This document shows, one piece after another, positions 1 to 64,000 of a stretch of 64,000 bases of DNA (positions are counted from its first letter, which is position 1; every line of letters begins with the position of its first letter). The translations under genes and the position numbers were made by a program. The notes below the pieces were generated by a model. It made no database searches, was not told the DNA's origin, and saw only the letters and a list, made by a program, of their open reading frames with translations. This DNA comes from Bacteroidetes bacterium GWF2_33_16 (GTDB taxonomy: Bacteria; Bacteroidota; Bacteroidia; Bacteroidales; UBA12077), in NCBI GenBank assembly GCA_001768565.1, contig MEOE01000013.1:124001-188000 (forward strand), read 5' to 3'.

Positions 1-1
1 T

Positions 2-313
2 GAAATCCCCAATAATGGAGTAGAATATAGCACAGGTTATTACAGAGCATTTTCTGGAATGGAAATTAGGGCATATTATAAATATTATCCAACACAATAT
101 ACTTATTGGATCAATCCTACTAATTTAACCATTCCATGGACAAATAATCAATATGTTGAATTGTCGTATAGCAAATCGATAAATGAAAATAGTAACAAAG
201 CAATTGAAACTAATTATTCCGAAACTGGCACTCTTTACCCAACCGTTTTAAATTTAAACAATAAATCATGCCTCGACAAGAATGCCAAAGATATGCCTCA
301 ATCAAATAGATAA
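2..313 (+). CDS. C-terminal part of an unknown protein (cut by window edge)
   Basis: The reading frame is open from the first full codon of the window to the TAA at 311-313, so this is the last 103 residues of a gene that starts outside. The visible part is rich in Asn, Tyr and Thr, with one Cys and no obvious membrane segment, which resembles extracellular or cell-surface proteins of Bacteroidota. I do not recognise a family. A perfect terminator hairpin follows about 25 bases after the stop, so this gene ends its transcription unit. An internal ATG at 59 would give an 84-residue protein, but the frame continues upstream without a stop, so a truncated longer gene is the better reading. Confidence 0.6.
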   Translation, partial: EIPNNGVEYSTGYYRAFSGMEIRAYYKYYPTQYTYWINPTNLTIPWTNNQYVELSYSKSINENSNKAIETNYSETGTLYPTVLNLNNKSCLDKNAKDMPQSNR

Positions 314-336
314 TAAAAAAAGTAAAATAAAATGAA

Positions 337-371
337 AACAAGAGATTGTAAACTTCAATCTCTTGTTTTTT
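337..371. terminator. Bidirectional rho-independent terminator
   Basis: Perfect 11-bp stem (338-348 with 356-366), 7-base loop, followed by a run of T on the plus strand and preceded by an A-rich stretch that gives T's on the minus strand. It lies between the converging unknown gene and pepT and can serve both. Confidence 0.85.
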
Positions 372-426
372 CATCTGGTTAACTGAATTATTTTTTAAAA
401 CAAAAAAATCAATCTAAGAGAAGATT

Positions 427-1653
427 TTAGAAAGTACTTCTTTCAATAATCTTTAAGATTACCTGAACTGATTTCTCCATTGATTCCAAAACAGCAAATT
501 CATATTTTCCATGGTAATTATGTCCTCCTGTAAATATATTCGGACAGGGTAAACCCATGTATGAAAGTCTTGCACCATCAGTTCCGCCCCGAACTGGTTT
601 AATTTCTGGCTTCACTCCTACCTCAATCATGGCCTGCTTAACCTGTTCAACAATATGCAAAACGGGCTCGATCTTCTCACGCATATTGAAATACTGATCC
701 TTAATTTCTATTGTAGCAATTGGTTGGTTAAACTTTCTATTTATTGTATTAACTGCATTCTGAATGAGTTCTTTTTTGATATCAAACTTAGTTTTGTCAT
801 GATCACGAATAATATACTGAATATATGCTTCTTCAACAGTTCCATTGAATTTTGTAACATGAAAAAAACCTTCGTAATGATCTGTTAGTTCAGGCCTTTC
901 ATTTACAGGTAGTAATTCATTTATTTCTGTAGCAATCAGAATTGCATTTATCATCTTATCTTTTGCGTATCCGGGATGAATATTTCTTCCTTGTATCTTG
1001 ATTTTGGCTGATGCAGCATTAAAATTTTCATATTCGAGTTCACCAATCGGACCACCATCAACTGTATATGCATAATCAGCTCCAAATTTCTGAACATCAA
1101 AATAATCGACTCCCTTACCAACTTCCTCATCGGGTGTAAATGCAATCTTAATAGTTCCATGTTTTATTTCAGGATGATGAATCAAGTAATCCATAGCTGT
1201 CATAATTTCTGCAACACCTGCCTTATCATCAGCGCCTAATAGTGTATCGCCACTAGCAGTTATAATAGTTTGTCCTATATAGTTCTTTAATTCAGGAAAA
1301 TCATTCACTCTCAAAATAATATCCAATTCCTTATTAATGATGATATCATCTCCATTGTAGTTTTTAAAAACCTGCGGTTTAACATTTGTACCGCTCATAT
1401 CGGGCGAAGTATCCATGTGAGCCAGAAAGCCAATCGTAGGAACATTTTTTTCGGTATTTGATGGTAATGTTGCAGTTACGTATCCATATGTATCAACTTT
1501 AACTTCGACTAAACCAATTTCCAATAATTCTTTTTCAAGAAGATTAGCCAAATCAAATTGCTTTTTTGTACTTGGAAAAGTTTGTGAATCTTCATCAGAT
1601 TGAGTATCAATCTGAACATATCGCATAAACCGATCGACAATTGCCTTTTGCAT
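427..1653 (-). CDS. pepT: Peptidase T (tripeptide aminopeptidase)
   Basis: Cytosolic zinc exopeptidase of the M20B family that removes the N-terminal residue from tripeptides. The 408-residue length is the usual one. Visible motifs are AHMDTSPD (His79 and Asp81, first metal-binding pair), LLGADDKAG near residue 140 (bridging Asp), FTPDEEVG near 175 (catalytic Glu and metal Glu), TVDGG near 200, and GGTDGARLS with GGHNYHG near the C-terminus (last metal His). The protein is complete. It converges on the terminator at 337-371 and diverges from the membrane-protein/XRE pair. The leader is AT-rich with no Shine-Dalgarno, usual for this phylum. Confidence 0.96.
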   Translation of the reverse strand: MQKAIVDRFMRYVQIDTQSDEDSQTFPSTKKQFDLANLLEKELLEIGLVEVKVDTYGYVTATLPSNTEKNVPTIGFLAHMDTSPDMSGTNVKPQVFKNYNGDDIIINKELDIILRVNDFPELKNYIGQTIITASGDTLLGADDKAGVAEIMTAMDYLIHHPEIKHGTIKIAFTPDEEVGKGVDYFDVQKFGADYAYTVDGGPIGELEYENFNAASAKIKIQGRNIHPGYAKDKMINAILIATEINELLPVNERPELTDHYEGFFHVTKFNGTVEEAYIQYIIRDHDKTKFDIKKELIQNAVNTINRKFNQPIATIEIKDQYFNMREKIEPVLHIVEQVKQAMIEVGVKPEIKPVRGGTDGARLSYMGLPCPNIFTGGHNYHGKYEFAVLESMEKSVQVILKIIERSTF

Positions 1654-1799
1654 ATGATAAATTTTAAAAGAATAAAATTACTATAAAGTTCTTTATTTCT
1701 TGTGATATGATTCATTTTGATTTTTAAACTAACAAATACAAATTTTATTCATTTGAAATACAGTATATTATATTTTTTTTGTAACTTTTAAATTACTTT

Positions 1800-1840
1800 A
1801 TGTAATGTATTATTGCTTATATGTAATCTATACATTACAT
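1800..1840. promoter_or_regulatory. Operator-like inverted repeat upstream of membrane/XRE pair
   Basis: ATGTAATGTA at 1800-1809 is the exact reverse complement of TACATTACAT at 1831-1840. A third half-site ATGTAAT at 1821-1827 forms a second, tighter inverted repeat with ATTACAT at 1834-1840 (6-base spacer). The site lies 28 bases before the start of the gene pair whose second member is an XRE-family DNA-binding protein, so autoregulation is a reasonable inference. Confidence 0.5.
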
Positions 1841-1868
1841 TTATAGTATTAATTAAAAACCTATATGA

Positions 1869-2354
1869 ATGAAAACAAAATTTCTTTTTCCAAATCGATT
1901 TAAACGAATTGGCTGGATATTATTAATTCCTGCTGCAATTCTTGGATTCTTTATACTATTTTTTGATTTTGAATTTATGTTTCTGGATTCAAAAGTATTT
2001 GCAATATATTCAGAGATGTTTGCATTAGGAGGCAGTAATACTAAAATTTTAAGTATAGATGTGAATAACATTACTGATGAAATTGTCAGCATTCTATTTT
2101 TAATAGGAGCTATTTTTGTGGCCTTTTCAAAAGAAAAACAAGAAGATGAATTTATTGCAAAAGTAAGATTAGAATCTTTGGTATGGGCTACTTATATTAA
2201 TTATGCCATTCTGATTTTCTGCATTATGTTCTTTTTTAGTACTGGTTTTCTAACAGTAATGATACTTAATATGTTTACCATTTTAATCTTCTTTATCATT
2301 CGTTTTTATTATATTCTTTACAGTACTAATAAATCTTTAGACCATGAAAAATAA
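1869..2354 (+). CDS. Four-helix membrane protein paired with an XRE regulator
   Basis: 161 residues with about four hydrophobic segments (around residues 14-33, 73-88, 100-122 and 124-146) and short charged connections. It has no signal peptide or known catalytic motif that I can see, and I do not recognise a named family. The gene overlaps the following small XRE regulator by 11 bases, so the two are translationally coupled. Pairs of a small integral membrane protein and a YozG-like XRE regulator are widespread in bacteria; the membrane partner may sense a membrane signal or restrain the regulator, but nothing here proves that. An inverted repeat lies just upstream. Confidence 0.75.
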   Translation: MKTKFLFPNRFKRIGWILLIPAAILGFFILFFDFEFMFLDSKVFAIYSEMFALGGSNTKILSIDVNNITDEIVSILFLIGAIFVAFSKEKQEDEFIAKVRLESLVWATYINYAILIFCIMFFFSTGFLTVMILNMFTILIFFIIRFYYILYSTNKSLDHEK

Positions 2355-2544
2355 TTTAAAAGTTGAAAGAGCAATTAAAAATATTACTCAGGAAGAATTA
2401 GCCAAACAGATTGGTGTTACAAGGCAAGCTATAAACTCAATTGAACTTAATAAATATGTACCTTCTACAGTGCTTTCCTTAAAAATATCACTGTATTTTA
2501 ATAAAACTGTTAATCAAATATTTTTTCTTGACGAAACTGATTAA
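2344..2544 (+). CDS. Small XRE-family (YozG-like) transcriptional regulator
   Basis: 66-residue protein that is almost entirely one helix-turn-helix domain. ITQEELAKQIGVTRQAINSIE is followed by NKYVPSTVLSLKISLYFNK, the usual Cro/C1-type fold, and the C-terminal VNQIFFLDE is typical of the YozG-like subgroup. There is no sensor domain, so activity is probably set by the membrane protein encoded just upstream with an 11-base overlap. The likely target is its own promoter, where ATGTAAT half-sites occur at 1800-1840. Confidence 0.88.
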   Translation: MKNNLKVERAIKNITQEELAKQIGVTRQAINSIELNKYVPSTVLSLKISLYFNKTVNQIFFLDETD

Positions 2545-2578
2545 TTTTATAGAAATATTTTTTTAAAATAGCACATTT

Positions 2579-3259
2579 ATGTTAAGTCAAAACCTACTTC
2601 AGTTTCTCTACGATTTAAGGGATAACAATAACCGTGATTGGTTTCACGATAATAATGCAAGATATCAAATAGCAAAAAAAGAATTTGAGCAATTCATTGC
2701 TTTGGTTATAATGGAAATTTCACAATTTGATCCATCTATAAAAAATGTGAATCCCAAAGATTGTATTTTCAGAATTAATCGCGATATCCGCTTTTCGAAT
2801 AACAAATCACCCTATAAAACCAATATTGGTGGATTTATTGTGCCAGGTGGGAGAAATGCCGGATATGCAGGTTATTACATTCATATTGAACCCGAAAACT
2901 GCTTTCTTGCCGGTGGAATCTATATGCCTCCAGCCGACAGATTAAAAGCTGTTAGAACAGAGATTTATGAAAATACAGACCAGTTTAAAGAAATAATTTA
3001 TAAAAAGGAATTTGTAAAACAATTCGGAGAGTTAATGACCGAAGATAAGTTAAAACAGCCCCCGAAGGGATTTCCTAAGGATTTTCCCGAAATTGATCTG
3101 CTTAAATACAAACATTACTCTGTTTCAAAAGCAATAAGCGAGAAAATGATTGTTTCTAAAACCTATTTAAAAGAAACAATTGAAACATTCAGAATCATGT
3201 ATCCCTTTATTCAGTTTATTAACGAAGCTATTAATTATCAGCTAAACAAAGACAATTAA
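2579..3259 (+). CDS. DUF2461 family protein
   Basis: 226 residues, matching the usual length of DUF2461 (TIGR02453) proteins. Family hallmarks visible are LYDLRDNNNRDWF at the N-terminus, FRINRDIRFSNNKSPYKTN in the middle, and GYYIHIEPENCFLAGGIY followed by a Pro-rich turn. The family is widespread, and no biochemical activity is established that I can cite. No signal peptide or membrane segment is visible, so it is probably cytosolic. It starts 34 bases after the XRE gene and may be read through from it, although no Shine-Dalgarno is seen. Confidence 0.9.
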   Translation: MLSQNLLQFLYDLRDNNNRDWFHDNNARYQIAKKEFEQFIALVIMEISQFDPSIKNVNPKDCIFRINRDIRFSNNKSPYKTNIGGFIVPGGRNAGYAGYYIHIEPENCFLAGGIYMPPADRLKAVRTEIYENTDQFKEIIYKKEFVKQFGELMTEDKLKQPPKGFPKDFPEIDLLKYKHYSVSKAISEKMIVSKTYLKETIETFRIMYPFIQFINEAINYQLNKDN

Positions 3260-3517
3260 ACAATTTTTGTGGTTTAACCTCTATGAGTTTAAAATTCTAA
3301 ACTACGTGGTTTCTATTACAATACTTGTTCTCCAATGGAGAGCTTTTTGAGCAAACAGTAAATACCTATTCATTGGGATTACTCCAGAGGGGTAAAATAT
3401 TGATAGAAAGAATATATAAAGAATAATGCATGTCAGCACTATTGTTAAATAAAGCCAAAAATATTGCCATGACACACGCAATAGTACAAATGTTGATTTT
3501 GTTTTAGGTAATTGCAT
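3260..3517. other. Non-coding stretch, possibly an interspersed repeat
   Basis: About 260 bases between converging genes without a convincing gene. It contains a short hairpin (3330-3342, arms of 5 bases) followed by GCTTTTT, a possible plus-strand terminator for the DUF2461 gene. It also contains a segment around 3375-3420 with a Pu-rich CCAGAGGGGTAAAATATTGA motif. Similar gene-free blocks recur in Bacteroidota genomes as far as I remember, but only one copy is present here. A 71-codon minus-strand frame (3302-3517) is judged spurious. Confidence 0.35.
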
Positions 3518-3539
3518 AAGCAGGCACGAATGCCTGCTT
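3518..3539 (-). terminator. Terminator hairpin after the E1 dehydrogenase gene
   Basis: Perfect 9-bp stem (3518-3526 with 3531-3539) whose minus-strand loop is TTCG, a very stable tetraloop. It begins 18 bases past the stop of the minus-strand E1 gene. No long T tract follows, so it could also be an RNA-stabilising 3' hairpin. Confidence 0.65.
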
Positions 3540-3556
3540 TAATCATAAAATTACTT

Positions 3557-5992
3557 TTAATACAATTCCGGATATTTCTTCGGATTTGCCTCGTTCATCA
3601 TAGCATAAATTGCTTCAAAAACATCTTCTGCATTTGGATTCGAGAAATAATCTCCATCACTTGCATAAGCTGGTCGGTGATCCTTTGCAGTTACAGTCCG
3701 AGGTTCAGAATCAAGATGAAAATATGAACCTTGATCTTCTAATACTTTCTGCATCATAAATGCTGTAGCTCCACCCGGAACATCTTCATCGAAAAAAACA
3801 ACTCGGTTTGTTTTCTTTATTGAGCTTGCAATCATGTGTTTCCTGTCGAACGGTAATAATGTTTGAACATCAATTAGCTCAACCGATATATTAAATTCCT
3901 TTAGCTGTTCAATTGCATCCTGCGCAATTCGTACACACGATCCATAAGTTACCAATGTAACATCTGTACCCTCATTTAGAATTTCTGGAATTCCTAATGG
4001 AATTTTATATTCGCCTATATTTTCAGGTCGTTTTTCACGCAAACGGTAACCATTAAGTGGCTCAATTACCAATGCAGAATCTTCGCCTTCGAGCAATGTG
4101 TTATAAAAACCAGCTGCCTGAGTCATATTCCGAGGAACACAAACATAAACGCCACGTATCGAATTAATTACCATACTAAGTGGTGACCCAGAGTGCCATA
4201 TTCCTTCTAACCTATGACCACGAGTACTAATAATTACAGGAGCAATTTGCCCACCAGCAGTTCTATAATGCGTTGTTGCCAAATCATCGCTTAAGGTTTG
4301 TAAGGCATACAAAAGGTAATCGAAATATTGTATTTCGGCAATTGGCCGTAAACCGCGTAAAGCCATTCCTAAACCTTGACCCAAAATGGTTTGTTCTCTA
4401 ATTCCTGTGTCGGTTACTCGTAATTCACCATATTTTTTTTGCATCCCTTCTAAACTCTGATTTACACCACCGATAAATCCTGCATCTTCTCCAAAAACAA
4501 CCAGTTTAGGATATTTAGCAAATAAATGATCGTAATTATCTCTTAAAATTTCACGACCGGCAACTTCTATTGAATCATTCTTAAATATGGGTTTTACTTC
4601 TTTTACATTTAAAACCGATCGCTCCGATTCGTTATAAAGAAAAGTATTGTAACGTTTGTAATTATCTTCATAGTTTCGCTCTAACCAGTTCGACAGATCT
4701 TTCTGCAATTTCCCTCTTATATTACAATCGGTACAAACATGACGTAGAATCTTTTTCGCTGCACTAAAATTATCTTTTCGAATAGGTGTAATAATCTTCT
4801 TTAAATCGTTGGTGATAGTTCCTACCTTATCGTAACCTTCTCGCTTACACATGCAAGAACGGTTATCAATTATCTCAATTAACTTGTCGCGTTCAATTTT
4901 TACAGGTTCAGTAAATTTGTGCCAGGCAACACGTTTGGCTTCCTTTCCTTCTTCTTCGGCCTGTTTTTCTATTATCTCCAGCTCTTTTTCAGTTGCAATT
5001 TTCTCTTTTAGTATCCATTCACGCATTCTTTTTATTCCATCAAATTCGGATTCGAATTTAAGTCTCTCTTCCGATTTATATCTTTCATGCGATCCTGATG
5101 TTGAATGGCCCTGTGGCTGAGTAATCTCATCAATATGAAAAACTACTGGAACATGCTCTTTGCGGGCAATCTCAACCCCTTCTTTAAAAAGTTTCACAAG
5201 TCCCGGATAATCCCATCCTTTTCCTTTAAAAATAACTATCCCTGCCTTTTCCTTAGTTCTTTCAAAACCTTTTAGCAACTCGGAGATACTTTCTTTGGTA
5301 GTCTGATATTTCTTAGGTACAGATATTCCATAACCATCATCCCATACTGCAATAATAGCTGGAACCTGCAACACACCAACAGCATTCATTGCTTCCCAGA
5401 ATTGTCCTTCGGATGTACTTGCATCTCCAATGGTTCCAAAAGCAACCTCGTTTCCTTTATCCGATAATGTCTTAAATTGATGAAGTTCTTTATTATTTCT
5501 GAATAACTTCGATGCATATGCTAATCCAACCCAACGAGCCATTTGTCCGGCAGTTGGTGAAATATCTGACGATGAGTTCTTTTGTTTTGTTAAGTCTTTC
5601 CACGATCCATCAGGATTCAAACTACGAGTTGCAAAATGATTATTAAACGATCTGCCACCATTACCAGGATTCAGACTTACATCAGTTTGACCGTACAATT
5701 GAGCAAAAAATTCTTCGGCAGTAAATAATCCTGCAGCCATCATAAAAGTTTGATCTCGGTAATATCCCGAACGCCAATCTCCTTCTCTAAAATTCTTAGC
5801 AAGAGCAATTTGCGCTATCTCTTTTCCATCACCAAAAATTCCAAATTTAGCTTTCCCTGTCAATACTTCCTTACGGCCCATAAGACTTATCTGACGACTT
5901 AAACTGGCAATCTTATAATCGTTAAGTACCTCTGGTTTATTAAAAGTATTTTTTATTACTTCCTCTTTTTTCTCTACTGATTTTGCACTCAT
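3557..5992 (-). CDS. Fused alpha/beta E1 of a 2-oxoacid dehydrogenase
   Basis: Thiamine-diphosphate-dependent E1 that decarboxylates a 2-oxoacid (probably branched-chain 2-oxoacids or pyruvate) and passes the acyl group to lipoyl-E2. Residues 25-330 are the alpha part, with the thiamine-diphosphate motif GDASTSEGQFWEAMNAVG at 189-206 and WDDGYGIS ending near 224. Residues 470-811 are the beta part, with FGEDAGFIGG near 500, GIREQTILGQGLGMAL near 530 and TRGHRLEGIWHSGSP near 590. The two halves are separate genes in many bacteria; the fusion is common in Bacteroidota. The linker (about 340-465) carries Cys380, Cys382, Cys420 and Cys423. No E2 or E3 gene is nearby, so the rest of the complex is encoded elsewhere. 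The exact substrate cannot be read from sequence. Confidence 0.9.
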   Translation of the reverse strand: MSAKSVEKKEEVIKNTFNKPEVLNDYKIASLSRQISLMGRKEVLTGKAKFGIFGDGKEIAQIALAKNFREGDWRSGYYRDQTFMMAAGLFTAEEFFAQLYGQTDVSLNPGNGGRSFNNHFATRSLNPDGSWKDLTKQKNSSSDISPTAGQMARWVGLAYASKLFRNNKELHQFKTLSDKGNEVAFGTIGDASTSEGQFWEAMNAVGVLQVPAIIAVWDDGYGISVPKKYQTTKESISELLKGFERTKEKAGIVIFKGKGWDYPGLVKLFKEGVEIARKEHVPVVFHIDEITQPQGHSTSGSHERYKSEERLKFESEFDGIKRMREWILKEKIATEKELEIIEKQAEEEGKEAKRVAWHKFTEPVKIERDKLIEIIDNRSCMCKREGYDKVGTITNDLKKIITPIRKDNFSAAKKILRHVCTDCNIRGKLQKDLSNWLERNYEDNYKRYNTFLYNESERSVLNVKEVKPIFKNDSIEVAGREILRDNYDHLFAKYPKLVVFGEDAGFIGGVNQSLEGMQKKYGELRVTDTGIREQTILGQGLGMALRGLRPIAEIQYFDYLLYALQTLSDDLATTHYRTAGGQIAPVIISTRGHRLEGIWHSGSPLSMVINSIRGVYVCVPRNMTQAAGFYNTLLEGEDSALVIEPLNGYRLREKRPENIGEYKIPLGIPEILNEGTDVTLVTYGSCVRIAQDAIEQLKEFNISVELIDVQTLLPFDRKHMIASSIKKTNRVVFFDEDVPGGATAFMMQKVLEDQGSYFHLDSEPRTVTAKDHRPAYASDGDYFSNPNAEDVFEAIYAMMNEANPKKYPELY

Positions 5993-6088
5993 ATTATCTG
6001 TATTTTACTATTTCAAATTATACAATTTACGAAAAATTTTTGACAATAAAACGAAAGATTTATATACATAGATATTATCTAAATTATC

Positions 6089-6096
6089 TATCTTTG
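6089..6096 (+). promoter_or_regulatory. Candidate -7 box for small membrane protein gene
   Basis: TATCTTTG matches the Bacteroidota -7 consensus TAnnTTTG, 33 bases before the ATG at 6129. No good TTTG -33 element is seen at the expected distance, so this is a partial match. Confidence 0.45.
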
Positions 6097-6128
6097 CTGC
6101 CGAATGTTATAACAATAAAATTATATTA

Positions 6129-6353
6129 ATGTTTATAAAACTTCTTTTTTTAGTTATCGGAATACTTTCTATTGCCTTTGTAGCAATAGGTTTTAACATA
6201 TTCTTCCGAAATAAAAAATTTCCACAAACATCGGTAGGTAAGAATAAAGATATGGCCAAACTAGGCTTATCATGTGCCAAACACGAAGAAGTTAAATGTC
6301 GTCGAGAAATCGAAAAAAGAACTGATGTTTGTTCATCATGTGGCTGTAGTTAA
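6129..6353 (+). CDS. Small single-pass membrane protein with Cys-rich tail
   Basis: 74 residues. One N-terminal membrane helix (about residues 3-26) is followed by a basic segment and a cysteine-containing tail: SCAKHEEVKCRRE and VCSSCGCS, six Cys in total. Similar short membrane proteins with clustered cysteines are common in Bacteroidota, and function is not established. The cysteines could bind a metal or be redox-active, which is inference. A canonical -7 box lies just upstream, and an NAD(P)-binding protein and a nitroreductase follow, so a redox context is possible. Confidence 0.7.
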   Translation: MFIKLLFLVIGILSIAFVAIGFNIFFRNKKFPQTSVGKNKDMAKLGLSCAKHEEVKCRREIEKRTDVCSSCGCS

Positions 6354-6416
6354 TTTATCAACATCTATTCAGAATCATTTCAAAATGTATTACCTTGCAT
6401 CTAAAATGGAGGGGCT

Positions 6417-7076
6417 ATGCAAAAAACAGCATTGGTTTTTGGTGCCACAGGATTGGTTGGCAGCTATCTTGTAAACGAACTGGTTGAAAATGAAATCTAC
6501 AAAAAAGTAAAGGTTTTTAATCGTACCAAACAAAATTATTCAAACATCAAAATAATTGAAATTATTATTGATTATGACAAGGTAAATGAATATACTCACG
6601 AGTTTAAAGGTCATGATGCATTCTGCTGTCTTGGAACAACTATTCGTAAAGCAGGCTCAAAAGAAAAATTCTTTAAAATAGATCACGATTTACCTGTTGA
6701 AATAGCAAAAATTTGTTCAAATAACGAGGTTAGTAACTTTGTGGCAATATCATCAATTGGGGCAAACCCAAATAGTTCAAACAACTACTTACGTACAAAG
6801 GGTCTGATGGAAACTCATATTCAAGAATTCGATTTCGATCAATTGGCATTCGTAAGGCCATCAATGTTGCTTGGGCCGCGTAAAGAATTTCGATTTGGAG
6901 AAGCTTTCGGCAAAATAGTTATGATTCCGTTTAACTACCTGTTGATTGGAAACTTAAAAAAATACAGGTCGATACATGCCAAAACTGTGGCTAAATCTAT
7001 GCTTCAAATTGCCAATATGCCAATACACAAGTTATTTTTTGAATCGAATGAGCTAATCGAAATTGCTAAAACCTAA
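6417..7076 (+). CDS. NAD(P)-binding Rossmann-fold oxidoreductase (TIP30-like atypical SDR)
   Basis: 219 residues. GATGLVGSYL at the N-terminus is the dinucleotide-binding loop, CLGTT near 72 is the second strand, and the YxxxK pair occurs in NYLRTKG near 125. LAFVRPSMLLGPR and the C-terminal layout follow the HTATIP2/TIP30-like atypical short-chain dehydrogenases, usually annotated as NAD-dependent epimerase or oxidoreductase. Substrate unknown. It starts 63 bases after the small Cys-rich protein and ends 9 bases before a nitroreductase, so the three may be one unit. Confidence 0.85.
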   Translation: MQKTALVFGATGLVGSYLVNELVENEIYKKVKVFNRTKQNYSNIKIIEIIIDYDKVNEYTHEFKGHDAFCCLGTTIRKAGSKEKFFKIDHDLPVEIAKICSNNEVSNFVAISSIGANPNSSNNYLRTKGLMETHIQEFDFDQLAFVRPSMLLGPRKEFRFGEAFGKIVMIPFNYLLIGNLKKYRSIHAKTVAKSMLQIANMPIHKLFFESNELIEIAKT

Positions 7077-7085
7077 AATTAAATA

Positions 7086-7637
7086 ATGATAACAGGACAA
7101 GATTTTCTGGAGATTATCCAACAAAGACAGAGCGACAGAGCATATCTTAATACATTTATAGAAAAAGATAAGATGGAACGAATTATTAAAGCAGCCCATC
7201 TTGCTCCCTCAGCTTGCAATGCACAACCCTGGAAATTTATTGTAGTTGATAATACTGAGTTAAAAAATAAAATTGCCGATTGTACATCAAGTGCCGTTTT
7301 AGGTATGAATCATTTTACAAAACAAGCACCTGTGCACATCATTATTGTTGAAGAAAAAGCAAACTTCACGTCAAGTGCAGGTAGCCTGATAAAAAACAAG
7401 ACTTTTCCACTTATAGATATTGGTATTGCAGCAGAAAATATTTGTTTGCAGGCAACAGCCGAAGGATTAGGAACTTGCATGATTGGTTGGTTCGATGAAA
7501 CAAAAGTTAAGAAATTACTCAACATCCCGAAATCTAAACGTGTACCTTTAATTATTACGATTGGTTACCCAGCGAAAGAAACCAGAGAGAAACGACGAAA
7601 GGATTTAAACCAGGTTTTTAGCTTTAATAGCTATTAG
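7086..7637 (+). CDS. Nitroreductase family protein (FMN-dependent)
   Basis: 183 residues, typical of the short nitroreductase family. QRQSDRAYL near residue 14 and APSACNAQPWKFIVVD near 40 supply the FMN phosphate contacts. DIGIAAENICLQATAEGLGTCMIGWF near 110-135 is the helix and loop lining the flavin. The enzymes reduce nitro compounds, quinones or enones with NAD(P)H; the physiological substrate cannot be told from sequence. It follows the Rossmann protein by 9 bases and converges with an SMR transporter gene. Confidence 0.9.
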   Translation: MITGQDFLEIIQQRQSDRAYLNTFIEKDKMERIIKAAHLAPSACNAQPWKFIVVDNTELKNKIADCTSSAVLGMNHFTKQAPVHIIIVEEKANFTSSAGSLIKNKTFPLIDIGIAAENICLQATAEGLGTCMIGWFDETKVKKLLNIPKSKRVPLIITIGYPAKETREKRRKDLNQVFSFNSY

Positions 7638-7695
7638 AATTGCAAGGGTTTGTGGTATAAGTTATTTAAAAGGATTAACCTTGGTTCTCAATTAT

Positions 7696-8022
7696 TTAGT
7701 TTGATACAACTTTTAACCCGACAATAGAAACAATCAATGTGGTTAGGAACAATAATCGCAGAAAGGTTGTAGGTTCTTTAAACACAAAAATCCCTATTAA
7801 AACAGTACCGACTGCCCCAATACCTGTCCATACTGCATACGCTGTTCCGATTGGTAAGGTTTGTGTTGCTTTAATTAAAAGTAACATACTTAAAGTAAGG
7901 GCAACAAGAAAACCTGTATACCATAAATACATTTCATTACCTGCAGTCGCTTTAGCTTTTCCTAAACAGAAAGCAAAAGCGACTTCAAATAAACCTGCAA
8001 TAATTAAAATAATCCAATTCAT
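7696..8022 (-). CDS. SMR-family exporter (SugE/Gdx type)
   Basis: 108 residues with four membrane helices and the essential Glu of the first helix (GLFEVAFAF, residue 13). TLPIGTAYAVWTGIGAVGT in helix 2-3 is closest to the SugE/Gdx branch, whose characterised members export guanidinium, rather than the EmrE branch, which exports larger cations. SMR proteins work as antiparallel dimers driven by protons. No guanidine riboswitch could be recognised in the 147 bases upstream. It lies downstream of murB on the same strand but separated by a repetitive gap. Confidence 0.9.
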   Translation of the reverse strand: MNWIILIIAGLFEVAFAFCLGKAKATAGNEMYLWYTGFLVALTLSMLLLIKATQTLPIGTAYAVWTGIGAVGTVLIGIFVFKEPTTFLRLLFLTTLIVSIVGLKVVSN

Positions 8023-8114
8023 TTTTTTTATATCTGTTTCTTTTTAAAATACCCACAAACTAAAAAATTATACGATTATAACTCCAAAACCAAACACAAA
8101 ACTCATTTTACAGC

Positions 8115-8149
8115 TTGGTATTTGGTAATTAGTGTTTGGTGTTTGATCC
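8115..8149. repeat. Degenerate 7-bp tandem repeat between murB and the SMR gene
   Basis: Five consecutive heptamers close to TTGGTNN (TTGGTAT, TTGGTAA, TTAGTGT, TTGGTGT, TTGATCC). CCAAACAC at 8090-8097 is complementary to GTGTTTGG at 8132-8139, so a minus-strand transcript leaving murB could fold here. Confidence 0.5.
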
Positions 8150-8169
8150 TTGTTAATTGTTATTGAATC

Positions 8170-9183
8170 CTAAACGACATTCACTTCCATTTCCAACTGA
8201 ATCCCAAATTTCTGATTCACTGAATTCTGAATCTCCTTTGCCAAATTAAGAACCTCGTTTCCTGTTGCATTTCCAAGATTGACCAAAACTAAGGCTTGTT
8301 TATTATGAACGCCTGCATTTCCAATACTTCTGCCCTTCCATCCTGATTGCTCAATCAGCCAGCCTGCCGGAATCTTTACTCGATTCTCACCTTGTGGATA
8401 AAACGGAATATCGGAATAACTTTTCTTCACGTATTCAAATGTTTCTAAACTAATTTCAGGATTTTTAAAAAAACTCCCAGCATTACCCATCTCTTCTGGC
8501 TTAGGAAGTTTTGAGTTGCGAATATCAATTACGGCTTGTCTAATTGCTTTCAAACTTATCGAATCGTATTTCTGCAATTCATCTTTTAAATTTCCATAAT
8601 TGAGCACAAACTCATGCTTTTTATTTAGTCTGAAATGAACATGGGTAATAATATGTTTGGATTTCAAATCACGTTTAAAAATACTATCTCTGTATCCAAA
8701 CTTGCATTCAGGGTTAGTAAACTCATGTTTTTTTAATGTGTCAATTTCTAATGTTTCTACTTTATTAATTACATTTTTCACTTCAACACCATATGCTCCA
8801 ATATTCTGAATTGGGCATGTACCAACAAATCCAGGAATAAGTGATAAATTTTCAATGCCACTCCAATCATGCTGAACACAGTACTCTACAAATTCATCCC
8901 AATTTTCACCTGACCCAACACGTACATCAACATATTGATCAGTTTCAGATATTACTTCCACACCTTTTATAATCGACTGAATAATCAATCCTTTATAATC
9001 TGTAGTAAATAGAATATTACTCCCTCCGCCTAAAACCATTAAGGGATAATTGTTGTTTTTATGTATTATTATTAGTTCTTTTAGTTCTTCAACTGTCGAA
9101 AACGTCGAGAAATAAGAACATGTAACATCAAAACCAAAAGTATTATATTTTTTTATAGAAAATTTTTCTTTGATTTCAATCAT
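8170..9183 (-). CDS. murB: UDP-N-acetylenolpyruvoylglucosamine reductase
   Basis: FAD flavoprotein that reduces UDP-GlcNAc-enolpyruvate to UDP-MurNAc, the second committed step of peptidoglycan synthesis in the cytosol. The 337-residue length and layout fit the E. coli-like (type I) MurB. NTFGFDV and VLGGGSNILFT form the FAD-binding part; IPGFVGTCPIQNIGAYGVE and FGYRDSIFK surround the flavin; GNAGSFFKNP carries the catalytic Ser; AGWLIEQSGWKG and VHNKQALVLVN complete the substrate domain; a catalytic Glu is expected near the C-terminal LEMEV. A TATCTTTG box sits 21 bases upstream of the start. It is divergent from a glycosyltransferase gene. Confidence 0.97.
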   Translation of the reverse strand: MIEIKEKFSIKKYNTFGFDVTCSYFSTFSTVEELKELIIIHKNNNYPLMVLGGGSNILFTTDYKGLIIQSIIKGVEVISETDQYVDVRVGSGENWDEFVEYCVQHDWSGIENLSLIPGFVGTCPIQNIGAYGVEVKNVINKVETLEIDTLKKHEFTNPECKFGYRDSIFKRDLKSKHIITHVHFRLNKKHEFVLNYGNLKDELQKYDSISLKAIRQAVIDIRNSKLPKPEEMGNAGSFFKNPEISLETFEYVKKSYSDIPFYPQGENRVKIPAGWLIEQSGWKGRSIGNAGVHNKQALVLVNLGNATGNEVLNLAKEIQNSVNQKFGIQLEMEVNVV

Positions 9184-9203
9184 ATCTTAGTATTTTTATT
9201 GTC

Positions 9204-9211
9204 CAAAGATA
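9204..9211 (-). promoter_or_regulatory. Candidate -7 box for murB
   Basis: Minus-strand TATCTTTG, a full match to TAnnTTTG, 21 bases before the murB ATG. A clear TTTG -33 element at 19-21 bases was not found. Confidence 0.5.
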
Positions 9212-9256
9212 CGGATTGAATAATGAATAATTATAATCCGGATTACATAAAACAAT

Positions 9257-10378
9257 ATGAAAAAAACTAAACAAATTTACCTTGCTGTTACAAATGATTT
9301 AGTAACCGATAACCGGGTTCACAAAATTGCAAGCACATTATTAAAATCAGGGGCAAAAGTTACATTAATAGGTAGAATTAGATATGATAATACTCCATTA
9401 ACTGAACGTCAATACGCAACAATACGATTTAATTTAATCTTTAAGAAAGGTTTTTTATTTTATAAATTTTTCAATATTCGATTATTCTTTTTCTTGCTTT
9501 TCCATAGATTTGACATTGTTGTAGCCAACGATCTCGACACCTTACCAGGTTGCTTTTTAGCATCTTTCATCAAACGAAAAAAACTGGTTTACGATAGCCA
9601 TGAATATTTTACAGAAGTTCCCGAGCTTGTTAATCGCAATTTCCCAAAATATGTATGGCAAATAATAGAAAGTGCTTTGGTTCCACGAATTAAATATTCA
9701 TATACAGTTTCGGACTCTATTGCTATTACATATCAGGGAAAATATGGTATTACAATGAAAGTTGTTCGAAATGTTCCTTATTGTGTTGGGAATATTATTA
9801 CAAGCAAAACGAAAACTGAAAGTCGCAAAATAATTATCTACCAGGGAAGCATTAATCTTGGCCGTGGACTCGAACAAATGATTGATGCCATGGAATATAT
9901 TGATAATGCTCTTTTTAGAATTATTGGTGATGGCGATATTATTGACGACCTGAAACAAAGAATTGCACAAAAAGGGTTAGAGAATAAAATAGAATTGATT
10001 GGAAGAATGCCATTCGAGAATCTTTTCGAAGAAACTAATCAGGCCGATCTTGGAATAGCCCTGGAAGAGAATATTGGGTTAAATTATTATTATGCCTTAC
10101 CAAATAAACTCTTCGATTATATTCAAGCACGAGTTCCTGTGCTTGTTTCTCCATTTCCTGAGATGCAAAAAATAGTAAGAAAGTACGATATTGGCACTGT
10201 ATACAATCATCAGGATTCGCAATCGCTGGCAAAAAAAATAAATGAATTATTTGAGTTTAAAAACCGATACCAGAAGTGGAAAGAAAATACCGATAAAGCG
10301 GCATTAGATCTTTGTTGGGAAAACGAAGAGAAGATTTTAAAAGATATTTATTCGCAAGCTGGTTTAACATTCAACTAA
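9257..10378 (+). CDS. GT4-family glycosyltransferase
   Basis: 373 residues with a two-domain GT-B layout. The N-terminal domain begins with VTNDLVTDNRVHKIASTL and includes VVANDLDTLPG and KKLVYDSHEYFTEVPEL. The C-terminal domain has IIIYQGSINLGRGLEQMIDA, IELIGRMPFENL and the acidic EENIGLNYYYALPNKLFDY, where the conserved Glu contacts the nucleotide-sugar. This resembles group 1 glycosyltransferases that act on cell-surface glycans; donor and acceptor are unknown. It is a lone gene, divergent from murB and ending just before the sigma-factor promoter. Confidence 0.88.
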   Translation: MKKTKQIYLAVTNDLVTDNRVHKIASTLLKSGAKVTLIGRIRYDNTPLTERQYATIRFNLIFKKGFLFYKFFNIRLFFFLLFHRFDIVVANDLDTLPGCFLASFIKRKKLVYDSHEYFTEVPELVNRNFPKYVWQIIESALVPRIKYSYTVSDSIAITYQGKYGITMKVVRNVPYCVGNIITSKTKTESRKIIIYQGSINLGRGLEQMIDAMEYIDNALFRIIGDGDIIDDLKQRIAQKGLENKIELIGRMPFENLFEETNQADLGIALEENIGLNYYYALPNKLFDYIQARVPVLVSPFPEMQKIVRKYDIGTVYNHQDSQSLAKKINELFEFKNRYQKWKENTDKAALDLCWENEEKILKDIYSQAGLTFN

Positions 10379-10397
10379 AAAATATTTCCTTGAATTA

Positions 10398-10424
10398 GGG
10401 GTAACACGTTTCGTAAACGTCATA
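10398..10424 (+). promoter_or_regulatory. Candidate ECF-sigma promoter before the sigma gene
   Basis: GGGG (10398-10401), 14 bases, then AACGTCATA (10416-10424), 18 bases before the sigma-factor ATG. The same arrangement, with the same 14-base gap, recurs before fecR at 10997-11023. ACGTTT/AAACGT (10406-10411 and 10415-10420) also makes a small palindrome. GGGG-type -35 and CGTC-type -10 elements are usual for ECF sigma factors. Confidence 0.6.
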
Positions 10425-10441
10425 GGATAAAATATCTCATA

Positions 10442-10993
10442 ATGCCTGAAATACAGGACTACAATCTTGCAATACAAATCAAGGAGGGAAATAAGCAGGC
10501 CTTTGACAGGCTGTTTCTTAAATATTTTAATCCCTTGTACAGATATGCTTTTAATTTGTGCAAGAACAAAGCTATAGCAGAAGATTCGGTTCAGCAAACT
10601 TTCATAAAAATATGGAAAAACACTCGCAGTATACCAACTGATATTGCCATAGGTAAAATACTATTTACCTATACCCATAATCAAATGATTGATGAATTAA
10701 GAAAAGAAAATGCCCGTAAAAAATATGAAGACTCTCTGATTCAAAATTCTGCCATATATACTTTCGAAGAAAATAAGGAAGATAAACAAAGAACAAAGGC
10801 AATTATTGAATCTGCCATAGATAAGTTACCTGAAAAATCAAAAGAGATTTTCCGGCTTGCCAAGCAAGAAGGATTAACACACGACGAAATAGCAGAATAT
10901 CTTAAAATATCGCCAAAAACAGTCGAAAACCAACTGGGAAACGCGTATAAAAAACTCCGTGAATACCTAAATCCATATAAAGAAATACTTTAA
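10442..10993 (+). CDS. ECF RNA polymerase sigma factor (FecI-like)
   Basis: 183 residues. Region 2 runs from about residue 20 to 90 (YFNPLYRYAFNLCKNKAIAED, then QQTFIKIWKN), and region 4 from about 120 to 175 (LPEKSKEIFRLAKQEGLTHDEIAEYLKISPKTVENQ), the helix-turn-helix that reads the -35 element. There is no region 1 or 3, as expected for ECF factors. It is followed by a FecR anti-sigma gene, the usual Bacteroidota arrangement, and is preceded by an element matching one before fecR, so it probably activates its own operon. Confidence 0.93.
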   Translation: MPEIQDYNLAIQIKEGNKQAFDRLFLKYFNPLYRYAFNLCKNKAIAEDSVQQTFIKIWKNTRSIPTDIAIGKILFTYTHNQMIDELRKENARKKYEDSLIQNSAIYTFEENKEDKQRTKAIIESAIDKLPEKSKEIFRLAKQEGLTHDEIAEYLKISPKTVENQLGNAYKKLREYLNPYKEIL

Positions 10994-10996
10994 ATG

Positions 10997-11023
10997 GGGG
11001 TTTATTATTTTAGAAACGTTATA
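10997..11023 (+). promoter_or_regulatory. Second candidate ECF-sigma promoter, before fecR
   Basis: GGGG (10997-11000), 14 bases, then AACGTTATA (11015-11023), directly after the sigma stop codon and 7 bases before the fecR ATG. It is a near copy of the element at 10398-10424, with identical spacing. If used, the transcript would be almost leaderless. Confidence 0.5.
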
Positions 11024-11030
11024 CAAGCAA

Positions 11031-11966
11031 ATGAAAAGACTAATCGACATAATAAAATTAAAAAGAAATACCAATACTCTTGATATTGATGAGTTAATGG
11101 ATAGATATTCTCTTTCTTATAACGATTTAGATTTTAGACATACAAATATTGATACAATAAAAGCGTACGAAAAACTTAACAAATCGATAGAAAAAAGTAC
11201 AATCCACAACTTTTCTAATCTATTTTCAGGCTTCAACTGGAAACCTATTTTAAAACCAATTTACACCATCGCATTAACTAGTATTATAATAATAGCAGTA
11301 TTTTATCTTAAAAGAGAAACCGACGAAACTCATTATGCTGAGATTATTGTTGAAAAGGGAGAAAAAATAAAACTTAATGTCGAAAAAAACCTTGTAATAT
11401 GGGTCAATTCCGGAAGTTATGTTCGTATTCCTACCAATGGTAAGATTGGGAAAGAAATTTATATCGAAGGGGAGGCATTTATAGAGGCAAGTCCTCAAAA
11501 TAAAATAAATTATTCGATTATATCAGGTAATAGTATTTGTTATATAAAAAATGGATCTTTCAATATAAAAACAAATAACAAAGAAGTTATTGCAACAGTT
11601 AGTAAAGGTGCTCTGGCAATTTACAATACCAATCTACCAAAATCAACTCAAATAACTTTGAAAGAAAATGATAGGGCTACATTATTCAAAAACTATGATT
11701 TTATTGCAGTAGAAAAAGAAAAAAGCCGAAACTACTTATATTGGAAAACAGGAATTCTCCAATTTAATAATACTGAATTACGAGATGTGGCCAAAATAGT
11801 AACAGAATATTTTCAAATACCTGTAAAAATTGAAAATATAGAACTTCGAAGCGAACATGTATCAGCCACATTTACAAATCCCGAAATTGATGATATTCTA
11901 GATAAAATTCAATCAACAATCAACTGCCAAATCACCGGAGATGGAAGCAAATTAATAATTTATTAA
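11031..11966 (+). CDS. FecR-type anti-sigma factor with DUF4974
   Basis: 311 residues. A cytosolic N-terminal segment (1-74) would bind the sigma factor; one membrane helix lies at about 75-94; the periplasmic FecR beta domain (about 97-215) includes IIVEKGEKIKLNVEKN and IYIEGEAFIEA; and a C-terminal DUF4974 (about 235-311) includes TGILQFNNTELRDVAKIVTEYF. In the known systems a TonB-dependent receptor signals through this protein to release or activate the sigma factor. No such receptor gene follows here. The cytosolic part lacks an obvious zinc-binding anti-sigma motif. Confidence 0.92.
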   Translation: MKRLIDIIKLKRNTNTLDIDELMDRYSLSYNDLDFRHTNIDTIKAYEKLNKSIEKSTIHNFSNLFSGFNWKPILKPIYTIALTSIIIIAVFYLKRETDETHYAEIIVEKGEKIKLNVEKNLVIWVNSGSYVRIPTNGKIGKEIYIEGEAFIEASPQNKINYSIISGNSICYIKNGSFNIKTNNKEVIATVSKGALAIYNTNLPKSTQITLKENDRATLFKNYDFIAVEKEKSRNYLYWKTGILQFNNTELRDVAKIVTEYFQIPVKIENIELRSEHVSATFTNPEIDDILDKIQSTINCQITGDGSKLIIY

Positions 11967-11976
11967 AACTAAAAAC

Positions 11977-12813
11977 ATGAAAAAGATAATATTTATAGCC
12001 ATTACATTACTTTTTGGTTTCCAAATTAACCTAACTGCACAGGATAGTGAAGCCATTTTAGATAAGCTGAACCGTTTAGATGAAAAAAGCACCTATCTAA
12101 AAGATTTTAAGTTTGAAATAGAGCCCAATAGCAATGTGAAATATTCAATCCTGCTTTCAAAAGGAACATATTATGAATTTGCGATATATCAAAACCATGC
12201 AAAACAATTTGATTTTGAGCTTTATAAGGATAAATCCGAAACAAATTTAGTAACAGAAAAAAATGAATTTCCAGATCAAATTCTTAAAACTAATTACTTT
12301 AATAAGCATACAGGTGTTTATCATTTGGTAATAAGAAACAAATCAAACACATTAGCTAAGTCTGTTCTCCTTTTATCATTTTTTGAGAAGGATGATGCCA
12401 TCAATAATGAAGAAATTGTTACAATTGAAAAAAATAATAACAATGAACAAAATAGTAACCCAAACCAGATTAATGATGAGATCTTCGTTGTTGTAGAACA
12501 AATGCCAATATTTGGAGGACAAAAAAGCCAAGCAGAATCTACTGATATGTTTAGAGATTTTATTGCAAAAAACATAATTTACCCTGAAGAAGCCAAACTA
12601 AAGCAAATAAAAGGCAGAGTGTATGTAAGTTTTGTAGTTGATAAAGAGGGATATATTAAAACAGCAAAAGTAGTAAGAAGCGTTCATCCATCATTAGATC
12701 AGGAAGCACTTAGAGTTGTTTTTACATCTCCCAGATGGGAACCAGGAAAACAAAGAGGTCAGGCCGTTAATGTTTCATATACCTTTCCAATTATTTTCGA
12801 CCTAACAGAGTAA
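11977..12813 (+). CDS. Secreted protein with TonB C-terminal domain
   Basis: 278 residues. A signal peptide (about 1-21, ending near LTAQ) replaces the membrane anchor and Pro-rich spacer of classical TonB. The middle is unassigned, and residues 177-278 form a TonB C-terminal domain: FIAKNIIYPEEAKLKQIKGR, VYVSFVVDKEGYI, DQEALRV and WEPGKQRGQAVNVSYTFPI. It starts 10 bases after fecR and shares its terminator with mltG on the other strand. Without an inner-membrane anchor or an ExbB/ExbD partner nearby it is unlikely to be a conventional energy transducer; a periplasmic protein-binding role is an inference. Confidence 0.85.
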   Translation: MKKIIFIAITLLFGFQINLTAQDSEAILDKLNRLDEKSTYLKDFKFEIEPNSNVKYSILLSKGTYYEFAIYQNHAKQFDFELYKDKSETNLVTEKNEFPDQILKTNYFNKHTGVYHLVIRNKSNTLAKSVLLLSFFEKDDAINNEEIVTIEKNNNNEQNSNPNQINDEIFVVVEQMPIFGGQKSQAESTDMFRDFIAKNIIYPEEAKLKQIKGRVYVSFVVDKEGYIKTAKVVRSVHPSLDQEALRVVFTSPRWEPGKQRGQAVNVSYTFPIIFDLTE

Positions 12814-12842
12814 AAAAAAGTGGAGAATCTCCACTTTTTTTT
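12811..12842. terminator. Bidirectional terminator between the TonB-domain gene and mltG
   Basis: A-run, 6-7-bp GC stem (GTGGAG with CTCCAC), 3-base loop, T-run. The A/T flanks extend the stem and make it work in both directions. It directly abuts both stop codons. Confidence 0.85.
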
Positions 12843-13902
12843 ATTTATATATTTTCTCCTTATTCAGCGCTCGTTGGTATGCACGGGCATTAACATTATG
12901 CTGACTAAGTGTTTTGGCAAAAACATGATAGCCTGAAAAATCGGCACTTGCACAAAAATAAAGATAATCATGTTCTTTGTAATTTAATACTGCATCAATA
13001 GCATCTATAGAAGGAATCGAGATTGGTCCAGGAGGTAAACCATAAAATTTATACGTATTATATGGAGAGTCAATGTCAAGGTGCTTTTTTAATATTCGTT
13101 TTACTGTAAAATCCCCGAGTGCAAATTTAATTGTTGGATCAGCTTGCAATGGCATTCGTTTTCGTAAACGATTAATATAAACACCCGCGATATCATCCAT
13201 CTCATCCTTTTTATATGTTTCTTCATCAACAATTGAAGCTATTGTAACCACATCCTCTTTTGTAAGATTTAGTACTTTTGCTTTTGATAATCTTTTTTCA
13301 TTCCAGAATTTTTTATACTCATTATTCATTCTGTCAATGAATTTCTCAGCAGATGTATTCCACCAAAACTCGTATGTATTGGGCAAAAATATACAGCTGA
13401 TTGTTGCAATATTTAAATCATACTTTCCGATAAAATCTTTATCTTTTAGCAACCGCATAATTGAGATCGAATCGGCCTCGATTTGTTTTGCTATTTTACC
13501 TGCCAATTGCTCCTTAGTACGAACATTATTAAAAACCACTTTTACAGGTTCTTGTTTTCCCGATCGCAATAAATCAAGCAATTTATTATTACTCATCCCG
13601 TTAGTTAGTTTATATCTTCCAGGATAAATATGATTTCTATAATTCTTCTTTTCAGCTAGCCATTCAAATGAGTTTCTATTAATTATATAATTATTTTCGT
13701 ATAATAAACTAACCACATCTTCTAAAGTCGCACCTGTTGGAATGTACATATAAGCAGTTTTTGCCTCTTTTATTATAACATTTGGTTGAAAAAGTCTTTG
13801 ATAGCTTTTATATAACAGGTAAGATACAAATAGAATACTTAGGACTAAAATAGAAAGAAACAGCTTTTTAAGCATAGCAGGCAAACCTATTTTCTTTGAC
13901 AT
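12841..13902 (-). CDS. mltG: Endolytic murein transglycosylase
   Basis: Inner-membrane enzyme that cleaves nascent glycan strands and ends their elongation. A short cytosolic N-terminus is followed by one membrane helix (about residues 13-31), then a LysM-like subdomain and the YceG catalytic domain. Visible signatures are IASIVDEETYKKDEM (catalytic Glu), GVYINRLRKRMPLQADPT, SPYNTYKFYGLPPGPISIP and YLYFCASADFSGYHVFAKT. The length of 353 residues is normal. It stands alone and is divergent from the SiaC-like gene. Confidence 0.95.
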   Translation of the reverse strand: MSKKIGLPAMLKKLFLSILVLSILFVSYLLYKSYQRLFQPNVIIKEAKTAYMYIPTGATLEDVVSLLYENNYIINRNSFEWLAEKKNYRNHIYPGRYKLTNGMSNNKLLDLLRSGKQEPVKVVFNNVRTKEQLAGKIAKQIEADSISIMRLLKDKDFIGKYDLNIATISCIFLPNTYEFWWNTSAEKFIDRMNNEYKKFWNEKRLSKAKVLNLTKEDVVTIASIVDEETYKKDEMDDIAGVYINRLRKRMPLQADPTIKFALGDFTVKRILKKHLDIDSPYNTYKFYGLPPGPISIPSIDAIDAVLNYKEHDYLYFCASADFSGYHVFAKTLSQHNVNARAYQRALNKEKIYK

Positions 13903-14052
13903 TATTGTATCTAATTTTAAATTTCAGAACAAAATTATGCTTAATTTAGTTTTATATCTATACAAAATTTGACTAATTATCTACAAAAATTTGTAATCGG
14001 TCAATCTTTTTTGTTTATATTTATAAATAAATTGTAAATTTATATGATTTTT

Positions 14053-14060
14053 TACTTTTG
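14053..14060 (+). promoter_or_regulatory. Candidate -7 box for the SiaC-like gene
   Basis: TACTTTTG fits TAnnTTTG, 41 bases before the ATG at 14102. An ATTG at 14031-14034, 18 bases upstream, is a possible weak -33 element. Confidence 0.45.
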
Positions 14061-14101
14061 TATTAAATTGGTAAATTAGGTAAAAAAACAATAATTCTCT
14101 T

Positions 14102-14470
14102 ATGAAAGATTTAATAATAAAGGAAACTGAAAAAACACCATCTGTATCGCTTGGCACCAATGGAATTCTTAAGATTGAAGGACGATCCATCCCTGAAGAT
14201 GCTGCAAAGTTTTTTAAACCAATACTCGATTGGACAAGAGAATTTACAGCTCCTGAAATTCGAATAGATATAAAACTTGAATATTTTAATACCAGTTCAT
14301 CAAAATTTATTCTTGAAATGTTGCGTCTGATTGAAGGAAATCCAAGCAATGATAATGTTTTGGTAAATTGGTTTTATGAAGAAGGTGATTTAGATGTATT
14401 AGAATCAGGACAATATTTTGAATCCATTATTGGAATTCCCTTCAAATACATTGAATACGAAGAATTATAG
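14102..14470 (+). CDS. SiaC-like regulatory phosphoprotein (DUF1987)
   Basis: 122 residues covering one DUF1987 domain: TPSVSLGTNGILKIEGRS at 12-29, PEDAAKFFKPILDW at 31-44 and the central LEYFNTSSSKFILEML at 59-74. In Pseudomonas aeruginosa SiaC, a threonine in the equivalent region is phosphorylated by SiaB and dephosphorylated by the PP2C phosphatase SiaA, which controls partner binding. Here Thr64-Ser67 is the matching position. The next gene encodes a PP2C-type phosphatase, so the pair probably forms a phosphorylation switch. No SiaB-like kinase or SiaD-like diguanylate cyclase is in the window. A terminator lies between the two genes. Confidence 0.9.
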   Translation: MKDLIIKETEKTPSVSLGTNGILKIEGRSIPEDAAKFFKPILDWTREFTAPEIRIDIKLEYFNTSSSKFILEMLRLIEGNPSNDNVLVNWFYEEGDLDVLESGQYFESIIGIPFKYIEYEEL

Positions 14471-14497
14471 AAAGCTCTTTTTAAAAGGGCTTTTTTA
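14471..14497 (+). terminator. Terminator between the SiaC-like gene and phosphatase gene
   Basis: Stem 14471-14481 with 14483-14493, including G-U pairs, then a T-run. It begins immediately after the stop codon and may limit read-through into the phosphatase gene. Confidence 0.65.
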
Positions 14498-14558
14498 AGC
14501 TTTGTATTAAAAATCCTAACAATAATGATAGTTTTTTAATAAATCGAATAGTACAATA

Positions 14559-16400
14559 ATGACAGCCTCTCCAAAAACAAATATTGTGATTGCAGTTAAA
14601 GGGGCAATGCTTGCAAACAATATCCAGAAAGATCTAGCATCTGAAGATTTTAATATAAAAGTATTCTTAAACGGGAAAGATGCATTTTCATATTTATCAA
14701 GTATTGAAGATTTTAACACGTTTGTAATAAGTACAAACAATTTGCCTGGAATAAAAGGTCTTGATTTAGCTCGAATGCTTAAAAAAGAACAAAAAAAATT
14801 CCCATTTATCTTCTTAATCGATGAAACTTCTGATAAACATACCATAGAAGCTATTAGATCTGAATCATATCATTTTATTGCTCAAACTAATGATATAGCA
14901 AGTGAAATTGCACCTTTAATTAATGATCTTATTCAGCAAAATTATAAACAAAGCGAAGATGAAGATTTAAAAATTTCACTTGATAATTATAAAAAAAGAA
15001 TTAATGATCTCGAACGTGATGTTGATTTTTATGTAAAGCAAGGCGATTTAATAACTAAACAACGTGCAAAAATTCAGAAAGAAAGAGATCAACTGGCACA
15101 GGAGAAATATGAGATCATTAAACAAAAAGAAATAATGGAGGCTGATTTGCAGTTTATCATGAAACAAGGTGATAAAATTGCAGAGCAAAAACATAAAATT
15201 AAAATTCAGCATGATATAGTTCAGCAACAAAAACAAAAAATAACTGATAGTATAGTTTATGCAAAAAGAATCCAGTCAGCTATTTTACCACCAAATAGGT
15301 TTATTCAACATTTATTAGTCGATCATTTTATCTTTTATAAACCACGTGATATTGTAAGTGGCGATTTTTACTGGATAAAACAAGTAGAAGACCGCATTTT
15401 TATTTCTGCCGCCGATTGCACTGGGCATGGTGTTCCTGGAGCGCTAATGAGTATGCTTGGGATAACTTTCCTTAATGAAATTATTAATAAAAACCCAAAA
15501 ATATCAGCTGGTGAAGTACTTGATGAACTGCGAACTCATGTTATCACTTCATTGAGACAGACAGGTAAATCAGGTGAAACTCGCGATGGGATGGATATTT
15601 CACTCTGTATCCTAAACAACAAAACAAAAACTATGGAATATGCGGGTGCCAACAATCACCTTTATATGATTCGAAACAATGAGTTTTCTGAAGTAAAAGC
15701 AGATAGAATGCCTATAGGTATTCATCGTCGTGCAAAAGAAAACTTTACAAATAATATAATAGATATAGTTAAAGATGATGTTATCTATATTTTCTCTGAT
15801 GGTTATGTTGATCAATTTGGTGGTGATGATGGAAGAAAATTTTTACCATCAAACTTTAAAAGACTGCTATTTGATAACCATCAGAAACCTTTCGCTGAAC
15901 AAAGACAGATACTGGAAAACACATTTGAAAGTTGGAGGGGTGAGCATAAACAGCTAGACGATATTTTGGTAATTGGATTTAAAATAGCTTTTGAAAAAGT
16001 ATTTACAAAAGCAAAAGATGTTTATTACTGGGAAGGAAAAACGATATTAATTGCTGAAGATGATGAAGCAAACTTCATGCTTCTTGAAAGAGCATTATCA
16101 AAGACAAAAGTTAATTTGATTCGTGCCGAGAATGGTAAAGAAGCAGTTAAAATTTTTAAATCTACTCCAGGTATTGATTTAATTTTAATGGATATTAGAA
16201 TGCCTATAATGGATGGCATTGAGGCCACTCAGGAAATAAAAGAAATCGATAGTAAAATTCCAATTGTTGTGCAAACAGCATTCACTATGTCGAGCGAAAA
16301 AGAGAAAAGCTTCAAAGCAGGTTGCGATGATTATATCTCAAAACCAATAAATCTGAAAGAATTAATTTCAACAGTAAGTAAATATATCGATAGAGATTAA
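14559..16400 (+). CDS. Pseudo-receiver / coiled coil / PP2C (SpoIIE) phosphatase / receiver
   Basis: 613 residues in four parts. Residues 8-125 have a receiver fold, but the phospho-acceptor Asp is replaced by Thr59 and the conserved Lys is absent, so it is a pseudo-receiver. Residues 135-230 are a charged, heptad-rich coiled coil. Residues 231-475 are a SpoIIE/RsbU-type PP2C phosphatase with metal-binding Asp in VSGDFYW (269), AADCTGHG (286), FSDGYVDQ (414) and QLDDI (467/468). Residues 494-613 are a canonical receiver with EDD (500-502), Asp545 in LMDIRMP and Lys595 in SKP. It has no membrane segment or DNA-binding domain. The DUF1987 protein encoded just upstream is the probable substrate by analogy with SiaA/SiaC. 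The input kinase is unknown. Confidence 0.92.
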   Translation: MTASPKTNIVIAVKGAMLANNIQKDLASEDFNIKVFLNGKDAFSYLSSIEDFNTFVISTNNLPGIKGLDLARMLKKEQKKFPFIFLIDETSDKHTIEAIRSESYHFIAQTNDIASEIAPLINDLIQQNYKQSEDEDLKISLDNYKKRINDLERDVDFYVKQGDLITKQRAKIQKERDQLAQEKYEIIKQKEIMEADLQFIMKQGDKIAEQKHKIKIQHDIVQQQKQKITDSIVYAKRIQSAILPPNRFIQHLLVDHFIFYKPRDIVSGDFYWIKQVEDRIFISAADCTGHGVPGALMSMLGITFLNEIINKNPKISAGEVLDELRTHVITSLRQTGKSGETRDGMDISLCILNNKTKTMEYAGANNHLYMIRNNEFSEVKADRMPIGIHRRAKENFTNNIIDIVKDDVIYIFSDGYVDQFGGDDGRKFLPSNFKRLLFDNHQKPFAEQRQILENTFESWRGEHKQLDDILVIGFKIAFEKVFTKAKDVYYWEGKTILIAEDDEANFMLLERALSKTKVNLIRAENGKEAVKIFKSTPGIDLILMDIRMPIMDGIEATQEIKEIDSKIPIVVQTAFTMSSEKEKSFKAGCDDYISKPINLKELISTVSKYIDRD

Positions 16401-16404
16401 AACA

Positions 16405-16435
16405 AAAAAATCGGGTTCAATTACCCGATTTTTCT
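16405..16435. terminator. Bidirectional terminator
   Basis: Stem 16409-16416 with 16423-16430 (AATCGGGT with ACCCGATT), 6-base loop, A-run before and T-run after. It serves the converging phosphatase and aminotransferase genes. Confidence 0.85.
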
Positions 16436-16437
16436 AT

Positions 16438-17634
16438 TTAATTTAATTTATCCAAAGCTATTTTTATTCGTTTCATCGCTTCCACTAGCTTGTCATCTGA
16501 TGCAGCATAAGAAAATCTTATATATTCTGGCGAACCAAATGCACAACCTGGCACTAGCGCAACATGAGCATTATCTAAAAGATAAAGACATAATTCGTTA
16601 GCTGTATTGACTTTAGTTTTACCATCAGTTTTGCCAAAATAATAGCTCGCTTTAGGAAATAAGTAAAAAGCACCATCTGGAATATTGTACTGCAAACCTT
16701 TAATATCTTTTACTAACTCAATAACCAAATCTCTTCGTCGCTTAAATGCAGATACCATTTCGGTTATACAAGTACTATCAGAATTAAGTGCTGCAACTGA
16801 TGCCATTTGAGATATTGATGATGCGCCAGAGGTCGTTTGTCCTTGAATTTTATCGCAGGCCTTTGCTATCCATTTTGGAGCAGCAATATAACCTATACGC
16901 CAACCTGTCATTGCATATCCTTTTGATACTCCATTAACAACAATAACCTTGTCTCGAATAAAATCGAATTGAGCAATACTTTCATGATTGCCAACAAAGT
17001 TTATATGTTCATAAATTTCATCAGAAATAATATAAATATCATTTTGGGCTTTAGCAACAACATCAGCAATTGCTTTCAACTCTTCTTTTGAATACAAGCT
17101 TCCGGTTGGATTTGAAGGAGAACATAAAAATAGCACCTTTGTTTTTGGAGTTATTGCCTTCTGCAATTGATCCGGTGTAATTTTAAAATTATTATCTATG
17201 GTCGTGGGTACAATAACATTTACTCCTTCTGCTAACTTAACCATCTCTATATAACTAACCCAATAGGGAGCAGGAACAATTACTTCGTCTCCTTTATTTA
17301 CCAACGAAAGAATTACATTAGCCAACGAGTGTTTTGCACCACATGAAACAACAATTTGATCCGTGGTATAATCAAGATTATTTTCTCTTTTAAGTTTTGC
17401 TACTATTGCTTTCAATAGTTCTGGATAACCAGGAACAGGAGAATAATGAGAGTAATTATCGTTAATTGCCTTAATTGCAGCATCTTTAATGTGCTGGGGT
17501 GTATTAAAATCAGGTTCCCCAACACTAAGGTTAATTACATCAATCCCCTTAGCCTGAAGCTCACGGCTTTTTTTACTCATTTCAAGAGTTTGCGAAATAG
17601 CTAAACTGGTTACTCGTTCTGATACATTTTCCAT
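16438..17634 (-). CDS. Aspartate aminotransferase (class I/II PLP enzyme)
   Basis: 398-residue cytosolic fold-type I PLP enzyme that moves the amino group between aspartate and 2-oxoglutarate. Visible parts are INLSVGEPDFNTP at the N-terminus, CGAKHSLANV (PLP phosphate contact), CSPSNPTGSLYSKEE (Asn binding PLP), ISDEIYEH (Asp on the pyridine nitrogen), SKGYAMTGWRIGY (PLP Lys in VSKGYAM) and RFSYAAS (substrate-binding Arg). It belongs to the subgroup Ib aspartate aminotransferases common in Bacteroidota. Some members also use aromatic or prephenate substrates, so specificity is not certain. Confidence 0.92.
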   Translation of the reverse strand: MENVSERVTSLAISQTLEMSKKSRELQAKGIDVINLSVGEPDFNTPQHIKDAAIKAINDNYSHYSPVPGYPELLKAIVAKLKRENNLDYTTDQIVVSCGAKHSLANVILSLVNKGDEVIVPAPYWVSYIEMVKLAEGVNVIVPTTIDNNFKITPDQLQKAITPKTKVLFLCSPSNPTGSLYSKEELKAIADVVAKAQNDIYIISDEIYEHINFVGNHESIAQFDFIRDKVIVVNGVSKGYAMTGWRIGYIAAPKWIAKACDKIQGQTTSGASSISQMASVAALNSDSTCITEMVSAFKRRRDLVIELVKDIKGLQYNIPDGAFYLFPKASYYFGKTDGKTKVNTANELCLYLLDNAHVALVPGCAFGSPEYIRFSYAASDDKLVEAMKRIKIALDKLN

Positions 17635-17829
17635 AGTTGCTTAAATTATAAAGGTTAATGCCAGTGCATCAACCAATATGTTATAAATTTTATTAAATTT
17701 GATCAAACTAGTTTTGTCTTATAAACAAAGAGCAAATATAAAACATTTTACAGTAATAATTTGTGTTGTACAACAACTTGAGGCAAATTCTTAAGTTCTA
17801 TAAATCAATCACTTAATAACAGATATATT

Positions 17830-18354
17830 ATGATGACAGAAATTCTGGAAATCCTAAAATACACACTCCCCTCACTAATTATTTTTGGAGCAGTATGGTT
17901 TGTTTTGCATTCAATGATTAAAAATGAGCAAAAAAGAAATCATTTTGAATCGGTTGCAAAAAATCAACGAATTACAACACCTGTTCGTTTACAAGCATAT
18001 GAACGTATGACAATTTTATTGGAACGTATCTCCCCCGAAGCTCTAATAATGCGGGTTAATGACCCATCTCTTACAGCAAAGCAATTTCAAACTGAATTAC
18101 TAAATAATATTAGAATGGAATTTGAGCATAATGTAGCACAGCAAGTTTATATTTCTAATCAGGCATGGGAACTAATTAAAAACGCAAAAACCAGCGTTAT
18201 TCAACTGATAAATTCAACAGCAGCCAAGGTAAAGCCTGAATCTCAATCTATTATTTTAAGTAGGATGATTCTTGAAGAGTTAATGCAACAAGAAAAATCA
18301 CCTGTTGCAATTGCGCTCGATTATTTAAAAACAGAAATAAGACAATTCTTTTAA
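17830..18354 (+). CDS. Conserved membrane-anchored protein of unknown function
   Basis: 174 residues. One N-terminal membrane helix (about 11-30, PSLIIFGAVWFVLHSM) is followed by a helical cytosolic domain with PVRLQAYERMTILLERISPE near 53 and a long amphipathic region. I recognise it as a conserved Bacteroidota protein without known function. It is a single gene between divergent aspC-like and convergent outer-membrane protein genes. Two adjacent ATG codons (17830, 17833) could start translation. The high helix content and single anchor suggest a scaffold or assembly role, but that is only a guess. Confidence 0.75.
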   Translation: MMTEILEILKYTLPSLIIFGAVWFVLHSMIKNEQKRNHFESVAKNQRITTPVRLQAYERMTILLERISPEALIMRVNDPSLTAKQFQTELLNNIRMEFEHNVAQQVYISNQAWELIKNAKTSVIQLINSTAAKVKPESQSIILSRMILEELMQQEKSPVAIALDYLKTEIRQFF

Positions 18355-18381
18355 ACCTCAATAGATAAAAAAGAAAACAAA

Positions 18382-19071
18382 TTATCTTTTTATAAAATAA
18401 AAATACATTCCTGTAGTAAGCATAAAGCTTCTGTTGTAAATATCCCCTTTTTTAACGTTATAATAATAATTATCCAGCTCAGCATCATTAATATTATATC
18501 GGTACTCGGCTGAATTATTATCAACATTAAATAATCCCTGACAATACCTTAAATCAATAAAGATATCAGCTCGGCGATTAAACCTGCCCTGTGCTCCTAC
18601 TCCGGCAACAATGCCAAAGTCAAATGCAGAAAGGTTGGGTTTAATATTTTCGTTTATATCTTTCGAAATTTCAAAGATTTCAAATTTTCCCTTGGTAGTG
18701 GCCGACAAAAGATAGGATGCATATCCACCACCATATATATAAATCTGAGGATCTTTGGAAAAGGCATACTTTCCAAAAAGAGGAACTGTTACATAATTTA
18801 AATTAGTTTCTAACTCATAGCTATTAAATTTTCCACCTTTTTTCTCATAGTTTATTTCAGTATTAACTGATAAACGGCGTGTAAAAAACCATGCTCCAGA
18901 AATTCCGATTTGCGGTGTTATTAATTTTGCATTTGTATCCATGAGTTTATCGCCAGTTAAGGAGGATAAATGAACACCTCCCTTTATACCAATTGTTGGT
19001 GATTTATGTGGATTTTGGGCCTTGGTTAATAAGGCAATAAACAATAATAATATGGTCAGAGTAAATCTCAC
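18382..19071 (-). CDS. Outer-membrane beta-barrel protein
   Basis: 229 residues with a clear signal peptide (1-18, ending TKAQ). Alternating hydrophobic strands, GIKGGVHLSSLTG at the mature N-terminus and a C-terminal strand ending MYFYFIKR fit the PorT/OmpW-like small barrel group (outer membrane beta-barrel domain 2) that is frequent in Bacteroidota. No plug, lipid-modifying motif or receptor domain is visible. It converges with the membrane-anchored unknown gene and lies upstream of no other gene on its strand, so it is probably monocistronic. Confidence 0.85.
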   Translation of the reverse strand: MRFTLTILLLFIALLTKAQNPHKSPTIGIKGGVHLSSLTGDKLMDTNAKLITPQIGISGAWFFTRRLSVNTEINYEKKGGKFNSYELETNLNYVTVPLFGKYAFSKDPQIYIYGGGYASYLLSATTKGKFEIFEISKDINENIKPNLSAFDFGIVAGVGAQGRFNRRADIFIDLRYCQGLFNVDNNSAEYRYNINDAELDNYYYNVKKGDIYNRSFMLTTGMYFYFIKR

Positions 19072-19118
19072 TTATTCGCTTTTTTTAAAATAAAAAACTA
19101 AAATACAAAAAATAAAAC

Positions 19119-19150
19119 AAAAAAATGCCTGTCAACTTATTGACAGGCAA
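19119..19150 (-). terminator. Terminator after htpG
   Basis: Perfect 10-bp stem (19126-19135 with 19140-19149) with a 4-base loop. On the minus strand it is followed directly by seven T's, and it starts about 24 bases after the htpG stop. Confidence 0.85.
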
Positions 19151-19173
19151 TAAAAACGCATTTATGTATTAGA

Positions 19174-21219
19174 TTATTTTATTAAATCTACACTCCTCTT
19201 CACAAATTTGGTAAGATCTTCTCCCTTAAGCATATTATTTGCAAGTAACGCAAGATCAATAAGTTGCTTTACAAGTTTATTTTCTTTACCATATGTTTCG
19301 AGTAGCTCATTCTTCTGTTTTACCAAAGCATCAATTTTCTTTTCAACATCTGAAAATTTATCTTTCTCTACTTGGTTAATTTCTTCTTCCTTTTTACCTG
19401 TTTGCTTTTTGCTTATTTCTTCTTTTTCTTTTTCGAGTGGATTTAACTCTTCTATTAGCTTCGATATTTTAGTGCCAAGCTTTTTATCTTTTTGTTCAAT
19501 AATCTTTGCTAAAAGCTTATGATTTGAATTAATAACCAGGTTATAACTATCGGGTAAATCACCATAAAAATTCATACCACCACTCATAGCAGCCATATCT
19601 CTCATACGGCGCATAAATTCTGATTGAGTTATTACTACAGGTTCGTCAGTTTCATTCATATTTTCGAATTGAACAGTAAATGAACCAAACGAAGGCAACT
19701 GGCTTTCAAACATTTTTGAAAGTTGGTTTTTTTCTTCGTCCGATAGATGCGATTCAACAATATCATCTTTCTTAATTAGCTTTTCAACTACATCTGAGTC
19801 AACACGCATAAATCTTGTATCCTTAAGCTTTTGCTCCAGTTGATTAATAAAATGGGTGTCTAATTGTCCATCCATGAGTAACACATCGTAACCCTTAGCT
19901 TTGGCATTCTCAATAAAAGTATATTGCTTTTCTCTATCAGTAGAATATAAATAAACCAAGGTTTTTGATTTATCAGTTTGGTTTTCTTTTATAAGTTTTT
20001 CATACTCCTCAAGTGTAAAATACTTACCATCGGTATTTTTCAAAAGAACAAAATCTATCGCTTTCTCATAAAATTTCTCTTCGGTAAGCATACCATATTC
20101 TATAAAAATCTTCAAGTTATCCCATTTCTGCTCAAATTGAAGACGATCATTTTTAAATATCTCTTCTAACCTATCACCAACCTTTTTGGTTATGTGGTTT
20201 GATATTTTTTTAACATTCGAATCGCTTTGTAAATAACTACGCGAAACATTTAACGGAATATCTGGCGAATCGAGTACTCCATGCAGTAAGGTCAAGAATT
20301 CGGGCACGATTCCTTCAACCGAATCGGTTACAAAAACCTGATTAGCATATAGTTGTATTTTATTTTTTTGTACTTCAATATTGTTTTTTATTTTGGGAAA
20401 GTACAAAATACCTGTTAAATTAAAAGGATAATCAACATTAAGATGAATATGAAATAATGGTTCTTCCTTAAACGGATAAAGGTTATCGTAGAATTTTCTA
20501 TAATCTTCATCTTTTAACTCGGTAGGCTTTTGAGCCCATAGTGGATTAGTATCATTAATAATTTTATCCTTGTCAGTTTCAACTTCCTTACCTTCTTTCC
20601 ATTCTTTTTCCTTACCAAAAGCTATTTCTATGGGTAAAAAGCGACAATACTTATTTAACAGATCTTTTATTCTGCTTTCATCAGCAAATTCGATGGATTC
20701 ATCATCAATAAATAAAGTAATATCTGTTCCACGATCTGTCTTCTTGGCTTCTTCCATATTATACTCAGGGCTACCATCGCACGACCATTTAACAGCTTTT
20801 GCACCCTCTTGATGAGATAATGTTACTATCTCTACTTTCTTCGAGACCATAAAAGAAGAGTAAAAACCTAAACCAAATTTACCAATTATAGTAGTTTGGT
20901 CTTTAAACTTATTAATGAACTCTCCTGCACTAGAAAAAGCAATCTGATTAATATACTTATCTACTTCTTCTTCGGTCATTCCAATACCTCTATCGCTTAT
21001 AGTAAGCGTTTTCTTTTTCTTATCAAGTTTAACATGAATTGTTAAATCACCGAGATCTCCCTTAACTTCTCCCAATGAAGAGAGCTTTTTCAATTTCTGA
21101 GTTGCATCAATTGCATTTGAAATAAGCTCGCGCAAAAAAATCTCATGATCAGAGTACAAAAACTTTTTAATTATTGGAAAAATATTCTCTGTTGTAACAC
21201 CAATTTTACCTGTTTGCAT
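19174..21219 (-). CDS. htpG: HSP90-family chaperone
   Basis: 681-residue cytosolic ATP-dependent chaperone. The N-terminal GHKL ATPase shows ELISNAIDA (Glu catalysis, Asn-Mg), DRGIGMTEEEV and GKFGLGFYSSFMV (lid and glycine-rich loop). The middle domain begins after a charged linker and carries NVSRSYLQSD with the catalytic-loop Arg. The C-terminal dimerisation domain is present, but it contains an insertion rich in Lys and Glu (about 590-640) before the last helices, ending LARFVKR-like. That charged insertion is a feature of Bacteroidota HtpG. It has no neighbours on its strand that share a function. Confidence 0.96.
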   Translation of the reverse strand: MQTGKIGVTTENIFPIIKKFLYSDHEIFLRELISNAIDATQKLKKLSSLGEVKGDLGDLTIHVKLDKKKKTLTISDRGIGMTEEEVDKYINQIAFSSAGEFINKFKDQTTIIGKFGLGFYSSFMVSKKVEIVTLSHQEGAKAVKWSCDGSPEYNMEEAKKTDRGTDITLFIDDESIEFADESRIKDLLNKYCRFLPIEIAFGKEKEWKEGKEVETDKDKIINDTNPLWAQKPTELKDEDYRKFYDNLYPFKEEPLFHIHLNVDYPFNLTGILYFPKIKNNIEVQKNKIQLYANQVFVTDSVEGIVPEFLTLLHGVLDSPDIPLNVSRSYLQSDSNVKKISNHITKKVGDRLEEIFKNDRLQFEQKWDNLKIFIEYGMLTEEKFYEKAIDFVLLKNTDGKYFTLEEYEKLIKENQTDKSKTLVYLYSTDREKQYTFIENAKAKGYDVLLMDGQLDTHFINQLEQKLKDTRFMRVDSDVVEKLIKKDDIVESHLSDEEKNQLSKMFESQLPSFGSFTVQFENMNETDEPVVITQSEFMRRMRDMAAMSGGMNFYGDLPDSYNLVINSNHKLLAKIIEQKDKKLGTKISKLIEELNPLEKEKEEISKKQTGKKEEEINQVEKDKFSDVEKKIDALVKQKNELLETYGKENKLVKQLIDLALLANNMLKGEDLTKFVKRSVDLIK

Positions 21220-21367
21220 TTTGTTTTAATTTTGAGTTAAACAATTAGTTCAGCAATCACCAGTTTCAAAGTATATGCCAATAAGATTAAACTGACAAAT
21301 AGACAGAATCTTAGGCAATTCATGAAAAAATAAGAAATTTTTACAGACAAAATAGTAGTAAGTACTA

Positions 21368-21913
21368 TTAGATAATAAACCATTGTGGAAACAAAAAATA
21401 CAAAATAATAAGTAGAACAGCTGTAAGAATAACAAAAATGATAAAAATCTCGGTGATAAGTATGCCAGATTGTTTTCTTAGAATGAAGTTTTTTTGACTT
21501 AAAATACCCTTAATATTATTTTCAAGACGAAGTGCAAAGTTTTCATTCTTCTTAATTGCAGTATAAACACCATGGTGAAACGCCAGAGAAACTGTATCAA
21601 TATTATCACTATCGGAATACAAAATAACTTCTGCACCTGAGTTAATTGCTTTAATTTTCTTCAGCACATCAATCATGTCAACAGAATTGCCATTTTCATC
21701 AATTTCAAGATGATTTGAGATAAAAACAATATTGACATTCTTTCTTGATGGTTTAAACCTGGCAAAATCATTAATAAAATCCCGGCTGCGCAAATAAATC
21801 TGAATATTATAACTATTCAGCTGATCGGTTTTAGAGATAATCTCTCTTATAAATCCGTCATCATTATCAATAAAGTAAATATATACTCTATCCTTACCTA
21901 TTCTCTTCCTCAT
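21368..21913 (-). CDS. Degenerate receiver domain with C-terminal membrane anchor
   Basis: 181 residues. Residues 10-140 follow a response-regulator receiver fold: strand 1 with YFIDNDDG (acidic pocket), strand 3 NIVFISNHL where Ser66 stands in place of the phospho-acceptor Asp, and strand 5 YTAIKKNE with a Lys at the usual position. Residues 151-173 are one strong membrane helix close to the C-terminus, so the domain would hang on the inner face of the membrane. There is no DNA-binding or enzyme domain. I know no named family of this layout. It lies between htpG and an exported unknown protein, with gaps of 95-150 bases, probably its own unit. Confidence 0.75.
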   Translation of the reverse strand: MRKRIGKDRVYIYFIDNDDGFIREIISKTDQLNSYNIQIYLRSRDFINDFARFKPSRKNVNIVFISNHLEIDENGNSVDMIDVLKKIKAINSGAEVILYSDSDNIDTVSLAFHHGVYTAIKKNENFALRLENNIKGILSQKNFILRKQSGILITEIFIIFVILTAVLLIILYFLFPQWFII

Positions 21914-22008
21914 AAATTATAAAAACTTTACTTAAATATAAATGATCTATCGATAAAAGTCAATAGAGAATGAAGGATTGACAACCATAGTTTTCAGGTT
22001 CTCCGTTT

Positions 22009-22860
22009 TTAATTTCTATTGTTACGAGCATCAATATCTGACTTAAACTCCCATCTACCTTTTTCGAATTTGTAGGCATCGTAAGAAAAATCGGGGCCAT
22101 AAAACTCAAAAACACCATTTAAACTAGGTTTCGAAGGAGATAAATGATCATAGACAATCATTTTTAGAGTCTCGTCAAATGTTAATGTCATATTTGCTCT
22201 TGCATTGTATTCGAATATAATCCGAGTATTTCTTGGTAAGTTGCTAAAAACTTTGGCTCCAAAAACAGGTAGGTCATTTTCGTCAAATTGAAGAACATCA
22301 ATTATCTTTTTCTTTGTGAGTATATTATTTAAATCAGATGAAAGCAAAGTATAGTAATAGTGGTTCTTATATTTGTTTTCGATTATTTTATAATAAAGCA
22401 AACCATACCAATTCGTATTTGACAAAACTGAAAACTCGGGATTCTTTATATCCTCTGATCGATCATTTAAGGCGTATAATTTGTATTCCTTTGACCTCTT
22501 ATTATAATAATGTATATATCCAAAATATTTATGTGTTCCATCATTAAAAGGAATATTCCAGGTGTAAATTATTAATTGATCATTAGGCGATTTTATAAGT
22601 CCAATATTTTTAACCGAATCTATTGGGTTAATAAATGCCTCACTTTTTGATAGATAACTTTCAAAGATCCGTGTAATATTTTTATTTAGTTTAAGCTTTT
22701 CATCATCACTTTTTTCATTTGAGATTGATGTAAAATAATTAGTAAGACTGTCACGTACTGTTCTTAAATTATTATTCTGAGAAAAAGAATCACTTAAATT
22801 GCCCATAATTATTGCAATCAAAATAACTAGAATACTTATTTTTTTATGGATGTAATTCAT
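22009..22860 (-). CDS. Exported protein of unknown function
   Basis: 283 residues with a signal peptide (about 1-28, cleavage near SFSQ). The mature part is rich in aromatic and charged residues, with YTWNIPFNDGTHKYFGYIHYYN and NTNWYGLLYYKI, followed by a strand-rich C-terminal half that ends GPDFSYDAYKFEKGRWEF. It looks like a conserved Bacteroidota exported protein without an assigned role. No lipobox Cys is seen, so it is probably periplasmic. It lies downstream of the class III aminotransferase on the same strand (63-base gap). Confidence 0.75.
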   Translation of the reverse strand: MNYIHKKISILVILIAIIMGNLSDSFSQNNNLRTVRDSLTNYFTSISNEKSDDEKLKLNKNITRIFESYLSKSEAFINPIDSVKNIGLIKSPNDQLIIYTWNIPFNDGTHKYFGYIHYYNKRSKEYKLYALNDRSEDIKNPEFSVLSNTNWYGLLYYKIIENKYKNHYYYTLLSSDLNNILTKKKIIDVLQFDENDLPVFGAKVFSNLPRNTRIIFEYNARANMTLTFDETLKMIVYDHLSPSKPSLNGVFEFYGPDFSYDAYKFEKGRWEFKSDIDARNNRN

Positions 22861-22923
22861 TTTTACAATTCAATTAAGTTGATTTAGATCATTTTTAAGT
22901 AACGGTATTTTCAAAGGGAAATT

Positions 22924-24117
22924 TTATTCTTTAAATGATTCATTTATCGACTCATTTAAAATCTCACAAGAATTAAGAATCTGATCTTTATTAATAATTA
23001 AAGGTGGAGAGATTCGAAATGCAGTGTCACAAAATAAAAACCAGTCTGTAACCAGTCCTTTTTTTAAGGCAATATCAATAACATTTTTAACTCTTTTAAA
23101 GCTATCAAGTTCAACTGCCATAAATAATCCTTCTCCTCGAATCTCTTTAATATTATTGTTTTTCAAGTTTTCTCTAAAAATATTCCCTTTCAGCTTTACG
23201 CTTTTTATAAGATCTTCATTTTGTATTACCTCGAGTGATGCTATAGCTGCTGCACATGAAACAGGATGTCCTCCAAAAGTAGTGATATGGCCTAATATAG
23301 GATTTGTTTTTAAACTACCCATTATTTCATGGGATGAGACAAATGCTCCAATTGGCATTCCTCCACCCATTCCTTTAGCTATGGTAAGTATATCAGGTAT
23401 TACATTATACTCCATAAAAGCAAACAACTCTCCAATACGACCAAATCCGGTTTGAATCTCATCAAAAATTAACAGCGTACCCGTTTCACTGCATTTTTTG
23501 CGCAGTTTGTCAAGGTAGTTTTCTTCTGGGATTCTAATACCAGCCTCACCTTGAATTGGCTCAACTAAAACACAAGCTGTTTTGTTATTAATTAGTTCAA
23601 TATCAGACTCATTATTAAACTCGATAAACTGAATGCCTGGCAATAAAGGTCTGAAAGAATTCTTAAAAACCTCGTTCCCCATAACGCTCAAAGAGCCATG
23701 GGTACTTCCATGATATGCATTTTTACAAGCAATTATTTCGCTTCTCCCAGTATATCTTTTAGCTAGCTTAAGCGCTCCTTCAATTGCTTCACTTCCCGAA
23801 TTTACAAGATAAACAGATTGTAAGTTTTCAGGTAATAAATCAGTGAGCATATTTGCATATTTAACTTGTGGTGTCTGCACATACTCGCCATATACCATAA
23901 GATGCATATATTTATCTAACTGATCCTTTATAGCATTGACTACGGCTGGGTTTCTGTGGCCAACATTACTTACAGAAACACCTGAAATTAAATCGATATA
24001 GGGCTTATTATCTTTATCATACATATAAATACCCTCAGCTCTTTCGATCTCCAATTGCAATGGGGCATCGGATGTTTGCGCAAGGTGCTGAAAAAAAAGC
24101 TGTCTGTTTGTGATCAT
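22924..24117 (-). CDS. Class III PLP aminotransferase (acetylornithine/ornithine-like)
   Basis: 397 residues. The fold-type I subgroup II signatures are SGVSVSNVGHRNP near the N-terminus, NSGSEAIEGALKLAKRYTGR (PLP phosphate loop), LVEPIQGEAGIRIP, LLIFDEIQTGFGR (Asp binding PLP nitrogen) and TIAKGMGGGMPIGA (PLP Lys). The closest characterised groups are acetylornithine and ornithine aminotransferases; the substrate cannot be fixed from sequence, and no arginine genes are adjacent. It follows the LytTR gene on the same strand but a terminator lies between them. Confidence 0.85.
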   Translation of the reverse strand: MITNRQLFFQHLAQTSDAPLQLEIERAEGIYMYDKDNKPYIDLISGVSVSNVGHRNPAVVNAIKDQLDKYMHLMVYGEYVQTPQVKYANMLTDLLPENLQSVYLVNSGSEAIEGALKLAKRYTGRSEIIACKNAYHGSTHGSLSVMGNEVFKNSFRPLLPGIQFIEFNNESDIELINNKTACVLVEPIQGEAGIRIPEENYLDKLRKKCSETGTLLIFDEIQTGFGRIGELFAFMEYNVIPDILTIAKGMGGGMPIGAFVSSHEIMGSLKTNPILGHITTFGGHPVSCAAAIASLEVIQNEDLIKSVKLKGNIFRENLKNNNIKEIRGEGLFMAVELDSFKRVKNVIDIALKKGLVTDWFLFCDTAFRISPPLIINKDQILNSCEILNESINESFKE

Positions 24118-24126
24118 TTTAAAAAA

Positions 24127-24153
24127 TAAAAAAATTGGGAATTACCCCAATTT
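24127..24153 (-). terminator. Terminator after the LytTR gene
   Basis: 8-bp stem (24132-24139 with 24146-24153). On the minus strand the stem is followed by a T-rich run. It sits only about 15 bases before the aminotransferase start. Confidence 0.65.
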
Positions 24154-24177
24154 AAGATTAAACATGTAATAAATTAG

Positions 24178-24882
24178 TTATTTCCCCATCAGATTAATGT
24201 CGCTCATGAATTTTTCTTTGTATGCCTTACCAATAGGGATATTTTTTGGACCTTCACTACTTCTAATTAAAACGGCATTGTCTTCAATCCGGTCAATTTT
24301 ACCAATATTAATAATATATGATCGGTGAACACGCTTAAAGATTTCGGAAGGAAGCTGATTCTCAATAGATTTCATTGTAAAATGAATCGTAAATTTTTCG
24401 TTAAAAACAGCAATTATAACATAATTTTCAAGTGCTTCAACCCAAAGAATATCTTGAAACTTAAGCCTTACAAGAGCAGAATTCTTTTTAACATAAATCT
24501 CGTCTGTCTTCTTCTTACTTTTTGATTCGTGTATCTTCTTTGCTTTTGAAACAGCTTTAAAGAATCGGCTATAATTAATTGGTTTTAGCAAATAATCTGT
24601 TACATCGTAATCGAATGCATTTATTGCATATTTTTCTTTGGATGAAATAATAATTACTTGTGGAAGATTATTTAAAGTATTTAAAAAATCTATTCCATCC
24701 ATTTCTGGCATTTCTATATCAAGAAAGATAAGATCAATTTCTTCAGTAAAAATTTCAGATTTATTAATTGCCTGTACGGCATTTTCAAAGGAGTACTTAA
24801 GTTCAAGGAATTCAGTTCTACTAACAAATTCTTCAACTACTCTTCTCGATAAAACATCATCATCAATAATTATACAATTCAT
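24178..24882 (-). CDS. LytTR-family response regulator
   Basis: 234 residues. The N-terminal receiver (1-120) has all key residues: IIDDD (acidic pocket), Asp54 in FLDIEMPEMDG, a switch Ser in IIISSKE and Lys in LLKP. The C-terminal LytTR DNA-binding domain (about 130-228) shows ILWVEALENYVII, FKRVHRSYIIN and the expected final strands. LytTR regulators bind imperfect direct repeats and usually pair with a LytS/YehU-type histidine kinase; no kinase gene is adjacent, so it is an orphan here. A terminator separates it from the next gene. Confidence 0.93.
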   Translation of the reverse strand: MNCIIIDDDVLSRRVVEEFVSRTEFLELKYSFENAVQAINKSEIFTEEIDLIFLDIEMPEMDGIDFLNTLNNLPQVIIISSKEKYAINAFDYDVTDYLLKPINYSRFFKAVSKAKKIHESKSKKKTDEIYVKKNSALVRLKFQDILWVEALENYVIIAVFNEKFTIHFTMKSIENQLPSEIFKRVHRSYIINIGKIDRIEDNAVLIRSSEGPKNIPIGKAYKEKFMSDINLMGK

Positions 24883-24992
24883 CCTTTATTCTATATAAGT
24901 TCTTTTATCAAAAATATAAAATATCTTGAAATTATTATTGATCAAGGGAATAAAATCAATAGATAAATATACGAAAAAGAATGATTAAAGGT

Positions 24993-25661
24993 TTATTTTC
25001 GTTGATAAAACTTTTTTATAAGTAATTCTGGTTTGCGAAGTGTTTGTTTTAACCACTCTAATAATATAATATCTTTTTCCTCATCGCTTAATTGCCAGTT
25101 AATATCTGACAATCGAAGTTTACGGGTTAATTCGTAAAGAATAATTGCAGCCGAAACAGAGATATTAAAACTTTCAGTAAAACCAACCATTGGTATTTTC
25201 AAGAATTCATCTGCCTTATTAATAACTTCATCGGACAGTCCAGTAAGTTCAGTTCCAAAAAACAAGGCTACCTTGCCTTTTTTCAGATCAAAGTTATCTA
25301 GTTCAGTGCAATCTTTGTTCGGCACTGTTGCAATAATGCGATAGCCACTTGCTTTTAAATCGTTTAATGCATTTTTGGTATTATCAGATTGTAGGCTATA
25401 CTTATTAAGATTTAACCATTTTGAGGAGCCGAGAGTAACATCGGGATTAATTTGAAAGGAATGTTTATTTTCAATAATATGGACAGTTTGTATTCCAAAA
25501 CAATCTGCAGTTCTAAGCACAGCACTAGCATTCTGCGATTGATAAATATCTTCAAGAACAATGTTTATATAATTTGTTCTATTGCTTAAAACTTGCTGGA
25601 AATTGCGATATCTTTCTTCGAGTAGAAATTCTTTTAAAAAATCAATAAGCTCTTTACTCAT
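24993..25661 (-). CDS. trmH: tRNA (guanosine-18-2'-O)-methyltransferase, SpoU family
   Basis: 222-residue trefoil-knot (SPOUT) RNA methyltransferase. Motif 1 is NASAVLRTADCFGI (Asn and Arg of catalysis), motif 2 is ALFFGTELTGLSDEVI, and motif 3 is IPMVGFTESFNISVSAAI, the SAM-binding knot. The length and the N- and C-terminal extensions match TrmH, which methylates the 2'-OH of G18 in tRNA, rather than the longer RlmB type. It is preceded by the LytTR gene (divergent in role) and followed on the same strand by no linked gene; HU lies upstream on its strand, separated by a terminator. Confidence 0.9.
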   Translation of the reverse strand: MSKELIDFLKEFLLEERYRNFQQVLSNRTNYINIVLEDIYQSQNASAVLRTADCFGIQTVHIIENKHSFQINPDVTLGSSKWLNLNKYSLQSDNTKNALNDLKASGYRIIATVPNKDCTELDNFDLKKGKVALFFGTELTGLSDEVINKADEFLKIPMVGFTESFNISVSAAIILYELTRKLRLSDINWQLSDEEKDIILLEWLKQTLRKPELLIKKFYQRK

Positions 25662-25680
25662 TGTCTAAATAAAAAAATAA

Positions 25681-25715
25681 ATAAAAAAGGGAGTACAAAC
25701 TGATTGGTACTCCCT
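25681..25715 (-). terminator. Terminator after the HU gene
   Basis: Perfect 8-bp stem (25689-25696 with 25707-25714, GGGAGTAC with GTACTCCC). On the minus strand it is followed by TTTTTT and lies about 20 bases past the HU stop codon. Confidence 0.88.
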
Positions 25716-25735
25716 ATGTGATAATGTCAATATTT

Positions 25736-26008
25736 TTATTGAACAGATCCAGCTAAATCGCTACCAGCTTTAAATTTAACAACTTTCTTAGCTTTAATAG
25801 TGATTGGTTTACCAGTTTGTGGGTTTCTTCCAGTTCTAGCATTTCTTTTAGCTACTGAGAATGATCCGAAACCAACTAAAGCTACACGATTACCTTTTTT
25901 CAAAGATGTAGTTGTGCTTTTAATGAAAGCGTCTAAAGCTTTTTTAGCATCAGCTTTTGTTAATTTTGCTTCTTTTGCAATTGCATCAATTAATTCTGCT
26001 TTGTTCAT
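25736..26008 (-). CDS. HU-type nucleoid protein
   Basis: 90 residues of typical HU sequence: [20 protein letters not shown], then [40 protein letters not shown] (the DNA-contacting arm with the conserved Pro that kinks DNA) and [11 protein letters not shown] bends and compacts DNA and works as a dimer. The gene has its own strong promoter (26055-26085) and terminator, so it is monocistronic. Bacteroidota often carry several HU copies; this one is canonical. Confidence 0.95.
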
Positions 26009-26054
26009 AATAAAAAATTTTTAGGGTTAGTAAATTTATTTTCTTACATACATA

Positions 26055-26085
26055 CAAATATAGAGTATTTATTGAGCTTCGCAAA
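26055..26085 (-). promoter_or_regulatory. Promoter of the HU gene
   Basis: On the minus strand: TTTG (26082-26085), 19 bases, TATATTTG (26055-26062). This is a full match to the Bacteroidota TTTG-N19/21-TAnnTTTG consensus, 47 bases before the HU start codon. Confidence 0.8.
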
Positions 26086-26112
26086 TGTTCTTCAAAAAAA
26101 AATGCATTTTTA

Positions 26113-26137
26113 TTGACAAAATTGATGATTTTGTTAA
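26113..26137. repeat. Inverted repeat upstream of the HU promoter
   Basis: TTGACAAAAT (26113-26122) and ATTTTGTTAA (26128-26137) are complementary except for one position, with a 5-base spacer. It lies 28 bases upstream of the HU -33 element, so it could be a regulator site. Confidence 0.35.
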
Positions 26138-26246
26138 TAATTACAGCAAAAACGTACTGTTAACGTCCATTTTCGAACATTTATTGATAAAAAAATGGTG
26201 AATATCAGGAGCCTTTTTTTTTAATAAAAATAAATATTTCAAATAT

Positions 26247-26277
26247 TTTGTGTAAATCAAAATTAATTATACTTTTG
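26247..26277 (+). promoter_or_regulatory. Promoter of tRNA-Ser
   Basis: TTTG (26247-26250), 19 bases, TACTTTTG (26270-26277): a full match to the Bacteroidota housekeeping consensus. The -7 box ends only five bases before the mature tRNA 5' end, so transcription would start at or next to the mature 5' end. Confidence 0.8.
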
Positions 26278-26282
26278 CCCCC

Positions 26283-26370
26283 GGAGAAATGGCAGAGCGG
26301 TCGAATGCGGCGGTCTTGAAAACCGTTGTACTGAAAGGTACCGGGGGTTCGAATCCCTCTTTCTCCGCCA
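26283..26370 (+). tRNA. tRNA-Ser (UGA anticodon)
   Basis: 88 bases including an encoded CCA. Acceptor stem GGAGAAA/TTTCTCC is perfect; the anticodon loop CTTGAAA carries TGA (reads UCA); the long variable arm typical of tRNA-Ser follows, then a T arm with GTTCGAATC. A canonical promoter lies directly upstream and a terminator directly downstream. Confidence 0.97.
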
Positions 26371-26381
26371 AAAGAATAATC

Positions 26382-26410
26382 ATCCCGCTGAAAAGCGGGA
26401 TTTTTATTTT
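26382..26410 (+). terminator. Terminator of tRNA-Ser
   Basis: Perfect 8-bp stem (26382-26389 with 26394-26401, ATCCCGCT with AGCGGGAT), GAAA tetraloop, then TTTTTATTTT. It begins 12 bases after the tRNA. Confidence 0.88.
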
Positions 26411-26411
26411 G

Positions 26412-26478
26412 CAGATACCCGAGTCAAGCTTGCTTGAACGAGGGTAGCTGTAAAAGAAAAAGCAGTGAGCAAAGCGAG
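26412..26478. repeat. 67-bp direct repeat, copy 1
   Basis: Identical over all 67 bases to 26648-26714. The internal segment from TACCC to GGGTA (26417-26447) is an imperfect palindrome centred on AAGCTTGCTT. The two copies are 236 bases apart. No open frame runs through it. Confidence 0.85.
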
Positions 26479-26647
26479 CGGATGATTATTCTTTTTATCA
26501 AGTACCCTTTTGGGATCACCGGAGGTAATCCCTTCCTTTTTAAATTTCCAATATAAAAAATTGAAAATTCATTACTAGATGATAGATTGCTTCACTTCGC
26601 TATTTGGCTTCGCTCGCAATAACCAAGAAAAGTTGGTTTGTAATTTA

Positions 26648-26714
26648 CAGATACCCGAGTCAAGCTTGCTTGAACGAGGGTAGCTGTAAAAGAAAAAGCA
26701 GTGAGCAAAGCGAG
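26648..26714. repeat. 67-bp direct repeat, copy 2
   Basis: Second exact copy of 26412-26478. It ends 83 bases before the mnmA stop codon (minus strand), so it would be in the 3' untranslated part of the mnmA transcript. Confidence 0.85.
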
Positions 26715-26797
26715 ACAACAAAGTGTACAAAGTAAAGTATTGATTACTTAAAATATTTAGTTTGCGATCTTTTCTAAAGTAAAAGTGTATTTTTTTG

Positions 26798-27847
26798 TTA
26801 CCAGCTTCCCTCAGCTATTCCTCCACCTAGTAGAATATCCTTTTCATAGAAAACAACCGGCTGCCCAGGAGCAACAGCCCAGGCAGGGGACTCTAATTTA
26901 AGCAAAATTGAATTGGAATCAATATTAGTTACAACTGCTGGCTCCTGTGGATTTAATCCCAGTCCACGAATATTAACCAGAACTTTAGCATTTACGGCCA
27001 AAGCATGAGGATTTACTAAATGGATTTTCTTTAATAATATATTATAATGATGTAAAGAATCCTTAGTGCCAATTGTCAATTCGTTTGTTATAGGATCAAT
27101 TTTAGTAACATAAGCCTCTCTTTTAGTATCCAAAAACAAATCTCTCTTCTGCCCAATTGTATAATAAATATATCCATTATGATTACCTATAACATGACCG
27201 CATTCATCCCTTATCGCCCCTTTTTTTATACTTTTTATTTCTTCAGAAATATAAATTCGTAAAAAATCACGGTAATCAGAATTATTCAAAAAACAAACGC
27301 CCATACTTTCTTTTCCATTTGCCAAATCGTCAAAACCATTGTCAGAGGCTATGTTTCGGATCTGAGTCTTTGTATATTTTCCTAGAGGAGTAATCATCCG
27401 TTTAATTGTTTTTGAAGCTAATTCCCACATAAAGTACGATTGATCTTTTACAGGATCTATTCCTTTTTGTAGATGATAAATACCTTGATAATTGGTTTTA
27501 CGAATATAATGACCACTAGAAATAAATTTACAATCATTTTTATCAGCAAAATCGATAAGTTTTTGCCATTTTATAACTTTATTGCAAAAAGTACACGGAC
27601 TGGGAGTTCTCCCCTTTAGATATTCATTGGCGAAATGATTTTTTACAACCTCAAAATCTGTAGAAATATTTTCAGTAATAATTGGTATTTTCAGTTGATT
27701 TGAGATATTCTCAATTTTATCGGCATATTTTTCTTCGTTGAAAGAAAAGTGCAATCCAATAACCTCATATCCTTGATTTTTCAAAATAAGTGCAGCTATT
27801 GTGCTATCAATACCTCCACTTAAACCAATTACCACTTTCTCTTTCAC
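26798..27847 (-). CDS. mnmA: tRNA-specific 2-thiouridylase
   Basis: 349-residue ATP-dependent enzyme that puts sulfur on C2 of the wobble uridine in tRNA for Lys, Glu and Gln. The PP-loop is GLSGGIDSTIAAL at residue 8-20. The two catalytic cysteines lie in PSPCTFCNK (near residue 94) and MGVCFL (near 191). The KDQSYFMW segment and the C-terminal beta barrel with VNIRG are present. It lies downstream of purB and the MsbA-like gene on the same strand (77-base gap from the latter), so it may be transcribed with them. Confidence 0.96.
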   Translation of the reverse strand: MKEKVVIGLSGGIDSTIAALILKNQGYEVIGLHFSFNEEKYADKIENISNQLKIPIITENISTDFEVVKNHFANEYLKGRTPSPCTFCNKVIKWQKLIDFADKNDCKFISSGHYIRKTNYQGIYHLQKGIDPVKDQSYFMWELASKTIKRMITPLGKYTKTQIRNIASDNGFDDLANGKESMGVCFLNNSDYRDFLRIYISEEIKSIKKGAIRDECGHVIGNHNGYIYYTIGQKRDLFLDTKREAYVTKIDPITNELTIGTKDSLHHYNILLKKIHLVNPHALAVNAKVLVNIRGLGLNPQEPAVVTNIDSNSILLKLESPAWAVAPGQPVVFYEKDILLGGGIAEGSW

Positions 27848-27924
27848 ACAATTAATTTTTGTATTGGGATTTCTATTTCTATATATCAGGAGTTTTAATT
27901 GGAAAAAATTAGAGTTAATCCTTT

Positions 27925-29757
27925 CTAAAAGATTTCCATCTGAACAAGCTTATAGTAATTACCATTCATGGCCATAAGTTCATTGTGATTCCCCTTTTCG
28001 ACAATTTTGCCTTTATCTATAACCACGATTAAATTCGCATTTTTAACTGTAGATAACCGATGTGCGATTATTATGGCTGTTCTGTTCTGCAATAAATTCT
28101 CAATAGCCCCACTAATAGCAAGTTCAGATTCGTGATCAAGTGCCGAAGTAGCTTCATCAAAAATTAAAATAGGAGTATCTTGTAAAATAGCTCTTGCAAT
28201 ACTTATTCTCTGTTTTTCGCCCATGGAAAACTTATTCCCATCGACTCCTGCATTTGTCTGGTAAGCATGTTTACGTTTACTAATAAATTCATGAGCATTG
28301 GCCAGACGAGCAGCTGCTTCTACATCTTCAGGAAGAACATTTTTTTTGCCAAAAACGATATTATTATATATTGTATCATTAAATATAATCGGTTGCTGAT
28401 TTACATATCCGATGAGTTTTCTAACATGATCAATTTTATAATCTTTTAGATTTATATTATCAATAAGAATTTCTCCTTCGGTTGGATCGTAAAAACGAGG
28501 CAATAGATCAACTAAAGAAGACTTGCCTGATCCTGACTGCCCAACGATTGCTATTGTTTGTCCTTTTAATATGGTAAGATTTATATCTGATAAAACAGAG
28601 TCTTTCTCTGACAAATACCGAAATGAAACATTCTTAAACTGAATAGAATCTTTAAATGAATCTATCTTTTTGGCGTTTGGGATGTCTTTAATTGAATATT
28701 GAAAATTTAGAATAGATTCGACTCTTTCTATAGAAGCCATACCTTTTATTATATTGTAGAAACCATTAGAAAATGATCTGGCCGGACTTACAATTTGAGT
28801 AAAAACAGCCAAATAACCAATAAAGGCCTGAGAAGTTAAAGTGCTATTGGGTTCAAAAACCATTCTACCCCCAAACCACATAATTAGAAGAATGGTAAAT
28901 ACAGAAATTAGCTCAGTAAAAGGAACAGCCAATGATCTTTGCCTCATGGATTTATTAATAACACATGAATATAAGTGATTAATCCTGTTAAAACGATTTT
29001 TAAACATCTCTTCTACTCCATATGCTTTTATAAGTTTAATTCCACTTAGTATCTCATCAAAAACACTCATTAGAACGCCAATCTTTTTTTGACCTCTTAA
29101 TGATACTTTCTTCATTGATTTTCCAATTCGCGAAATAAAAAACACCGAAACAGGGAATACTATTATTATTAATAAAGTAAGCTTAAGGCTCATAACAGAC
29201 AATACATACAAATAAACAATAAATAAAATAGGGTCTTTAAAAAAGATCTCAAGTGAATTAATAATGGAGACTTCTATCTCCTTAACATCAATAGTCATTT
29301 TCGACATAATGTCACCCCTTTTTTGGGAAGAAAAATAACTCAAATCAAAATCGAGAATTTCTTTCGCCAATTTATTTCTGATATCTTTTACAACATTTGT
29401 TCTAATATGTATTGTATATGTTTTACCGATAAATAGAAAAACATTTTTAAGAATGCTAAAAAGGGCAACAAGTAAAATAATAAATAACAGGGCATCTAAC
29501 TTTCCCCTTTCAACCATTAGTTTACCGATATAGTAATTAAAGTTATGAAGAATAACTTCTGAGTTAAGTCGAAATGGTATTGGTAAATCGACAACTGACT
29601 GGGTAGAGAAAAGAATTCCCAAAAAAGGAATAACCATCGTTATGGAGATAACAGAAAAAATCGCAGATAGCAGGTTAAAAACAATACTAAGTATAGCTTT
29701 TGGCCAATATGGAAGAACAAATTGAACTATAGATTTTATTCTGCGCATAATTCGCAT
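27925..29757 (-). CDS. MsbA-like ABC transporter (fused membrane and ATPase domains)
   Basis: 610 residues. Six membrane helices occupy about 1-330 and an ABC ATPase about 360-600. Walker A is GQSGSGKSS, the Q-loop is YVNQQP, the signature is FSMGEKQR in place of the usual LSGGQ-QR, Walker B is ILIFDEATSALD and the H-loop is IAHRLST. The half-transporter dimerises in the inner membrane. Bacteroidota members of this group are usually annotated as lipid A/phospholipid flippases or multidrug exporters; the cargo is not determined by sequence. It lies between purB and mnmA on one strand with 41- and 77-base gaps. A second in-frame ATG (29746-29748) could be the true start. Confidence 0.9.
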   Translation of the reverse strand: MRIMRRIKSIVQFVLPYWPKAILSIVFNLLSAIFSVISITMVIPFLGILFSTQSVVDLPIPFRLNSEVILHNFNYYIGKLMVERGKLDALLFIILLVALFSILKNVFLFIGKTYTIHIRTNVVKDIRNKLAKEILDFDLSYFSSQKRGDIMSKMTIDVKEIEVSIINSLEIFFKDPILFIVYLYVLSVMSLKLTLLIIIVFPVSVFFISRIGKSMKKVSLRGQKKIGVLMSVFDEILSGIKLIKAYGVEEMFKNRFNRINHLYSCVINKSMRQRSLAVPFTELISVFTILLIMWFGGRMVFEPNSTLTSQAFIGYLAVFTQIVSPARSFSNGFYNIIKGMASIERVESILNFQYSIKDIPNAKKIDSFKDSIQFKNVSFRYLSEKDSVLSDINLTILKGQTIAIVGQSGSGKSSLVDLLPRFYDPTEGEILIDNINLKDYKIDHVRKLIGYVNQQPIIFNDTIYNNIVFGKKNVLPEDVEAAARLANAHEFISKRKHAYQTNAGVDGNKFSMGEKQRISIARAILQDTPILIFDEATSALDHESELAISGAIENLLQNRTAIIIAHRLSTVKNANLIVVIDKGKIVEKGNHNELMAMNGNYYKLVQMEIF

Positions 29758-29798
29758 TTTGCTAATAAATAAAATACTAAAAGTAAGTTCATATTTAA

Positions 29799-31142
29799 TT
29801 AAACTCCAGTATAATTAAATGGTGTAATTGTCTTTAATTCTTTTTTTATAGTATCTGACACATTCAATGTTTCAATAAATGCAAGCAAGCTTGCCTGATT
29901 TAATTTTTCACCTGTTCGAGTTAAATCCTTAAGAGCCTCGTATGGTTTTGGATATCCCTCGCGACGTAAGATTGTTTGTATTGCCTCAGCCACAACTGCC
30001 CAATTTTCTTCTAAATCATTATTAATAGCAGTTTCATTCAGAATAATCTTACTTAAGCCTTTCTGTAATGATTTAAAACCAATAATTGTATGAGAAATTG
30101 GCACACCAATATTTCGTAAAACAGTAGAGTCAGTCAAATCACGTTGTAGCCTTGAAATTGGAAGTTTTGCTGACAAATGTTCAAAAAAAGCATTTGCGAT
30201 TCCAAAATTACCTTCAGCATTCTCAAAATCGATAGGATTAACTTTATGCGGCATAGCAGAAGAACCAACTTCACCCCTGGTAATTTGTTGTTTAAAATAG
30301 TTCATCGATATATATGTCCATATATCTCGCGAAAAATCTATTAGTATTGTATTTATCCTTTTTAATGCATCGAATGATGCGGCTAGGTTATCGTAATGCT
30401 CAATTTGTGTAGTAGGTTGCGATCGGTGTAATTTTAAGATATCATTTACAAACATATTACCAAAAGCATTCCAATCAATCTGAGAATAAGCAACATGATG
30501 TGCATTAAAATTACCAGTTGCTCCGCCAAATTTTGCTGAATAAGGAATTTGCTTTAACTGCTCCATCTGAGTTTCGAGTCGTACAACGAAAACCATAATT
30601 TCTTTACCCAACCTGGTTGGAGAAGCAGGTTGTCCATGAGTGCGCGCAAGCATAGGAACGCATTTCCATTCTTCGGCTAATGCTTTTAGTTTTTCGATGA
30701 GTTCATCTAGTAAAGGATAATAAACTTCTGTCATGGCATCACGCAATGAGTATGGGGTGGCTGTATTGTTTATATCTTGTGATGTTAGACCAAAATGAAT
30801 AAACTCTTTGTATTTCTCTAATTTAAGATCATCAAATTTTTCTTTTAAAAAGTACTCAACAGCCTTTACGTCATGATTGGTTACCTTTTCGATATCTTTT
30901 ATTTTCTGTGCATCATCAACACTAAAATCATTATAAATCTTTCGTAAAGTACTAAATATTTTTTTGTCAATATTGTTAAGCTGTGGCAAAGGAATTTCGC
31001 AAAGCGCAATAAAGTATTCGATTTCTACTAATACTCTATATTTAATTAATCCAAATTCAGAAAAATATTTTGCTAATTCTTCAGTTTTAATTCGATAACG
31101 TCCATCAATTGGCGATATAGCAGTTAAGGCATCAAGTATCAT
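29799..31142 (-). CDS. purB: Adenylosuccinate lyase
   Basis: 447-residue homotetrameric cytosolic enzyme of the fumarase/aspartase superfamily. It acts twice in purine synthesis (SAICAR to AICAR, and adenylosuccinate to AMP), releasing fumarate each time. Visible are SPIDGRY at the N-terminus, THDVKAVEYFL-like NHDVKAVEYF, RTHGQPASPTRLGKE (catalytic His) and the family signature GSSAMPHKVNPIDFENAEGN. The E. coli-like long form with normal length. A TAACTTTG box lies about 17 bases upstream of its start. MsbA-like and mnmA genes follow in the same direction. Confidence 0.96.
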   Translation of the reverse strand: MILDALTAISPIDGRYRIKTEELAKYFSEFGLIKYRVLVEIEYFIALCEIPLPQLNNIDKKIFSTLRKIYNDFSVDDAQKIKDIEKVTNHDVKAVEYFLKEKFDDLKLEKYKEFIHFGLTSQDINNTATPYSLRDAMTEVYYPLLDELIEKLKALAEEWKCVPMLARTHGQPASPTRLGKEIMVFVVRLETQMEQLKQIPYSAKFGGATGNFNAHHVAYSQIDWNAFGNMFVNDILKLHRSQPTTQIEHYDNLAASFDALKRINTILIDFSRDIWTYISMNYFKQQITRGEVGSSAMPHKVNPIDFENAEGNFGIANAFFEHLSAKLPISRLQRDLTDSTVLRNIGVPISHTIIGFKSLQKGLSKIILNETAINNDLEENWAVVAEAIQTILRREGYPKPYEALKDLTRTGEKLNQASLLAFIETLNVSDTIKKELKTITPFNYTGV

Positions 31143-31158
31143 AATGTATGTTTTTTAA

Positions 31159-31166
31159 CAAAGTTA
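31159..31166 (-). promoter_or_regulatory. Candidate -7 box for purB
   Basis: Minus-strand TAACTTTG fits TAnnTTTG, 16 bases upstream of the purB ATG. At the -33 position there is TTTTCG rather than TTTG. Confidence 0.45.
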
Positions 31167-31344
31167 GAAAAAATCTTACGAAAACCTTTTATTTATTAAA
31201 TTGTTAACTTATTTGCGTGAAATAAAATTAGGATATTTTTAAAATTAGAAAAATTGTTATTTTTTAAACTATTTAAAATTAACAAGATAAATATAGCTAG
31301 TCGCATTTTCCAATAGATTTATTTAGATTTATTCTTAGCAATCG

Positions 31345-31352
31345 TATCTTTG
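31345..31352 (+). promoter_or_regulatory. Candidate -7 box for mqnA
   Basis: TATCTTTG, a full match to TAnnTTTG, 19 bases before the mqnA start. No strong -33 TTTG is seen at the expected spacing. Confidence 0.5.
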
Positions 31353-31371
31353 TTATATTAAAAAACAATCC

Positions 31372-32124
31372 ATGAGTAAAATAAGAGTCTCTGCAATTTC
31401 TTATACCAACACAGTTCCTTTTATTTACGGACTGGAAAATAGTTCAATCATTAACCACATTGAATTATCAAAAGACATTCCATCGGAATGCGCTAAAAAA
31501 TTGCTTGAAAATAAAGCAGACATTGGGCTTGTTCCCGTAGCAGTTATTCCTAAAATTTTTAATGCTGAAATTGTAGCCGATTATTGTATTGGTGCCACAG
31601 GACCAGCACGGTCAGTTATCCTGGGATCTTACAAACCTATAAATGAAATAGAAACCATTTATCTTGATTATCATTCAAGGTCATCGGTTATGTTAGCACG
31701 AATACTTGCCAAAGAATTCTGGAATATAAAAGTTAAGTGGGCGGATACCACAGAAGGTTTTGAGAATAAAATTAACGGATCAAATGCTGCTGTAGTTATA
31801 GGAGATAAGGCTTTTACTGTTGAGCAAAAGTTTACATATAAATACGACCTTGCTGAAGAATGGATCAAGTATACCGGATTACCATTTGTTTTTGCGGTTT
31901 GGGCATCTAATAAACCTTTGGGTCAATTATTTAAAACAGAATTCAATAATGCCTTAAAAAAAGGGATTGATTCGATTGACAAATTAGAAAAATCAAGTTT
32001 TTCTTACTTACCACAACATGTTGATGCAATTGACTATTTAAAGAATAATATAAGTTACAACCTCGACGACAATAAGAAAAAAGGAATGACTCTTTTTCTT
32101 AAGTATGCATCAGAAATAAATTAA
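31372..32124 (+). CDS. mqnA: Chorismate dehydratase (futalosine menaquinone route)
   Basis: 250 residues of the MqnA/MqnD periplasmic-binding-like fold. VSAISYTNTVPFIYGL at the N-terminus, ADIGLVPVAVIP near 50 and TGLPFVFAVWASNK near 168 are MqnA signatures; the enzyme turns chorismate into 3-[(1-carboxyvinyl)oxy]benzoate, the first committed step of the futalosine route. An MqnP-like prenyltransferase gene at 50275 fits the same route. It is first of a tight three-gene set with an NfeD-type protease (7-base gap) and a GNAT acetyltransferase. Confidence 0.92.
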   Translation: MSKIRVSAISYTNTVPFIYGLENSSIINHIELSKDIPSECAKKLLENKADIGLVPVAVIPKIFNAEIVADYCIGATGPARSVILGSYKPINEIETIYLDYHSRSSVMLARILAKEFWNIKVKWADTTEGFENKINGSNAAVVIGDKAFTVEQKFTYKYDLAEEWIKYTGLPFVFAVWASNKPLGQLFKTEFNNALKKGIDSIDKLEKSSFSYLPQHVDAIDYLKNNISYNLDDNKKKGMTLFLKYASEIN

Positions 32125-32131
32125 AATACAA

Positions 32132-33553
32132 ATGAAAAGAAACATTCTCTTAATAACTCTTTTACTGACAGTTACCTCAAATATTATTTGGGCAAATACT
32201 GAAACTGCAACATCAGATAGTATTCAAAAAATAATCTATGTATTTGATATTAACAAAGATATCGCGCCAGCAATGTGGAGACAAACCCAGAAGAGTTTTG
32301 ATGAAGCAACAAAATATAATTCGGATTATATAATCATCAGAATAAATACCTATGGAGGAATGGTAAATATGGCCGATTCTATACGTACAAAAATTCTCGA
32401 TAGCCCTATTCCTGTTTTTGCATTTATTGAAAACAATGCAGCATCTGCTGGAGCTTTAATTTCCATTGCAGCCGATAGCATTTATATGAAAAAAGGAGCC
32501 AAAATTGGTTCTGCATCTGTTGTAGATCAAACTGGCAAAATAATGCCTGAAAAATACCAGTCGTATATGCGATCAACAATGCGCGCTACTGCAGAAGCTC
32601 ATGGTATGGATACAATAATTACACAAAATGACACTATCCTAAAATGGAAACGAGATCCTATGATTGCTGAAGCTATGGTTGATCAGCGAATTTTTATTGA
32701 AGGACTTACCGATACAAGTACAATTGTTGCTTTTACATCTCAGGAAGCATTAAAAAATGGTTACTGCGAGGCCATTGTTAATGATATTGATGAATTACTT
32801 AAGCATGCAGGAATTCATAATTACGAAGTAAAAACTTATAAACCAACCGGTTTGGAAAAATTTATTGGATTTCTTTTAAGTCCTGTAATTCAAGGAATAT
32901 TAATCATGCTAATTGTTGGAGGAATATATTTTGAGCTTCAAACTCCTGGTATAGGATTTCCATTAGGAGCGGCTTTTTTAGGTGCTGTATTATATTTTGC
33001 ACCCTTATATCTTGAAGGACTTGCCGAAAACTGGGAACTCATCATCTTTATTGTTGGTTTATTACTTATAGCAATAGAGATATTTGTAATCCCTGGTTTT
33101 GGAGTTACTGGTATTATTGGTATTGTACTTGCAGTTTCTGGTTTGGTATTAAGCATGATAGATAATATTATTTTTGATTTTGAGTTTCATGCAGAGGAAG
33201 CCTACAGCGCAGTTTTACGATCATTTTTTGTGGTTGCTGTATCACTTGTCGCCTCCTTGATTCTTTCCCTTTATTTAAGTAAAAAACTGGCTACCTCATC
33301 AGTATTATCTGGAATAATGTTAAGCTCTACACAAAAAAAGGAAGATGGCTTTATTGGAGTTGATAATTCGCAACGTAACATAATTGGAAAAACCGGAATA
33401 ACATCAACATGGCTTCGCCCTAGCGGAAAAATTGAAATTGATAATGAGATTTACGATGCTATTTCGGAAATAGGTTATATAGAAAAGGGACAACAGGTAA
33501 AAGTTGTAGATTATAGAGCAAGTCAATTATATGTAACAAAAATAACTGAATAA
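32132..33553 (+). CDS. NfeD-family membrane serine protease (ClpP class)
   Basis: 473 residues. A signal sequence (1-24) precedes a ClpP-class Ser protease domain (about 28-235) with INTYGGMVNMAD (oxyanion region) and ENNAASAGALISIAADSI (catalytic Ser in the S-A-G loop) and a Lys further on. A hydrophobic segment of about five helices (about 250-395) follows, and a C-terminal NfeD OB-fold domain (about 405-470, GKTGITSTWLRPSGKIEI). Long NfeD proteins of this kind are membrane proteases linked to stomatin partners. No stomatin gene is adjacent. It is the middle gene of the mqnA set. Confidence 0.92.
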   Translation: MKRNILLITLLLTVTSNIIWANTETATSDSIQKIIYVFDINKDIAPAMWRQTQKSFDEATKYNSDYIIIRINTYGGMVNMADSIRTKILDSPIPVFAFIENNAASAGALISIAADSIYMKKGAKIGSASVVDQTGKIMPEKYQSYMRSTMRATAEAHGMDTIITQNDTILKWKRDPMIAEAMVDQRIFIEGLTDTSTIVAFTSQEALKNGYCEAIVNDIDELLKHAGIHNYEVKTYKPTGLEKFIGFLLSPVIQGILIMLIVGGIYFELQTPGIGFPLGAAFLGAVLYFAPLYLEGLAENWELIIFIVGLLLIAIEIFVIPGFGVTGIIGIVLAVSGLVLSMIDNIIFDFEFHAEEAYSAVLRSFFVVAVSLVASLILSLYLSKKLATSSVLSGIMLSSTQKKEDGFIGVDNSQRNIIGKTGITSTWLRPSGKIEIDNEIYDAISEIGYIEKGQQVKVVDYRASQLYVTKITE

Positions 33554-33557
33554 TTAT

Positions 33558-34001
33558 ATGGACAATAATCTAGTTATAAGAAACTATAACGAAAATGATT
33601 TTGACAGTTTAAATATTCTTTGGCAAGAAACCGGTTTAGGAGGAACGCAGCGAGGTGATAATGAAAAAATCATTACTGAAAGTATAATTCTTGGTGGTAA
33701 ACTTATAGTTATTGAAAACACACAAACACATGAGATTGTTGGATCATCTTGGATGACCTTTGATGGTCGACGCATTCATTTGCATCATATTGGAGTTAAA
33801 CCATCATATCAAAATAAAGGATTAGGAAAAAAACTTACTCAGGAATCGTTAAAATTCGCCAAAGAGAAAGGCTATCAAATTAAGCTTGAAGTACATAAGG
33901 ATAACTTAAAAGCTATTAAAATATATAAAAACCTAGGATTTAATTACTTAGGCGATTATGATATTTATATTGTACGCGACCTTACTACCATTAACCTCTA
34001 A
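33558..34001 (+). CDS. GNAT-family N-acetyltransferase
   Basis: 147 residues, one GNAT fold. The acetyl-CoA pyrophosphate loop is GVKPSYQNKGLGKKLTQ near residues 76-92 and the final core KIYKNLGFNYLGDYDIY near 124-141. The acceptor is unknown; the spread of acidic residues in the N-terminal half gives no clue. It starts 4 bases after the NfeD gene, so it is probably the last gene of the mqnA operon. A palindrome (34011-34033) follows 10 bases after its stop. Confidence 0.9.
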   Translation: MDNNLVIRNYNENDFDSLNILWQETGLGGTQRGDNEKIITESIILGGKLIVIENTQTHEIVGSSWMTFDGRRIHLHHIGVKPSYQNKGLGKKLTQESLKFAKEKGYQIKLEVHKDNLKAIKIYKNLGFNYLGDYDIYIVRDLTTINL

Positions 34002-34010
34002 GTGTTAAAA

Positions 34011-34033
34011 AATATTAATGATTTATTAATATT
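34011..34033. repeat. AT-only perfect palindrome
   Basis: AATATTAAT (34011-34019) and ATTAATATT (34025-34033), exact complements, 5-base spacer. No G or C in the arms. It could be a weak terminator for the GNAT gene or a regulator site for the HTH gene 71 bases downstream. Confidence 0.4.
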
Positions 34034-34104
34034 AGCTTAAAAATTTTTTACTAAGGAATTTATTGAGTATTTTTATGGCTCTGTCTAACTAAAAACATAC
34101 TGTT

Positions 34105-34359
34105 ATGACAATAACATTTAATGAGTTACGTAAAATCAAAGACAATCTTCCTCATGGAGCAATAAAAACTATTGCTGAACGATTAGACATGAACGAAGAA
34201 ACAGTGAGAAACTATTTTGGGGGTACAAATTACCGCGATGGGCAAAGTATTGGAATTCATTTTTCACAAGGACCCGATGGCGGACTCGTTACATTCGATG
34301 ATACAACTATTCTAGATATGGCAATTGAAATGTCCGAACCAGAAAAATCTAGAGTGTAA
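34105..34359 (+). CDS. Small predicted DNA-binding (HTH-like) protein
   Basis: 84 residues, no membrane part. FNELRKIKDNLPHGAIKTIAERLDMNEETVRNYFGG has a helix-turn-helix pattern (the second and third helices at about 20-38), and the middle YRDGQSIGIHFSQGPDGG with a glycine-rich turn leads to an acidic C-terminus. This short protein recurs in Bacteroidota, usually annotated as DNA-binding protein; function is not known to me. It has its own terminator at 34388-34421 and is monocistronic by that evidence. Confidence 0.75.
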   Translation: MTITFNELRKIKDNLPHGAIKTIAERLDMNEETVRNYFGGTNYRDGQSIGIHFSQGPDGGLVTFDDTTILDMAIEMSEPEKSRV

Positions 34360-34387
34360 TTGGATTTCATCTCCAAAAGGAAAGAAT

Positions 34388-34421
34388 AAAGCAGAAGAGA
34401 AATCCTTTTCTGCTTTTTTTA
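34388..34421 (+). terminator. Terminator between the HTH gene and the HD gene
   Basis: Stem AAAGCAGAA (34388-34396) with TTCTGCTTT (34408-34416), then TTTT. It lies 29 bases after the HTH stop and before the ATG at 34436, so the HD gene must start after it. Confidence 0.8.
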
Positions 34422-34435
34422 TTTCAAACAGTAAT

Positions 34436-35101
34436 ATGGAACATCTTAGTCATCTTATTTTAAAGGTCGAGGAGGAATGGCTTAATAAGTTATTTATTGG
34501 GTGCAAGGAATTATTTTCAGAAACTAAAATTCCTTCGCATGATCATGAGCATTCAAAAAGAGTCTGGAATATTTGTAAAGAGATTATAATCGAATTGAGT
34601 AATTCGTTCTCAATTGATGAGAAACTGCTGGAGGCATGTATTATTGCATCTTTTTTTCACGATACCGGATTATCTAAAACCCTGAGCGAGAATCATGGGT
34701 TAGAAAGTAGAAAACTTTGCCAGGAATACTTCTTTCACAATAATATTGAAGAACCTGCAATTTTTGATCAAATACTCGAAGCAATTGAAAAACATGATGA
34801 TAAAGAGTATAAGGAGAGTAACAATAATCCCTACTCAATATTATCAATACTTTGCGCCGCCGATGATTTAGATGCCTTTGGACGAATTGGTATAATAAGA
34901 TATACCGAAATTTACCTATTAAGAGGAATTGGTTTTAACGAATTACCTAATGCGGTTATAGAAAATATGGATAAACGGTTTGTTAACTTCGAACGGAACT
35001 ATCGTTTTTTGCCCCGTCTTTACAATAAGTACTTAAATCAATATCAGATTGCCAAAGATTTTTTTATTGAACTAAAAAAAGAAATTACTTCGTCTTATTA
35101 A
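34436..35101 (+). CDS. HD-domain hydrolase
   Basis: 222 residues. The HD superfamily core is visible as HDHEHSKRVWNICKEI (metal His-Asp pair near residue 34) and then ASFFHDTGLSKT (second His-Asp, near 69) followed by HGLESRKL. HD domains bind metal and hydrolyse phosphoesters of nucleotides or related compounds; the substrate is unknown. The longer frame back to a TTG at 34325 would run through the terminator and overlap the HTH gene, so ATG 34436 is chosen. Its end overlaps the end of the converging membrane-protein gene by 17 bases. Confidence 0.85.
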   Translation: MEHLSHLILKVEEEWLNKLFIGCKELFSETKIPSHDHEHSKRVWNICKEIIIELSNSFSIDEKLLEACIIASFFHDTGLSKTLSENHGLESRKLCQEYFFHNNIEEPAIFDQILEAIEKHDDKEYKESNNNPYSILSILCAADDLDAFGRIGIIRYTEIYLLRGIGFNELPNAVIENMDKRFVNFERNYRFLPRLYNKYLNQYQIAKDFFIELKKEITSSY

Positions 35102-35720
35102 CAATTCTTCTGTTTGATATTATTGCAATAACCAACAGCATTGTTGAACTAAAATAAACGATATACATTGTCGCCTTTTTTAAAAAATCACCATTTAATG
35201 AATACAATAATATAGGAATACCTATCCAACTTAAAATAATTAACCACAAAATAACTGTCCAAATCTTTGATTTATAATAATTTCTTATCTGAATATTATT
35301 TTCAATAAGTATTCTAAAAAAATCATTTTTAAACTCATTCCAGTTATTGCTAAGTGATGTTTTCTTATAAAAATCTAGCCGTACTTTGCTCCCATCCTTC
35401 GATTTTATCTCAATAACTTCAGCAATTGTTCCTCCTTGACTGTAATGATAAAACCAAATTAGTTCGGTCCATTTTAAATATGTGTTTTTATTAATTACTA
35501 TTCCTGATTGATCCATTTCAACTACATATTCTTCAATTGGAACAACTTTTTTATAAAAGAAAAAAGAAAAAATAAATAGAAAGAAGAAAAATAAAGTAAG
35601 GTTACGATTTTGGGTATAATATGCAATTAAAGTAATAAATGTAAATCCAATTAAAACATAAACTAATACAATTATAATTGTTTTGGGATTTTTAATTATT
35701 TCGAATCTGTACTCTTTCAT
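35085..35720 (-). CDS. Membrane protein of unknown function
   Basis: 211 residues. Two membrane hairpins (helices at about 14-32 and 38-57; then about 153-171 and 181-200) flank a soluble segment of about 60-145 with VEMDQSGIVINKNTYLKWTELIWFYHYSQGG, which looks like a PH-like (bPH/YcxB) domain sandwiched by membrane helices. No family assigned with confidence. It lies 8 bases after the fumarylacetoacetate-hydrolase-family gene on the same strand, so it is the last gene of that unit, and overlaps the converging HD gene. Confidence 0.75.
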   Translation of the reverse strand: MKEYRFEIIKNPKTIIIVLVYVLIGFTFITLIAYYTQNRNLTLFFFFLFIFSFFFYKKVVPIEEYVVEMDQSGIVINKNTYLKWTELIWFYHYSQGGTIAEVIEIKSKDGSKVRLDFYKKTSLSNNWNEFKNDFFRILIENNIQIRNYYKSKIWTVILWLIILSWIGIPILLYSLNGDFLKKATMYIVYFSSTMLLVIAIISNRRIVNKTK

Positions 35721-35728
35721 CAGAATGA

Positions 35729-36340
35729 TTATTTTATCTGAAAATCCAGCATTTTTTTATCCTCTATAAACGCTGTAAGACGATCACCAATTTTAACAGG
35801 CCCAACTCCGGCAGGTGTTCCAGTAAACATTAAATCCCCAATTTTAATGGTCATAAATTTTGACACATGTGCAATTAATTGATCAACATGAAATATCATC
35901 TGACTGGTATTACCCTCCTGAACAATTTGTCCATTTAACTCCAATCGAAAGCTTAAATTATTAAAATCAGCAATGCTTTCTAATTGCAAAAACTTACTAA
36001 TAGGAGCAGCACCATCAAAAGCTTTAGAAATTTCCCAGGGCAAACCCTTTTCTTTGCATTTATTTTGAAGATCGCGTGCTGTAAAATCAATACCAATAGC
36101 AATTTCGCTATAATACCTATGAGCAAACTTTGGAGCAATATTTTTACCGACCTTATTAAACTTAATTACGATTTCGACTTCGTATTGAATATCATTTGAA
36201 AAATCGGGATAAAAAAAAGGCTGATTATTACGAACTAAAGTAGTTTCGGGCTTTAGAAAAAAAATAGGCTCCACTGGAACAGGATTATTCAGTTCCTTAG
36301 CATGATCAATGTAATTTCTGCCAATTGCTATTATTTTCAT
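35729..36340 (-). CDS. Fumarylacetoacetate hydrolase family protein
   Basis: 203 residues covering one FAH fold. IGRNYIDHAKEL at the N-terminus, FLKPETTLV and the metal cluster EVEIVIKF (Glu), IGIDFTARDLQ (Asp) and a Glu in AISKAFDGAAP-like ISKAFDGAAP are present; GDLMFTGTPAGVGP near the C-terminus is characteristic. The family covers isomerases and hydrolases of beta-diketone and oxaloacetate-related acids; the exact reaction is unknown. It lies between a predicted exonuclease and a membrane protein on the same strand. Confidence 0.9.
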   Translation of the reverse strand: MKIIAIGRNYIDHAKELNNPVPVEPIFFLKPETTLVRNNQPFFYPDFSNDIQYEVEIVIKFNKVGKNIAPKFAHRYYSEIAIGIDFTARDLQNKCKEKGLPWEISKAFDGAAPISKFLQLESIADFNNLSFRLELNGQIVQEGNTSQMIFHVDQLIAHVSKFMTIKIGDLMFTGTPAGVGPVKIGDRLTAFIEDKKMLDFQIK

Positions 36341-36390
36341 ATTTTTATAGTATCAAGTATTTAGACTTAAATCTCACATTTTGACACTAT

Positions 36391-37158
36391 TTACGAATTA
36401 AACTTCCTCAACTTAATTGCCGTAAGTACTTTCTTGGTATACAATGGGAAATCGCTGGATAACATCCATCCAAAATAACCAGAATCCTTTTCAAGAACAG
36501 ATTCAACTGTTTGCCCTTTATACTTTCCAAAATTAAATACTTCTTCGCCTTTATCGTTATAAACAATTCGGCCAGCAAAATCAGCATTATTATTATGTGA
36601 TGAAAATTTCGATAAAGATTCAATATCGTTTTCCAAGTCTTTATAGCGGTCGATTTGAGCCTGCAGTATTTCGTAGGTTGCCAAGGTATCAGCTTCAGCA
36701 CTATGAGCATTTTCAAGGTCTTTCTCACAATAAAATTTATAAGCCGCACCGAGTGTTCGTTGCTCCATTTTATGAAAAATAACCTGTACATCAATAAAGC
36801 GTAGTTTCTTTAGATCAAACTCTACTCCTACCCGAATAAATTCTTCTGCAAGTAATGGTATATCGAACTTGTTTGAATTATATCCAGCCAAATCACAACC
36901 TTCGAGAAAATGAGCAATATTTTTGCCAATTAAATTAAAGGTGGGTGCATCTTTGACATCTTCGTCGGTTATGCCATGTATTTCGGTTGCTTGCTTAGGA
37001 ATAGGCATTTCCGGATTTACTCTCATTGTTTTCGTTTCATCTTTTCCATTTGGATGAATTTTAAGCAATGATATTTCAACTATTCTATCGTTTGTAATAT
37101 CAATACCGGTTGTTTCAAGATCGAAAAATACAATTGGTCTTTTCAGATTGAGTTTCAT
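36391..37158 (-). CDS. DnaQ-like 3'-5' exonuclease with DUF3820 tail
   Basis: 255 residues. The DEDDh exonuclease domain (about 5-180) has VFFDLETTGID (Asp-Glu), AGYNSNKFDIPLL (Asp) and AHSAEADTLATYEIL (His-Asp). The C-terminal part (about 200-255) shows FNFGKYKGQTVESVLEKDSG, a DUF3820-like domain. It could be a proof-reading or RNase T-like nuclease; the substrate is not determined. It lies directly downstream of dnaN on the same strand with a terminator between, so it may still be linked in replication. Confidence 0.9.
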   Translation of the reverse strand: MKLNLKRPIVFFDLETTGIDITNDRIVEISLLKIHPNGKDETKTMRVNPEMPIPKQATEIHGITDEDVKDAPTFNLIGKNIAHFLEGCDLAGYNSNKFDIPLLAEEFIRVGVEFDLKKLRFIDVQVIFHKMEQRTLGAAYKFYCEKDLENAHSAEADTLATYEILQAQIDRYKDLENDIESLSKFSSHNNNADFAGRIVYNDKGEEVFNFGKYKGQTVESVLEKDSGYFGWMLSSDFPLYTKKVLTAIKLRKFNS

Positions 37159-37183
37159 AATTTGCTTTTGTTTGGCTATAATT

Positions 37184-37214
37184 AAAAAAAAAGAGCTTCT
37201 TACGAAACTCTTTT
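37184..37214 (-). terminator. Terminator after dnaN
   Basis: 7-bp stem (37189-37195 with 37208-37214, AAAAGAG/CTCTTTT) with a 12-base loop. On the minus strand it is followed by a T-run. It lies 20 bases after the dnaN stop and before the exonuclease start. Confidence 0.65.
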
Positions 37215-37234
37215 CGTATGATTTATATTGGTTA

Positions 37235-38365
37235 TTAAACGTTAATCATCATTGGCATAAGAAGCATCAATACATTTTCGTCTTCGTTCTCCTTTTCAGC
37301 TGGAAAAAGGATTCCTGCACGAGAAGGATCAGAAAGTTCCATTAATATATCAGTAGATGAAAGATTTGATAAAATCTCAATTAAGAAAGAGGATTTAAAT
37401 CCGATCTCCATATCATCACCTTCGTACTGGCAATTTAGACGTTCATTTGCTGAAATTGAAAAGTCTATATCCTGAGCTGAAACATTTAATTGGTTTCCTT
37501 TTAGATCAAGCTTAACAAGATTGCTGGCCTGATTTGAAAACAATGCTACACGTTTTAATGCATTATAAAGCTCTAGTCGATCGATTGTAAGTTTATTTGG
37601 GTTATTTGTTGGAATAACCGAGTTATAACTAGGATAATTTCCTTCAACCAAACGAGAAACAAGTTTATATTCGGCTAATGTAAAAAATGCATTCTTATCG
37701 TCGAATTCTATTAGCACCTCATTTTGCTCTTTTGGAAGGATGGCTTTTAAAAGTGATGCAGGTTTCTTTGGTAAAATAAATGATGCCTCCTGTTCAGCTT
37801 TTACATCCAGTCTTCGGTAACGAACCAATTTGTGCGCATCCGATGCAACAAAAGTCATGTTATCGGTAAATAACTCGATAAAAATACCATTCATAACAGG
37901 TCGTAACTCATCATCGGCAGTTGCAAAGAGCGTTTTGGTAATACCACTTAATAATACATTAGCTGGAAGCTGAATAGAATTCTTTTGATCTGCTTTAATA
38001 GCAGGTAACTGAGGAAAATCTTCTCCATTCTGGCCTACAATATTGTATTTACCATTTTCTGTTGTAATAACTATTCCGAATGTATCGGTATTAATATCGA
38101 ATGTTAAAGGTTGATCTGGAAATTCCTTTAATGTATCGGTTAAAATACGTGCAGGAATTGCAATACCTCCTTCATCGGTTACATTTTCCAGCTGAATAGT
38201 AGTTATCAACGTTGTTTCAAGGTCTGATGCAGTGATTTTAAGTTCTTTTTTACTTATCTTAAAAAGAAAATTATCAAGAATTGGCAATGTGTTTTTATTA
38301 CTAATAACTCTGCTAATTGCCTGCAGGTGACTCAATAATGCTGTACTCGAAATAACAAATTTCAT
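37235..38365 (-). CDS. dnaN: DNA polymerase III beta subunit (sliding clamp)
   Basis: 376 residues forming three copies of the clamp fold. MKFVISSTALLSHLQAISRVI and NTLPILDNFLFKI start domain 1; LPAVLL-like segments mark domain 2; IPTNNPNKLTIDRLELYNALKRVALFSN and the C-terminal LMLLMPMMINV mark domain 3 and the conserved C-terminal M-P-x. It dimerises round DNA and tethers the replicase. Its own terminator follows; no dnaA lies beside it, unlike in many bacteria, so this is an unlinked dnaN. Confidence 0.96.
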   Translation of the reverse strand: MKFVISSTALLSHLQAISRVISNKNTLPILDNFLFKISKKELKITASDLETTLITTIQLENVTDEGGIAIPARILTDTLKEFPDQPLTFDINTDTFGIVITTENGKYNIVGQNGEDFPQLPAIKADQKNSIQLPANVLLSGITKTLFATADDELRPVMNGIFIELFTDNMTFVASDAHKLVRYRRLDVKAEQEASFILPKKPASLLKAILPKEQNEVLIEFDDKNAFFTLAEYKLVSRLVEGNYPSYNSVIPTNNPNKLTIDRLELYNALKRVALFSNQASNLVKLDLKGNQLNVSAQDIDFSISANERLNCQYEGDDMEIGFKSSFLIEILSNLSSTDILMELSDPSRAGILFPAEKENEDENVLMLLMPMMINV

Positions 38366-38433
38366 CGGGTTTTATTTTTAAGTTTTTATAATTTAAAATT
38401 AGCGTAATTCGTTCTTAATTAATTATCAATAAT

Positions 38434-38475
38434 ACAAAAAAAAACTCAAGTAGCCAATAAGCTTACTCGATTTTT
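38434..38475 (-). terminator. Terminator after the gldF-gldG-DUF4340 operon
   Basis: Stem of about 10 pairs with one bulge (arms near 38444-38453 and 38461-38470). On the minus strand the one mismatch becomes G-U, and nine T's follow. It begins 4 bases past the DUF4340 stop. Confidence 0.75.
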
Positions 38476-38478
38476 GTG

Positions 38479-39468
38479 TTAGCGAAAATAATCAATTTCT
38501 TTCAATAATGGGTCAAAAACATAATATTGAATTAATAACAATTCGTGGTTATTATTTAACAAGGCATACGCTCTGTTAAGATCGAATTCGGTTTTCTCGC
38601 CAAAGCCATCGATTCTGTTTTCTGACTTTTTCTGAAATATTTTAATATTATTTTTGATTCCATTAATATCTTCAACAGTTATTTGAATATGAGGCTCACT
38701 TGTTAATATGGAATCGACTTTTTCTTTTGTCCATCCTGAAATAACATCCTCGAATTGGATATTCTGAAAGTAAGTAAAGTATCGAGCTACTTTTTCAACA
38801 TTAAAACTCTGTTCGGGATTATTATTCACATCAGAGAGTGCAAATGACCCATCATTAAAATTTTTTATTTTAAATGATTTATCAGGATTTTTGTGATATT
38901 CAACAGAAATAACACTAATATTTTGAGGTAAAAAATTAAACACCAATTTGTTACGCCAAAAGGTTTCGTCAGGTATAAAAAGATGAGAAACAAGGCCTTT
39001 AAATCCTGGAATTTTAACAGTATATGGCTCTGATGAATTTACCATCATCATATATGTTTTATCGTTGCTCATAGCTGGTGGATTAACAAAAAAACGTAGT
39101 GTTTTAAACCTGTTTTTCTTAATCTCAACAAGAACACCCTCTCTTTTTAACAAGTTAGTTATCTGACTTTTATCAATTTTAGAAACAGGATATAAAATCT
39201 CCAATCGATTTATTGCCTGCAAAAAGTTCGCAATAATCTCATCTTTAACTAAAAACTTATTATTTACCTTCCATTGGCTATTTTCTTTGGTAAGTATAAC
39301 TCTATTTTTCTCATCTATTATTCTTATTTCAAGAACTTTACTGGTATTTTCAACAGAAAATTGGCTGTTTCTAGGATTTAAATTACCAGATGAATTTGAG
39401 AAGAAAAATAAAAATATAGCAACAATTAATAAAACCAATGCTAGAGTGTAATACTTATAATTTCGCAT
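38479..39468 (-). CDS. DUF4340 domain-containing protein
   Basis: 329 residues. A single N-terminal membrane helix (about 7-25) anchors a large extracytoplasmic DUF4340 domain, which includes LTKENSQWKVNNKF and the SKIDKSQITNLL and IPGFKGLVSHLF regions. It follows gldG by 37 bases and closes the gldF-gldG operon; in many genomes DUF4340 proteins lie beside the ABC transporter and GldG-like proteins, which suggests a shared complex. Its function is unknown. Confidence 0.85.
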   Translation of the reverse strand: MRNYKYYTLALVLLIVAIFLFFFSNSSGNLNPRNSQFSVENTSKVLEIRIIDEKNRVILTKENSQWKVNNKFLVKDEIIANFLQAINRLEILYPVSKIDKSQITNLLKREGVLVEIKKNRFKTLRFFVNPPAMSNDKTYMMMVNSSEPYTVKIPGFKGLVSHLFIPDETFWRNKLVFNFLPQNISVISVEYHKNPDKSFKIKNFNDGSFALSDVNNNPEQSFNVEKVARYFTYFQNIQFEDVISGWTKEKVDSILTSEPHIQITVEDINGIKNNIKIFQKKSENRIDGFGEKTEFDLNRAYALLNNNHELLLIQYYVFDPLLKEIDYFR

Positions 39469-39505
39469 AGAAGTTTAAATAAAAAATTAATTTTTAAGGC
39501 AGAGA

Positions 39506-41203
39506 TCAGCTATATTTTTTCCGTCTCAGGTAATTCCATACAAAGGCAAAAATGATTATTAATAATAATGGAATAATTGTATTAATCAATTGCCATTTAA
39601 GTCGTTGATTAAGTATTACTGATTTATCGAGTAATCGTAGTTTTATTTCTCTTGAACGAAGGTTTATTATACCATCCTTATCGACCAGATAATGCACCAT
39701 ATTCATTACAAGGTCTTTATTACCATAAGTTTGTTTTGTATACCGATCGTAACCCAGAGGAGATAAAAACACTCCATCGACCCGAGTAGTAACATCATTG
39801 CGGATAATATCAGCATCAGAAACAACAATCATTTTTGTAGGTACACTTTTCTCCAGGTAATTAAACTCCTGACCTGCAATATATTCATTTATAATTCGGT
39901 TTTTAAAAACAGATTCAAATTCGCCATCAAGAATAACAGCTATGGGTTGGAACGATTGATTAAAAGCATAAGGGTCTATATTGTCTTTAACTTGATCCAG
40001 ACTAATTAAAACAGGAACATCCAGTATTCGTGCGTTCTGCGATGAAGATAAAATAATTTCCTTTTTGATTTTCGGATTTTGACCAACAGTATCAATTACA
40101 CTTGGAAATTCGGTTTTAATCAAATTCAGATTTCGCGTAACAGGATGATTGCCCTGTGCATTAATTAATGGATAATAAATCCATGGTGCAGGAGTAAACT
40201 TAGGTTGTGTACCGGCAACTGCGGTATTAACAGGTATAATTGCACATTGTAAATCCTGAATAACATTTGGATTTACACGTACGCCATATTTAAAAAGCTG
40301 ATCATCAATATTAGCATTATTATACAAAGCAAATGTGATACTTCCCGATGAAAGACTATCCTTATCGACTTTTACTGCATCAATAAACCAGATTATCTTT
40401 CCTCCATTCATTAAGTATTGATCTACAATAAACTTACTTTTTTCGGTATACAACTCAGTAGGGCCAGCAATAATAACAGCCTCATATGGTTCAAGAATAT
40501 TCACAAATTCTTTAATTGTAACTCTATCAATATCATAATAACCAGATAATTCGCGTGTAATATCGCCTGTTTGAAACTCATCAAGTTCTCCCTGCCCTTC
40601 AATAAAAGCAATCCTCTTGCGTTGGGTCGTGCTAAGTTTTCTAATTGCATCAATAAAATTATACTCCAACGTTTGTATTGAGTTATTCAAGTTGACATCG
40701 GCAGAAAATCCAGGATTATTAATTAATAGATTTAAGGGTATTTCTTTCCCCTGATAAGAAACTATTGCTCCTGGGAATAAAATTTTTTCGGCTACTCCCC
40801 CTTCTCTATCGCGATCTTTAACATTGGTTGGATTTAATCCACGATCGAATAATTCCTGATAAATGGCATTTCTTTTTGATTGATCAGTTGAATTTGATGG
40901 ATTAATAAATGTGTACTTAATATTATCTCCAGCAATTATCCTGAATTCATCCATTAACTCTGCAAGCGAGCGACGCATTCGTTGAAAAGCAATTGGCATT
41001 TCACCATCAAGGTAAATCTCAATGTAAACAATGTCGTTAATTGATGTAATTACTTTTTTCGATTGCTCAGATAAGGTATACCTTTTATCGGTTGTTAAAT
41101 CGATACGAAAATATAAATAGCCAGCAATATAATTAACAATCACAATTATTGCTATTGCTAAAAGAAGTTGAATGATATTTTGCTTTTTGTTATTCTTTCT
41201 CAT
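39506..41203 (-). CDS. gldG: Gliding motility-type ABC auxiliary protein GldG
   Basis: 565 residues. Membrane helix near the N-terminus (about 10-30, IIQLLLAIAIIVIVNYIAGY), a large extracytoplasmic domain, then a second membrane helix close to the C-terminus (about 540-558). RIDLTTDKRYTLSEQSKKVI and the EIYLDGEMPIAFQRM segment are typical of GldG, which pairs with the GldF permease and GldA ATPase. GldA is not in the window. In gliding species this ABC system is needed for motility; in non-gliding Bacteroidota it is retained with unknown role. It follows gldF by 18 bases. Confidence 0.9.
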   Translation of the reverse strand: MRKNNKKQNIIQLLLAIAIIVIVNYIAGYLYFRIDLTTDKRYTLSEQSKKVITSINDIVYIEIYLDGEMPIAFQRMRRSLAELMDEFRIIAGDNIKYTFINPSNSTDQSKRNAIYQELFDRGLNPTNVKDRDREGGVAEKILFPGAIVSYQGKEIPLNLLINNPGFSADVNLNNSIQTLEYNFIDAIRKLSTTQRKRIAFIEGQGELDEFQTGDITRELSGYYDIDRVTIKEFVNILEPYEAVIIAGPTELYTEKSKFIVDQYLMNGGKIIWFIDAVKVDKDSLSSGSITFALYNNANIDDQLFKYGVRVNPNVIQDLQCAIIPVNTAVAGTQPKFTPAPWIYYPLINAQGNHPVTRNLNLIKTEFPSVIDTVGQNPKIKKEIILSSSQNARILDVPVLISLDQVKDNIDPYAFNQSFQPIAVILDGEFESVFKNRIINEYIAGQEFNYLEKSVPTKMIVVSDADIIRNDVTTRVDGVFLSPLGYDRYTKQTYGNKDLVMNMVHYLVDKDGIINLRSREIKLRLLDKSVILNQRLKWQLINTIIPLLLIIIFAFVWNYLRRKKYS

Positions 41204-41221
41204 TGAGATTTTATGAAATAA

Positions 41222-41953
41222 TTACCATTTTCTGCTTTGAAGAATTATTTTGGTTAGTAAGGTGAAAATAATTGTAACACTTATAAAATAGATTATATCA
41301 CGACTATCAATTACACCCTTGCTAAGAGATTTATAATGTTCATTAATACCTAGATTAATAACAATACTATCGATCTTGCCAAAAAGTGCCAGCTCACTTA
41401 AATAATCAAAACCAATAAAAAATACAAAGCATAAAAACATACCAATAATAAATGCTACAATCTGATTTTCAGTAATTGATGAAGAAAAAATACCAATTGA
41501 AACATAAATTGCCGACAAAAAAACCAATCCTATATAAGAACCCCAGGTACCACCAGTATCAATGCTACCTATAGGATTTCCAAGTTTGTAAACAGAATAA
41601 AAATAAAGCAAGGTGGGCACTATTGAAAATAGAACCAATATAAAAGCAGCAAGACTCTTGGCCGAAATAATTTTCAAATCTGTTATTGGTCGAGTAAAAA
41701 GTGTTTCAATTGTACCTGATTTTTTCTCGTCGGGAAACATCCGCATTGTAATTGCCGGCACAAGAAATAGAAAAATCCAGGGAGCAATAATAAACAATGA
41801 ATCGAGCGAAGCATAACCTCCATCGAGCACATTGTTTGAACCCGGAAAAACCCAAATAAAAAGGCTATTTACAATTAGAAAAACAATAATTACAATATAT
41901 CCGGTAAGCGAACTAAAAAAACTACTTATTTCTTTTTTTAAAAGTGTAAACAT
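41222..41953 (-). CDS. gldF: ABC transporter permease GldF
   Basis: 243 residues with about six membrane helices. The start MFTLLKKEISSFFSSLTGYIV and the following long loop (RMFPDEKKSGTIETLFTRPITD, the ABC-2 permease coupling region) are typical of GldF and NosY-like permeases. With GldG and an ATPase it would form an ABC-2 exporter or complex; the ATPase gene is elsewhere. It is first of the gldF-gldG-DUF4340 operon, divergent from the PagL-like gene. A TAAATTTG box lies upstream. Confidence 0.9.
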   Translation of the reverse strand: MFTLLKKEISSFFSSLTGYIVIIVFLIVNSLFIWVFPGSNNVLDGGYASLDSLFIIAPWIFLFLVPAITMRMFPDEKKSGTIETLFTRPITDLKIISAKSLAAFILVLFSIVPTLLYFYSVYKLGNPIGSIDTGGTWGSYIGLVFLSAIYVSIGIFSSSITENQIVAFIIGMFLCFVFFIGFDYLSELALFGKIDSIVINLGINEHYKSLSKGVIDSRDIIYFISVTIIFTLLTKIILQSRKW

Positions 41954-41978
41954 ATATTGGTTTGATTTTATCGAATCA

Positions 41979-42008
41979 CAAATTTAAATTTAAATATCAA
42001 GATTCAAA
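41979..42008 (-). promoter_or_regulatory. Candidate gldF promoter
   Basis: On the minus strand TTTG (42005-42008), 18 bases, TAAATTTG (41979-41986). Spacing is one base short of the usual range. It lies 25 bases before the gldF start. Confidence 0.5.
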
Positions 42009-42124
42009 ACACAATCATATATTAGCTATTACAATCTGCTTATTTAAAATTGACAGATATTAACTAATGTACACGAATATTATAAATCATTCCTTAATTT
42101 TGTTTCCAATTTTAATTCTTATAG

Positions 42125-43237
42125 ATGGTAAGTAAACGAATACTAGTTTTTATAATTGCATTGATTTTTCCCTTGTTTGGATTGGGTCAACAGATTATTA
42201 ATTTTTCGGAGAACAGTTATCTTGAAATTAATTATGGTTATGGTTTCTTAATGCCTCATCATAGTTCCATCAGTTATTTGCTCGAAGACCATATTAAAAC
42301 TTTTGATATTAAATTTATAAAATCGACCAGTGGTAAAAAATTCTGGAATCAGCTTTACAGATATCCTGATTATGGATTAGCTTTTTATCGATCAAATCTT
42401 GGCAACAAAGAAGTATTTGGCTATTCAAATGCACTTTATGGGTTTACTAAAATACCCTTAATTCGATTCCCAAAAGGGTCAACGATTAATTATCAAATAG
42501 GAGTTGGAGCAGCTTACATTACAAACCATTTTGATATTAATTCAAATTATAAGAACCTGGCAATAGGAACAGCTTTAAACGTTTACATCGATTTTAGTTT
42601 AAACTCATACATTGCTCTAACCAAAAAAATTGGAATAACAAATAATATACGATTTACACATGTATCAAATGGAAACATCCAAAACCCAAATTATGGGCTT
42701 AATGTTCTTTCCACTTCAATTGGTTTAGCTTATCAGTTTAATGCTGATTATCATATTAAGGAAATAGTTGAATTACCTGAAATTGAATCAAAAAATAATT
42801 TTTTAATAACCTTATCAGGTGGAGCAAAATCTATTAATCATTATACGAACGGAACATATTTAGCATCATCGCTTGCATTGGATTTTAATCGCAAATACAA
42901 TTTAAAAGGTAAATGGGGTATTGGTATTGATGTATTCTTTGATGCCACGAACAAACAATTCTCTGAAAGCAATGATAATAATGACTTCGTTAATCCTGAC
43001 CTTTACCAAATAGGGACTCATGTTTTACATGATGCAACCATGAATAAAATAACATTTACAGTTCAGCTTGGAGTTTACTTATATGCTCCTGTTGAAACCG
43101 AAGCATTTTTCTATTCAAGAACAGGATTACGATATGCATTAAGCGATAAATGGAATATAAGTATGACATTGAAATCTCATTATGCAATTGCAAGTTTTAT
43201 TGAATGGGGCGTGGGTTACTCAATACTGGCAAATTGA
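42125..43237 (+). CDS. PagL-like lipid A 3-O-deacylase / acyloxyacyl hydrolase
   Basis: 370 residues with a signal peptide (about 1-20). Strands alternate in a beta-barrel way, and NNIRFTHVSNGNIQNPN near 180 holds the His-x-Ser-Asn motif of PagL, an outer-membrane enzyme that removes a 3-O acyl chain from lipid A. It is much longer than enterobacterial PagL (about 150 residues), so a second barrel-like part is present (C-terminal 190 residues). Bacteroidota homologues are often annotated as acyloxyacyl hydrolase; the activity here is inferred. lpxB is in the next converging unit. A TAATTTTG box lies at 42095-42102. Confidence 0.7.
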   Translation: MVSKRILVFIIALIFPLFGLGQQIINFSENSYLEINYGYGFLMPHHSSISYLLEDHIKTFDIKFIKSTSGKKFWNQLYRYPDYGLAFYRSNLGNKEVFGYSNALYGFTKIPLIRFPKGSTINYQIGVGAAYITNHFDINSNYKNLAIGTALNVYIDFSLNSYIALTKKIGITNNIRFTHVSNGNIQNPNYGLNVLSTSIGLAYQFNADYHIKEIVELPEIESKNNFLITLSGGAKSINHYTNGTYLASSLALDFNRKYNLKGKWGIGIDVFFDATNKQFSESNDNNDFVNPDLYQIGTHVLHDATMNKITFTVQLGVYLYAPVETEAFFYSRTGLRYALSDKWNISMTLKSHYAIASFIEWGVGYSILAN

Positions 43238-43274
43238 TATAATTGATAATACTTAAAATGAATTATTACATACA

Positions 43275-43997
43275 ATGAAACACATTTATTTCATAACCAC
43301 TCTACTAATTATTACAATAAGTTGCGATAGTACCTTTATGAATTCTGGAGATATTAATCGAATAGATGTGCAAGTTGAAGAGTTTAAAGAAATATTTATC
43401 AATGATATTTTTGATGTGTATTTATATCAGGATAGTATTTGCAAACTAAGCATCGAAGGAGGGAGCAATTTATTACCAGAAATTTCATACAAGGTTACGG
43501 ATGGTAAGCTTACTGTTTCTAATAAAAATACTGCACAGTGGAGTAGAGATTATGAAAAAATCAAGTTGCATATTTCCGTTAATAAATTGTTGTATCTGTA
43601 TTTGAAGGAATCGTCGAAAATACATTCTGTTGATACAATAATAACTCCTCAACTAGAAGTATATTCAATTACAGATTATGCAGATATATATTTAATGGTT
43701 AAGTGCGATAATTTTTATTTTGTAAACGAAGGAACATCTGGGGCTTACATCGAATTAAAGGGTTCGTCACAAAATTTTAATTCATGGATAAGAGCTTCAG
43801 CGATTTTAAAAGCAGATGAGTTTTTTTCCGAGAATGTAATTATAGAAACAGAGAGTATTGGCGATTGCTATGTTTATGCAACTAAAAAGCTCACAGTTAA
43901 AATTAATAATTCCGGGAATATTTATTATACAGGAAATCCCGAAACAATCATTTTGTTGAACGACAGAGCAAAGCAACAACTAATAGAAATAAAATGA
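43275..43997 (+). CDS. Head-GIN/DUF2807 lipoprotein
   Basis: 240 residues. The signal sequence ends ITISC (Cys17), a lipoprotein-type site, and the mature part is a DUF2807 (auto-transporter adhesin, head GIN) beta-helix with repeating short strands: FKEIFINDIFDVYLYQ, LSIEGGSNLL, VYSITDYADIYLMV, VIIETESIGDCYVYATK and LTVKINNSGNIYYTG. Bacteroidota outer-membrane or periplasmic lipoproteins of this kind are common; function not known. It lies 37 bases after the PagL-like gene, possibly in one unit, and ends 2 bases before the lpxB stop on the other strand. Confidence 0.85.
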   Translation: MKHIYFITTLLIITISCDSTFMNSGDINRIDVQVEEFKEIFINDIFDVYLYQDSICKLSIEGGSNLLPEISYKVTDGKLTVSNKNTAQWSRDYEKIKLHISVNKLLYLYLKESSKIHSVDTIITPQLEVYSITDYADIYLMVKCDNFYFVNEGTSGAYIELKGSSQNFNSWIRASAILKADEFFSENVIIETESIGDCYVYATKKLTVKINNSGNIYYTGNPETIILLNDRAKQQLIEIK

Positions 43998-43999
43998 TG

Positions 44000-45121
44000 T
44001 TATGCATTAAGGTTGTTGTAGATTAATTTTGCTACACGTTCAGACGCACCTGTACCGCCCAGCTTTTCTCTTAATTGCTGGTAATTATTTAGCATATTGC
44101 TTCTATACTCATCATTATAAAGAAGCAGGTCGAGTTCGCTACTTATTTTATCGGGTGTTACATTAAAATGAATCAATTCTTTAACCACTTCATTATCCAT
44201 TATGAGATTTACAAGTGATATAAATTTAATTTTAACAAGCATTTTAGCTATAAGGTAAGAGAAGTGTCCGGCCCGATAGCAAACTACTTGTGGAATATTA
44301 AACAAGGCTGTTTCGAGAGTTGCAGTTCCGGATGTTACCAATGCAGCTCTAGAAAACTTTAAAGTATCATATGTTTGATTATAAACAACTTTTATTCTAT
44401 GACCGCGAATGTAATTATTGTAAAATTCTGCTTCAATTGAAGGAGCTGCAGCCAATACAAACTGATAATTCTTATATGCCGGAATAACTTGCATCATAAT
44501 GCTAAGATTACGATGAATCTCTTGTTTTCTGCTGCCAGCAAGAATAGCAATAATTGGTTTGTTTTCAAGTTCATTATTATCAATAAACTTCTGTAAACTA
44601 CCTTCCTCATTTATCTTTTCCTGCACAGCATCCAATAAGGGATTTCCAGCATAATCGACAGGGTAACCAAGATTCTTGAAATAATCTACTTCGAATGGAA
44701 AAATCACGAACATTTTATCGACAAACGCTTTTATCTTTTTTATCCGGGATTCTTTCCATGCCCATATTTTGGGCGAAATGTAATAGTATGTTTTTATTTC
44801 ATTTAATTTGGCAAACTCGGCCATGCGAAGATTAAAGCCGGGGTAATCGATAAGAATTAATACATCGGGATTATACTCAAGAATATCTTTCTTGCATTCG
44901 TTAAAGAACTTACCAATTTTCCGGATATTCATTAACACCTCAACAAAACCCATTATTGCTGTTTCTCGATAATGCTTAACAAGTGTACCTCCTTGGGCCT
45001 GCATGAGATCACCACCCCAAAAACGAAATTCAGGTTTAGGATCAACAATATTTAAACCTTTCATGAGGTTTGAACCATGTAAATCGCCAGATGCTTCACC
45101 AGCAATAATGTAATATCTCAT
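44000..45121 (-). CDS. lpxB: Lipid-A-disaccharide synthase
   Basis: 373-residue peripheral membrane GT19 glycosyltransferase that joins lipid X to UDP-2,3-diacylglucosamine. IIAGEASGDLHGSNLMKGL at the N-terminus, LIDYPGFNLRMAEFA, YYISPKIWAWKESRIKKI, YAGNPLLDA, LAGSRKQEIHRNL and VTSGTATLETALFN are all family signatures. It is the last gene of surE-97 aa protein-lpxB. It confirms that the organism makes lipid A. Confidence 0.96.
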   Translation of the reverse strand: MRYYIIAGEASGDLHGSNLMKGLNIVDPKPEFRFWGGDLMQAQGGTLVKHYRETAIMGFVEVLMNIRKIGKFFNECKKDILEYNPDVLILIDYPGFNLRMAEFAKLNEIKTYYYISPKIWAWKESRIKKIKAFVDKMFVIFPFEVDYFKNLGYPVDYAGNPLLDAVQEKINEEGSLQKFIDNNELENKPIIAILAGSRKQEIHRNLSIMMQVIPAYKNYQFVLAAAPSIEAEFYNNYIRGHRIKVVYNQTYDTLKFSRAALVTSGTATLETALFNIPQVVCYRAGHFSYLIAKMLVKIKFISLVNLIMDNEVVKELIHFNVTPDKISSELDLLLYNDEYRSNMLNNYQQLREKLGGTGASERVAKLIYNNLNA

Positions 45122-45122
45122 T

Positions 45123-45416
45123 TTACAATATGAACTTGGTTATGAAAACAAATGCTGCAAATAAAATTGTAGCCATCAACACTCCACGTGCAGAATAAAG
45201 ATTGTTTTTTCGGATAAAAATAAAGAATAGTAAAAGATTTGGAATAACACACAAGCTTACAATTTTTGTAAAAACCTGTTTAGCAACTAAATAATCTAGT
45301 AACTCATCAACTTTATATAAATTAAACTTGAGTAGATAAACAATCAGCATAGTTAATACAGGTGCAGCTATACCCAATATCAATCCAAGTGTAAGAGAAT
45401 CAAATTTAGATCTCAT
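45123..45416 (-). CDS. Small membrane protein between surE and lpxB
   Basis: 97 residues with three hydrophobic segments (about 9-28, 49-69 and 75-95). It overlaps surE by 11 bases and ends 1 base before lpxB, so the three are one translation-coupled operon. Conserved Bacteroidota protein without known role. Its membrane nature and place suggest a link to envelope lipid synthesis, by neighbourhood only. Confidence 0.8.
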   Translation of the reverse strand: MRSKFDSLTLGLILGIAAPVLTMLIVYLLKFNLYKVDELLDYLVAKQVFTKIVSLCVIPNLLLFFIFIRKNNLYSARGVLMATILFAAFVFITKFIL

Positions 45417-46179
45417 AATTCCATTTTTTTAGTTCATCAATTTTATTGTAATCAGTAAAGTCGATTTCTACTGGTACAATAGATACATAATTATTGCTTA
45501 GAGCCCATTCATCGGTATCAGTTGCGCCATTCTCGGTATTTTCGAAATATCCAACAAGCCAGAAATACTCACCATTTCTTGGATCGAGCCTTTTATCAAA
45601 CTCTTCTTTCCACATTCCTTTAGCCTGGCGACATACTTTAAAACCCTTGATTTCGTGTTTAGGTATTGCAGGGAAATTAACATTCAGGCAAGTTCCATAA
45701 GACAATCCATTTTTTAACACATTTTCAACAATTTTCTTCCCATGATCAATAATCGGACTAAATTCTGCATCATTTGAATAATCGAGTAAAGAAAATCCAA
45801 CTGAAGGAATACCATAAATACAACCCTCAATAACGGCAGCCATTGTACCAGAATAGATAATACTTACCGATGCATTTGAGCCATGATTAATACCTGAAAC
45901 AATTAAATCAGGTTTGCGTTTTAAAATTTCACTCATGGCTAGTTTTACCGAGTCAACAGGCGTTCCACTGCATCCGTAAACAGTAACATTATCAACTTCT
46001 TTTATTTTTTTGTACCGAATTGGAACTTTAACTGTAATTGCATGCGACATACCAGAGTTACCGTGCAAAGGAGCCACAACAACAATTTCGCCAAAAGGCT
46101 TAACAATTTCTACAAGAGCCGCTATTCCTTTTGCATTTACACCATCGTCGTTGGTCACTAAAATTAAAGGTTTATTCAT
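45406..46179 (-). CDS. surE: 5'/3'-nucleotidase SurE
   Basis: 257 residues. PLILVTNDDGVNAKGIAAL (metal Asp pair), VAPLHGNSGMSHAITV, YGCSGTPVDSVKLAM and VSGINHGSNASVSIIYSGTMAAVIEG are SurE signatures; it removes phosphate from nucleoside monophosphates. An ATG at 46191 gives a four-residue extension (MEEE), but the bases after it read GGAGGAAG, an excellent Shine-Dalgarno placed 3-9 bases before ATG 46179, so the shorter form is the likely product. First gene of an operon with a membrane protein and lpxB. Confidence 0.93.
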   Translation of the reverse strand: MNKPLILVTNDDGVNAKGIAALVEIVKPFGEIVVVAPLHGNSGMSHAITVKVPIRYKKIKEVDNVTVYGCSGTPVDSVKLAMSEILKRKPDLIVSGINHGSNASVSIIYSGTMAAVIEGCIYGIPSVGFSLLDYSNDAEFSPIIDHGKKIVENVLKNGLSYGTCLNVNFPAIPKHEIKGFKVCRQAKGMWKEEFDKRLDPRNGEYFWLVGYFENTENGATDTDEWALSNNYVSIVPVEIDFTDYNKIDELKKWNYEI

Positions 46180-46208
46180 TTCTTCCTCCATCTACTATAA
46201 TTACAATG

Positions 46209-46242
46209 CAAAGATATTCAAATCAAATTAAATTTTTACAAA
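46209..46242 (-). promoter_or_regulatory. Candidate surE operon promoter
   Basis: On the minus strand TTTG (46239-46242), 22 bases, TATCTTTG (46209-46216). The -7 box is a full match; the spacing is one base longer than usual. It lies 29 bases before the SurE start. The -33 end reaches the first possible AKR start codon. Confidence 0.55.
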
Positions 46243-46293
46243 ATGGCAACAATTCCCAAATATGCTTATATTCGTAATAAAATAGTAAAATTA

Positions 46294-47196
46294 ATGCAAC
46301 AGATATTGCTAGCTGAGGATTTGAAGGTGTCAAGAATAATTCATGGCCATTGGCGCCTTGCTGAATGGAACCTTTCAAATCAGGAATTAGCAGGACATAT
46401 TCAGCGTGTTTTTGATTTAGGAATTACAACATTTGATCATGCTGATATTTATGGAAATTATTCGTGTGAGCAATTGTTTGGTGATGCATTAAAACATAAA
46501 AAAGAACTTCGACATAAGATACAGATTATTACCAAGTGCGGAATAAAGCTCCTATCAGATAAATATCCTGAAAGAAAAGTAAAACATTACGATTACGGTT
46601 ATGATCATATAATTTATTCAGTCAATAACTCATTAAAAAAAATTGGTACAGATTATATCGATTTATTATTACTTCATCGTCCGGCACCATTTTTTAATCC
46701 TGAAGAAGTAGCAAAAGCATTTTCTGAATTAAAAAAGAGTGGAAAAGTATTACATTTTGGTGTTTCAAACTTTAGTCCACAACAATTTGAAATGCTGAAT
46801 TCATATTTAGATGATAAATTAGTTACAAACCAGGTTGAAATTTCGCCATATTGTCTGGAGGATTTTGAAAATGGGAATATGGATTTCTTTTTAAAGGAAC
46901 GCATTAAACCTTTGGCATGGTCACCATTAGCAGGAGGTAAATTGTTAAAACCAGTCGACGAAAAGAGTAAAAGATTACATAAAGTATTGCTCGAGGTTTC
47001 AAAAGAACTAACTATTGATTCTATTGATAAAACAATTTATAGTTGGATACTGAAACATCCTGCTGTTATTTTACCAATAGTTGGTAGCGGAAAAATTGAA
47101 CGTATAAAAAATGCTGTGGAGGCATTACATGTTAATATGCCATTAGAATTATGGTATAAGATTTATAATACATCTACCGGTAACGAATTGCCATAG
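46294..47196 (+). CDS. Aldo/keto reductase (YdhF-like)
   Basis: 300 residues, NADPH-binding TIM barrel. The catalytic tetrad is visible: TTFDHADIYGNYSCE (Asp and Tyr), IITKCGI (Lys) and DYIDLLLLHRPAP (His), with the coenzyme contacts HFGVSNFSPQQF and LAWSPLAGGKL, then IVGSGKIERI. RIIHGHWRLAEWN places it with E. coli YdhF, whose start corresponds to ATG 46294 rather than the upstream ATG 46243, which would add 17 residues. The substrate is unknown. It is divergent from surE. Confidence 0.88.
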   Translation: MQQILLAEDLKVSRIIHGHWRLAEWNLSNQELAGHIQRVFDLGITTFDHADIYGNYSCEQLFGDALKHKKELRHKIQIITKCGIKLLSDKYPERKVKHYDYGYDHIIYSVNNSLKKIGTDYIDLLLLHRPAPFFNPEEVAKAFSELKKSGKVLHFGVSNFSPQQFEMLNSYLDDKLVTNQVEISPYCLEDFENGNMDFFLKERIKPLAWSPLAGGKLLKPVDEKSKRLHKVLLEVSKELTIDSIDKTIYSWILKHPAVILPIVGSGKIERIKNAVEALHVNMPLELWYKIYNTSTGNELP

Positions 47197-47308
47197 GATT
47201 ATTTATCTTTCATCTTATATCAATTTGTTTGGTAGGTCTAATTTATTTTAGTGCCTATTTTTTTATATTTTTGCAATTCGTTCAAAAGAAATCAGAAAAC
47301 AAAGAATT

Positions 47309-49756
47309 ATGAAAATCTCTTACAATTGGCTTAAATCCTATATCGATGCAGAATTACAACCTGACGAAATTGCAAAAATATTAATAAATACAGGTCTCGA
47401 GGTAGAGAATGTCGAAAAATTTGAAACCGTAAAGGGTGGATTGGAAGGTCTTGTAATTGGTAAAGTAACATCATGTAAAAAACACCCGAATGCCGATAAA
47501 TTAACATGTACAACTGTGGATATTGGTAATGGACTCGAATTACCTATTGTTTGTGGCGCATCAAATGTAGCTGAAGGACAAAAGGTAGTTATAGCAACCG
47601 AAGGAACAAAGCTTTATTTTGGTGATAAAGAAATTACTATTTCAAAAACAAAAATGCGTGGTGAAGTGTCGGAGGGGATGATATGTGCTGAGGATGAAAT
47701 TGGTTTAGGAACGTCGCACGCTGGAATAATGGTTTTGGATGAAAAAGCAGTAATTGGAACACCAGCAAAAGAATATTTTAATATAGAGTCGGATACAGTT
47801 TTTGAAATTGGAATTACTCCAAATCGTATCGACGGAGCATCGCATATTGGCACAGCGCGCGACGTAGTGGCATTTTTAAGTCAAACACAGAAAATAAACC
47901 TCCTCAAGCCTTCTGTTGATCAATTCAAAATTGATAATAACAAACTTAAGATTGATATAGAAATAGAAAATCTAGAAGCTTGTCCGCGATATACGGGTAT
48001 AACCATATCTGGTATTACGATTGAACCATCACCACAATGGCTGCAAAACAGGCTAAAAGCAATCGGATTAAAACCTATAAACAATCTGGTTGATATTTCG
48101 AACTTTGTATTGCACGAAACTGGTCAACCACTTCACTTTTTCGATGCAGATAAAATCGAGGGTAAAAAAGTAATTATAAAAACCCTGAAAGATGGAACTT
48201 CATTTCTTACGCTCGACGAGCAAGAAAGAAAACTCTCAGCTGATGATTTAATGATTTGCAACTCAAACAAAGGAATGTGTATTGCAGGTGTTTTTGGAGG
48301 AATAGAATCTGGAGTTACAGAAAATACAAAAAATGTATTTATCGAGAGTGCTCATTTTAATTCGGTTTTTATTCGAAAAACTGCAAAACGACATGGATTG
48401 CATACCGATGCTTCGTTCCGTTTCGAGCGTGGCAGTGATCCAAATATTACGGTTTATGCACTTAAACGTGCTGCCTTATTAATCAAAGAAATTGCCGGTG
48501 GAGAAATCTCATCCGAAATTATCGATGTTTATCCAAACAAGATTAAAGAATGTATGGTTGAACTTACATTTAAAAATCTGAAACGATTAATTGGGAAAGA
48601 AATTGAAAACGGGTTGGTAAAACAGATTCTTACATCGCTTGATATTAAAATAATCTCAGAAGACAATGAAAAACTTGTACTCGAAGTACCTACTTATCGT
48701 GTTGATGTTACAAGAGAAGTAGATGCTATTGAAGAAATTCTTCGCATATATGGTTATAACAATGTGGAAATTTCGGAGCATGTAAACTCAAGTTTGTCAT
48801 ATATTCAGCATCCCGATAAAGAAAAGGTTCAGAATATTATTTCTGATTTGTTATCGAATAACGGTTTTACAGAAATTATGTGTAATTCGTTGACAAAAGC
48901 TGATTATTACAACGAATCAGAATCGTATAAATCTGCAAATCTTGTAAATATAGTAAATGCATTAAGTCAGGATTTAAATGTAATGCGCCAGACATTATTA
49001 TTTGGTGGTCTGGAAACTATTGAATACAACAAAAACCGAAGGAATAAAGATTTAAAACTCTATGAATTCGGAAATGTTTATCGTTTAAAAGATAGCAAAA
49101 ATGAAAATCCATTAAAGAATTACAATGAGGAATTTCATTTATCATTATTCATTAGCGGAAATAAAACAGATGAAAACTGGATTATAAAAGAAGAACCTAC
49201 AAGTTTTTATTTATTAAAGTCGTTTGTTGAAAATATTTTGGAAAGATTAGGCTTTGACTTGAATAGAAGCACCATCAACTCAATAAATAGTGATGTGTTT
49301 TCTGAAGGCTTAAGCTATAATTACAATGAAAAAACAATTGTAGAATTTGGTATATTAAATAAAAAACTGACAAAGAAATTTGATCTTGATTTCCCAGTTT
49401 ATTTTGCTGATTTTAGCTGGGATCATGTTTTGAAAGTTATGGCAAAACATACCATCCGTTTTGCCGAATTACCAAAATATCCTGAAGTAAGAAGAGATTT
49501 AGCATTGCTTTTGAACAAAGAGGTTCAATTTGGAAAAATAAAAGAACTGGCTTTTAACAGCGAAAGAAAACTATTGAAAAAAGTTTCGCTGTTCGATGTT
49601 TACGAAGGTGAAAAAATTGGTAGTGATAAGAAATCATATGCAATCAGTTTTATATTGCAGGACGAAACCAAAACATTGACCGATAAGCAGATTGATAAAA
49701 TAATGGAAAATTTTGTTCGTGTCTTTGAAAAAGAATTGGAAGCAAAAATAAGGTAA
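47309..49756 (+). CDS. pheT: Phenylalanine-tRNA ligase beta subunit
   Basis: 815 residues. The tRNA-binding OB domain comes first (SYNWLKSYI at the start, then [21 protein letters not shown] near 50). B3/B4 editing follows ([17 protein letters not shown] and the N-x-D segment [29 protein letters not shown]), then B5 ([11 protein letters not shown]), the inactive class II core and a C-terminal ferredoxin-like FDX-ACB domain ([30 protein letters not shown]). It pairs with PheS, whose gene is not here. It starts an operon with a macrodomain gene (1-base gap) and a prenyltransferase gene. A TATTTTTG box lies at 47266-47273. Confidence 0.96.
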
Positions 49757-49757
49757 G

Positions 49758-50270
49758 ATGACCAACCGCATTGAATTAGTACAAGGTGATATAACTAAAA
49801 TTAGCGTTGATGCCATTGTTAATGCAGCAAACAGAAGTCTGTTAGGTGGTGGTGGTGTAGATGGTGCTATTCATCGTGTTGCCGGACCAGAATTACTAGA
49901 TGAATGCAAAACACTTAATGGTTGCGAAACAGGCGAAGCCAAAATAACTAAAGGTTATAAATTACCAACAAAGTATGTTATTCATACTGTTGGTCCGGTT
50001 TACAAAGACGGGATGGCAAATGAGATGGAGTTACTTGCCAATTGTTACAGAAATAGCCTTAAACTAGCAATCGAAAATAAAATTAAAACAATTGCATTTC
50101 CAAATATTAGTACAGGCGTTTATCGATTCCCGAAAGTTATTGCAGCAGGCATTGCTTTAAGAACAACAATTGACTTTCTGCAGAAGAACAAAAAACTAGA
50201 TAGAGTTTATTTCGTTTGCTACGATGACGAAAACTATTCAATTTACAAAGAAAAACTAGCTGCATTATAA
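49758..50270 (+). CDS. Macrodomain protein (ADP-ribosyl/O-acetyl-ADP-ribose hydrolase type)
   Basis: 170 residues, one macro domain of the MacroD type. [32 protein letters not shown] is the ADP-ribose-binding start; [18 protein letters not shown] and [13 protein letters not shown] are the further pocket strands. This class removes ADP-ribose from acidic residues or deacetylates O-acetyl-ADP-ribose. It starts 1 base after pheT, so it is co-translated; the reason for that pairing is unclear. It is followed by a prenyltransferase (4-base gap). Confidence 0.92.
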
Positions 50271-50274
50271 TCAT

Positions 50275-51162
50275 ATGTATAAAAAGACTAAGAAAAAAGT
50301 AACTAATTACCTATCGCTGGTAAAATTTAGCCACACGATTTTTGCCATGCCTTTTGCTTTTATCGGATATTTTTTGGCGATTCATCAAACAAATGCCAGT
50401 TTCGATTGGAAATTACTTATTTATGTAGTTTTGTGTATGGTCTTAGCTCGAAATGCAGCTATGGCATTTAATCGCTTTATCGACCGAGAAATTGATATAA
50501 AAAATCCTCGTACGGCTATAAGAGAGATACCAGCAGGAATTATTAAAGCAAAATCAGCATTAACTTTTGTAATAATCAACTCAATCTTGTTTATAGTTAC
50601 AACTTATTTTATTAATGAATTAACATTTAAATTATCGCCCATTGCATTGCTAGTTATCCTGGGATATAGCATTACCAAAAAATTCACAGCGCTTTGCCAT
50701 CTGGTTTTAGGACTAGGATTATCGCTTGCACCCATTGGAGCTTATTTGGCAGTTACCGGAGAATTTGCAGTGCTTCCAGTTTTATATTCATTTGTTGTTC
50801 TTCTTTGGGTAAGCGGGTTTGATATTATTTATGCTTTACAGGATTTGGATTTCGACAAGGAAGAAGAATTGAAATCCCTTCCCGTTTTTTTTGGTAAAAA
50901 AGGAGCATTACAAGCCTCAACTATTTTGCATATTTTATCAGCAGCAATAACTATTTTTGCAGGCTATTACGCACATTTTGGCTTATTATACTGGATTGGG
51001 TCAGCTTTTTTTATCGGTCTTTTATTTTACCAACACACCCTGGTTAAACCAACTGATTTAAGCAAAGTAAATGTCGCTTTCTTTACAACCAATGGCATTG
51101 CCAGTGTAATTTTTGCGATATTTACTATTACTGAACTAATCTTCGATATTTATATTCTTTAA
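50275..51162 (+). CDS. UbiA-family prenyltransferase, MqnP-like
   Basis: 295 residues with about eight membrane helices. The two Asp-rich motifs are NRFIDREIDIKNPRT (near residue 65) and DLDFDKEEELKSLP (near 197), which bind the Mg-prenyl diphosphate. RNAAMAFNRFIDREIDIKN and the PVFFGKKGA region place it with the UbiA-like polyprenyltransferases of futalosine-pathway organisms (MqnP), which attach a prenyl chain to a menaquinone precursor. mqnA occurs at 31372, which supports the same pathway. Third gene of pheT-macrodomain-UbiA. Confidence 0.88.
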   Translation: MYKKTKKKVTNYLSLVKFSHTIFAMPFAFIGYFLAIHQTNASFDWKLLIYVVLCMVLARNAAMAFNRFIDREIDIKNPRTAIREIPAGIIKAKSALTFVIINSILFIVTTYFINELTFKLSPIALLVILGYSITKKFTALCHLVLGLGLSLAPIGAYLAVTGEFAVLPVLYSFVVLLWVSGFDIIYALQDLDFDKEEELKSLPVFFGKKGALQASTILHILSAAITIFAGYYAHFGLLYWIGSAFFIGLLFYQHTLVKPTDLSKVNVAFFTTNGIASVIFAIFTITELIFDIYIL

Positions 51163-51284
51163 AACATTGACATTTTGTCATAATAACCTCATTACAAAAT
51201 GATTGGTATATTTTTTGAAAAACCTCTTATAGAAAATAATCTAGAACTAGAATAAGAATTAGTAAGTACAAAAATTTTACAACT

Positions 51285-51497
51285 ATGTCAGTAAATGATA
51301 TATTTTTTACACCCGCAAAGAATGCACTTGGTGGATATTATATCCCAGTGAGAAATGACTGGAATTTAAAAATTATGTTCCGGCATATTTCTGAAACAGA
51401 AAAAGAACTATATGAGCAGCAATTCGGGGAAGAGGTTTTATCAGATACTGAATTTTTTAAATGGTGGAAATCAGTACATTATTTAACAACAAAATAA
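51285..51497 (+). CDS. Small protein of unknown function
   Basis: 70 residues, no signal peptide or membrane segment. VNDIFFTPAKNALGGYYIPVRNDWNLKI is followed by an acidic, aromatic C-terminal half (SETEKELYEQQFGEE and FFKWWKS). I do not recognise a family. It begins 122 bases after the prenyltransferase, with an inverted repeat (51171-51178 with 51194-51201) between. The codon pattern looks like that of its neighbours. Confidence 0.6.
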   Translation: MSVNDIFFTPAKNALGGYYIPVRNDWNLKIMFRHISETEKELYEQQFGEEVLSDTEFFKWWKSVHYLTTK

Positions 51498-51570
51498 ATA
51501 TAAACGTAAAAATCATTAGACAAGAATAAAATACTATTTTTTATAATAACATTAAACAAAGGAGGTTGTT

Positions 51571-52107
51571 ATGAAAAAACATATTTTAGGAGTAATTCTA
51601 TTACTTATATTTACCACAATTTCAATTATTACAATTTCTAATAATTATTATCGCGGAGATAAAAAAACATCAAAACTTTTGGGAATTGATACTACTGTTA
51701 CTAATCCAAAGGTAGATATTAAAGTGAATAAAGAGTACGATAAAAATGGTAATATTATCCGATATGATTCCTCGTATACTTACATTTATACTTATCCGGA
51801 TGGCAGTTTAGAAATGCTTAATATCGACAGTATCTTCAATAACTTCAGACCTTACTTTTTTAATCGTGGCTTTGATTTAATGCAGAAACCATTTATTGAT
51901 TTTTTTGATGTAGACTCCAGTTTCCAAAAGCACTTTTTTGATAACGACTATTTTATGCAACAATTTGAACAAGAGATGTTTCACTTTGAAGAATTGATGC
52001 ATGAAATGGATTCTCTTAGAAATCTCTATCTTAAAGAGATGTATCCTGACTTAAAGCAAGAATTAACACCTGGAACCAAAAAAACCAGTAAAACAATAGA
52101 AATTTAA
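51571..52107 (+). CDS. Exported or membrane-anchored protein, unknown function, strong SD
   Basis: 178 residues. N-terminal hydrophobic segment (about 5-24), then a soluble part rich in Phe, Asp, Asn and Tyr, with a coiled-coil-like end (QQFEQEMFHFEELMHEMDSLR). No family recognised. It has an AAAGGAGG Shine-Dalgarno 7 bases before the ATG, unusually strong for this window. A perfect 15-pair terminator follows. Low-complexity acidic and aromatic composition suggests an envelope or extracellular setting, as inference. Confidence 0.65.
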   Translation: MKKHILGVILLLIFTTISIITISNNYYRGDKKTSKLLGIDTTVTNPKVDIKVNKEYDKNGNIIRYDSSYTYIYTYPDGSLEMLNIDSIFNNFRPYFFNRGFDLMQKPFIDFFDVDSSFQKHFFDNDYFMQQFEQEMFHFEELMHEMDSLRNLYLKEMYPDLKQELTPGTKKTSKTIEI

Positions 52108-52129
52108 TAACCACGACAGAATGAAGACT

Positions 52130-52177
52130 AAAAGCTGTGTGCTTTGAAAATTTATGTTTAATAAGCGCACAGTTTTT
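52130..52177 (+). terminator. Strong terminator after the 178-residue gene
   Basis: 15-pair stem (52130-52144 with 52163-52177) including two G-U pairs that exist only on the plus-strand RNA, 18-base loop, T-rich 3' end. The direction is therefore clear. Confidence 0.8.
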
Positions 52178-52355
52178 ACTTGAAACTTAACTTTTACAAT
52201 ACTCAAATCAAAATAGCTTATACCAAATTATCAAAATTCAAAATTGAGTTATAAATATTCCTTGTTTTATCCACAAATAATATTAATTTAGATTCAATTA
52301 ATCATTGATTATCATAATTTAATATTAAATTATAATTGATTTTAATGTAATTTTA

Positions 52356-52363
52356 TATCTTTG
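52356..52363 (+). promoter_or_regulatory. Candidate -7 box
   Basis: TATCTTTG, a full TAnnTTTG match, 60 bases before the ATG at 52424. ATTG (52335-52338), 17 bases upstream, is a weak -33. Confidence 0.5.
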
Positions 52364-52423
52364 AAAATTGAAACCCTTTTAAATTAAAGAAGTATAAAAG
52401 CCAAAAAGCTGAAAAAGTTACCA

Positions 52424-52834
52424 ATGGGAAAGATTTACATATTATTCATTTTTACATTTCTGATTTTATTGATTAAACCTGTTACTGCTGTTGAACCAGA
52501 AACAATCTCTGATCATTCAATAATTACAACTGAGATTTTTACCACACAACCCTTAATGGATCAAAATTACCAGCAATTTCAATTACAGTTGATTAATTTG
52601 GAAAGTAATAACAGAATGATCCCTGAAAGCTTATTAAAAAAGAAAAAGAAAAATGATTATTTTATGCTTTATGTAGCGGGTGGATTGCTTGCGGCAACTG
52701 GGATTCTAATACTATCAAACAATCCCGACAATTTTGTATCAAACAGTACTACAGATGCATACCTTGGAATAGCCATTGGTGGTACAGTTGCATCGGGAAT
52801 GATAATTGCTAAATTTTTTATTGACAAGAAGTAA
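52424..52834 (+). CDS. Small exported membrane protein of unknown function
   Basis: 136 residues. A signal sequence (about 1-22) is followed by a soluble segment of about 55 residues, then a basic stretch (LLKKKKKND) and two membrane helices (about 84-100 and 113-131) that hold short glycine-rich runs (AIGGTVASGMI). No family recognised. It converges with the DUF3078 gene, with 6 bases between stops. It may be an inner-membrane protein with an extracytoplasmic N-terminal domain. Confidence 0.65.
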   Translation: MGKIYILFIFTFLILLIKPVTAVEPETISDHSIITTEIFTTQPLMDQNYQQFQLQLINLESNNRMIPESLLKKKKKNDYFMLYVAGGLLAATGILILSNNPDNFVSNSTTDAYLGIAIGGTVASGMIIAKFFIDKK

Positions 52835-52840
52835 TTATTA

Positions 52841-54502
52841 CTAATGAAATATTTTATACGTAAAACCAATACTAAAAACTTCTTTCCATTGTAGTTTTTT
52901 AGTTACTCCTACTTTGGTTTTTACACCCTCAACCTTTCTATAAACAGGGATATCAATATTATCATCGTAAATTAAATGAGAGTTAAAGGTAAATTTGAAA
53001 TACTCATTTAGCTCAAAGTTTAAATATACTTCCCAATCAATATCTACATTTTGTGGATTATCAACATAATTAGTAAATAGATTCAATTTATTTTCAATCG
53101 AAATATCCCTTCTCAAATTTATTTTTGATATTAGTTTAATATAGGCACCTATCTCCTGCATGCTTTTTTTGTTATCTTGAATGCCAAAACGAGTTTGATC
53201 GTATGATACAGTATCGGTAAAAATTGTAACCTTCGAAGTTAATGGAGAAATTAAGAGTGTTAAGTTTTTATTGGGTTTATAATCAAGACCAAGAGAAAAA
53301 ACCAAGGATGCAGGCGACATAAATCCTGATATAGGAACCGGATCTGTGTCTTTTGGATAATCATATCCAACCAGGAATTGGGTTTTAAAATTCAGCAAGA
53401 AACTATAGTACCAATTTTTAAAAGCAGCATGTCCATATTTTGAATTAAATTCGAACTTATCGTCGTTTTTCTGAAGAGGTCCATCGCCGGCTTGCAAATA
53501 CCCCAGCTTATATTCTATATCGTTATCCCATATTTTTTTTCCGTACACCAAATCAACGCTATATCTAAAAATTGATAATGCAGACAAGCTATTTTCGCCA
53601 CCGGCAGCCCAATCGGAAAGGTAACTCTGACTAAAATGCATATTAACACTCCCCGTATACGTCCATAAAGGAAGAACCAGATTTACTTGTTTTATTTCCC
53701 TGAGACTCATCTCTGTATTTTTTGTTTTCAACTTACGTTGTATAGCAGCACTCTGTTTTGCTTTTTCTAGATAAGCACCATCTTCGAGATATAAGTCAAA
53801 TATATTATCGCTGGTTTTTTTTATCCATAAAATAACGTACTCACCACGCTGATCATAAAGTTTTATATGCAATGAATCGGATACACCCAACTCTGAATAA
53901 AAAAATTCTTTTTCGTTTTGAGTATTTCTGAAAGTCATATTTAAAGAATCCTTTGCTAAATAATCAAGAATAAAACGAATGTCATTTTTTAAAGAATCGT
54001 TTAGATTAATTGAATAATAATCATCTGCTTTAATTGGAAACTCATGATTATCTACTTTTTTATTAAGAAATTTTAATACCGAAGAAATATCTCTATTCTC
54101 AATATATAATTGCAGCTTTTTAAAGGCATAAAATACCGAATCGGGAACAAAAAGAGAATCTGATGCCAAAAAGTAATTCGTTTTTTGGATTAAAAAATGC
54201 AAGGTATCTGAATCCTCATACATTTTTATTGTATCAGAATATGATTTCAGAAAATTTTGATATGCAATCGCTATCCTTTCCTTATCAATTGCCTTTTTAA
54301 TAGAATCATTTGTATAGGTTGAATCAACTGTAATAGCAGTATTCTTATTTATAGAAATAGTATCATCAGAAGATGAAATACCAAAAATCATATTCAATGT
54401 ATCTTGAATAGCATTGTATTCAAGCGAATCAAGATTATTAACCTGAGCGAAAGAATTAAAGCCCAGAACTATAAATAATACAATTACAAAATGTTTATAC
54501 AT
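52841..54502 (-). CDS. DUF3078 domain-containing exported protein
   Basis: 553 residues with a signal peptide (about 1-19). The first 260 residues are of low similarity and rich in Asp, Ser and Asn. The C-terminal 280 residues are a DUF3078 beta-barrel region: LPLWTYTGSVNMHFSQSYLSDWAAGGENS, then ELGYLQAGDG-like LGYLQAGDGPLQKNDD and strand pairs to VFSIGFTYKIFH. DUF3078 proteins are outer-membrane barrels of Bacteroidota with unknown role. An AT-rich start; the gene is divergent from tryptophanase. A TATTTTTG box lies at 54548-54555. Confidence 0.85.
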   Translation of the reverse strand: MYKHFVIVLFIVLGFNSFAQVNNLDSLEYNAIQDTLNMIFGISSSDDTISINKNTAITVDSTYTNDSIKKAIDKERIAIAYQNFLKSYSDTIKMYEDSDTLHFLIQKTNYFLASDSLFVPDSVFYAFKKLQLYIENRDISSVLKFLNKKVDNHEFPIKADDYYSINLNDSLKNDIRFILDYLAKDSLNMTFRNTQNEKEFFYSELGVSDSLHIKLYDQRGEYVILWIKKTSDNIFDLYLEDGAYLEKAKQSAAIQRKLKTKNTEMSLREIKQVNLVLPLWTYTGSVNMHFSQSYLSDWAAGGENSLSALSIFRYSVDLVYGKKIWDNDIEYKLGYLQAGDGPLQKNDDKFEFNSKYGHAAFKNWYYSFLLNFKTQFLVGYDYPKDTDPVPISGFMSPASLVFSLGLDYKPNKNLTLLISPLTSKVTIFTDTVSYDQTRFGIQDNKKSMQEIGAYIKLISKINLRRDISIENKLNLFTNYVDNPQNVDIDWEVYLNFELNEYFKFTFNSHLIYDDNIDIPVYRKVEGVKTKVGVTKKLQWKEVFSIGFTYKIFH

Positions 54503-54561
54503 ACAATATCCCCCTTATAATTCACTTATCCCCAAAAAATGATGCTACAAAAATATTGATT

Positions 54562-54593
54562 TTTGTTTTAGTTTTAAGAAACAAGTATATTTG
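54562..54593 (+). promoter_or_regulatory. Promoter of tryptophanase
   Basis: TTTG (54562-54565), 20 bases, TATATTTG (54586-54593): full match to the Bacteroidota housekeeping consensus. It predicts a start near 54600 and a leader of about 178 bases before tnaA. Confidence 0.8.
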
Positions 54594-54620
54594 TACCAAA
54601 TAATTTTATTAATTAGTTGG

Positions 54621-54710
54621 ATGAAAATGCCTTTCAACATATTATATTCAGCCAAGTATATCTTCTTAAACATTAAGAAAAGAGATTCTTTCTTCCAAAT
54701 AATTTTCTAG
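54621..54710 (+). other. 29-codon leader frame before tnaA
   Basis: ATG 54621 to TAG 54708-54710, MKMPFNILYSAKYIFLNIKK and nine further residues. It lies within the predicted leader of tnaA, 67 bases before its start. It contains no Trp, so it is unlike the TnaC leader peptide of enterobacteria. It may be chance. Confidence 0.25.
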
Positions 54711-54777
54711 CTCAAAATCGCGCTATTGATTGGCGCAAAAATCAACTTTTAAGTATAACAATATAATAATTAGAACT

Positions 54778-56154
54778 ATGGAACTTCCATTTGCAGAATC
54801 ATATAAAATTAAGATGGTTGAAACCATCCGCAGAAGTACACGCGAAGAACGTGAACTATGGATTAAACAAGCAAGATACAACCTATTTAACTTAAAAAGC
54901 GAACAGGTATTTATCGATTTATTAACTGACTCTGGCACTGGTGCTATGAGCGACAAACAATGGTCGGCAATGATGCTAGGTGATGAAAGTTATGCAGGCG
55001 CATCATCCTATTATAATTTAAAAAATGCTATTAAAAACCTGTTGGGTTTCGAGTATTTTCTTCCAACACATCAGGGTAGAGCTGCAGAAAATGTACTTTT
55101 CTCAACACTCATAAAAGAAGGAGATATTATTCCTGGCAACTCACATTTCGATACAACCAAAGGACATATTGAATTCAGAAAAGCAAAAGCAGTAGATTGT
55201 ACTATTGATGAAGCTTTTGATACTGAAATAGATCATCCTTTTAAAGGGAATGTTGATATTGAAAAACTCGAAACAACTATTAAAAAATACCCAATTGAAA
55301 GAATTCCATTAATCGTTTTGACTGTAACATGCAATTCGTCGGGAGGACAACCTGTATCTATTGAAAACATGAAAGCAGTTAGAAAAGTAGCCGACAAATA
55401 TGGTATTCCAGTATATTATGATTCAGCACGATTTGCTGAGAATGCCTATTTTATTAAGATCCGTGAAAAAGGATATGAGAATAAAACAATTAAGGAAATT
55501 GTAAAAGAGATGTTTTCGTATGCCGATGGAATGACCATGAGTAGTAAGAAAGATGCTATTGTAAATATGGGTGGGTTTATTGCATTGCGAAGCGAAGAAC
55601 TTTTTAAAAAAGCGAGTGTTTACAATATTATGTTCGAAGGATTTATTACGTATGGCGGAATGTCGGGTCGTGATATGAATGCATTGGCTCAGGGATTAGA
55701 TGAAGGAACCGAATTTGATTATCTTGAAACAAGAATTAAACAAGTAGCATACCTTGGACAAAAACTTACCGACTTTGGTGTTCCTGTACAAAAACCATAT
55801 GGAGGACATGCCATATTTGTTGACGCAAAAAGATTCTTACCTAATCTTCCAAAAGAACAATATATTGCACAAACATTGGCAATTGAGTTATATCTTGAAG
55901 CAGGAATAAGAGGTGTTGAGATAGGTACTTTATTAGCAGATCGTGATCCGGAAACTAGAGAAAACCGTTATCCTGCCTTAGAATTGCTTCGTTTAGCAAT
56001 TCCACGACGTACATACACAAATAACCATATGGATGTTATTGCTGTTGCGTTGAAGAATGTTTTTGACCGTCGTGATAAAATTACAAAAGGATTAAAAATT
56101 GTGAATGAAGCTCCGATAATGAGACATTTTACCGTTGATCTTGAAAGAATGTAA
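54778..56154 (+). CDS. tnaA: Tryptophanase
   Basis: 458 residues. PLP beta-eliminating lyase that splits tryptophan into indole, pyruvate and ammonia. The start MELPFAESYKIKMVETIRR is that of the Bacteroides-type enzymes. PTHQGRAAEN, IDLLTDSGTGAMSDKQW, SARFAENAYF, MSSKKDAIVNMGG (PLP Lys) and RHFTV fit the family. HFDTTKGH and IRGVEIGTL, where tyrosine phenol-lyase has TTTRYH and SMERGI, point to tryptophan rather than tyrosine. The frame reaches back to a TTG at 54730, but ATG 54778 fits the family start. A canonical promoter and a long leader precede it; a shared terminator follows. Confidence 0.93.
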   Translation: MELPFAESYKIKMVETIRRSTREERELWIKQARYNLFNLKSEQVFIDLLTDSGTGAMSDKQWSAMMLGDESYAGASSYYNLKNAIKNLLGFEYFLPTHQGRAAENVLFSTLIKEGDIIPGNSHFDTTKGHIEFRKAKAVDCTIDEAFDTEIDHPFKGNVDIEKLETTIKKYPIERIPLIVLTVTCNSSGGQPVSIENMKAVRKVADKYGIPVYYDSARFAENAYFIKIREKGYENKTIKEIVKEMFSYADGMTMSSKKDAIVNMGGFIALRSEELFKKASVYNIMFEGFITYGGMSGRDMNALAQGLDEGTEFDYLETRIKQVAYLGQKLTDFGVPVQKPYGGHAIFVDAKRFLPNLPKEQYIAQTLAIELYLEAGIRGVEIGTLLADRDPETRENRYPALELLRLAIPRRTYTNNHMDVIAVALKNVFDRRDKITKGLKIVNEAPIMRHFTVDLERM

Positions 56155-56171
56155 AAGTATTTGCATATAAA

Positions 56172-56204
56172 TAAAAAAGGTGATTCGTTTAATCACCTTT
56201 TTTT
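56172..56204. terminator. Bidirectional terminator after tnaA
   Basis: Perfect 10-bp stem (56176-56185 with 56191-56200), 5-base loop, A-run before and T-run after. The stop codon of the converging small gene lies in the loop region, so one side of the hairpin is coding. Confidence 0.85.
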
Positions 56205-56545
56205 ATGAGCAAAATTTTCTCAGATTTTTCGAGAAAATCCTCGGGGCAGGTATTTCGTCCAGTTATTCCACCAATAGTACAAAACCGATTTCCCTCGCAA
56301 TCAAAAATTTCGAGCATACTGTCAGGACAACCAGAACATGGATCAATTGCAAGATATTCCACATCGTTATATGTCCATTTGGATATCACTATTTTATCAA
56401 AATTTTCAACCCTTTCCTTTACCCATTCGATATTCTTTACAGGATCTTTAATCCCACAAAAGGTACTATCAGGGCTATTATTGCATTTAAATCCAGAAAT
56501 CATAATAATAATTATTAGTGAAGTAAGCAGCGCTATTGATTTCAT
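56189..56545 (-). CDS. Small Cys-rich exported protein
   Basis: 118 residues from ATG 56545. The signal sequence (about 1-20, MKSIALLTSLIIIIMISGFKC) ends near Cys21, which might be a lipoprotein site, although Lys at -1 is unusual. The mature part has Cys pairs in CNNSPDSTFC, DPCSGCPDSM, FDCEGNRFC and NTCPEDF, giving several possible disulfides. I do not recognise a named family. The frame could extend nine residues to ATG 56572, but the signal peptide starts at 56545. The last codons and stop overlap the tnaA terminator. Confidence 0.75.
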   Translation of the reverse strand: MKSIALLTSLIIIIMISGFKCNNSPDSTFCGIKDPVKNIEWVKERVENFDKIVISKWTYNDVEYLAIDPCSGCPDSMLEIFDCEGNRFCTIGGITGRNTCPEDFLEKSEKILLIKKGD

Positions 56546-56679
56546 GATGTTTACCAGTATTAAGTGTACCAAAAGTAATAATTATTGATGATTTTGACGA
56601 ACCTTTTTAAATGCTTAACAAATTAATTTTGTTTCTCACCTATTTTTAATGAGCTTTGCAATGTTTTTTAATACCATTA

Positions 56680-58008
56680 ATGAGAGACTTAACCAAAGGC
56701 AAAGAAAGTAGTTTGATTCTTAGATTTGCAGCACCCATGCTGCTTGGGAATGTATTTCAGCAATTATATAATGTTGTAGATAGCATTATTGTGGGAAATT
56801 TTATTGGAAAAGAAGCATTAGCAGCAGTTGGAGCATCTTTTCCGATCATCTTTGGCTTTCTGTCATTGATAATAGGAATAGCCTCGGGAAGTACAATTGT
56901 TATTGCTCAATATTTTGGTGCAAAAGATATTGAGAAAGTTAAACGAACCATTAATACACTCTATATTTTTTTATTTGTTGCCTCAATAATTACAAGTATT
57001 ATAGCTATATATTTTAGTGAGGATTTGTTCCGCTTACTAAAGCTACCCGAAGAAATAATGCCTCAGGCAAAAACATATTTTAATATTTTTATGGGAGGAG
57101 TAGTTGTTTCATTTGGGTTTAATGGTACTAGTGCTATTTTAAGAGGATTAGGTGATTCAAAAACACCCCTGTACTTTTTGGTTTTATCAACTATTATTAA
57201 TATTGTTCTTGATTTATTATTTGTATTAGTTTTCAAGTGGGGAATTGCCGGAGTTGCTATTGCAACGGTTATTGCGCAAGGGGGAGCTTTTTTAGCTGCA
57301 ATAATTTATTTGAACAAAACACACAAAATAATCAGGTTTAGTTTTAACAATCTCGCATTTGATAAAGATATTTTTCTAAAAAGCATTCGTATTGGTCTAC
57401 CAACCGGAATACAACAAACCTTTGTCGCCGTTGGAATGATGGCATTGATTAGTATTGTAAACCGCTTTGGAACCAATGTTATTGCAGCATTTTCGGTTGC
57501 AGCAAGAATCGATTCGTTAGCATCGCTTCCAGCAATGAATTTTTCAGCAGCACTATCAACATTTGTGGGACAGAATATTGGAGCAGGTAAAATTGATCGT
57601 GTTCGATCTGGATTTGTGGCAACTTTAAAAATGTCATCCATTATTTCAATTTTAGTATCTGCTGGAGTATTACTATTTGGGGATTTTATTGTACGATTAT
57701 TTACTTCCGATCCAGAAGTTATTCGCATTGGCAAAGAATATCTGGTAATTGTAGGGGCATTCTATATTGTATTCTCATCAATGTTTATTATCTCAGGAGT
57801 AATGCGTGGTGCTGGAGATACATTAGTGCCAATGTTTATTTCACTTATTGCACTGTGGGTAATCCGTATACCAACAGCATGGATTCTATCAAAAAGAATT
57901 GGTGAAACAGGCATTTGGTGGGCAATACCAATTGGATGGAGTGTGGGCTTAACATTATCCTATATTTACTATAAAACAGGAAATTGGAAACGTAAGTCCG
58001 TTATTTAG
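56680..58008 (+). CDS. MATE-family multidrug/toxin exporter
   Basis: 442 residues with twelve membrane helices. LILRFAAPMLLGNVFQQLYNVVDSIIVGNFIG and the central MNFSAALSTFVGQNIGAGK are MATE (NorM/DinF-like) signatures; the second half repeats the first (helices 7-12). Such proteins exchange cationic drugs or metabolites for H+ or Na+. The upstream TTG at 56656 would add eight residues of poor quality; ATG 56680 is chosen. A single gene. Confidence 0.92.
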   Translation: MRDLTKGKESSLILRFAAPMLLGNVFQQLYNVVDSIIVGNFIGKEALAAVGASFPIIFGFLSLIIGIASGSTIVIAQYFGAKDIEKVKRTINTLYIFLFVASIITSIIAIYFSEDLFRLLKLPEEIMPQAKTYFNIFMGGVVVSFGFNGTSAILRGLGDSKTPLYFLVLSTIINIVLDLLFVLVFKWGIAGVAIATVIAQGGAFLAAIIYLNKTHKIIRFSFNNLAFDKDIFLKSIRIGLPTGIQQTFVAVGMMALISIVNRFGTNVIAAFSVAARIDSLASLPAMNFSAALSTFVGQNIGAGKIDRVRSGFVATLKMSSIISILVSAGVLLFGDFIVRLFTSDPEVIRIGKEYLVIVGAFYIVFSSMFIISGVMRGAGDTLVPMFISLIALWVIRIPTAWILSKRIGETGIWWAIPIGWSVGLTLSYIYYKTGNWKRKSVI

Positions 58009-58068
58009 CCTTCGTTTGAAGTTATAAATTCAAAATTGCAAGCTTACGAAGTAATTAACTATTTTTCT

Positions 58069-58076
58069 TACCTTTG
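58069..58076 (+). promoter_or_regulatory. Candidate -7 box for yicC operon
   Basis: TACCTTTG, a TAnnTTTG match, 23 bases before the ATG at 58099. No strong -33 at 19-21 bases. Confidence 0.45.
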
Positions 58077-58098
58077 TTAACTATACAATTATACTACT

Positions 58099-58974
58099 AT
58101 GATAAAATCGATGACTGGCTATGGAAAAGCTGAATGTGAACTTTCCGATAAAAAAGTAATTATTGAGATTAAAACTCTAAATAGCAAAACCCTTGATATT
58201 TATGCAAAAATACCTGGAATGTACCGCGAAAAAGAGCTTGAGATAAGAAATGAACTCTCTAAAATATTACAGCGTGGCAAAATTGAATTTGTATTGTATT
58301 ACGAGTATACTAGTGGAAATAAAGCTACTACAATTAATTCTGCGGTTGTTCGAAATTATATAGATCAACTTAGCCTTATAGCTAAAGATCTTAAAATTAC
58401 AAATACTGAACAGCTGCTTCAAATAGCTATGCGAATGCCCGACACATTAAATACTGAGAAAGAAGAAATTAATGAAAACGAATGGCAGTTAGTACTTGAA
58501 ACTATTATAAAAGCAATAAATCAAGTCGATCAATTCAGAATTCAAGATGGAAATCAATTAAAGAGTGAGTTTAACAACCGTATTAATTTAATCGACAAAT
58601 ATAAAAATGATATTCTTCCTTTTGAAAAAGTGAGAATTGAAAAGTTTAAAGTAAAACTTAAAGAAAACCTTCGTGCATGGCTCGACGAAAAAGATATTGA
58701 TAAAAACCGTTTCGAACAGGAAATTATTTATTATATCGAGAAAATTGATATTAGTGAAGAGAAAGCACGATTGGCAAATCATTGTTCATACTTTAAAGAG
58801 GTTATGGATGAAATTGAACCATCGGGTAAAAAACTTGGATTTATTACACAAGAGATTGGTCGTGAAATAAATACACTTGGTTCAAAAGCCAACGATTCGG
58901 ATATTCAAAAAATTGTTGTGTTAATGAAAGACGAATTAGAGAAAATAAAGGAACAAGTATTAAATATTTTATAA
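58099..58974 (+). CDS. YicC/YloC-family endoribonuclease
   Basis: 291 residues. MIKSMTGYGKAECE at the N-terminus and KARLANHCSYFKEVM-DEIEPSGKKLGFITQEIGREINTLGSKAND towards the end are the YicC/YloC signatures. YicC is a hexameric endoribonuclease in E. coli. It begins the yicC-gmk-nadD set that is common in Bacteroidota (2-base gap to gmk). Complete and of normal length. Confidence 0.92.
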   Translation: MIKSMTGYGKAECELSDKKVIIEIKTLNSKTLDIYAKIPGMYREKELEIRNELSKILQRGKIEFVLYYEYTSGNKATTINSAVVRNYIDQLSLIAKDLKITNTEQLLQIAMRMPDTLNTEKEEINENEWQLVLETIIKAINQVDQFRIQDGNQLKSEFNNRINLIDKYKNDILPFEKVRIEKFKVKLKENLRAWLDEKDIDKNRFEQEIIYYIEKIDISEEKARLANHCSYFKEVMDEIEPSGKKLGFITQEIGREINTLGSKANDSDIQKIVVLMKDELEKIKEQVLNIL

Positions 58975-58976
58975 GT

Positions 58977-59543
58977 ATGAAGGGGAAGATGTTCATATTC
59001 TCAGCCCCTTCGGGAGCCGGAAAAACAACCATTGTTCAGCGTTTGTTAAAGAAGATGCCAAACCTTGAGTTTTCGGTTTCGGCAACCAGCAGACCAATAA
59101 GAAACAACGAAGTTCATGGTAAGGATTACTATTTCTTAACTGTAGATGAGTTTAAAACCAAGATTTATAATGATGAATTTGTTGAATGGGAAGAGGTATA
59201 CGAAAACCGGTTTTACGGAACACTGAAAAGCGAAGTAAATCGCATATGGGAAAAGGGAAATCATGTAGTTTTTGATGTAGATGTTGTTGGTGGTTTGAAT
59301 ATTCGAAAGAAATACCCACAAGAAGCCCTATCCATATTTATTATGCCTCCCAGTGTTGATGAATTAGAAAAGAGATTACGGTTACGATCTACCGACAGTA
59401 AAGAAGATATTGATATTCGAGTAGCAAAAGCAAAGAAGGAACTTGAATATGCAGATCAATTTGATACTATAATTTTTAATGAGGTGTTGGAGAATGCTAT
59501 TGACGAAGCAGAGAAAACTGTAAATGAGTTCATTCTAAAATAA
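58977..59543 (+). CDS. gmk: Guanylate kinase
   Basis: 188 residues. FSAPSGAGKTTIVQRLLKK is the P-loop, SATSRPIRNNEVHGKDYYF the GMP-binding part, and FDVDVVGGLNIRKKY with a later RLRLRSTD the lid. It phosphorylates GMP to GDP. Second gene of the yicC-gmk-nadD set; both gaps are short. Confidence 0.96.
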   Translation: MKGKMFIFSAPSGAGKTTIVQRLLKKMPNLEFSVSATSRPIRNNEVHGKDYYFLTVDEFKTKIYNDEFVEWEEVYENRFYGTLKSEVNRIWEKGNHVVFDVDVVGGLNIRKKYPQEALSIFIMPPSVDELEKRLRLRSTDSKEDIDIRVAKAKKELEYADQFDTIIFNEVLENAIDEAEKTVNEFILK

Positions 59544-59552
59544 ACTGATGCC

Positions 59553-60128
59553 ATGAAAACCGGGCTTTTCTTTGGATCATTTAACCCCATACATATAGGT
59601 CATTTGGCTATTGCAAATTATATGCTCGAATTTACCGATCTGGATGAACTATGCATGGTGATTAGTCCGCAGAATCCTTTTAAAACACAAGCAAATCTTT
59701 TAAATGAATACGACCGGATGAAAATGGTTGAGATCGCTATTGGTAACAATTCAAGATTTTCTGTTTCCGATATCGAATTTCATCTTCCAAAACCCTCATA
59801 TACAATCGATACGTTAACCTACCTTTCGGAGCGATACCCTTCAAAACAATTTGTTTTGCTAATTGGAACCGATAATCTTGAATATTTTCATAAATGGAAA
59901 AACTATGAAGAGATTCTAAAAAAATATAAGTTGATCGTATATCCAAGACCAGGTTCGGGCTTAGGTAAATATGCCAACTATAAAAATATTCAATTGGTAA
60001 ATGCACCTTTGATTGAAATTTCGTCTAGTTTTATTCGCGAATCAATAAAATCTGGTAAGAATATACAGCACTTTTTGCCTGCTAGTGTTTATGATTACAT
60101 TAGAAATAATCATCTTTATGAAAAATAA
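59553..60128 (+). CDS. nadD: Nicotinate-nucleotide adenylyltransferase
   Basis: 191 residues. LFFGSFNPIHIGHLAIANYM holds the GxFxPxHxGH nucleotidyltransferase motif, and SSSFIRESIKSGK is the conserved SSTxIR-like end. It makes deamido-NAD from nicotinate mononucleotide and ATP. It follows gmk by 9 bases and precedes the CNNM gene by 39 bases. Confidence 0.95.
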   Translation: MKTGLFFGSFNPIHIGHLAIANYMLEFTDLDELCMVISPQNPFKTQANLLNEYDRMKMVEIAIGNNSRFSVSDIEFHLPKPSYTIDTLTYLSERYPSKQFVLLIGTDNLEYFHKWKNYEEILKKYKLIVYPRPGSGLGKYANYKNIQLVNAPLIEISSSFIRESIKSGKNIQHFLPASVYDYIRNNHLYEK

Positions 60129-60167
60129 TTTAGTATAATTGCACAAAATCAACAATTTAATATTTCC

Positions 60168-61214
60168 ATGGGATTACTTATTTTTTATTTTTTAATTACA
60201 ATTTTCACTTCATTTCTTTGTTCTATTCTTGAAGCATCTTTGCTCAGTATTACTCCAAGTTTTATTGCTGGAAAAATTAAAGAAAATAAAAGCTATGCCA
60301 AGACTTTAAAAAAGTTTAAAGATAAAATTGACACACCACTCGCAGCCATATTAACTATAAATACAATAGCTAATACTATTGGTGCTATTGGAGTTGGTGT
60401 ACAAGCACAAGTAGTTTGGGGTAACGAGTATTTAAGTATTGTTTCAGGCATTCTAACACTTGTTATTCTGATTTTTTCTGAAATTGTTCCAAAAACTTTA
60501 GGTGCCAATCATTGGAAAAAGCTGGCTCCCTATGTACCCATCTTTTTAAACTTAATGATTTATTCTCCATTTTTCCCGATAATTTACCTTGCACAATTTA
60601 TAACCTCTGCACTTAAGAAAAATAAAAATCAGAATGCATTGAGCCGTTCCGAATTTCATGCCATGGCTGAAATTGGAATTAAAGAAGGTGTTTTTAAGGA
60701 AGAAGAGTCAAAAATACTTATTAACCTTATGGTTTTTAATAATATTGTAGCCGAGAGTATTATGACACCCCGAACCGTTGTCCTGTCTGCACATGAAGAA
60801 ACAACTATTCAAGATTTTTTTGAAAGTCATGAAAAAATTCGATTCTCAAGAATACCAATTTATAAAGAAAACATTGACAATATTACAGGATATATTCTTA
60901 AGGATGATTTAATGCAGAATATTATTGAAAAAAATACTGATTCACCATTAAGCTCTATCTCTAGAAACATAATGGTAATTAACGAAAAGATGCCTATTAT
61001 CCGCTTGTTTTACCGATTAATTGAACAAAAAGAACATATTGCCATGGTGGTCGGTGAATATGGCGAAATGGTTGGTATTGTAACCATGGAGGACATTATT
61101 GAAACACTACTTGGTACAGAGATTATGGACGAATTCGATAATATTGAAGATATGCAGGACCAAGCCAAAAAAAATTGGGAAAAAAGGGCTAAACGGTTAG
61201 GATTAATTGAATAA
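60168..61214 (+). CDS. CNNM/DUF21 transporter-like protein with two CBS domains
   Basis: 348 residues. An N-terminal DUF21 (CNNM) membrane domain (1-150, about four helices, with SEIVPKTLGANHW) is followed by a pair of CBS domains (about 200-330: ESIMTPRTVVLSA, FSRIPIYKENIDNITGYILKDDL, VVGEYGEMVGIVTMEDIIETLLGTEIMDE). The usual C-terminal CorC/HlyC domain is absent, so it is a short form. Family members act on Mg or other divalent ions. It is within the yicC-gmk-nadD stretch. Confidence 0.9.
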   Translation: MGLLIFYFLITIFTSFLCSILEASLLSITPSFIAGKIKENKSYAKTLKKFKDKIDTPLAAILTINTIANTIGAIGVGVQAQVVWGNEYLSIVSGILTLVILIFSEIVPKTLGANHWKKLAPYVPIFLNLMIYSPFFPIIYLAQFITSALKKNKNQNALSRSEFHAMAEIGIKEGVFKEEESKILINLMVFNNIVAESIMTPRTVVLSAHEETTIQDFFESHEKIRFSRIPIYKENIDNITGYILKDDLMQNIIEKNTDSPLSSISRNIMVINEKMPIIRLFYRLIEQKEHIAMVVGEYGEMVGIVTMEDIIETLLGTEIMDEFDNIEDMQDQAKKNWEKRAKRLGLIE

Positions 61215-61252
61215 CCTACCAGAACATTATTTTTATCTTTTAAACATCCAAC

Positions 61253-62359
61253 ATGGATATTAGTAAAATTACAACTCCAACATTACTGCTTGATAAAACC
61301 ACCTGCATAAATAATATAAAACAGATGGCAGAAAAAGCGAAAATAAACAATGTTATTTTTCGTCCTCATTTTAAAACGCATCAATCGCTACCTATAGCTA
61401 AATGGTTTAAGAAATTTGGTGTTAAAAAAATTGCAGTATCATCGCTACAGATGGCCGATTATTTTGTTCACGACAACTGGAAAGATATTACATTGGCATT
61501 TCCTGTAAATATTCGCGAAATAGATCATTTAAATGAACTCTCAGAAGAAATACAACTTAATATTACAGTCGAAAATAATGAATCAGTAAAGTTTCTAAAA
61601 GAAAACCTGAAGTATCCTGTAGGGTTTTTTATAAAGATTGATACGGGGTATAATAGAACAGGTATAATTTCTGATAACCTAGATCTAATTGATCAAATAC
61701 TTAATGAAACTAAAAATTCAGAATTGCTTAATTTTGCAGGATTTTTAACACATGCAGGACATACTTATCATGCAAAAAGCAAAAAAGAAATTAATCATAT
61801 CTTCAATACATCTATTGAGCAGTTGAACGTATTAAAACAACGATATAAGAATACTTATCCCGAATTGATACTTTCATATGGCGATACTCCATCGTGCAGT
61901 TTGGTTGGCGATTTTATGGGTATAAATGAAATTCGTCCGGGCAACTTTGTTTTTTATGATTATATGCAATTTAAATTGGGTTCTTGTGATTTTGATCAGA
62001 TAGCAGTTTGTATGGCATGTCCTGTTGTAGCAATTCACAAAGAAAGAAATGAAATAATAATTCATGGTGGAGCAGTTCATTTCTCAAAAGAGTTTATTGA
62101 AAATTCTGAAAATAAAATTTTTGGACAGATAGTACTATTAGACAAAAATGGATGGCATAAAGCTGATAACAATGCTTATTTAACAAAACTATCACAAGAA
62201 CATGGTACTATTAAAGCAACACAGGATTTTATCAACACAATAAAAATTGGTGATTTAATTGGTGTTATTCCAGTACATTCGTGTCTTACAGCCAATTTAA
62301 TGAAAGGATATCTTACTACCGACAATGAATGGATTGATCATTTCTCAGGAAGCAAATAA
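61253..62359 (+). CDS. D-threonine aldolase-like PLP enzyme (alanine racemase fold)
   Basis: 368 residues. ITTPTLLLDKTTCINNIKQMA and FRPHFKTHQS (the PLP Lys in KTHQ) are the start of the alanine racemase-type N-terminal barrel. IKIDTGYNRTGI, SYGDTPSC, EIRPGNFVFYDYMQ and the C-terminal VIPVHSCLTANLM (metal-binding His and Cys) are typical of the D-threonine aldolase/D-serine dehydratase-like group. Substrate unknown: a D-hydroxy amino acid is likely. A single gene, with a small RNA candidate beyond its 3' end on the other strand. Confidence 0.88.
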   Translation: MDISKITTPTLLLDKTTCINNIKQMAEKAKINNVIFRPHFKTHQSLPIAKWFKKFGVKKIAVSSLQMADYFVHDNWKDITLAFPVNIREIDHLNELSEEIQLNITVENNESVKFLKENLKYPVGFFIKIDTGYNRTGIISDNLDLIDQILNETKNSELLNFAGFLTHAGHTYHAKSKKEINHIFNTSIEQLNVLKQRYKNTYPELILSYGDTPSCSLVGDFMGINEIRPGNFVFYDYMQFKLGSCDFDQIAVCMACPVVAIHKERNEIIIHGGAVHFSKEFIENSENKIFGQIVLLDKNGWHKADNNAYLTKLSQEHGTIKATQDFINTIKIGDLIGVIPVHSCLTANLMKGYLTTDNEWIDHFSGSK

Positions 62360-62374
62360 TTTTTTATTATATAA

Positions 62375-62467
62375 AGCAGGCCCGGGTAATTTCCCGAGCC
62401 CTTTTAAACCGGCGGAACTCCCATCCGCATGTCTGAACACCCTTTGTGGCGGCTATTTTATTTCTTA
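62375..62467 (-). ncRNA. Candidate structured small RNA
   Basis: A GC-rich block in an AT-rich gap, read on the minus strand. It has a TATCTTTG -7 box directly upstream (62474-62481), a 5-bp hairpin GCGGA/TCCGC (arms at 62424-62428 and 62412-62416), and a 3' terminator hairpin (62379-62386 with 62393-62400). The last stem holds a G-U pair on the minus RNA that would be an A-C mismatch on the plus RNA, which fixes the orientation. It has no coding capacity I can see. Length about 90 nt. The family is not recognised; the core lacks the SRP GGAAGCAG motif. The 5' end is estimated from the -7 box. Confidence 0.55.
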
Positions 62468-62473
62468 TTATAG

Positions 62474-62481
62474 CAAAGATA
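62474..62481 (-). promoter_or_regulatory. -7 box of the small RNA candidate
   Basis: Minus-strand TATCTTTG, full match to TAnnTTTG. A clear -33 TTTG at 19-21 bases is not present. No minus-strand gene lies downstream, so it would serve only the RNA. Confidence 0.5.
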
Positions 62482-62634
62482 CAAATAGAATATAATTTTC
62501 ATAATTTTTACTCAAACATTTATTAAAACCGGAATTATATAAAAATTGTTCAGGTTTTCTTAAAAAAATCAATATTTAAAATGCTTTTTTTATAATTTGG
62601 TGCCCAAATAAAAATCATAAACAAACAATAATAT

Positions 62635-64000
62635 ATGGAATCGTTACTCCAAAATACTTATTTCTGGATTGTAATTATCTACTTTGCTATAGTAATTGGA
62701 ATATCCTTTTTAACTAAAAAAGTTGCAAGCAGATCAGTTGCTGATTACCTTGTAGCAGGCAGGAATCTTGGAGTATTATTGTGTTCAGTTGTAGTTGCTG
62801 CCGAATGGCTAGGTGGCATGAGCACAATCGGGGTAAGCGAGAAAGCTTTTAAAACATTATCGTTTCAACCTATTCTTTATAATATTGCTACTTCCATTGG
62901 AATGATAATTATTGGATTTACAGTTGCAAAACACTATAGGCAAAATAATGTACATACAGTGAGTGAAATGCTCGATAAGCTTTTTGGCCGCAGTGTGAAA
63001 AAAATATCAGCTATTGCTTTTCTAATTGCATATTTAACTCTTGCATACGTACAGTTACAAACTGCAACCAGCGTTATAAGTTCAATTTTTCAGATTGACT
63101 GGTTTACTTCAGTATTTATTGCAGCAGGTGTAATTACACTTTACACATATATTGGCGGTATGCATGCATTAGCTGTTACATCAGTAATGCATCTGGTAGT
63201 TATGTTTGTTGGGTTGGGAATAGCAATGATTATAGGACTGGTAAATGTTGGTGGTTTCTCAAATCTCCAAACCTTGCTAGAAGCAAAGGGAGCAGTTGGA
63301 AGTATTTATAATCCGTTTGGTGTTGGTTTAAACGAAGCATTTAGTTTGTTACTTGGTGGTATTCTTGGAGGAATGGCAGCGCAAGCAAGTATTCAACCAA
63401 TTTTTGCAGCCAGAAATGCCGGGATAGCTAAAAAAGCAGCAATACTATCGAGCGCATATATTGCACCATTTGGTGTTATGACAGCTATTTTAGGATTAAT
63501 AGCTGCCACAGGTATGTATGATATTGGTACCGAAAATGCAAAATTAGCTCTAACAAACCTCCTGGTTAATCCACAATTTATTCATCCTATTTTAGGCGGA
63601 TTAGCATTGGCCGGTATTTTAGCTGCAATACTTTCAACCGTTGGACCTGTTAACTTTGCTGTAGTCACAATTGCTACAAAAGATATTTACCATGGGTTTA
63701 TTAATCCTGAGGCCGATGAACAAAAAGTTATAAAAACTGCTAAAAAGCTTGTAATAATTGTTAGTTTTATTACAATTCCATTGGCATATTATTTCCAAAG
63801 CGGAATATTGGATTCAGCATATATTAGTTATGCAATTCGGGCTATTGGTGCAATTGTAATACTATTTGGAATTTATTTTAAAGGATGGATTTCTCCATTC
63901 AGTGTTAAGCTTGCATTTATTGGTGGTACAATAGCAGTTTTCATCTGTATTTTGGCTGAAAAGCTTAAATGGTTTCATATAGACAAAACATATGGTGCCG
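62635..64000 (+). CDS. Sodium:solute symporter family protein (cut by window edge)
   Basis: Open from ATG 62635 to the window end, 455 codons visible. Membrane helices alternate through the whole length (about twelve seen). VADYLVAGRNLGVLLCSVVVAAEWLGGMSTIGVSE is the sodium:solute symporter (SSS) helix 1-2 signature; TYIGGMHALAVT and AGILAAILSTVGPVNFAVVTIATKDIYH are further family segments. Ion-coupled uptake of a small solute; the substrate is not readable from sequence. Translation runs on past 64000, so the C-terminus is missing. Confidence 0.88.
   Translation, partial: MESLLQNTYFWIVIIYFAIVIGISFLTKKVASRSVADYLVAGRNLGVLLCSVVVAAEWLGGMSTIGVSEKAFKTLSFQPILYNIATSIGMIIIGFTVAKHYRQNNVHTVSEMLDKLFGRSVKKISAIAFLIAYLTLAYVQLQTATSVISSIFQIDWFTSVFIAAGVITLYTYIGGMHALAVTSVMHLVVMFVGLGIAMIIGLVNVGGFSNLQTLLEAKGAVGSIYNPFGVGLNEAFSLLLGGILGGMAAQASIQPIFAARNAGIAKKAAILSSAYIAPFGVMTAILGLIAATGMYDIGTENAKLALTNLLVNPQFIHPILGGLALAGILAAILSTVGPVNFAVVTIATKDIYHGFINPEADEQKVIKTAKKLVIIVSFITIPLAYYFQSGILDSAYISYAIRAIGAIVILFGIYFKGWISPFSVKLAFIGGTIAVFICILAEKLKWFHIDKTYGA

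Follow-up and report, generated by a model that had tools for sequence, protein, structure and literature searches.

A SiaC-family gene beside a receiver-bearing PP2C phosphatase gene in a Bacteroidales genome: candidate two-component input to a SiaABC-type partner switch

How might a two-component signal reach a protein of the SiaC family? The question is raised by two neighbouring genes in a stretch of 64,000 nucleotides from Bacteroidetes bacterium GWF2_33_16, hereafter the window. SiaC is known in detail from a single system, where it activates a diguanylate cyclase. In Pseudomonas aeruginosa, SiaC phosphorylation is switched by the kinase SiaB and the PP2C phosphatase SiaA (PMC7278518, PMC7647112), the latter predicted to be a membrane protein (PMC7278518). 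In the window, a siaC-like gene is followed by a phosphatase gene of a different build, with the features below (window coordinates).

14102..14470, + strand: siaC-like gene, encoding a 122-aa SiaC-family phosphoprotein (PF09345)
14559..16400, + strand: phosphatase gene, 613 aa, with a degenerate receiver, a coiled coil, a PP2C (SpoIIE) domain and a receiver
14559..14948, + strand: degenerate N-terminal receiver, residues 1-130, with Thr59 at the acceptor position
14979..15284, + strand: predicted long coiled-coil helix, residues 141-242, ahead of the PP2C domain (from the structure model)
15387..15983, + strand: PP2C/SpoIIE domain, Pfam span 277-475
16044..16376, + strand: intact C-terminal receiver, Pfam span 496-606, with D501, D545, T573 and K595
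16406..16433, + strand: terminator-like hairpin after the phosphatase gene (1 found against 0.9 expected in shuffles, weak alone)

The first gene had been described in the initial annotation as encoding a SiaC-like protein, and this description holds. Its product matches PF09345 over profile positions 1-120 with 107.4 bits against a cut-off of 24.5, and two sequences of P. aeruginosa SiaC are its sole PDB matches at E <= 1 (E 2.6e-12). Residues N63-T64-S65 align with N67-T68-S69 of P. aeruginosa SiaC, of which T68 is the phosphoacceptor according to PMC7647112 and PMC8457831. The motif Asn63-Thr64-Ser65 is unchanged in all 12 aligned SiaC orthologs, and Thr64 within it is the predicted acceptor of the window protein. 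Across the 15 SiaC proteins of the same genome, the acceptor site Asn-[Thr/Ser] is kept without exception, with Thr in eight and Ser in seven.

The second gene product is matched by Pfam to SpoIIE (66.5 bits) and, in two stretches, to Response_reg. The nearest PDB sequence to its PP2C is the PP2C of SiaA, 6k4e (E 5.1e-41), and the match starts at residue 203, ahead of the PP2C domain; a fold search also returned 6k4e as the nearest fold (E 4.3e-19). In an alignment of 15 proteins, composed of 14 of the 18 phosphatase orthologs (four short or partial ones were omitted) and a paralog from locus L028, the PP2C residues D269, D286, G289, D414 and D468 are invariant. A PP2C with metal-binding Asp residues that is closest to SiaA supports the assignment to the SiaA class of phosphatases. 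The membrane-bound N-terminus of SiaA has no counterpart here: the front of the window protein matches a receiver, and no membrane segment was found by hydropathy (highest 19-residue mean 1.38, versus 2.66 in a transporter control), in agreement with the earlier view of a soluble enzyme. The rear receiver, previously called complete on account of Asp545 and Lys595, is confirmed as such, since none of D501, D545, T573 and K595 varies among the 15 aligned proteins. The structure model is of modest confidence (pLDDT 69, pTM 0.44): domains are recognisable, packing is not trusted and a receiver-PP2C contact is not visible. It does contain the long helix 141-242 ahead of the PP2C, in keeping with the proposed coiled coil. 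Within the helix, an internal repeat (window 15027-15278, residues 157-240) carries KQGD twice, 42 residues apart, and beats 300 of 300 shuffles; KQGD occurs in 19 of 76 distinct PP2C open reading frames, all 19 of which are orthologs of the window phosphatase.

Both genes lie on the + strand with 88 bases between them, and a hairpin scan found no terminator-like site in that gap; a promoter scan gave 14 sites against 14.9 expected. A phosphatase ortholog is present in 18 of 20 genomes of the genus, own genome included, and the two that lack it have completeness values of 78% and 70%. The fetched flank reaches SiaC in 12 of these 18 loci; in the other six the stretch ended before SiaC, with the flank filled by other genes or cut by a contig end. 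When named genomes were searched with the SiaC alignment, 40 loci were obtained. Of these, 17 are orthologous, at 84-93% identity, and every one of the 17 carries a title that marks it as a Bacteroidales or Bacteroidetes MAG, for example GWA2_31_9b or GWB2_32_14. In 15 of the 17, a PP2C gene lies downstream of siaC on the same strand, and the contig breaks off in the remaining two, L073 and L079. Conservation of the pair had been named as a check, and the siaC-phosphatase pair is indeed conserved in the genus. The usual row consists of siaC, a stand-alone receiver gene (13 of 17) and a gene for a PAS-like domain, coiled coil, PP2C and receiver. In some rows an extra gene is inserted; the one tested, at L039 3738-4502 upstream of the receiver gene, encodes a DUF4476 protein, and genes of similar appearance stand between siaC and the receiver gene in some other orthologous loci. 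The separate receiver gene is absent in the own genome, in G005 and G019, and also in L071. In G019 the phosphatase is split into two open reading frames, which may be a MAG error. The window itself holds further receiver-like genes on the - strand. One, at 24178-24885, scores 45.5 bits with our own receiver profile and has no link to the pair. The other, at 21368-21913, encodes a 181-aa protein that is receiver-like by eye, has no Pfam match at 0.01 and shows high hydrophobicity towards its C-terminus (19-residue mean 3.29 at 156).

The front domain is less uniform. Residues 1-130 alone match Response_reg with 33.1 bits (cut-off 30.2), and the counterpart in L036 reaches only 25.7 bits. The earlier placing of Thr59 at the acceptor position is confirmed by alignment. 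In the three-genome alignment that position is T, N or D, and all three distinct sequences, as read from the alignment, are without the acidic pair and the conserved Lys; read in this way, Thr59 is one state of a decaying acceptor site. The degenerate front receiver is thus present in the window protein, as had been stated, but it is not general: it occurs in 3 of 18 orthologous loci (own, G005, G019), and 13 of the 18 have, by reading, a PAS-like domain in its place, which rules it out as a common ortholog feature. The label PAS-like derives from similarity among the orthologs and from a weak PAS_4 match of the one protein run through Pfam (L038, 21.6 bits, below the cut-off of 23.1). There is a suggestion, and no more, that the front receiver arose when the PAS-like domain was replaced by fusion with the stand-alone receiver encoded upstream. 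A profile of the front receiver has stand-alone receivers as its ten best non-self matches (15.8-20.0 bits), with an unrelated receiver (15.3) and a rear receiver (14.4) close behind, and one stand-alone receiver scores just 0.1.

From domain anatomy and precedent, we infer that the pair probably supplies the phosphatase arm of a partner switch of the SiaABC type, with a two-component phosphorelay as its input; the pairing of enzyme and substrate, the control by the receiver and its direction, the acting SiaB and the target belong to the same inference. A histidine kinase would phosphorylate Asp545 of the rear receiver, and the resulting change would reach the PP2C and alter how fast it strips the neighbouring SiaC of the phosphate on Thr64. 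That phosphate would be restored by a SiaB-type kinase (DUF6272) whose gene lies outside the window, and unphosphorylated SiaC would bind and switch on a partner protein. The front domain, a degenerate receiver here and PAS-like in most relatives, may act with the coiled coil to govern dimerisation or to receive a second signal. As for direction, HsbR of P. aeruginosa is a receiver-PP2C-kinase protein that sets the phosphorylation of HsbA, and its phosphorylated form triggers HsbA dephosphorylation (PMC6482189), which suggests by analogy that receiver phosphate would activate the window PP2C.

The rest of the genome supplies candidates for the other components. The kinase was said to be missing from the window, which is correct in that neither the window nor the 17 orthologous loci contain a gene labelled as SiaB (DUF6272), nor the locus a known effector; the proposed genome search for such a kinase nevertheless gave seven DUF6272 matches in six genes, alongside 15 SiaC and 21 SpoIIE matches. 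No histidine kinase was labelled in the stretches of the 17 orthologous loci with a profile built from one sequence. All six SiaB genes adjoin a SiaC gene of their own, and nine of the 15 SiaC genes, that of the window included, are without an adjacent SiaB. The absence of SiaB beside the window SiaC counts against the partner-switch reading, as does the lack of a labelled histidine kinase in the orthologous loci. A second pair (L028) consists of SiaC and a TPR-PP2C-receiver phosphatase with a hydrophobic segment and the same catalytic residues intact. Locus L025 combines SiaC, SiaB, a TPR-PP2C protein and a second PP2C with a receiver of 30.6 bits (cut-off 30.2; degenerate by eye), as well as a divergent class III cyclase whose receiver-like front lies below the cut-off. 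In L030 (6585-7688), a SiaB gene encodes two DUF6272 domains in one protein, and similar two-match frames occur in other relatives.

The dedicated pair has a rival in which the phosphatase is a hub acting on several of the 15 SiaC proteins. The neighbouring SiaC would then be just one of its substrates, or would chiefly serve for docking, and the signal would spread over the network. The nine SiaC genes that stand apart from any SiaB make cross-action likely, and the window SiaC is more conserved (85-93% identity) than the phosphatase (56-75%, 13 aligned orthologs), as expected of a protein with several partners; the adjacency kept in 15 of 17 loci argues instead for a dedicated pair, and we hold broad action of this kind to be rather unlikely. 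Conversely, the window SiaC could be a substrate of other enzymes, given the 21 SpoIIE matches of the genome. That the two genes are adjacent merely by descent and do not interact would fit a locus in which no SiaB or known effector was found, yet gene order is kept across the genus despite insertions between the two, and the genome holds a second SiaC/PP2C-receiver pair, which makes this explanation highly improbable.

A further alternative concerns the input rather than the partner: control could run chiefly through the front domain and coiled coil, leaving the rear receiver as a phosphate sink or docking platform. Other phosphatases of the SiaA/PP2C class are controlled through N-terminal parts, and here the KQGD coiled coil is kept beside a front domain that can be PAS-like, a degenerate receiver or absent altogether. 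Against this stand the receiver chemistry residues, invariant in all 15 aligned proteins, and the occurrence of N-terminal receiver-PP2C forms near SiaB-SiaC elsewhere, so that we consider such a minor role for the receiver decidedly unlikely. In other lineages a receiver-PP2C gene adjoins SiaB-SiaC in L142 and L143; in L101 the distance is one gene, and in L097 the receiver-PP2C gene lies some 3.4 kb upstream. In L141 (5662-7539), receiver, PP2C and DUF6272 are fused in one protein directly beside siaC, a fusion that is the strongest comparative hint, drawn from sequence, of a real two-component input to SiaA and SiaB functions.

If the partner-switch reading is correct, the question passes to the target. 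GGDEF gave no match in the own genome, whose assembly is rated 100% complete, with a search that was positive in 8 of 14 control genomes; a SiaD-type cyclase is therefore an unlikely target. Among 59 genomes (the own genome and 58 relatives, which carry up to 20 SiaC matches each, as in G040), GGDEF was matched in nine, all within the genus, and 29 of the 38 SiaC-bearing genomes, some of them incomplete, are without a match. GGDEF as a hidden target in the relatives was considered and set aside: in the one locus opened (L136 6638-7231, genome G016), no SiaC was seen beside a 197-aa GGDEF protein, whose neighbours resemble starch-use genes by eye. Some SiaC genes of the own genome lie near class III nucleotide cyclases (L029 6964-8782, L025 7728-13435), one with an HD domain and one with the receiver-like front, and these cyclases are possible SiaC targets.

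Gene order also points to a transporter. A TerB-ABC-ABC2 protein of about 1030 aa (ABCG-like) has four copies in the own genome (L023 2322-5408, L024 8177-11257, L034 7353-10475, L135 6473-9505), three of which adjoin SiaC; the fourth is preceded by genes for a hybrid histidine kinase and a receiver-histidine kinase. At these loci a gene resembling a lipoprotein gene by eye precedes or follows the transporter. SiaC, DUF6272, a SiaA-like phosphatase (E <= 1e-40) and the transporter (E <= 1e-60) occur together in 38 of the 59 genomes, representing 15 of 36 genera, and the remaining 21 have none of the four. One best transporter locus per genome was fetched from 30 of the 38 genomes (L105-L134): 28 of the 30 have adjacent SiaC and SiaB, a count that is biased because the query was the operon copy and the best matches are orthologs of that copy, so that it shows conservation of the row and not SiaC beside every transporter copy. 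A PP2C gene is also present in 26 of the 28 (not in L127 and L134), and the two misses, L117 and L120, begin at a contig edge. The row PP2C-SiaB-SiaC-transporter reproduces the siaABCD order of Pseudomonas, the transporter occupying the siaD position. Saccharicrinis aurantiacus (L082) has siaB-siaC as well, and in the 6 kb fetched to each side of it no gene was labelled as the transporter.

In a sample of 198 genomes across the phylum, SiaC was found in 13 and a transporter match in seven. Five of the seven matches are full-length, and in all five genomes the transporter lies beside a SiaC by coordinates; the other two cover the ABC core only, in genomes without SiaC. Eight of the 13 SiaC genomes gave no transporter match, with at most four candidates scored per genome, which rules out a phylum-wide SiaC-transporter link. 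We put forward as a tentative possibility that in a branch of the Bacteroidota SiaABC has been rewired from c-di-GMP to the TerB-ABC-ABC2 exporter as the usual effector: unphosphorylated SiaC would bind the exporter and turn export on, and the window pair would be an extra arm feeding two-component signals into the same network. In the open-licence literature (titles and abstract starts), no report on point was found for a TerB/ABC transporter with SpoIIE in Bacteroidetes.

Loci from the eight transporter-negative SiaC genomes share another element. In eight of the nine opened (not in L140), the gene after siaC encodes a common helical module, in varied contexts.

L138, 4494-5258: module before GGDEF (by Pfam)
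L139, 5687-6523: module before GGDEF (by sequence)
L137, 5591-6655: module before a histidine kinase
L144, 5467-6516: module before PP2C
L141, 4797-5273: module before a hydrophobic segment
L142, 4906-5163: module alone
L143, 5003-5302: module alone
L146, 4628-4861: module alone

The only independent match to the module is in L103, because the profile was built from those eight loci: in a Candidatus Aminicenantes MAG, SiaC, the module (53.9 bits) and GGDEF form one protein (6496-7674) beside a second SiaC. The best PDB match of the profile that is not designed by name is SiaD, 7e6g, but the match is weak (E 0.054; 1.4 for the best single stretch). Two stretches aligned with 7e6g are ISD..Q segments, which by our own placing fit the SiaC-binding residues of SiaD, given as S50-Q54 and S82-Q86 in PMC8457831. 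Our reading of the module, resting on these alignments, is that of a putative portable SiaC-docking stalk. The module profile (A4), run without a positive control, matched 0 of the 59 genomes of the window's order. The KQGD repeats of the window phosphatase were considered as a SiaC-docking motif and rejected, the same profile giving no match to that protein.

The window pair gains interest from its setting, a genome with an extensive SiaC network in which no c-di-GMP synthase was detected. An order rich in SiaC and poor in GGDEF makes it testable what else SiaC controls, and gene order points to an ABC exporter, class III cyclases and stalk-module proteins as candidate targets.

How does the pair compare with known systems? 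RssB of P. aeruginosa (3f7a, 3eq2) likewise joins a receiver and a PP2C in one protein and ranks directly behind SiaA in the fold search, with an alignment of about 480 columns; with only 15% identity and an rmsd >20, the domains match and the arrangement does not. We know of no link between RssB and SiaC. For Campylobacterota, genome analysis has led to the proposal that a PP2C-kinase with a receiver acts on a STAS protein (PMC9239204). PMC3610818 describes SypE of Vibrio fischeri, a regulator of the small switch protein SypA that contains receiver, PP2C and kinase domains; unlike the window protein, SypE has a central receiver, a fused kinase and a STAS substrate. The nearest likeness in principle is to HsbR-HsbA of P. 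aeruginosa and CrsR-CrsA of Shewanella, in which, according to PMC6482189, the phosphorylation state of a small switch protein is set by a PP2C under receiver control. HsbR combines receiver, PP2C and kinase, and HsbA is an anti-sigma factor antagonist, whereas the window phosphatase has its intact receiver at the C-terminus, no fused kinase and a SiaC-family neighbour. The principle of a receiver-controlled PP2C acting on a small switch protein is thus already established by HsbR-HsbA; for a receiver-PP2C acting on a SiaC-family substrate, no prior report was found in the open-licence literature.

Compared with SiaABCD of P. aeruginosa, the window locus has no SiaB or cyclase, the genome has no GGDEF match and so no SiaD, and the phosphatase, unlike SiaA, carries receivers and no membrane segment that could be seen. 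It resembles SiaABCD in its SiaC-family protein with the N-T-S motif, in a PP2C closest to SiaA and in the SiaB-type genes of the genome, and it offers a clear example of a locus where SiaC phosphorylation may be under the control of a two-component receiver.
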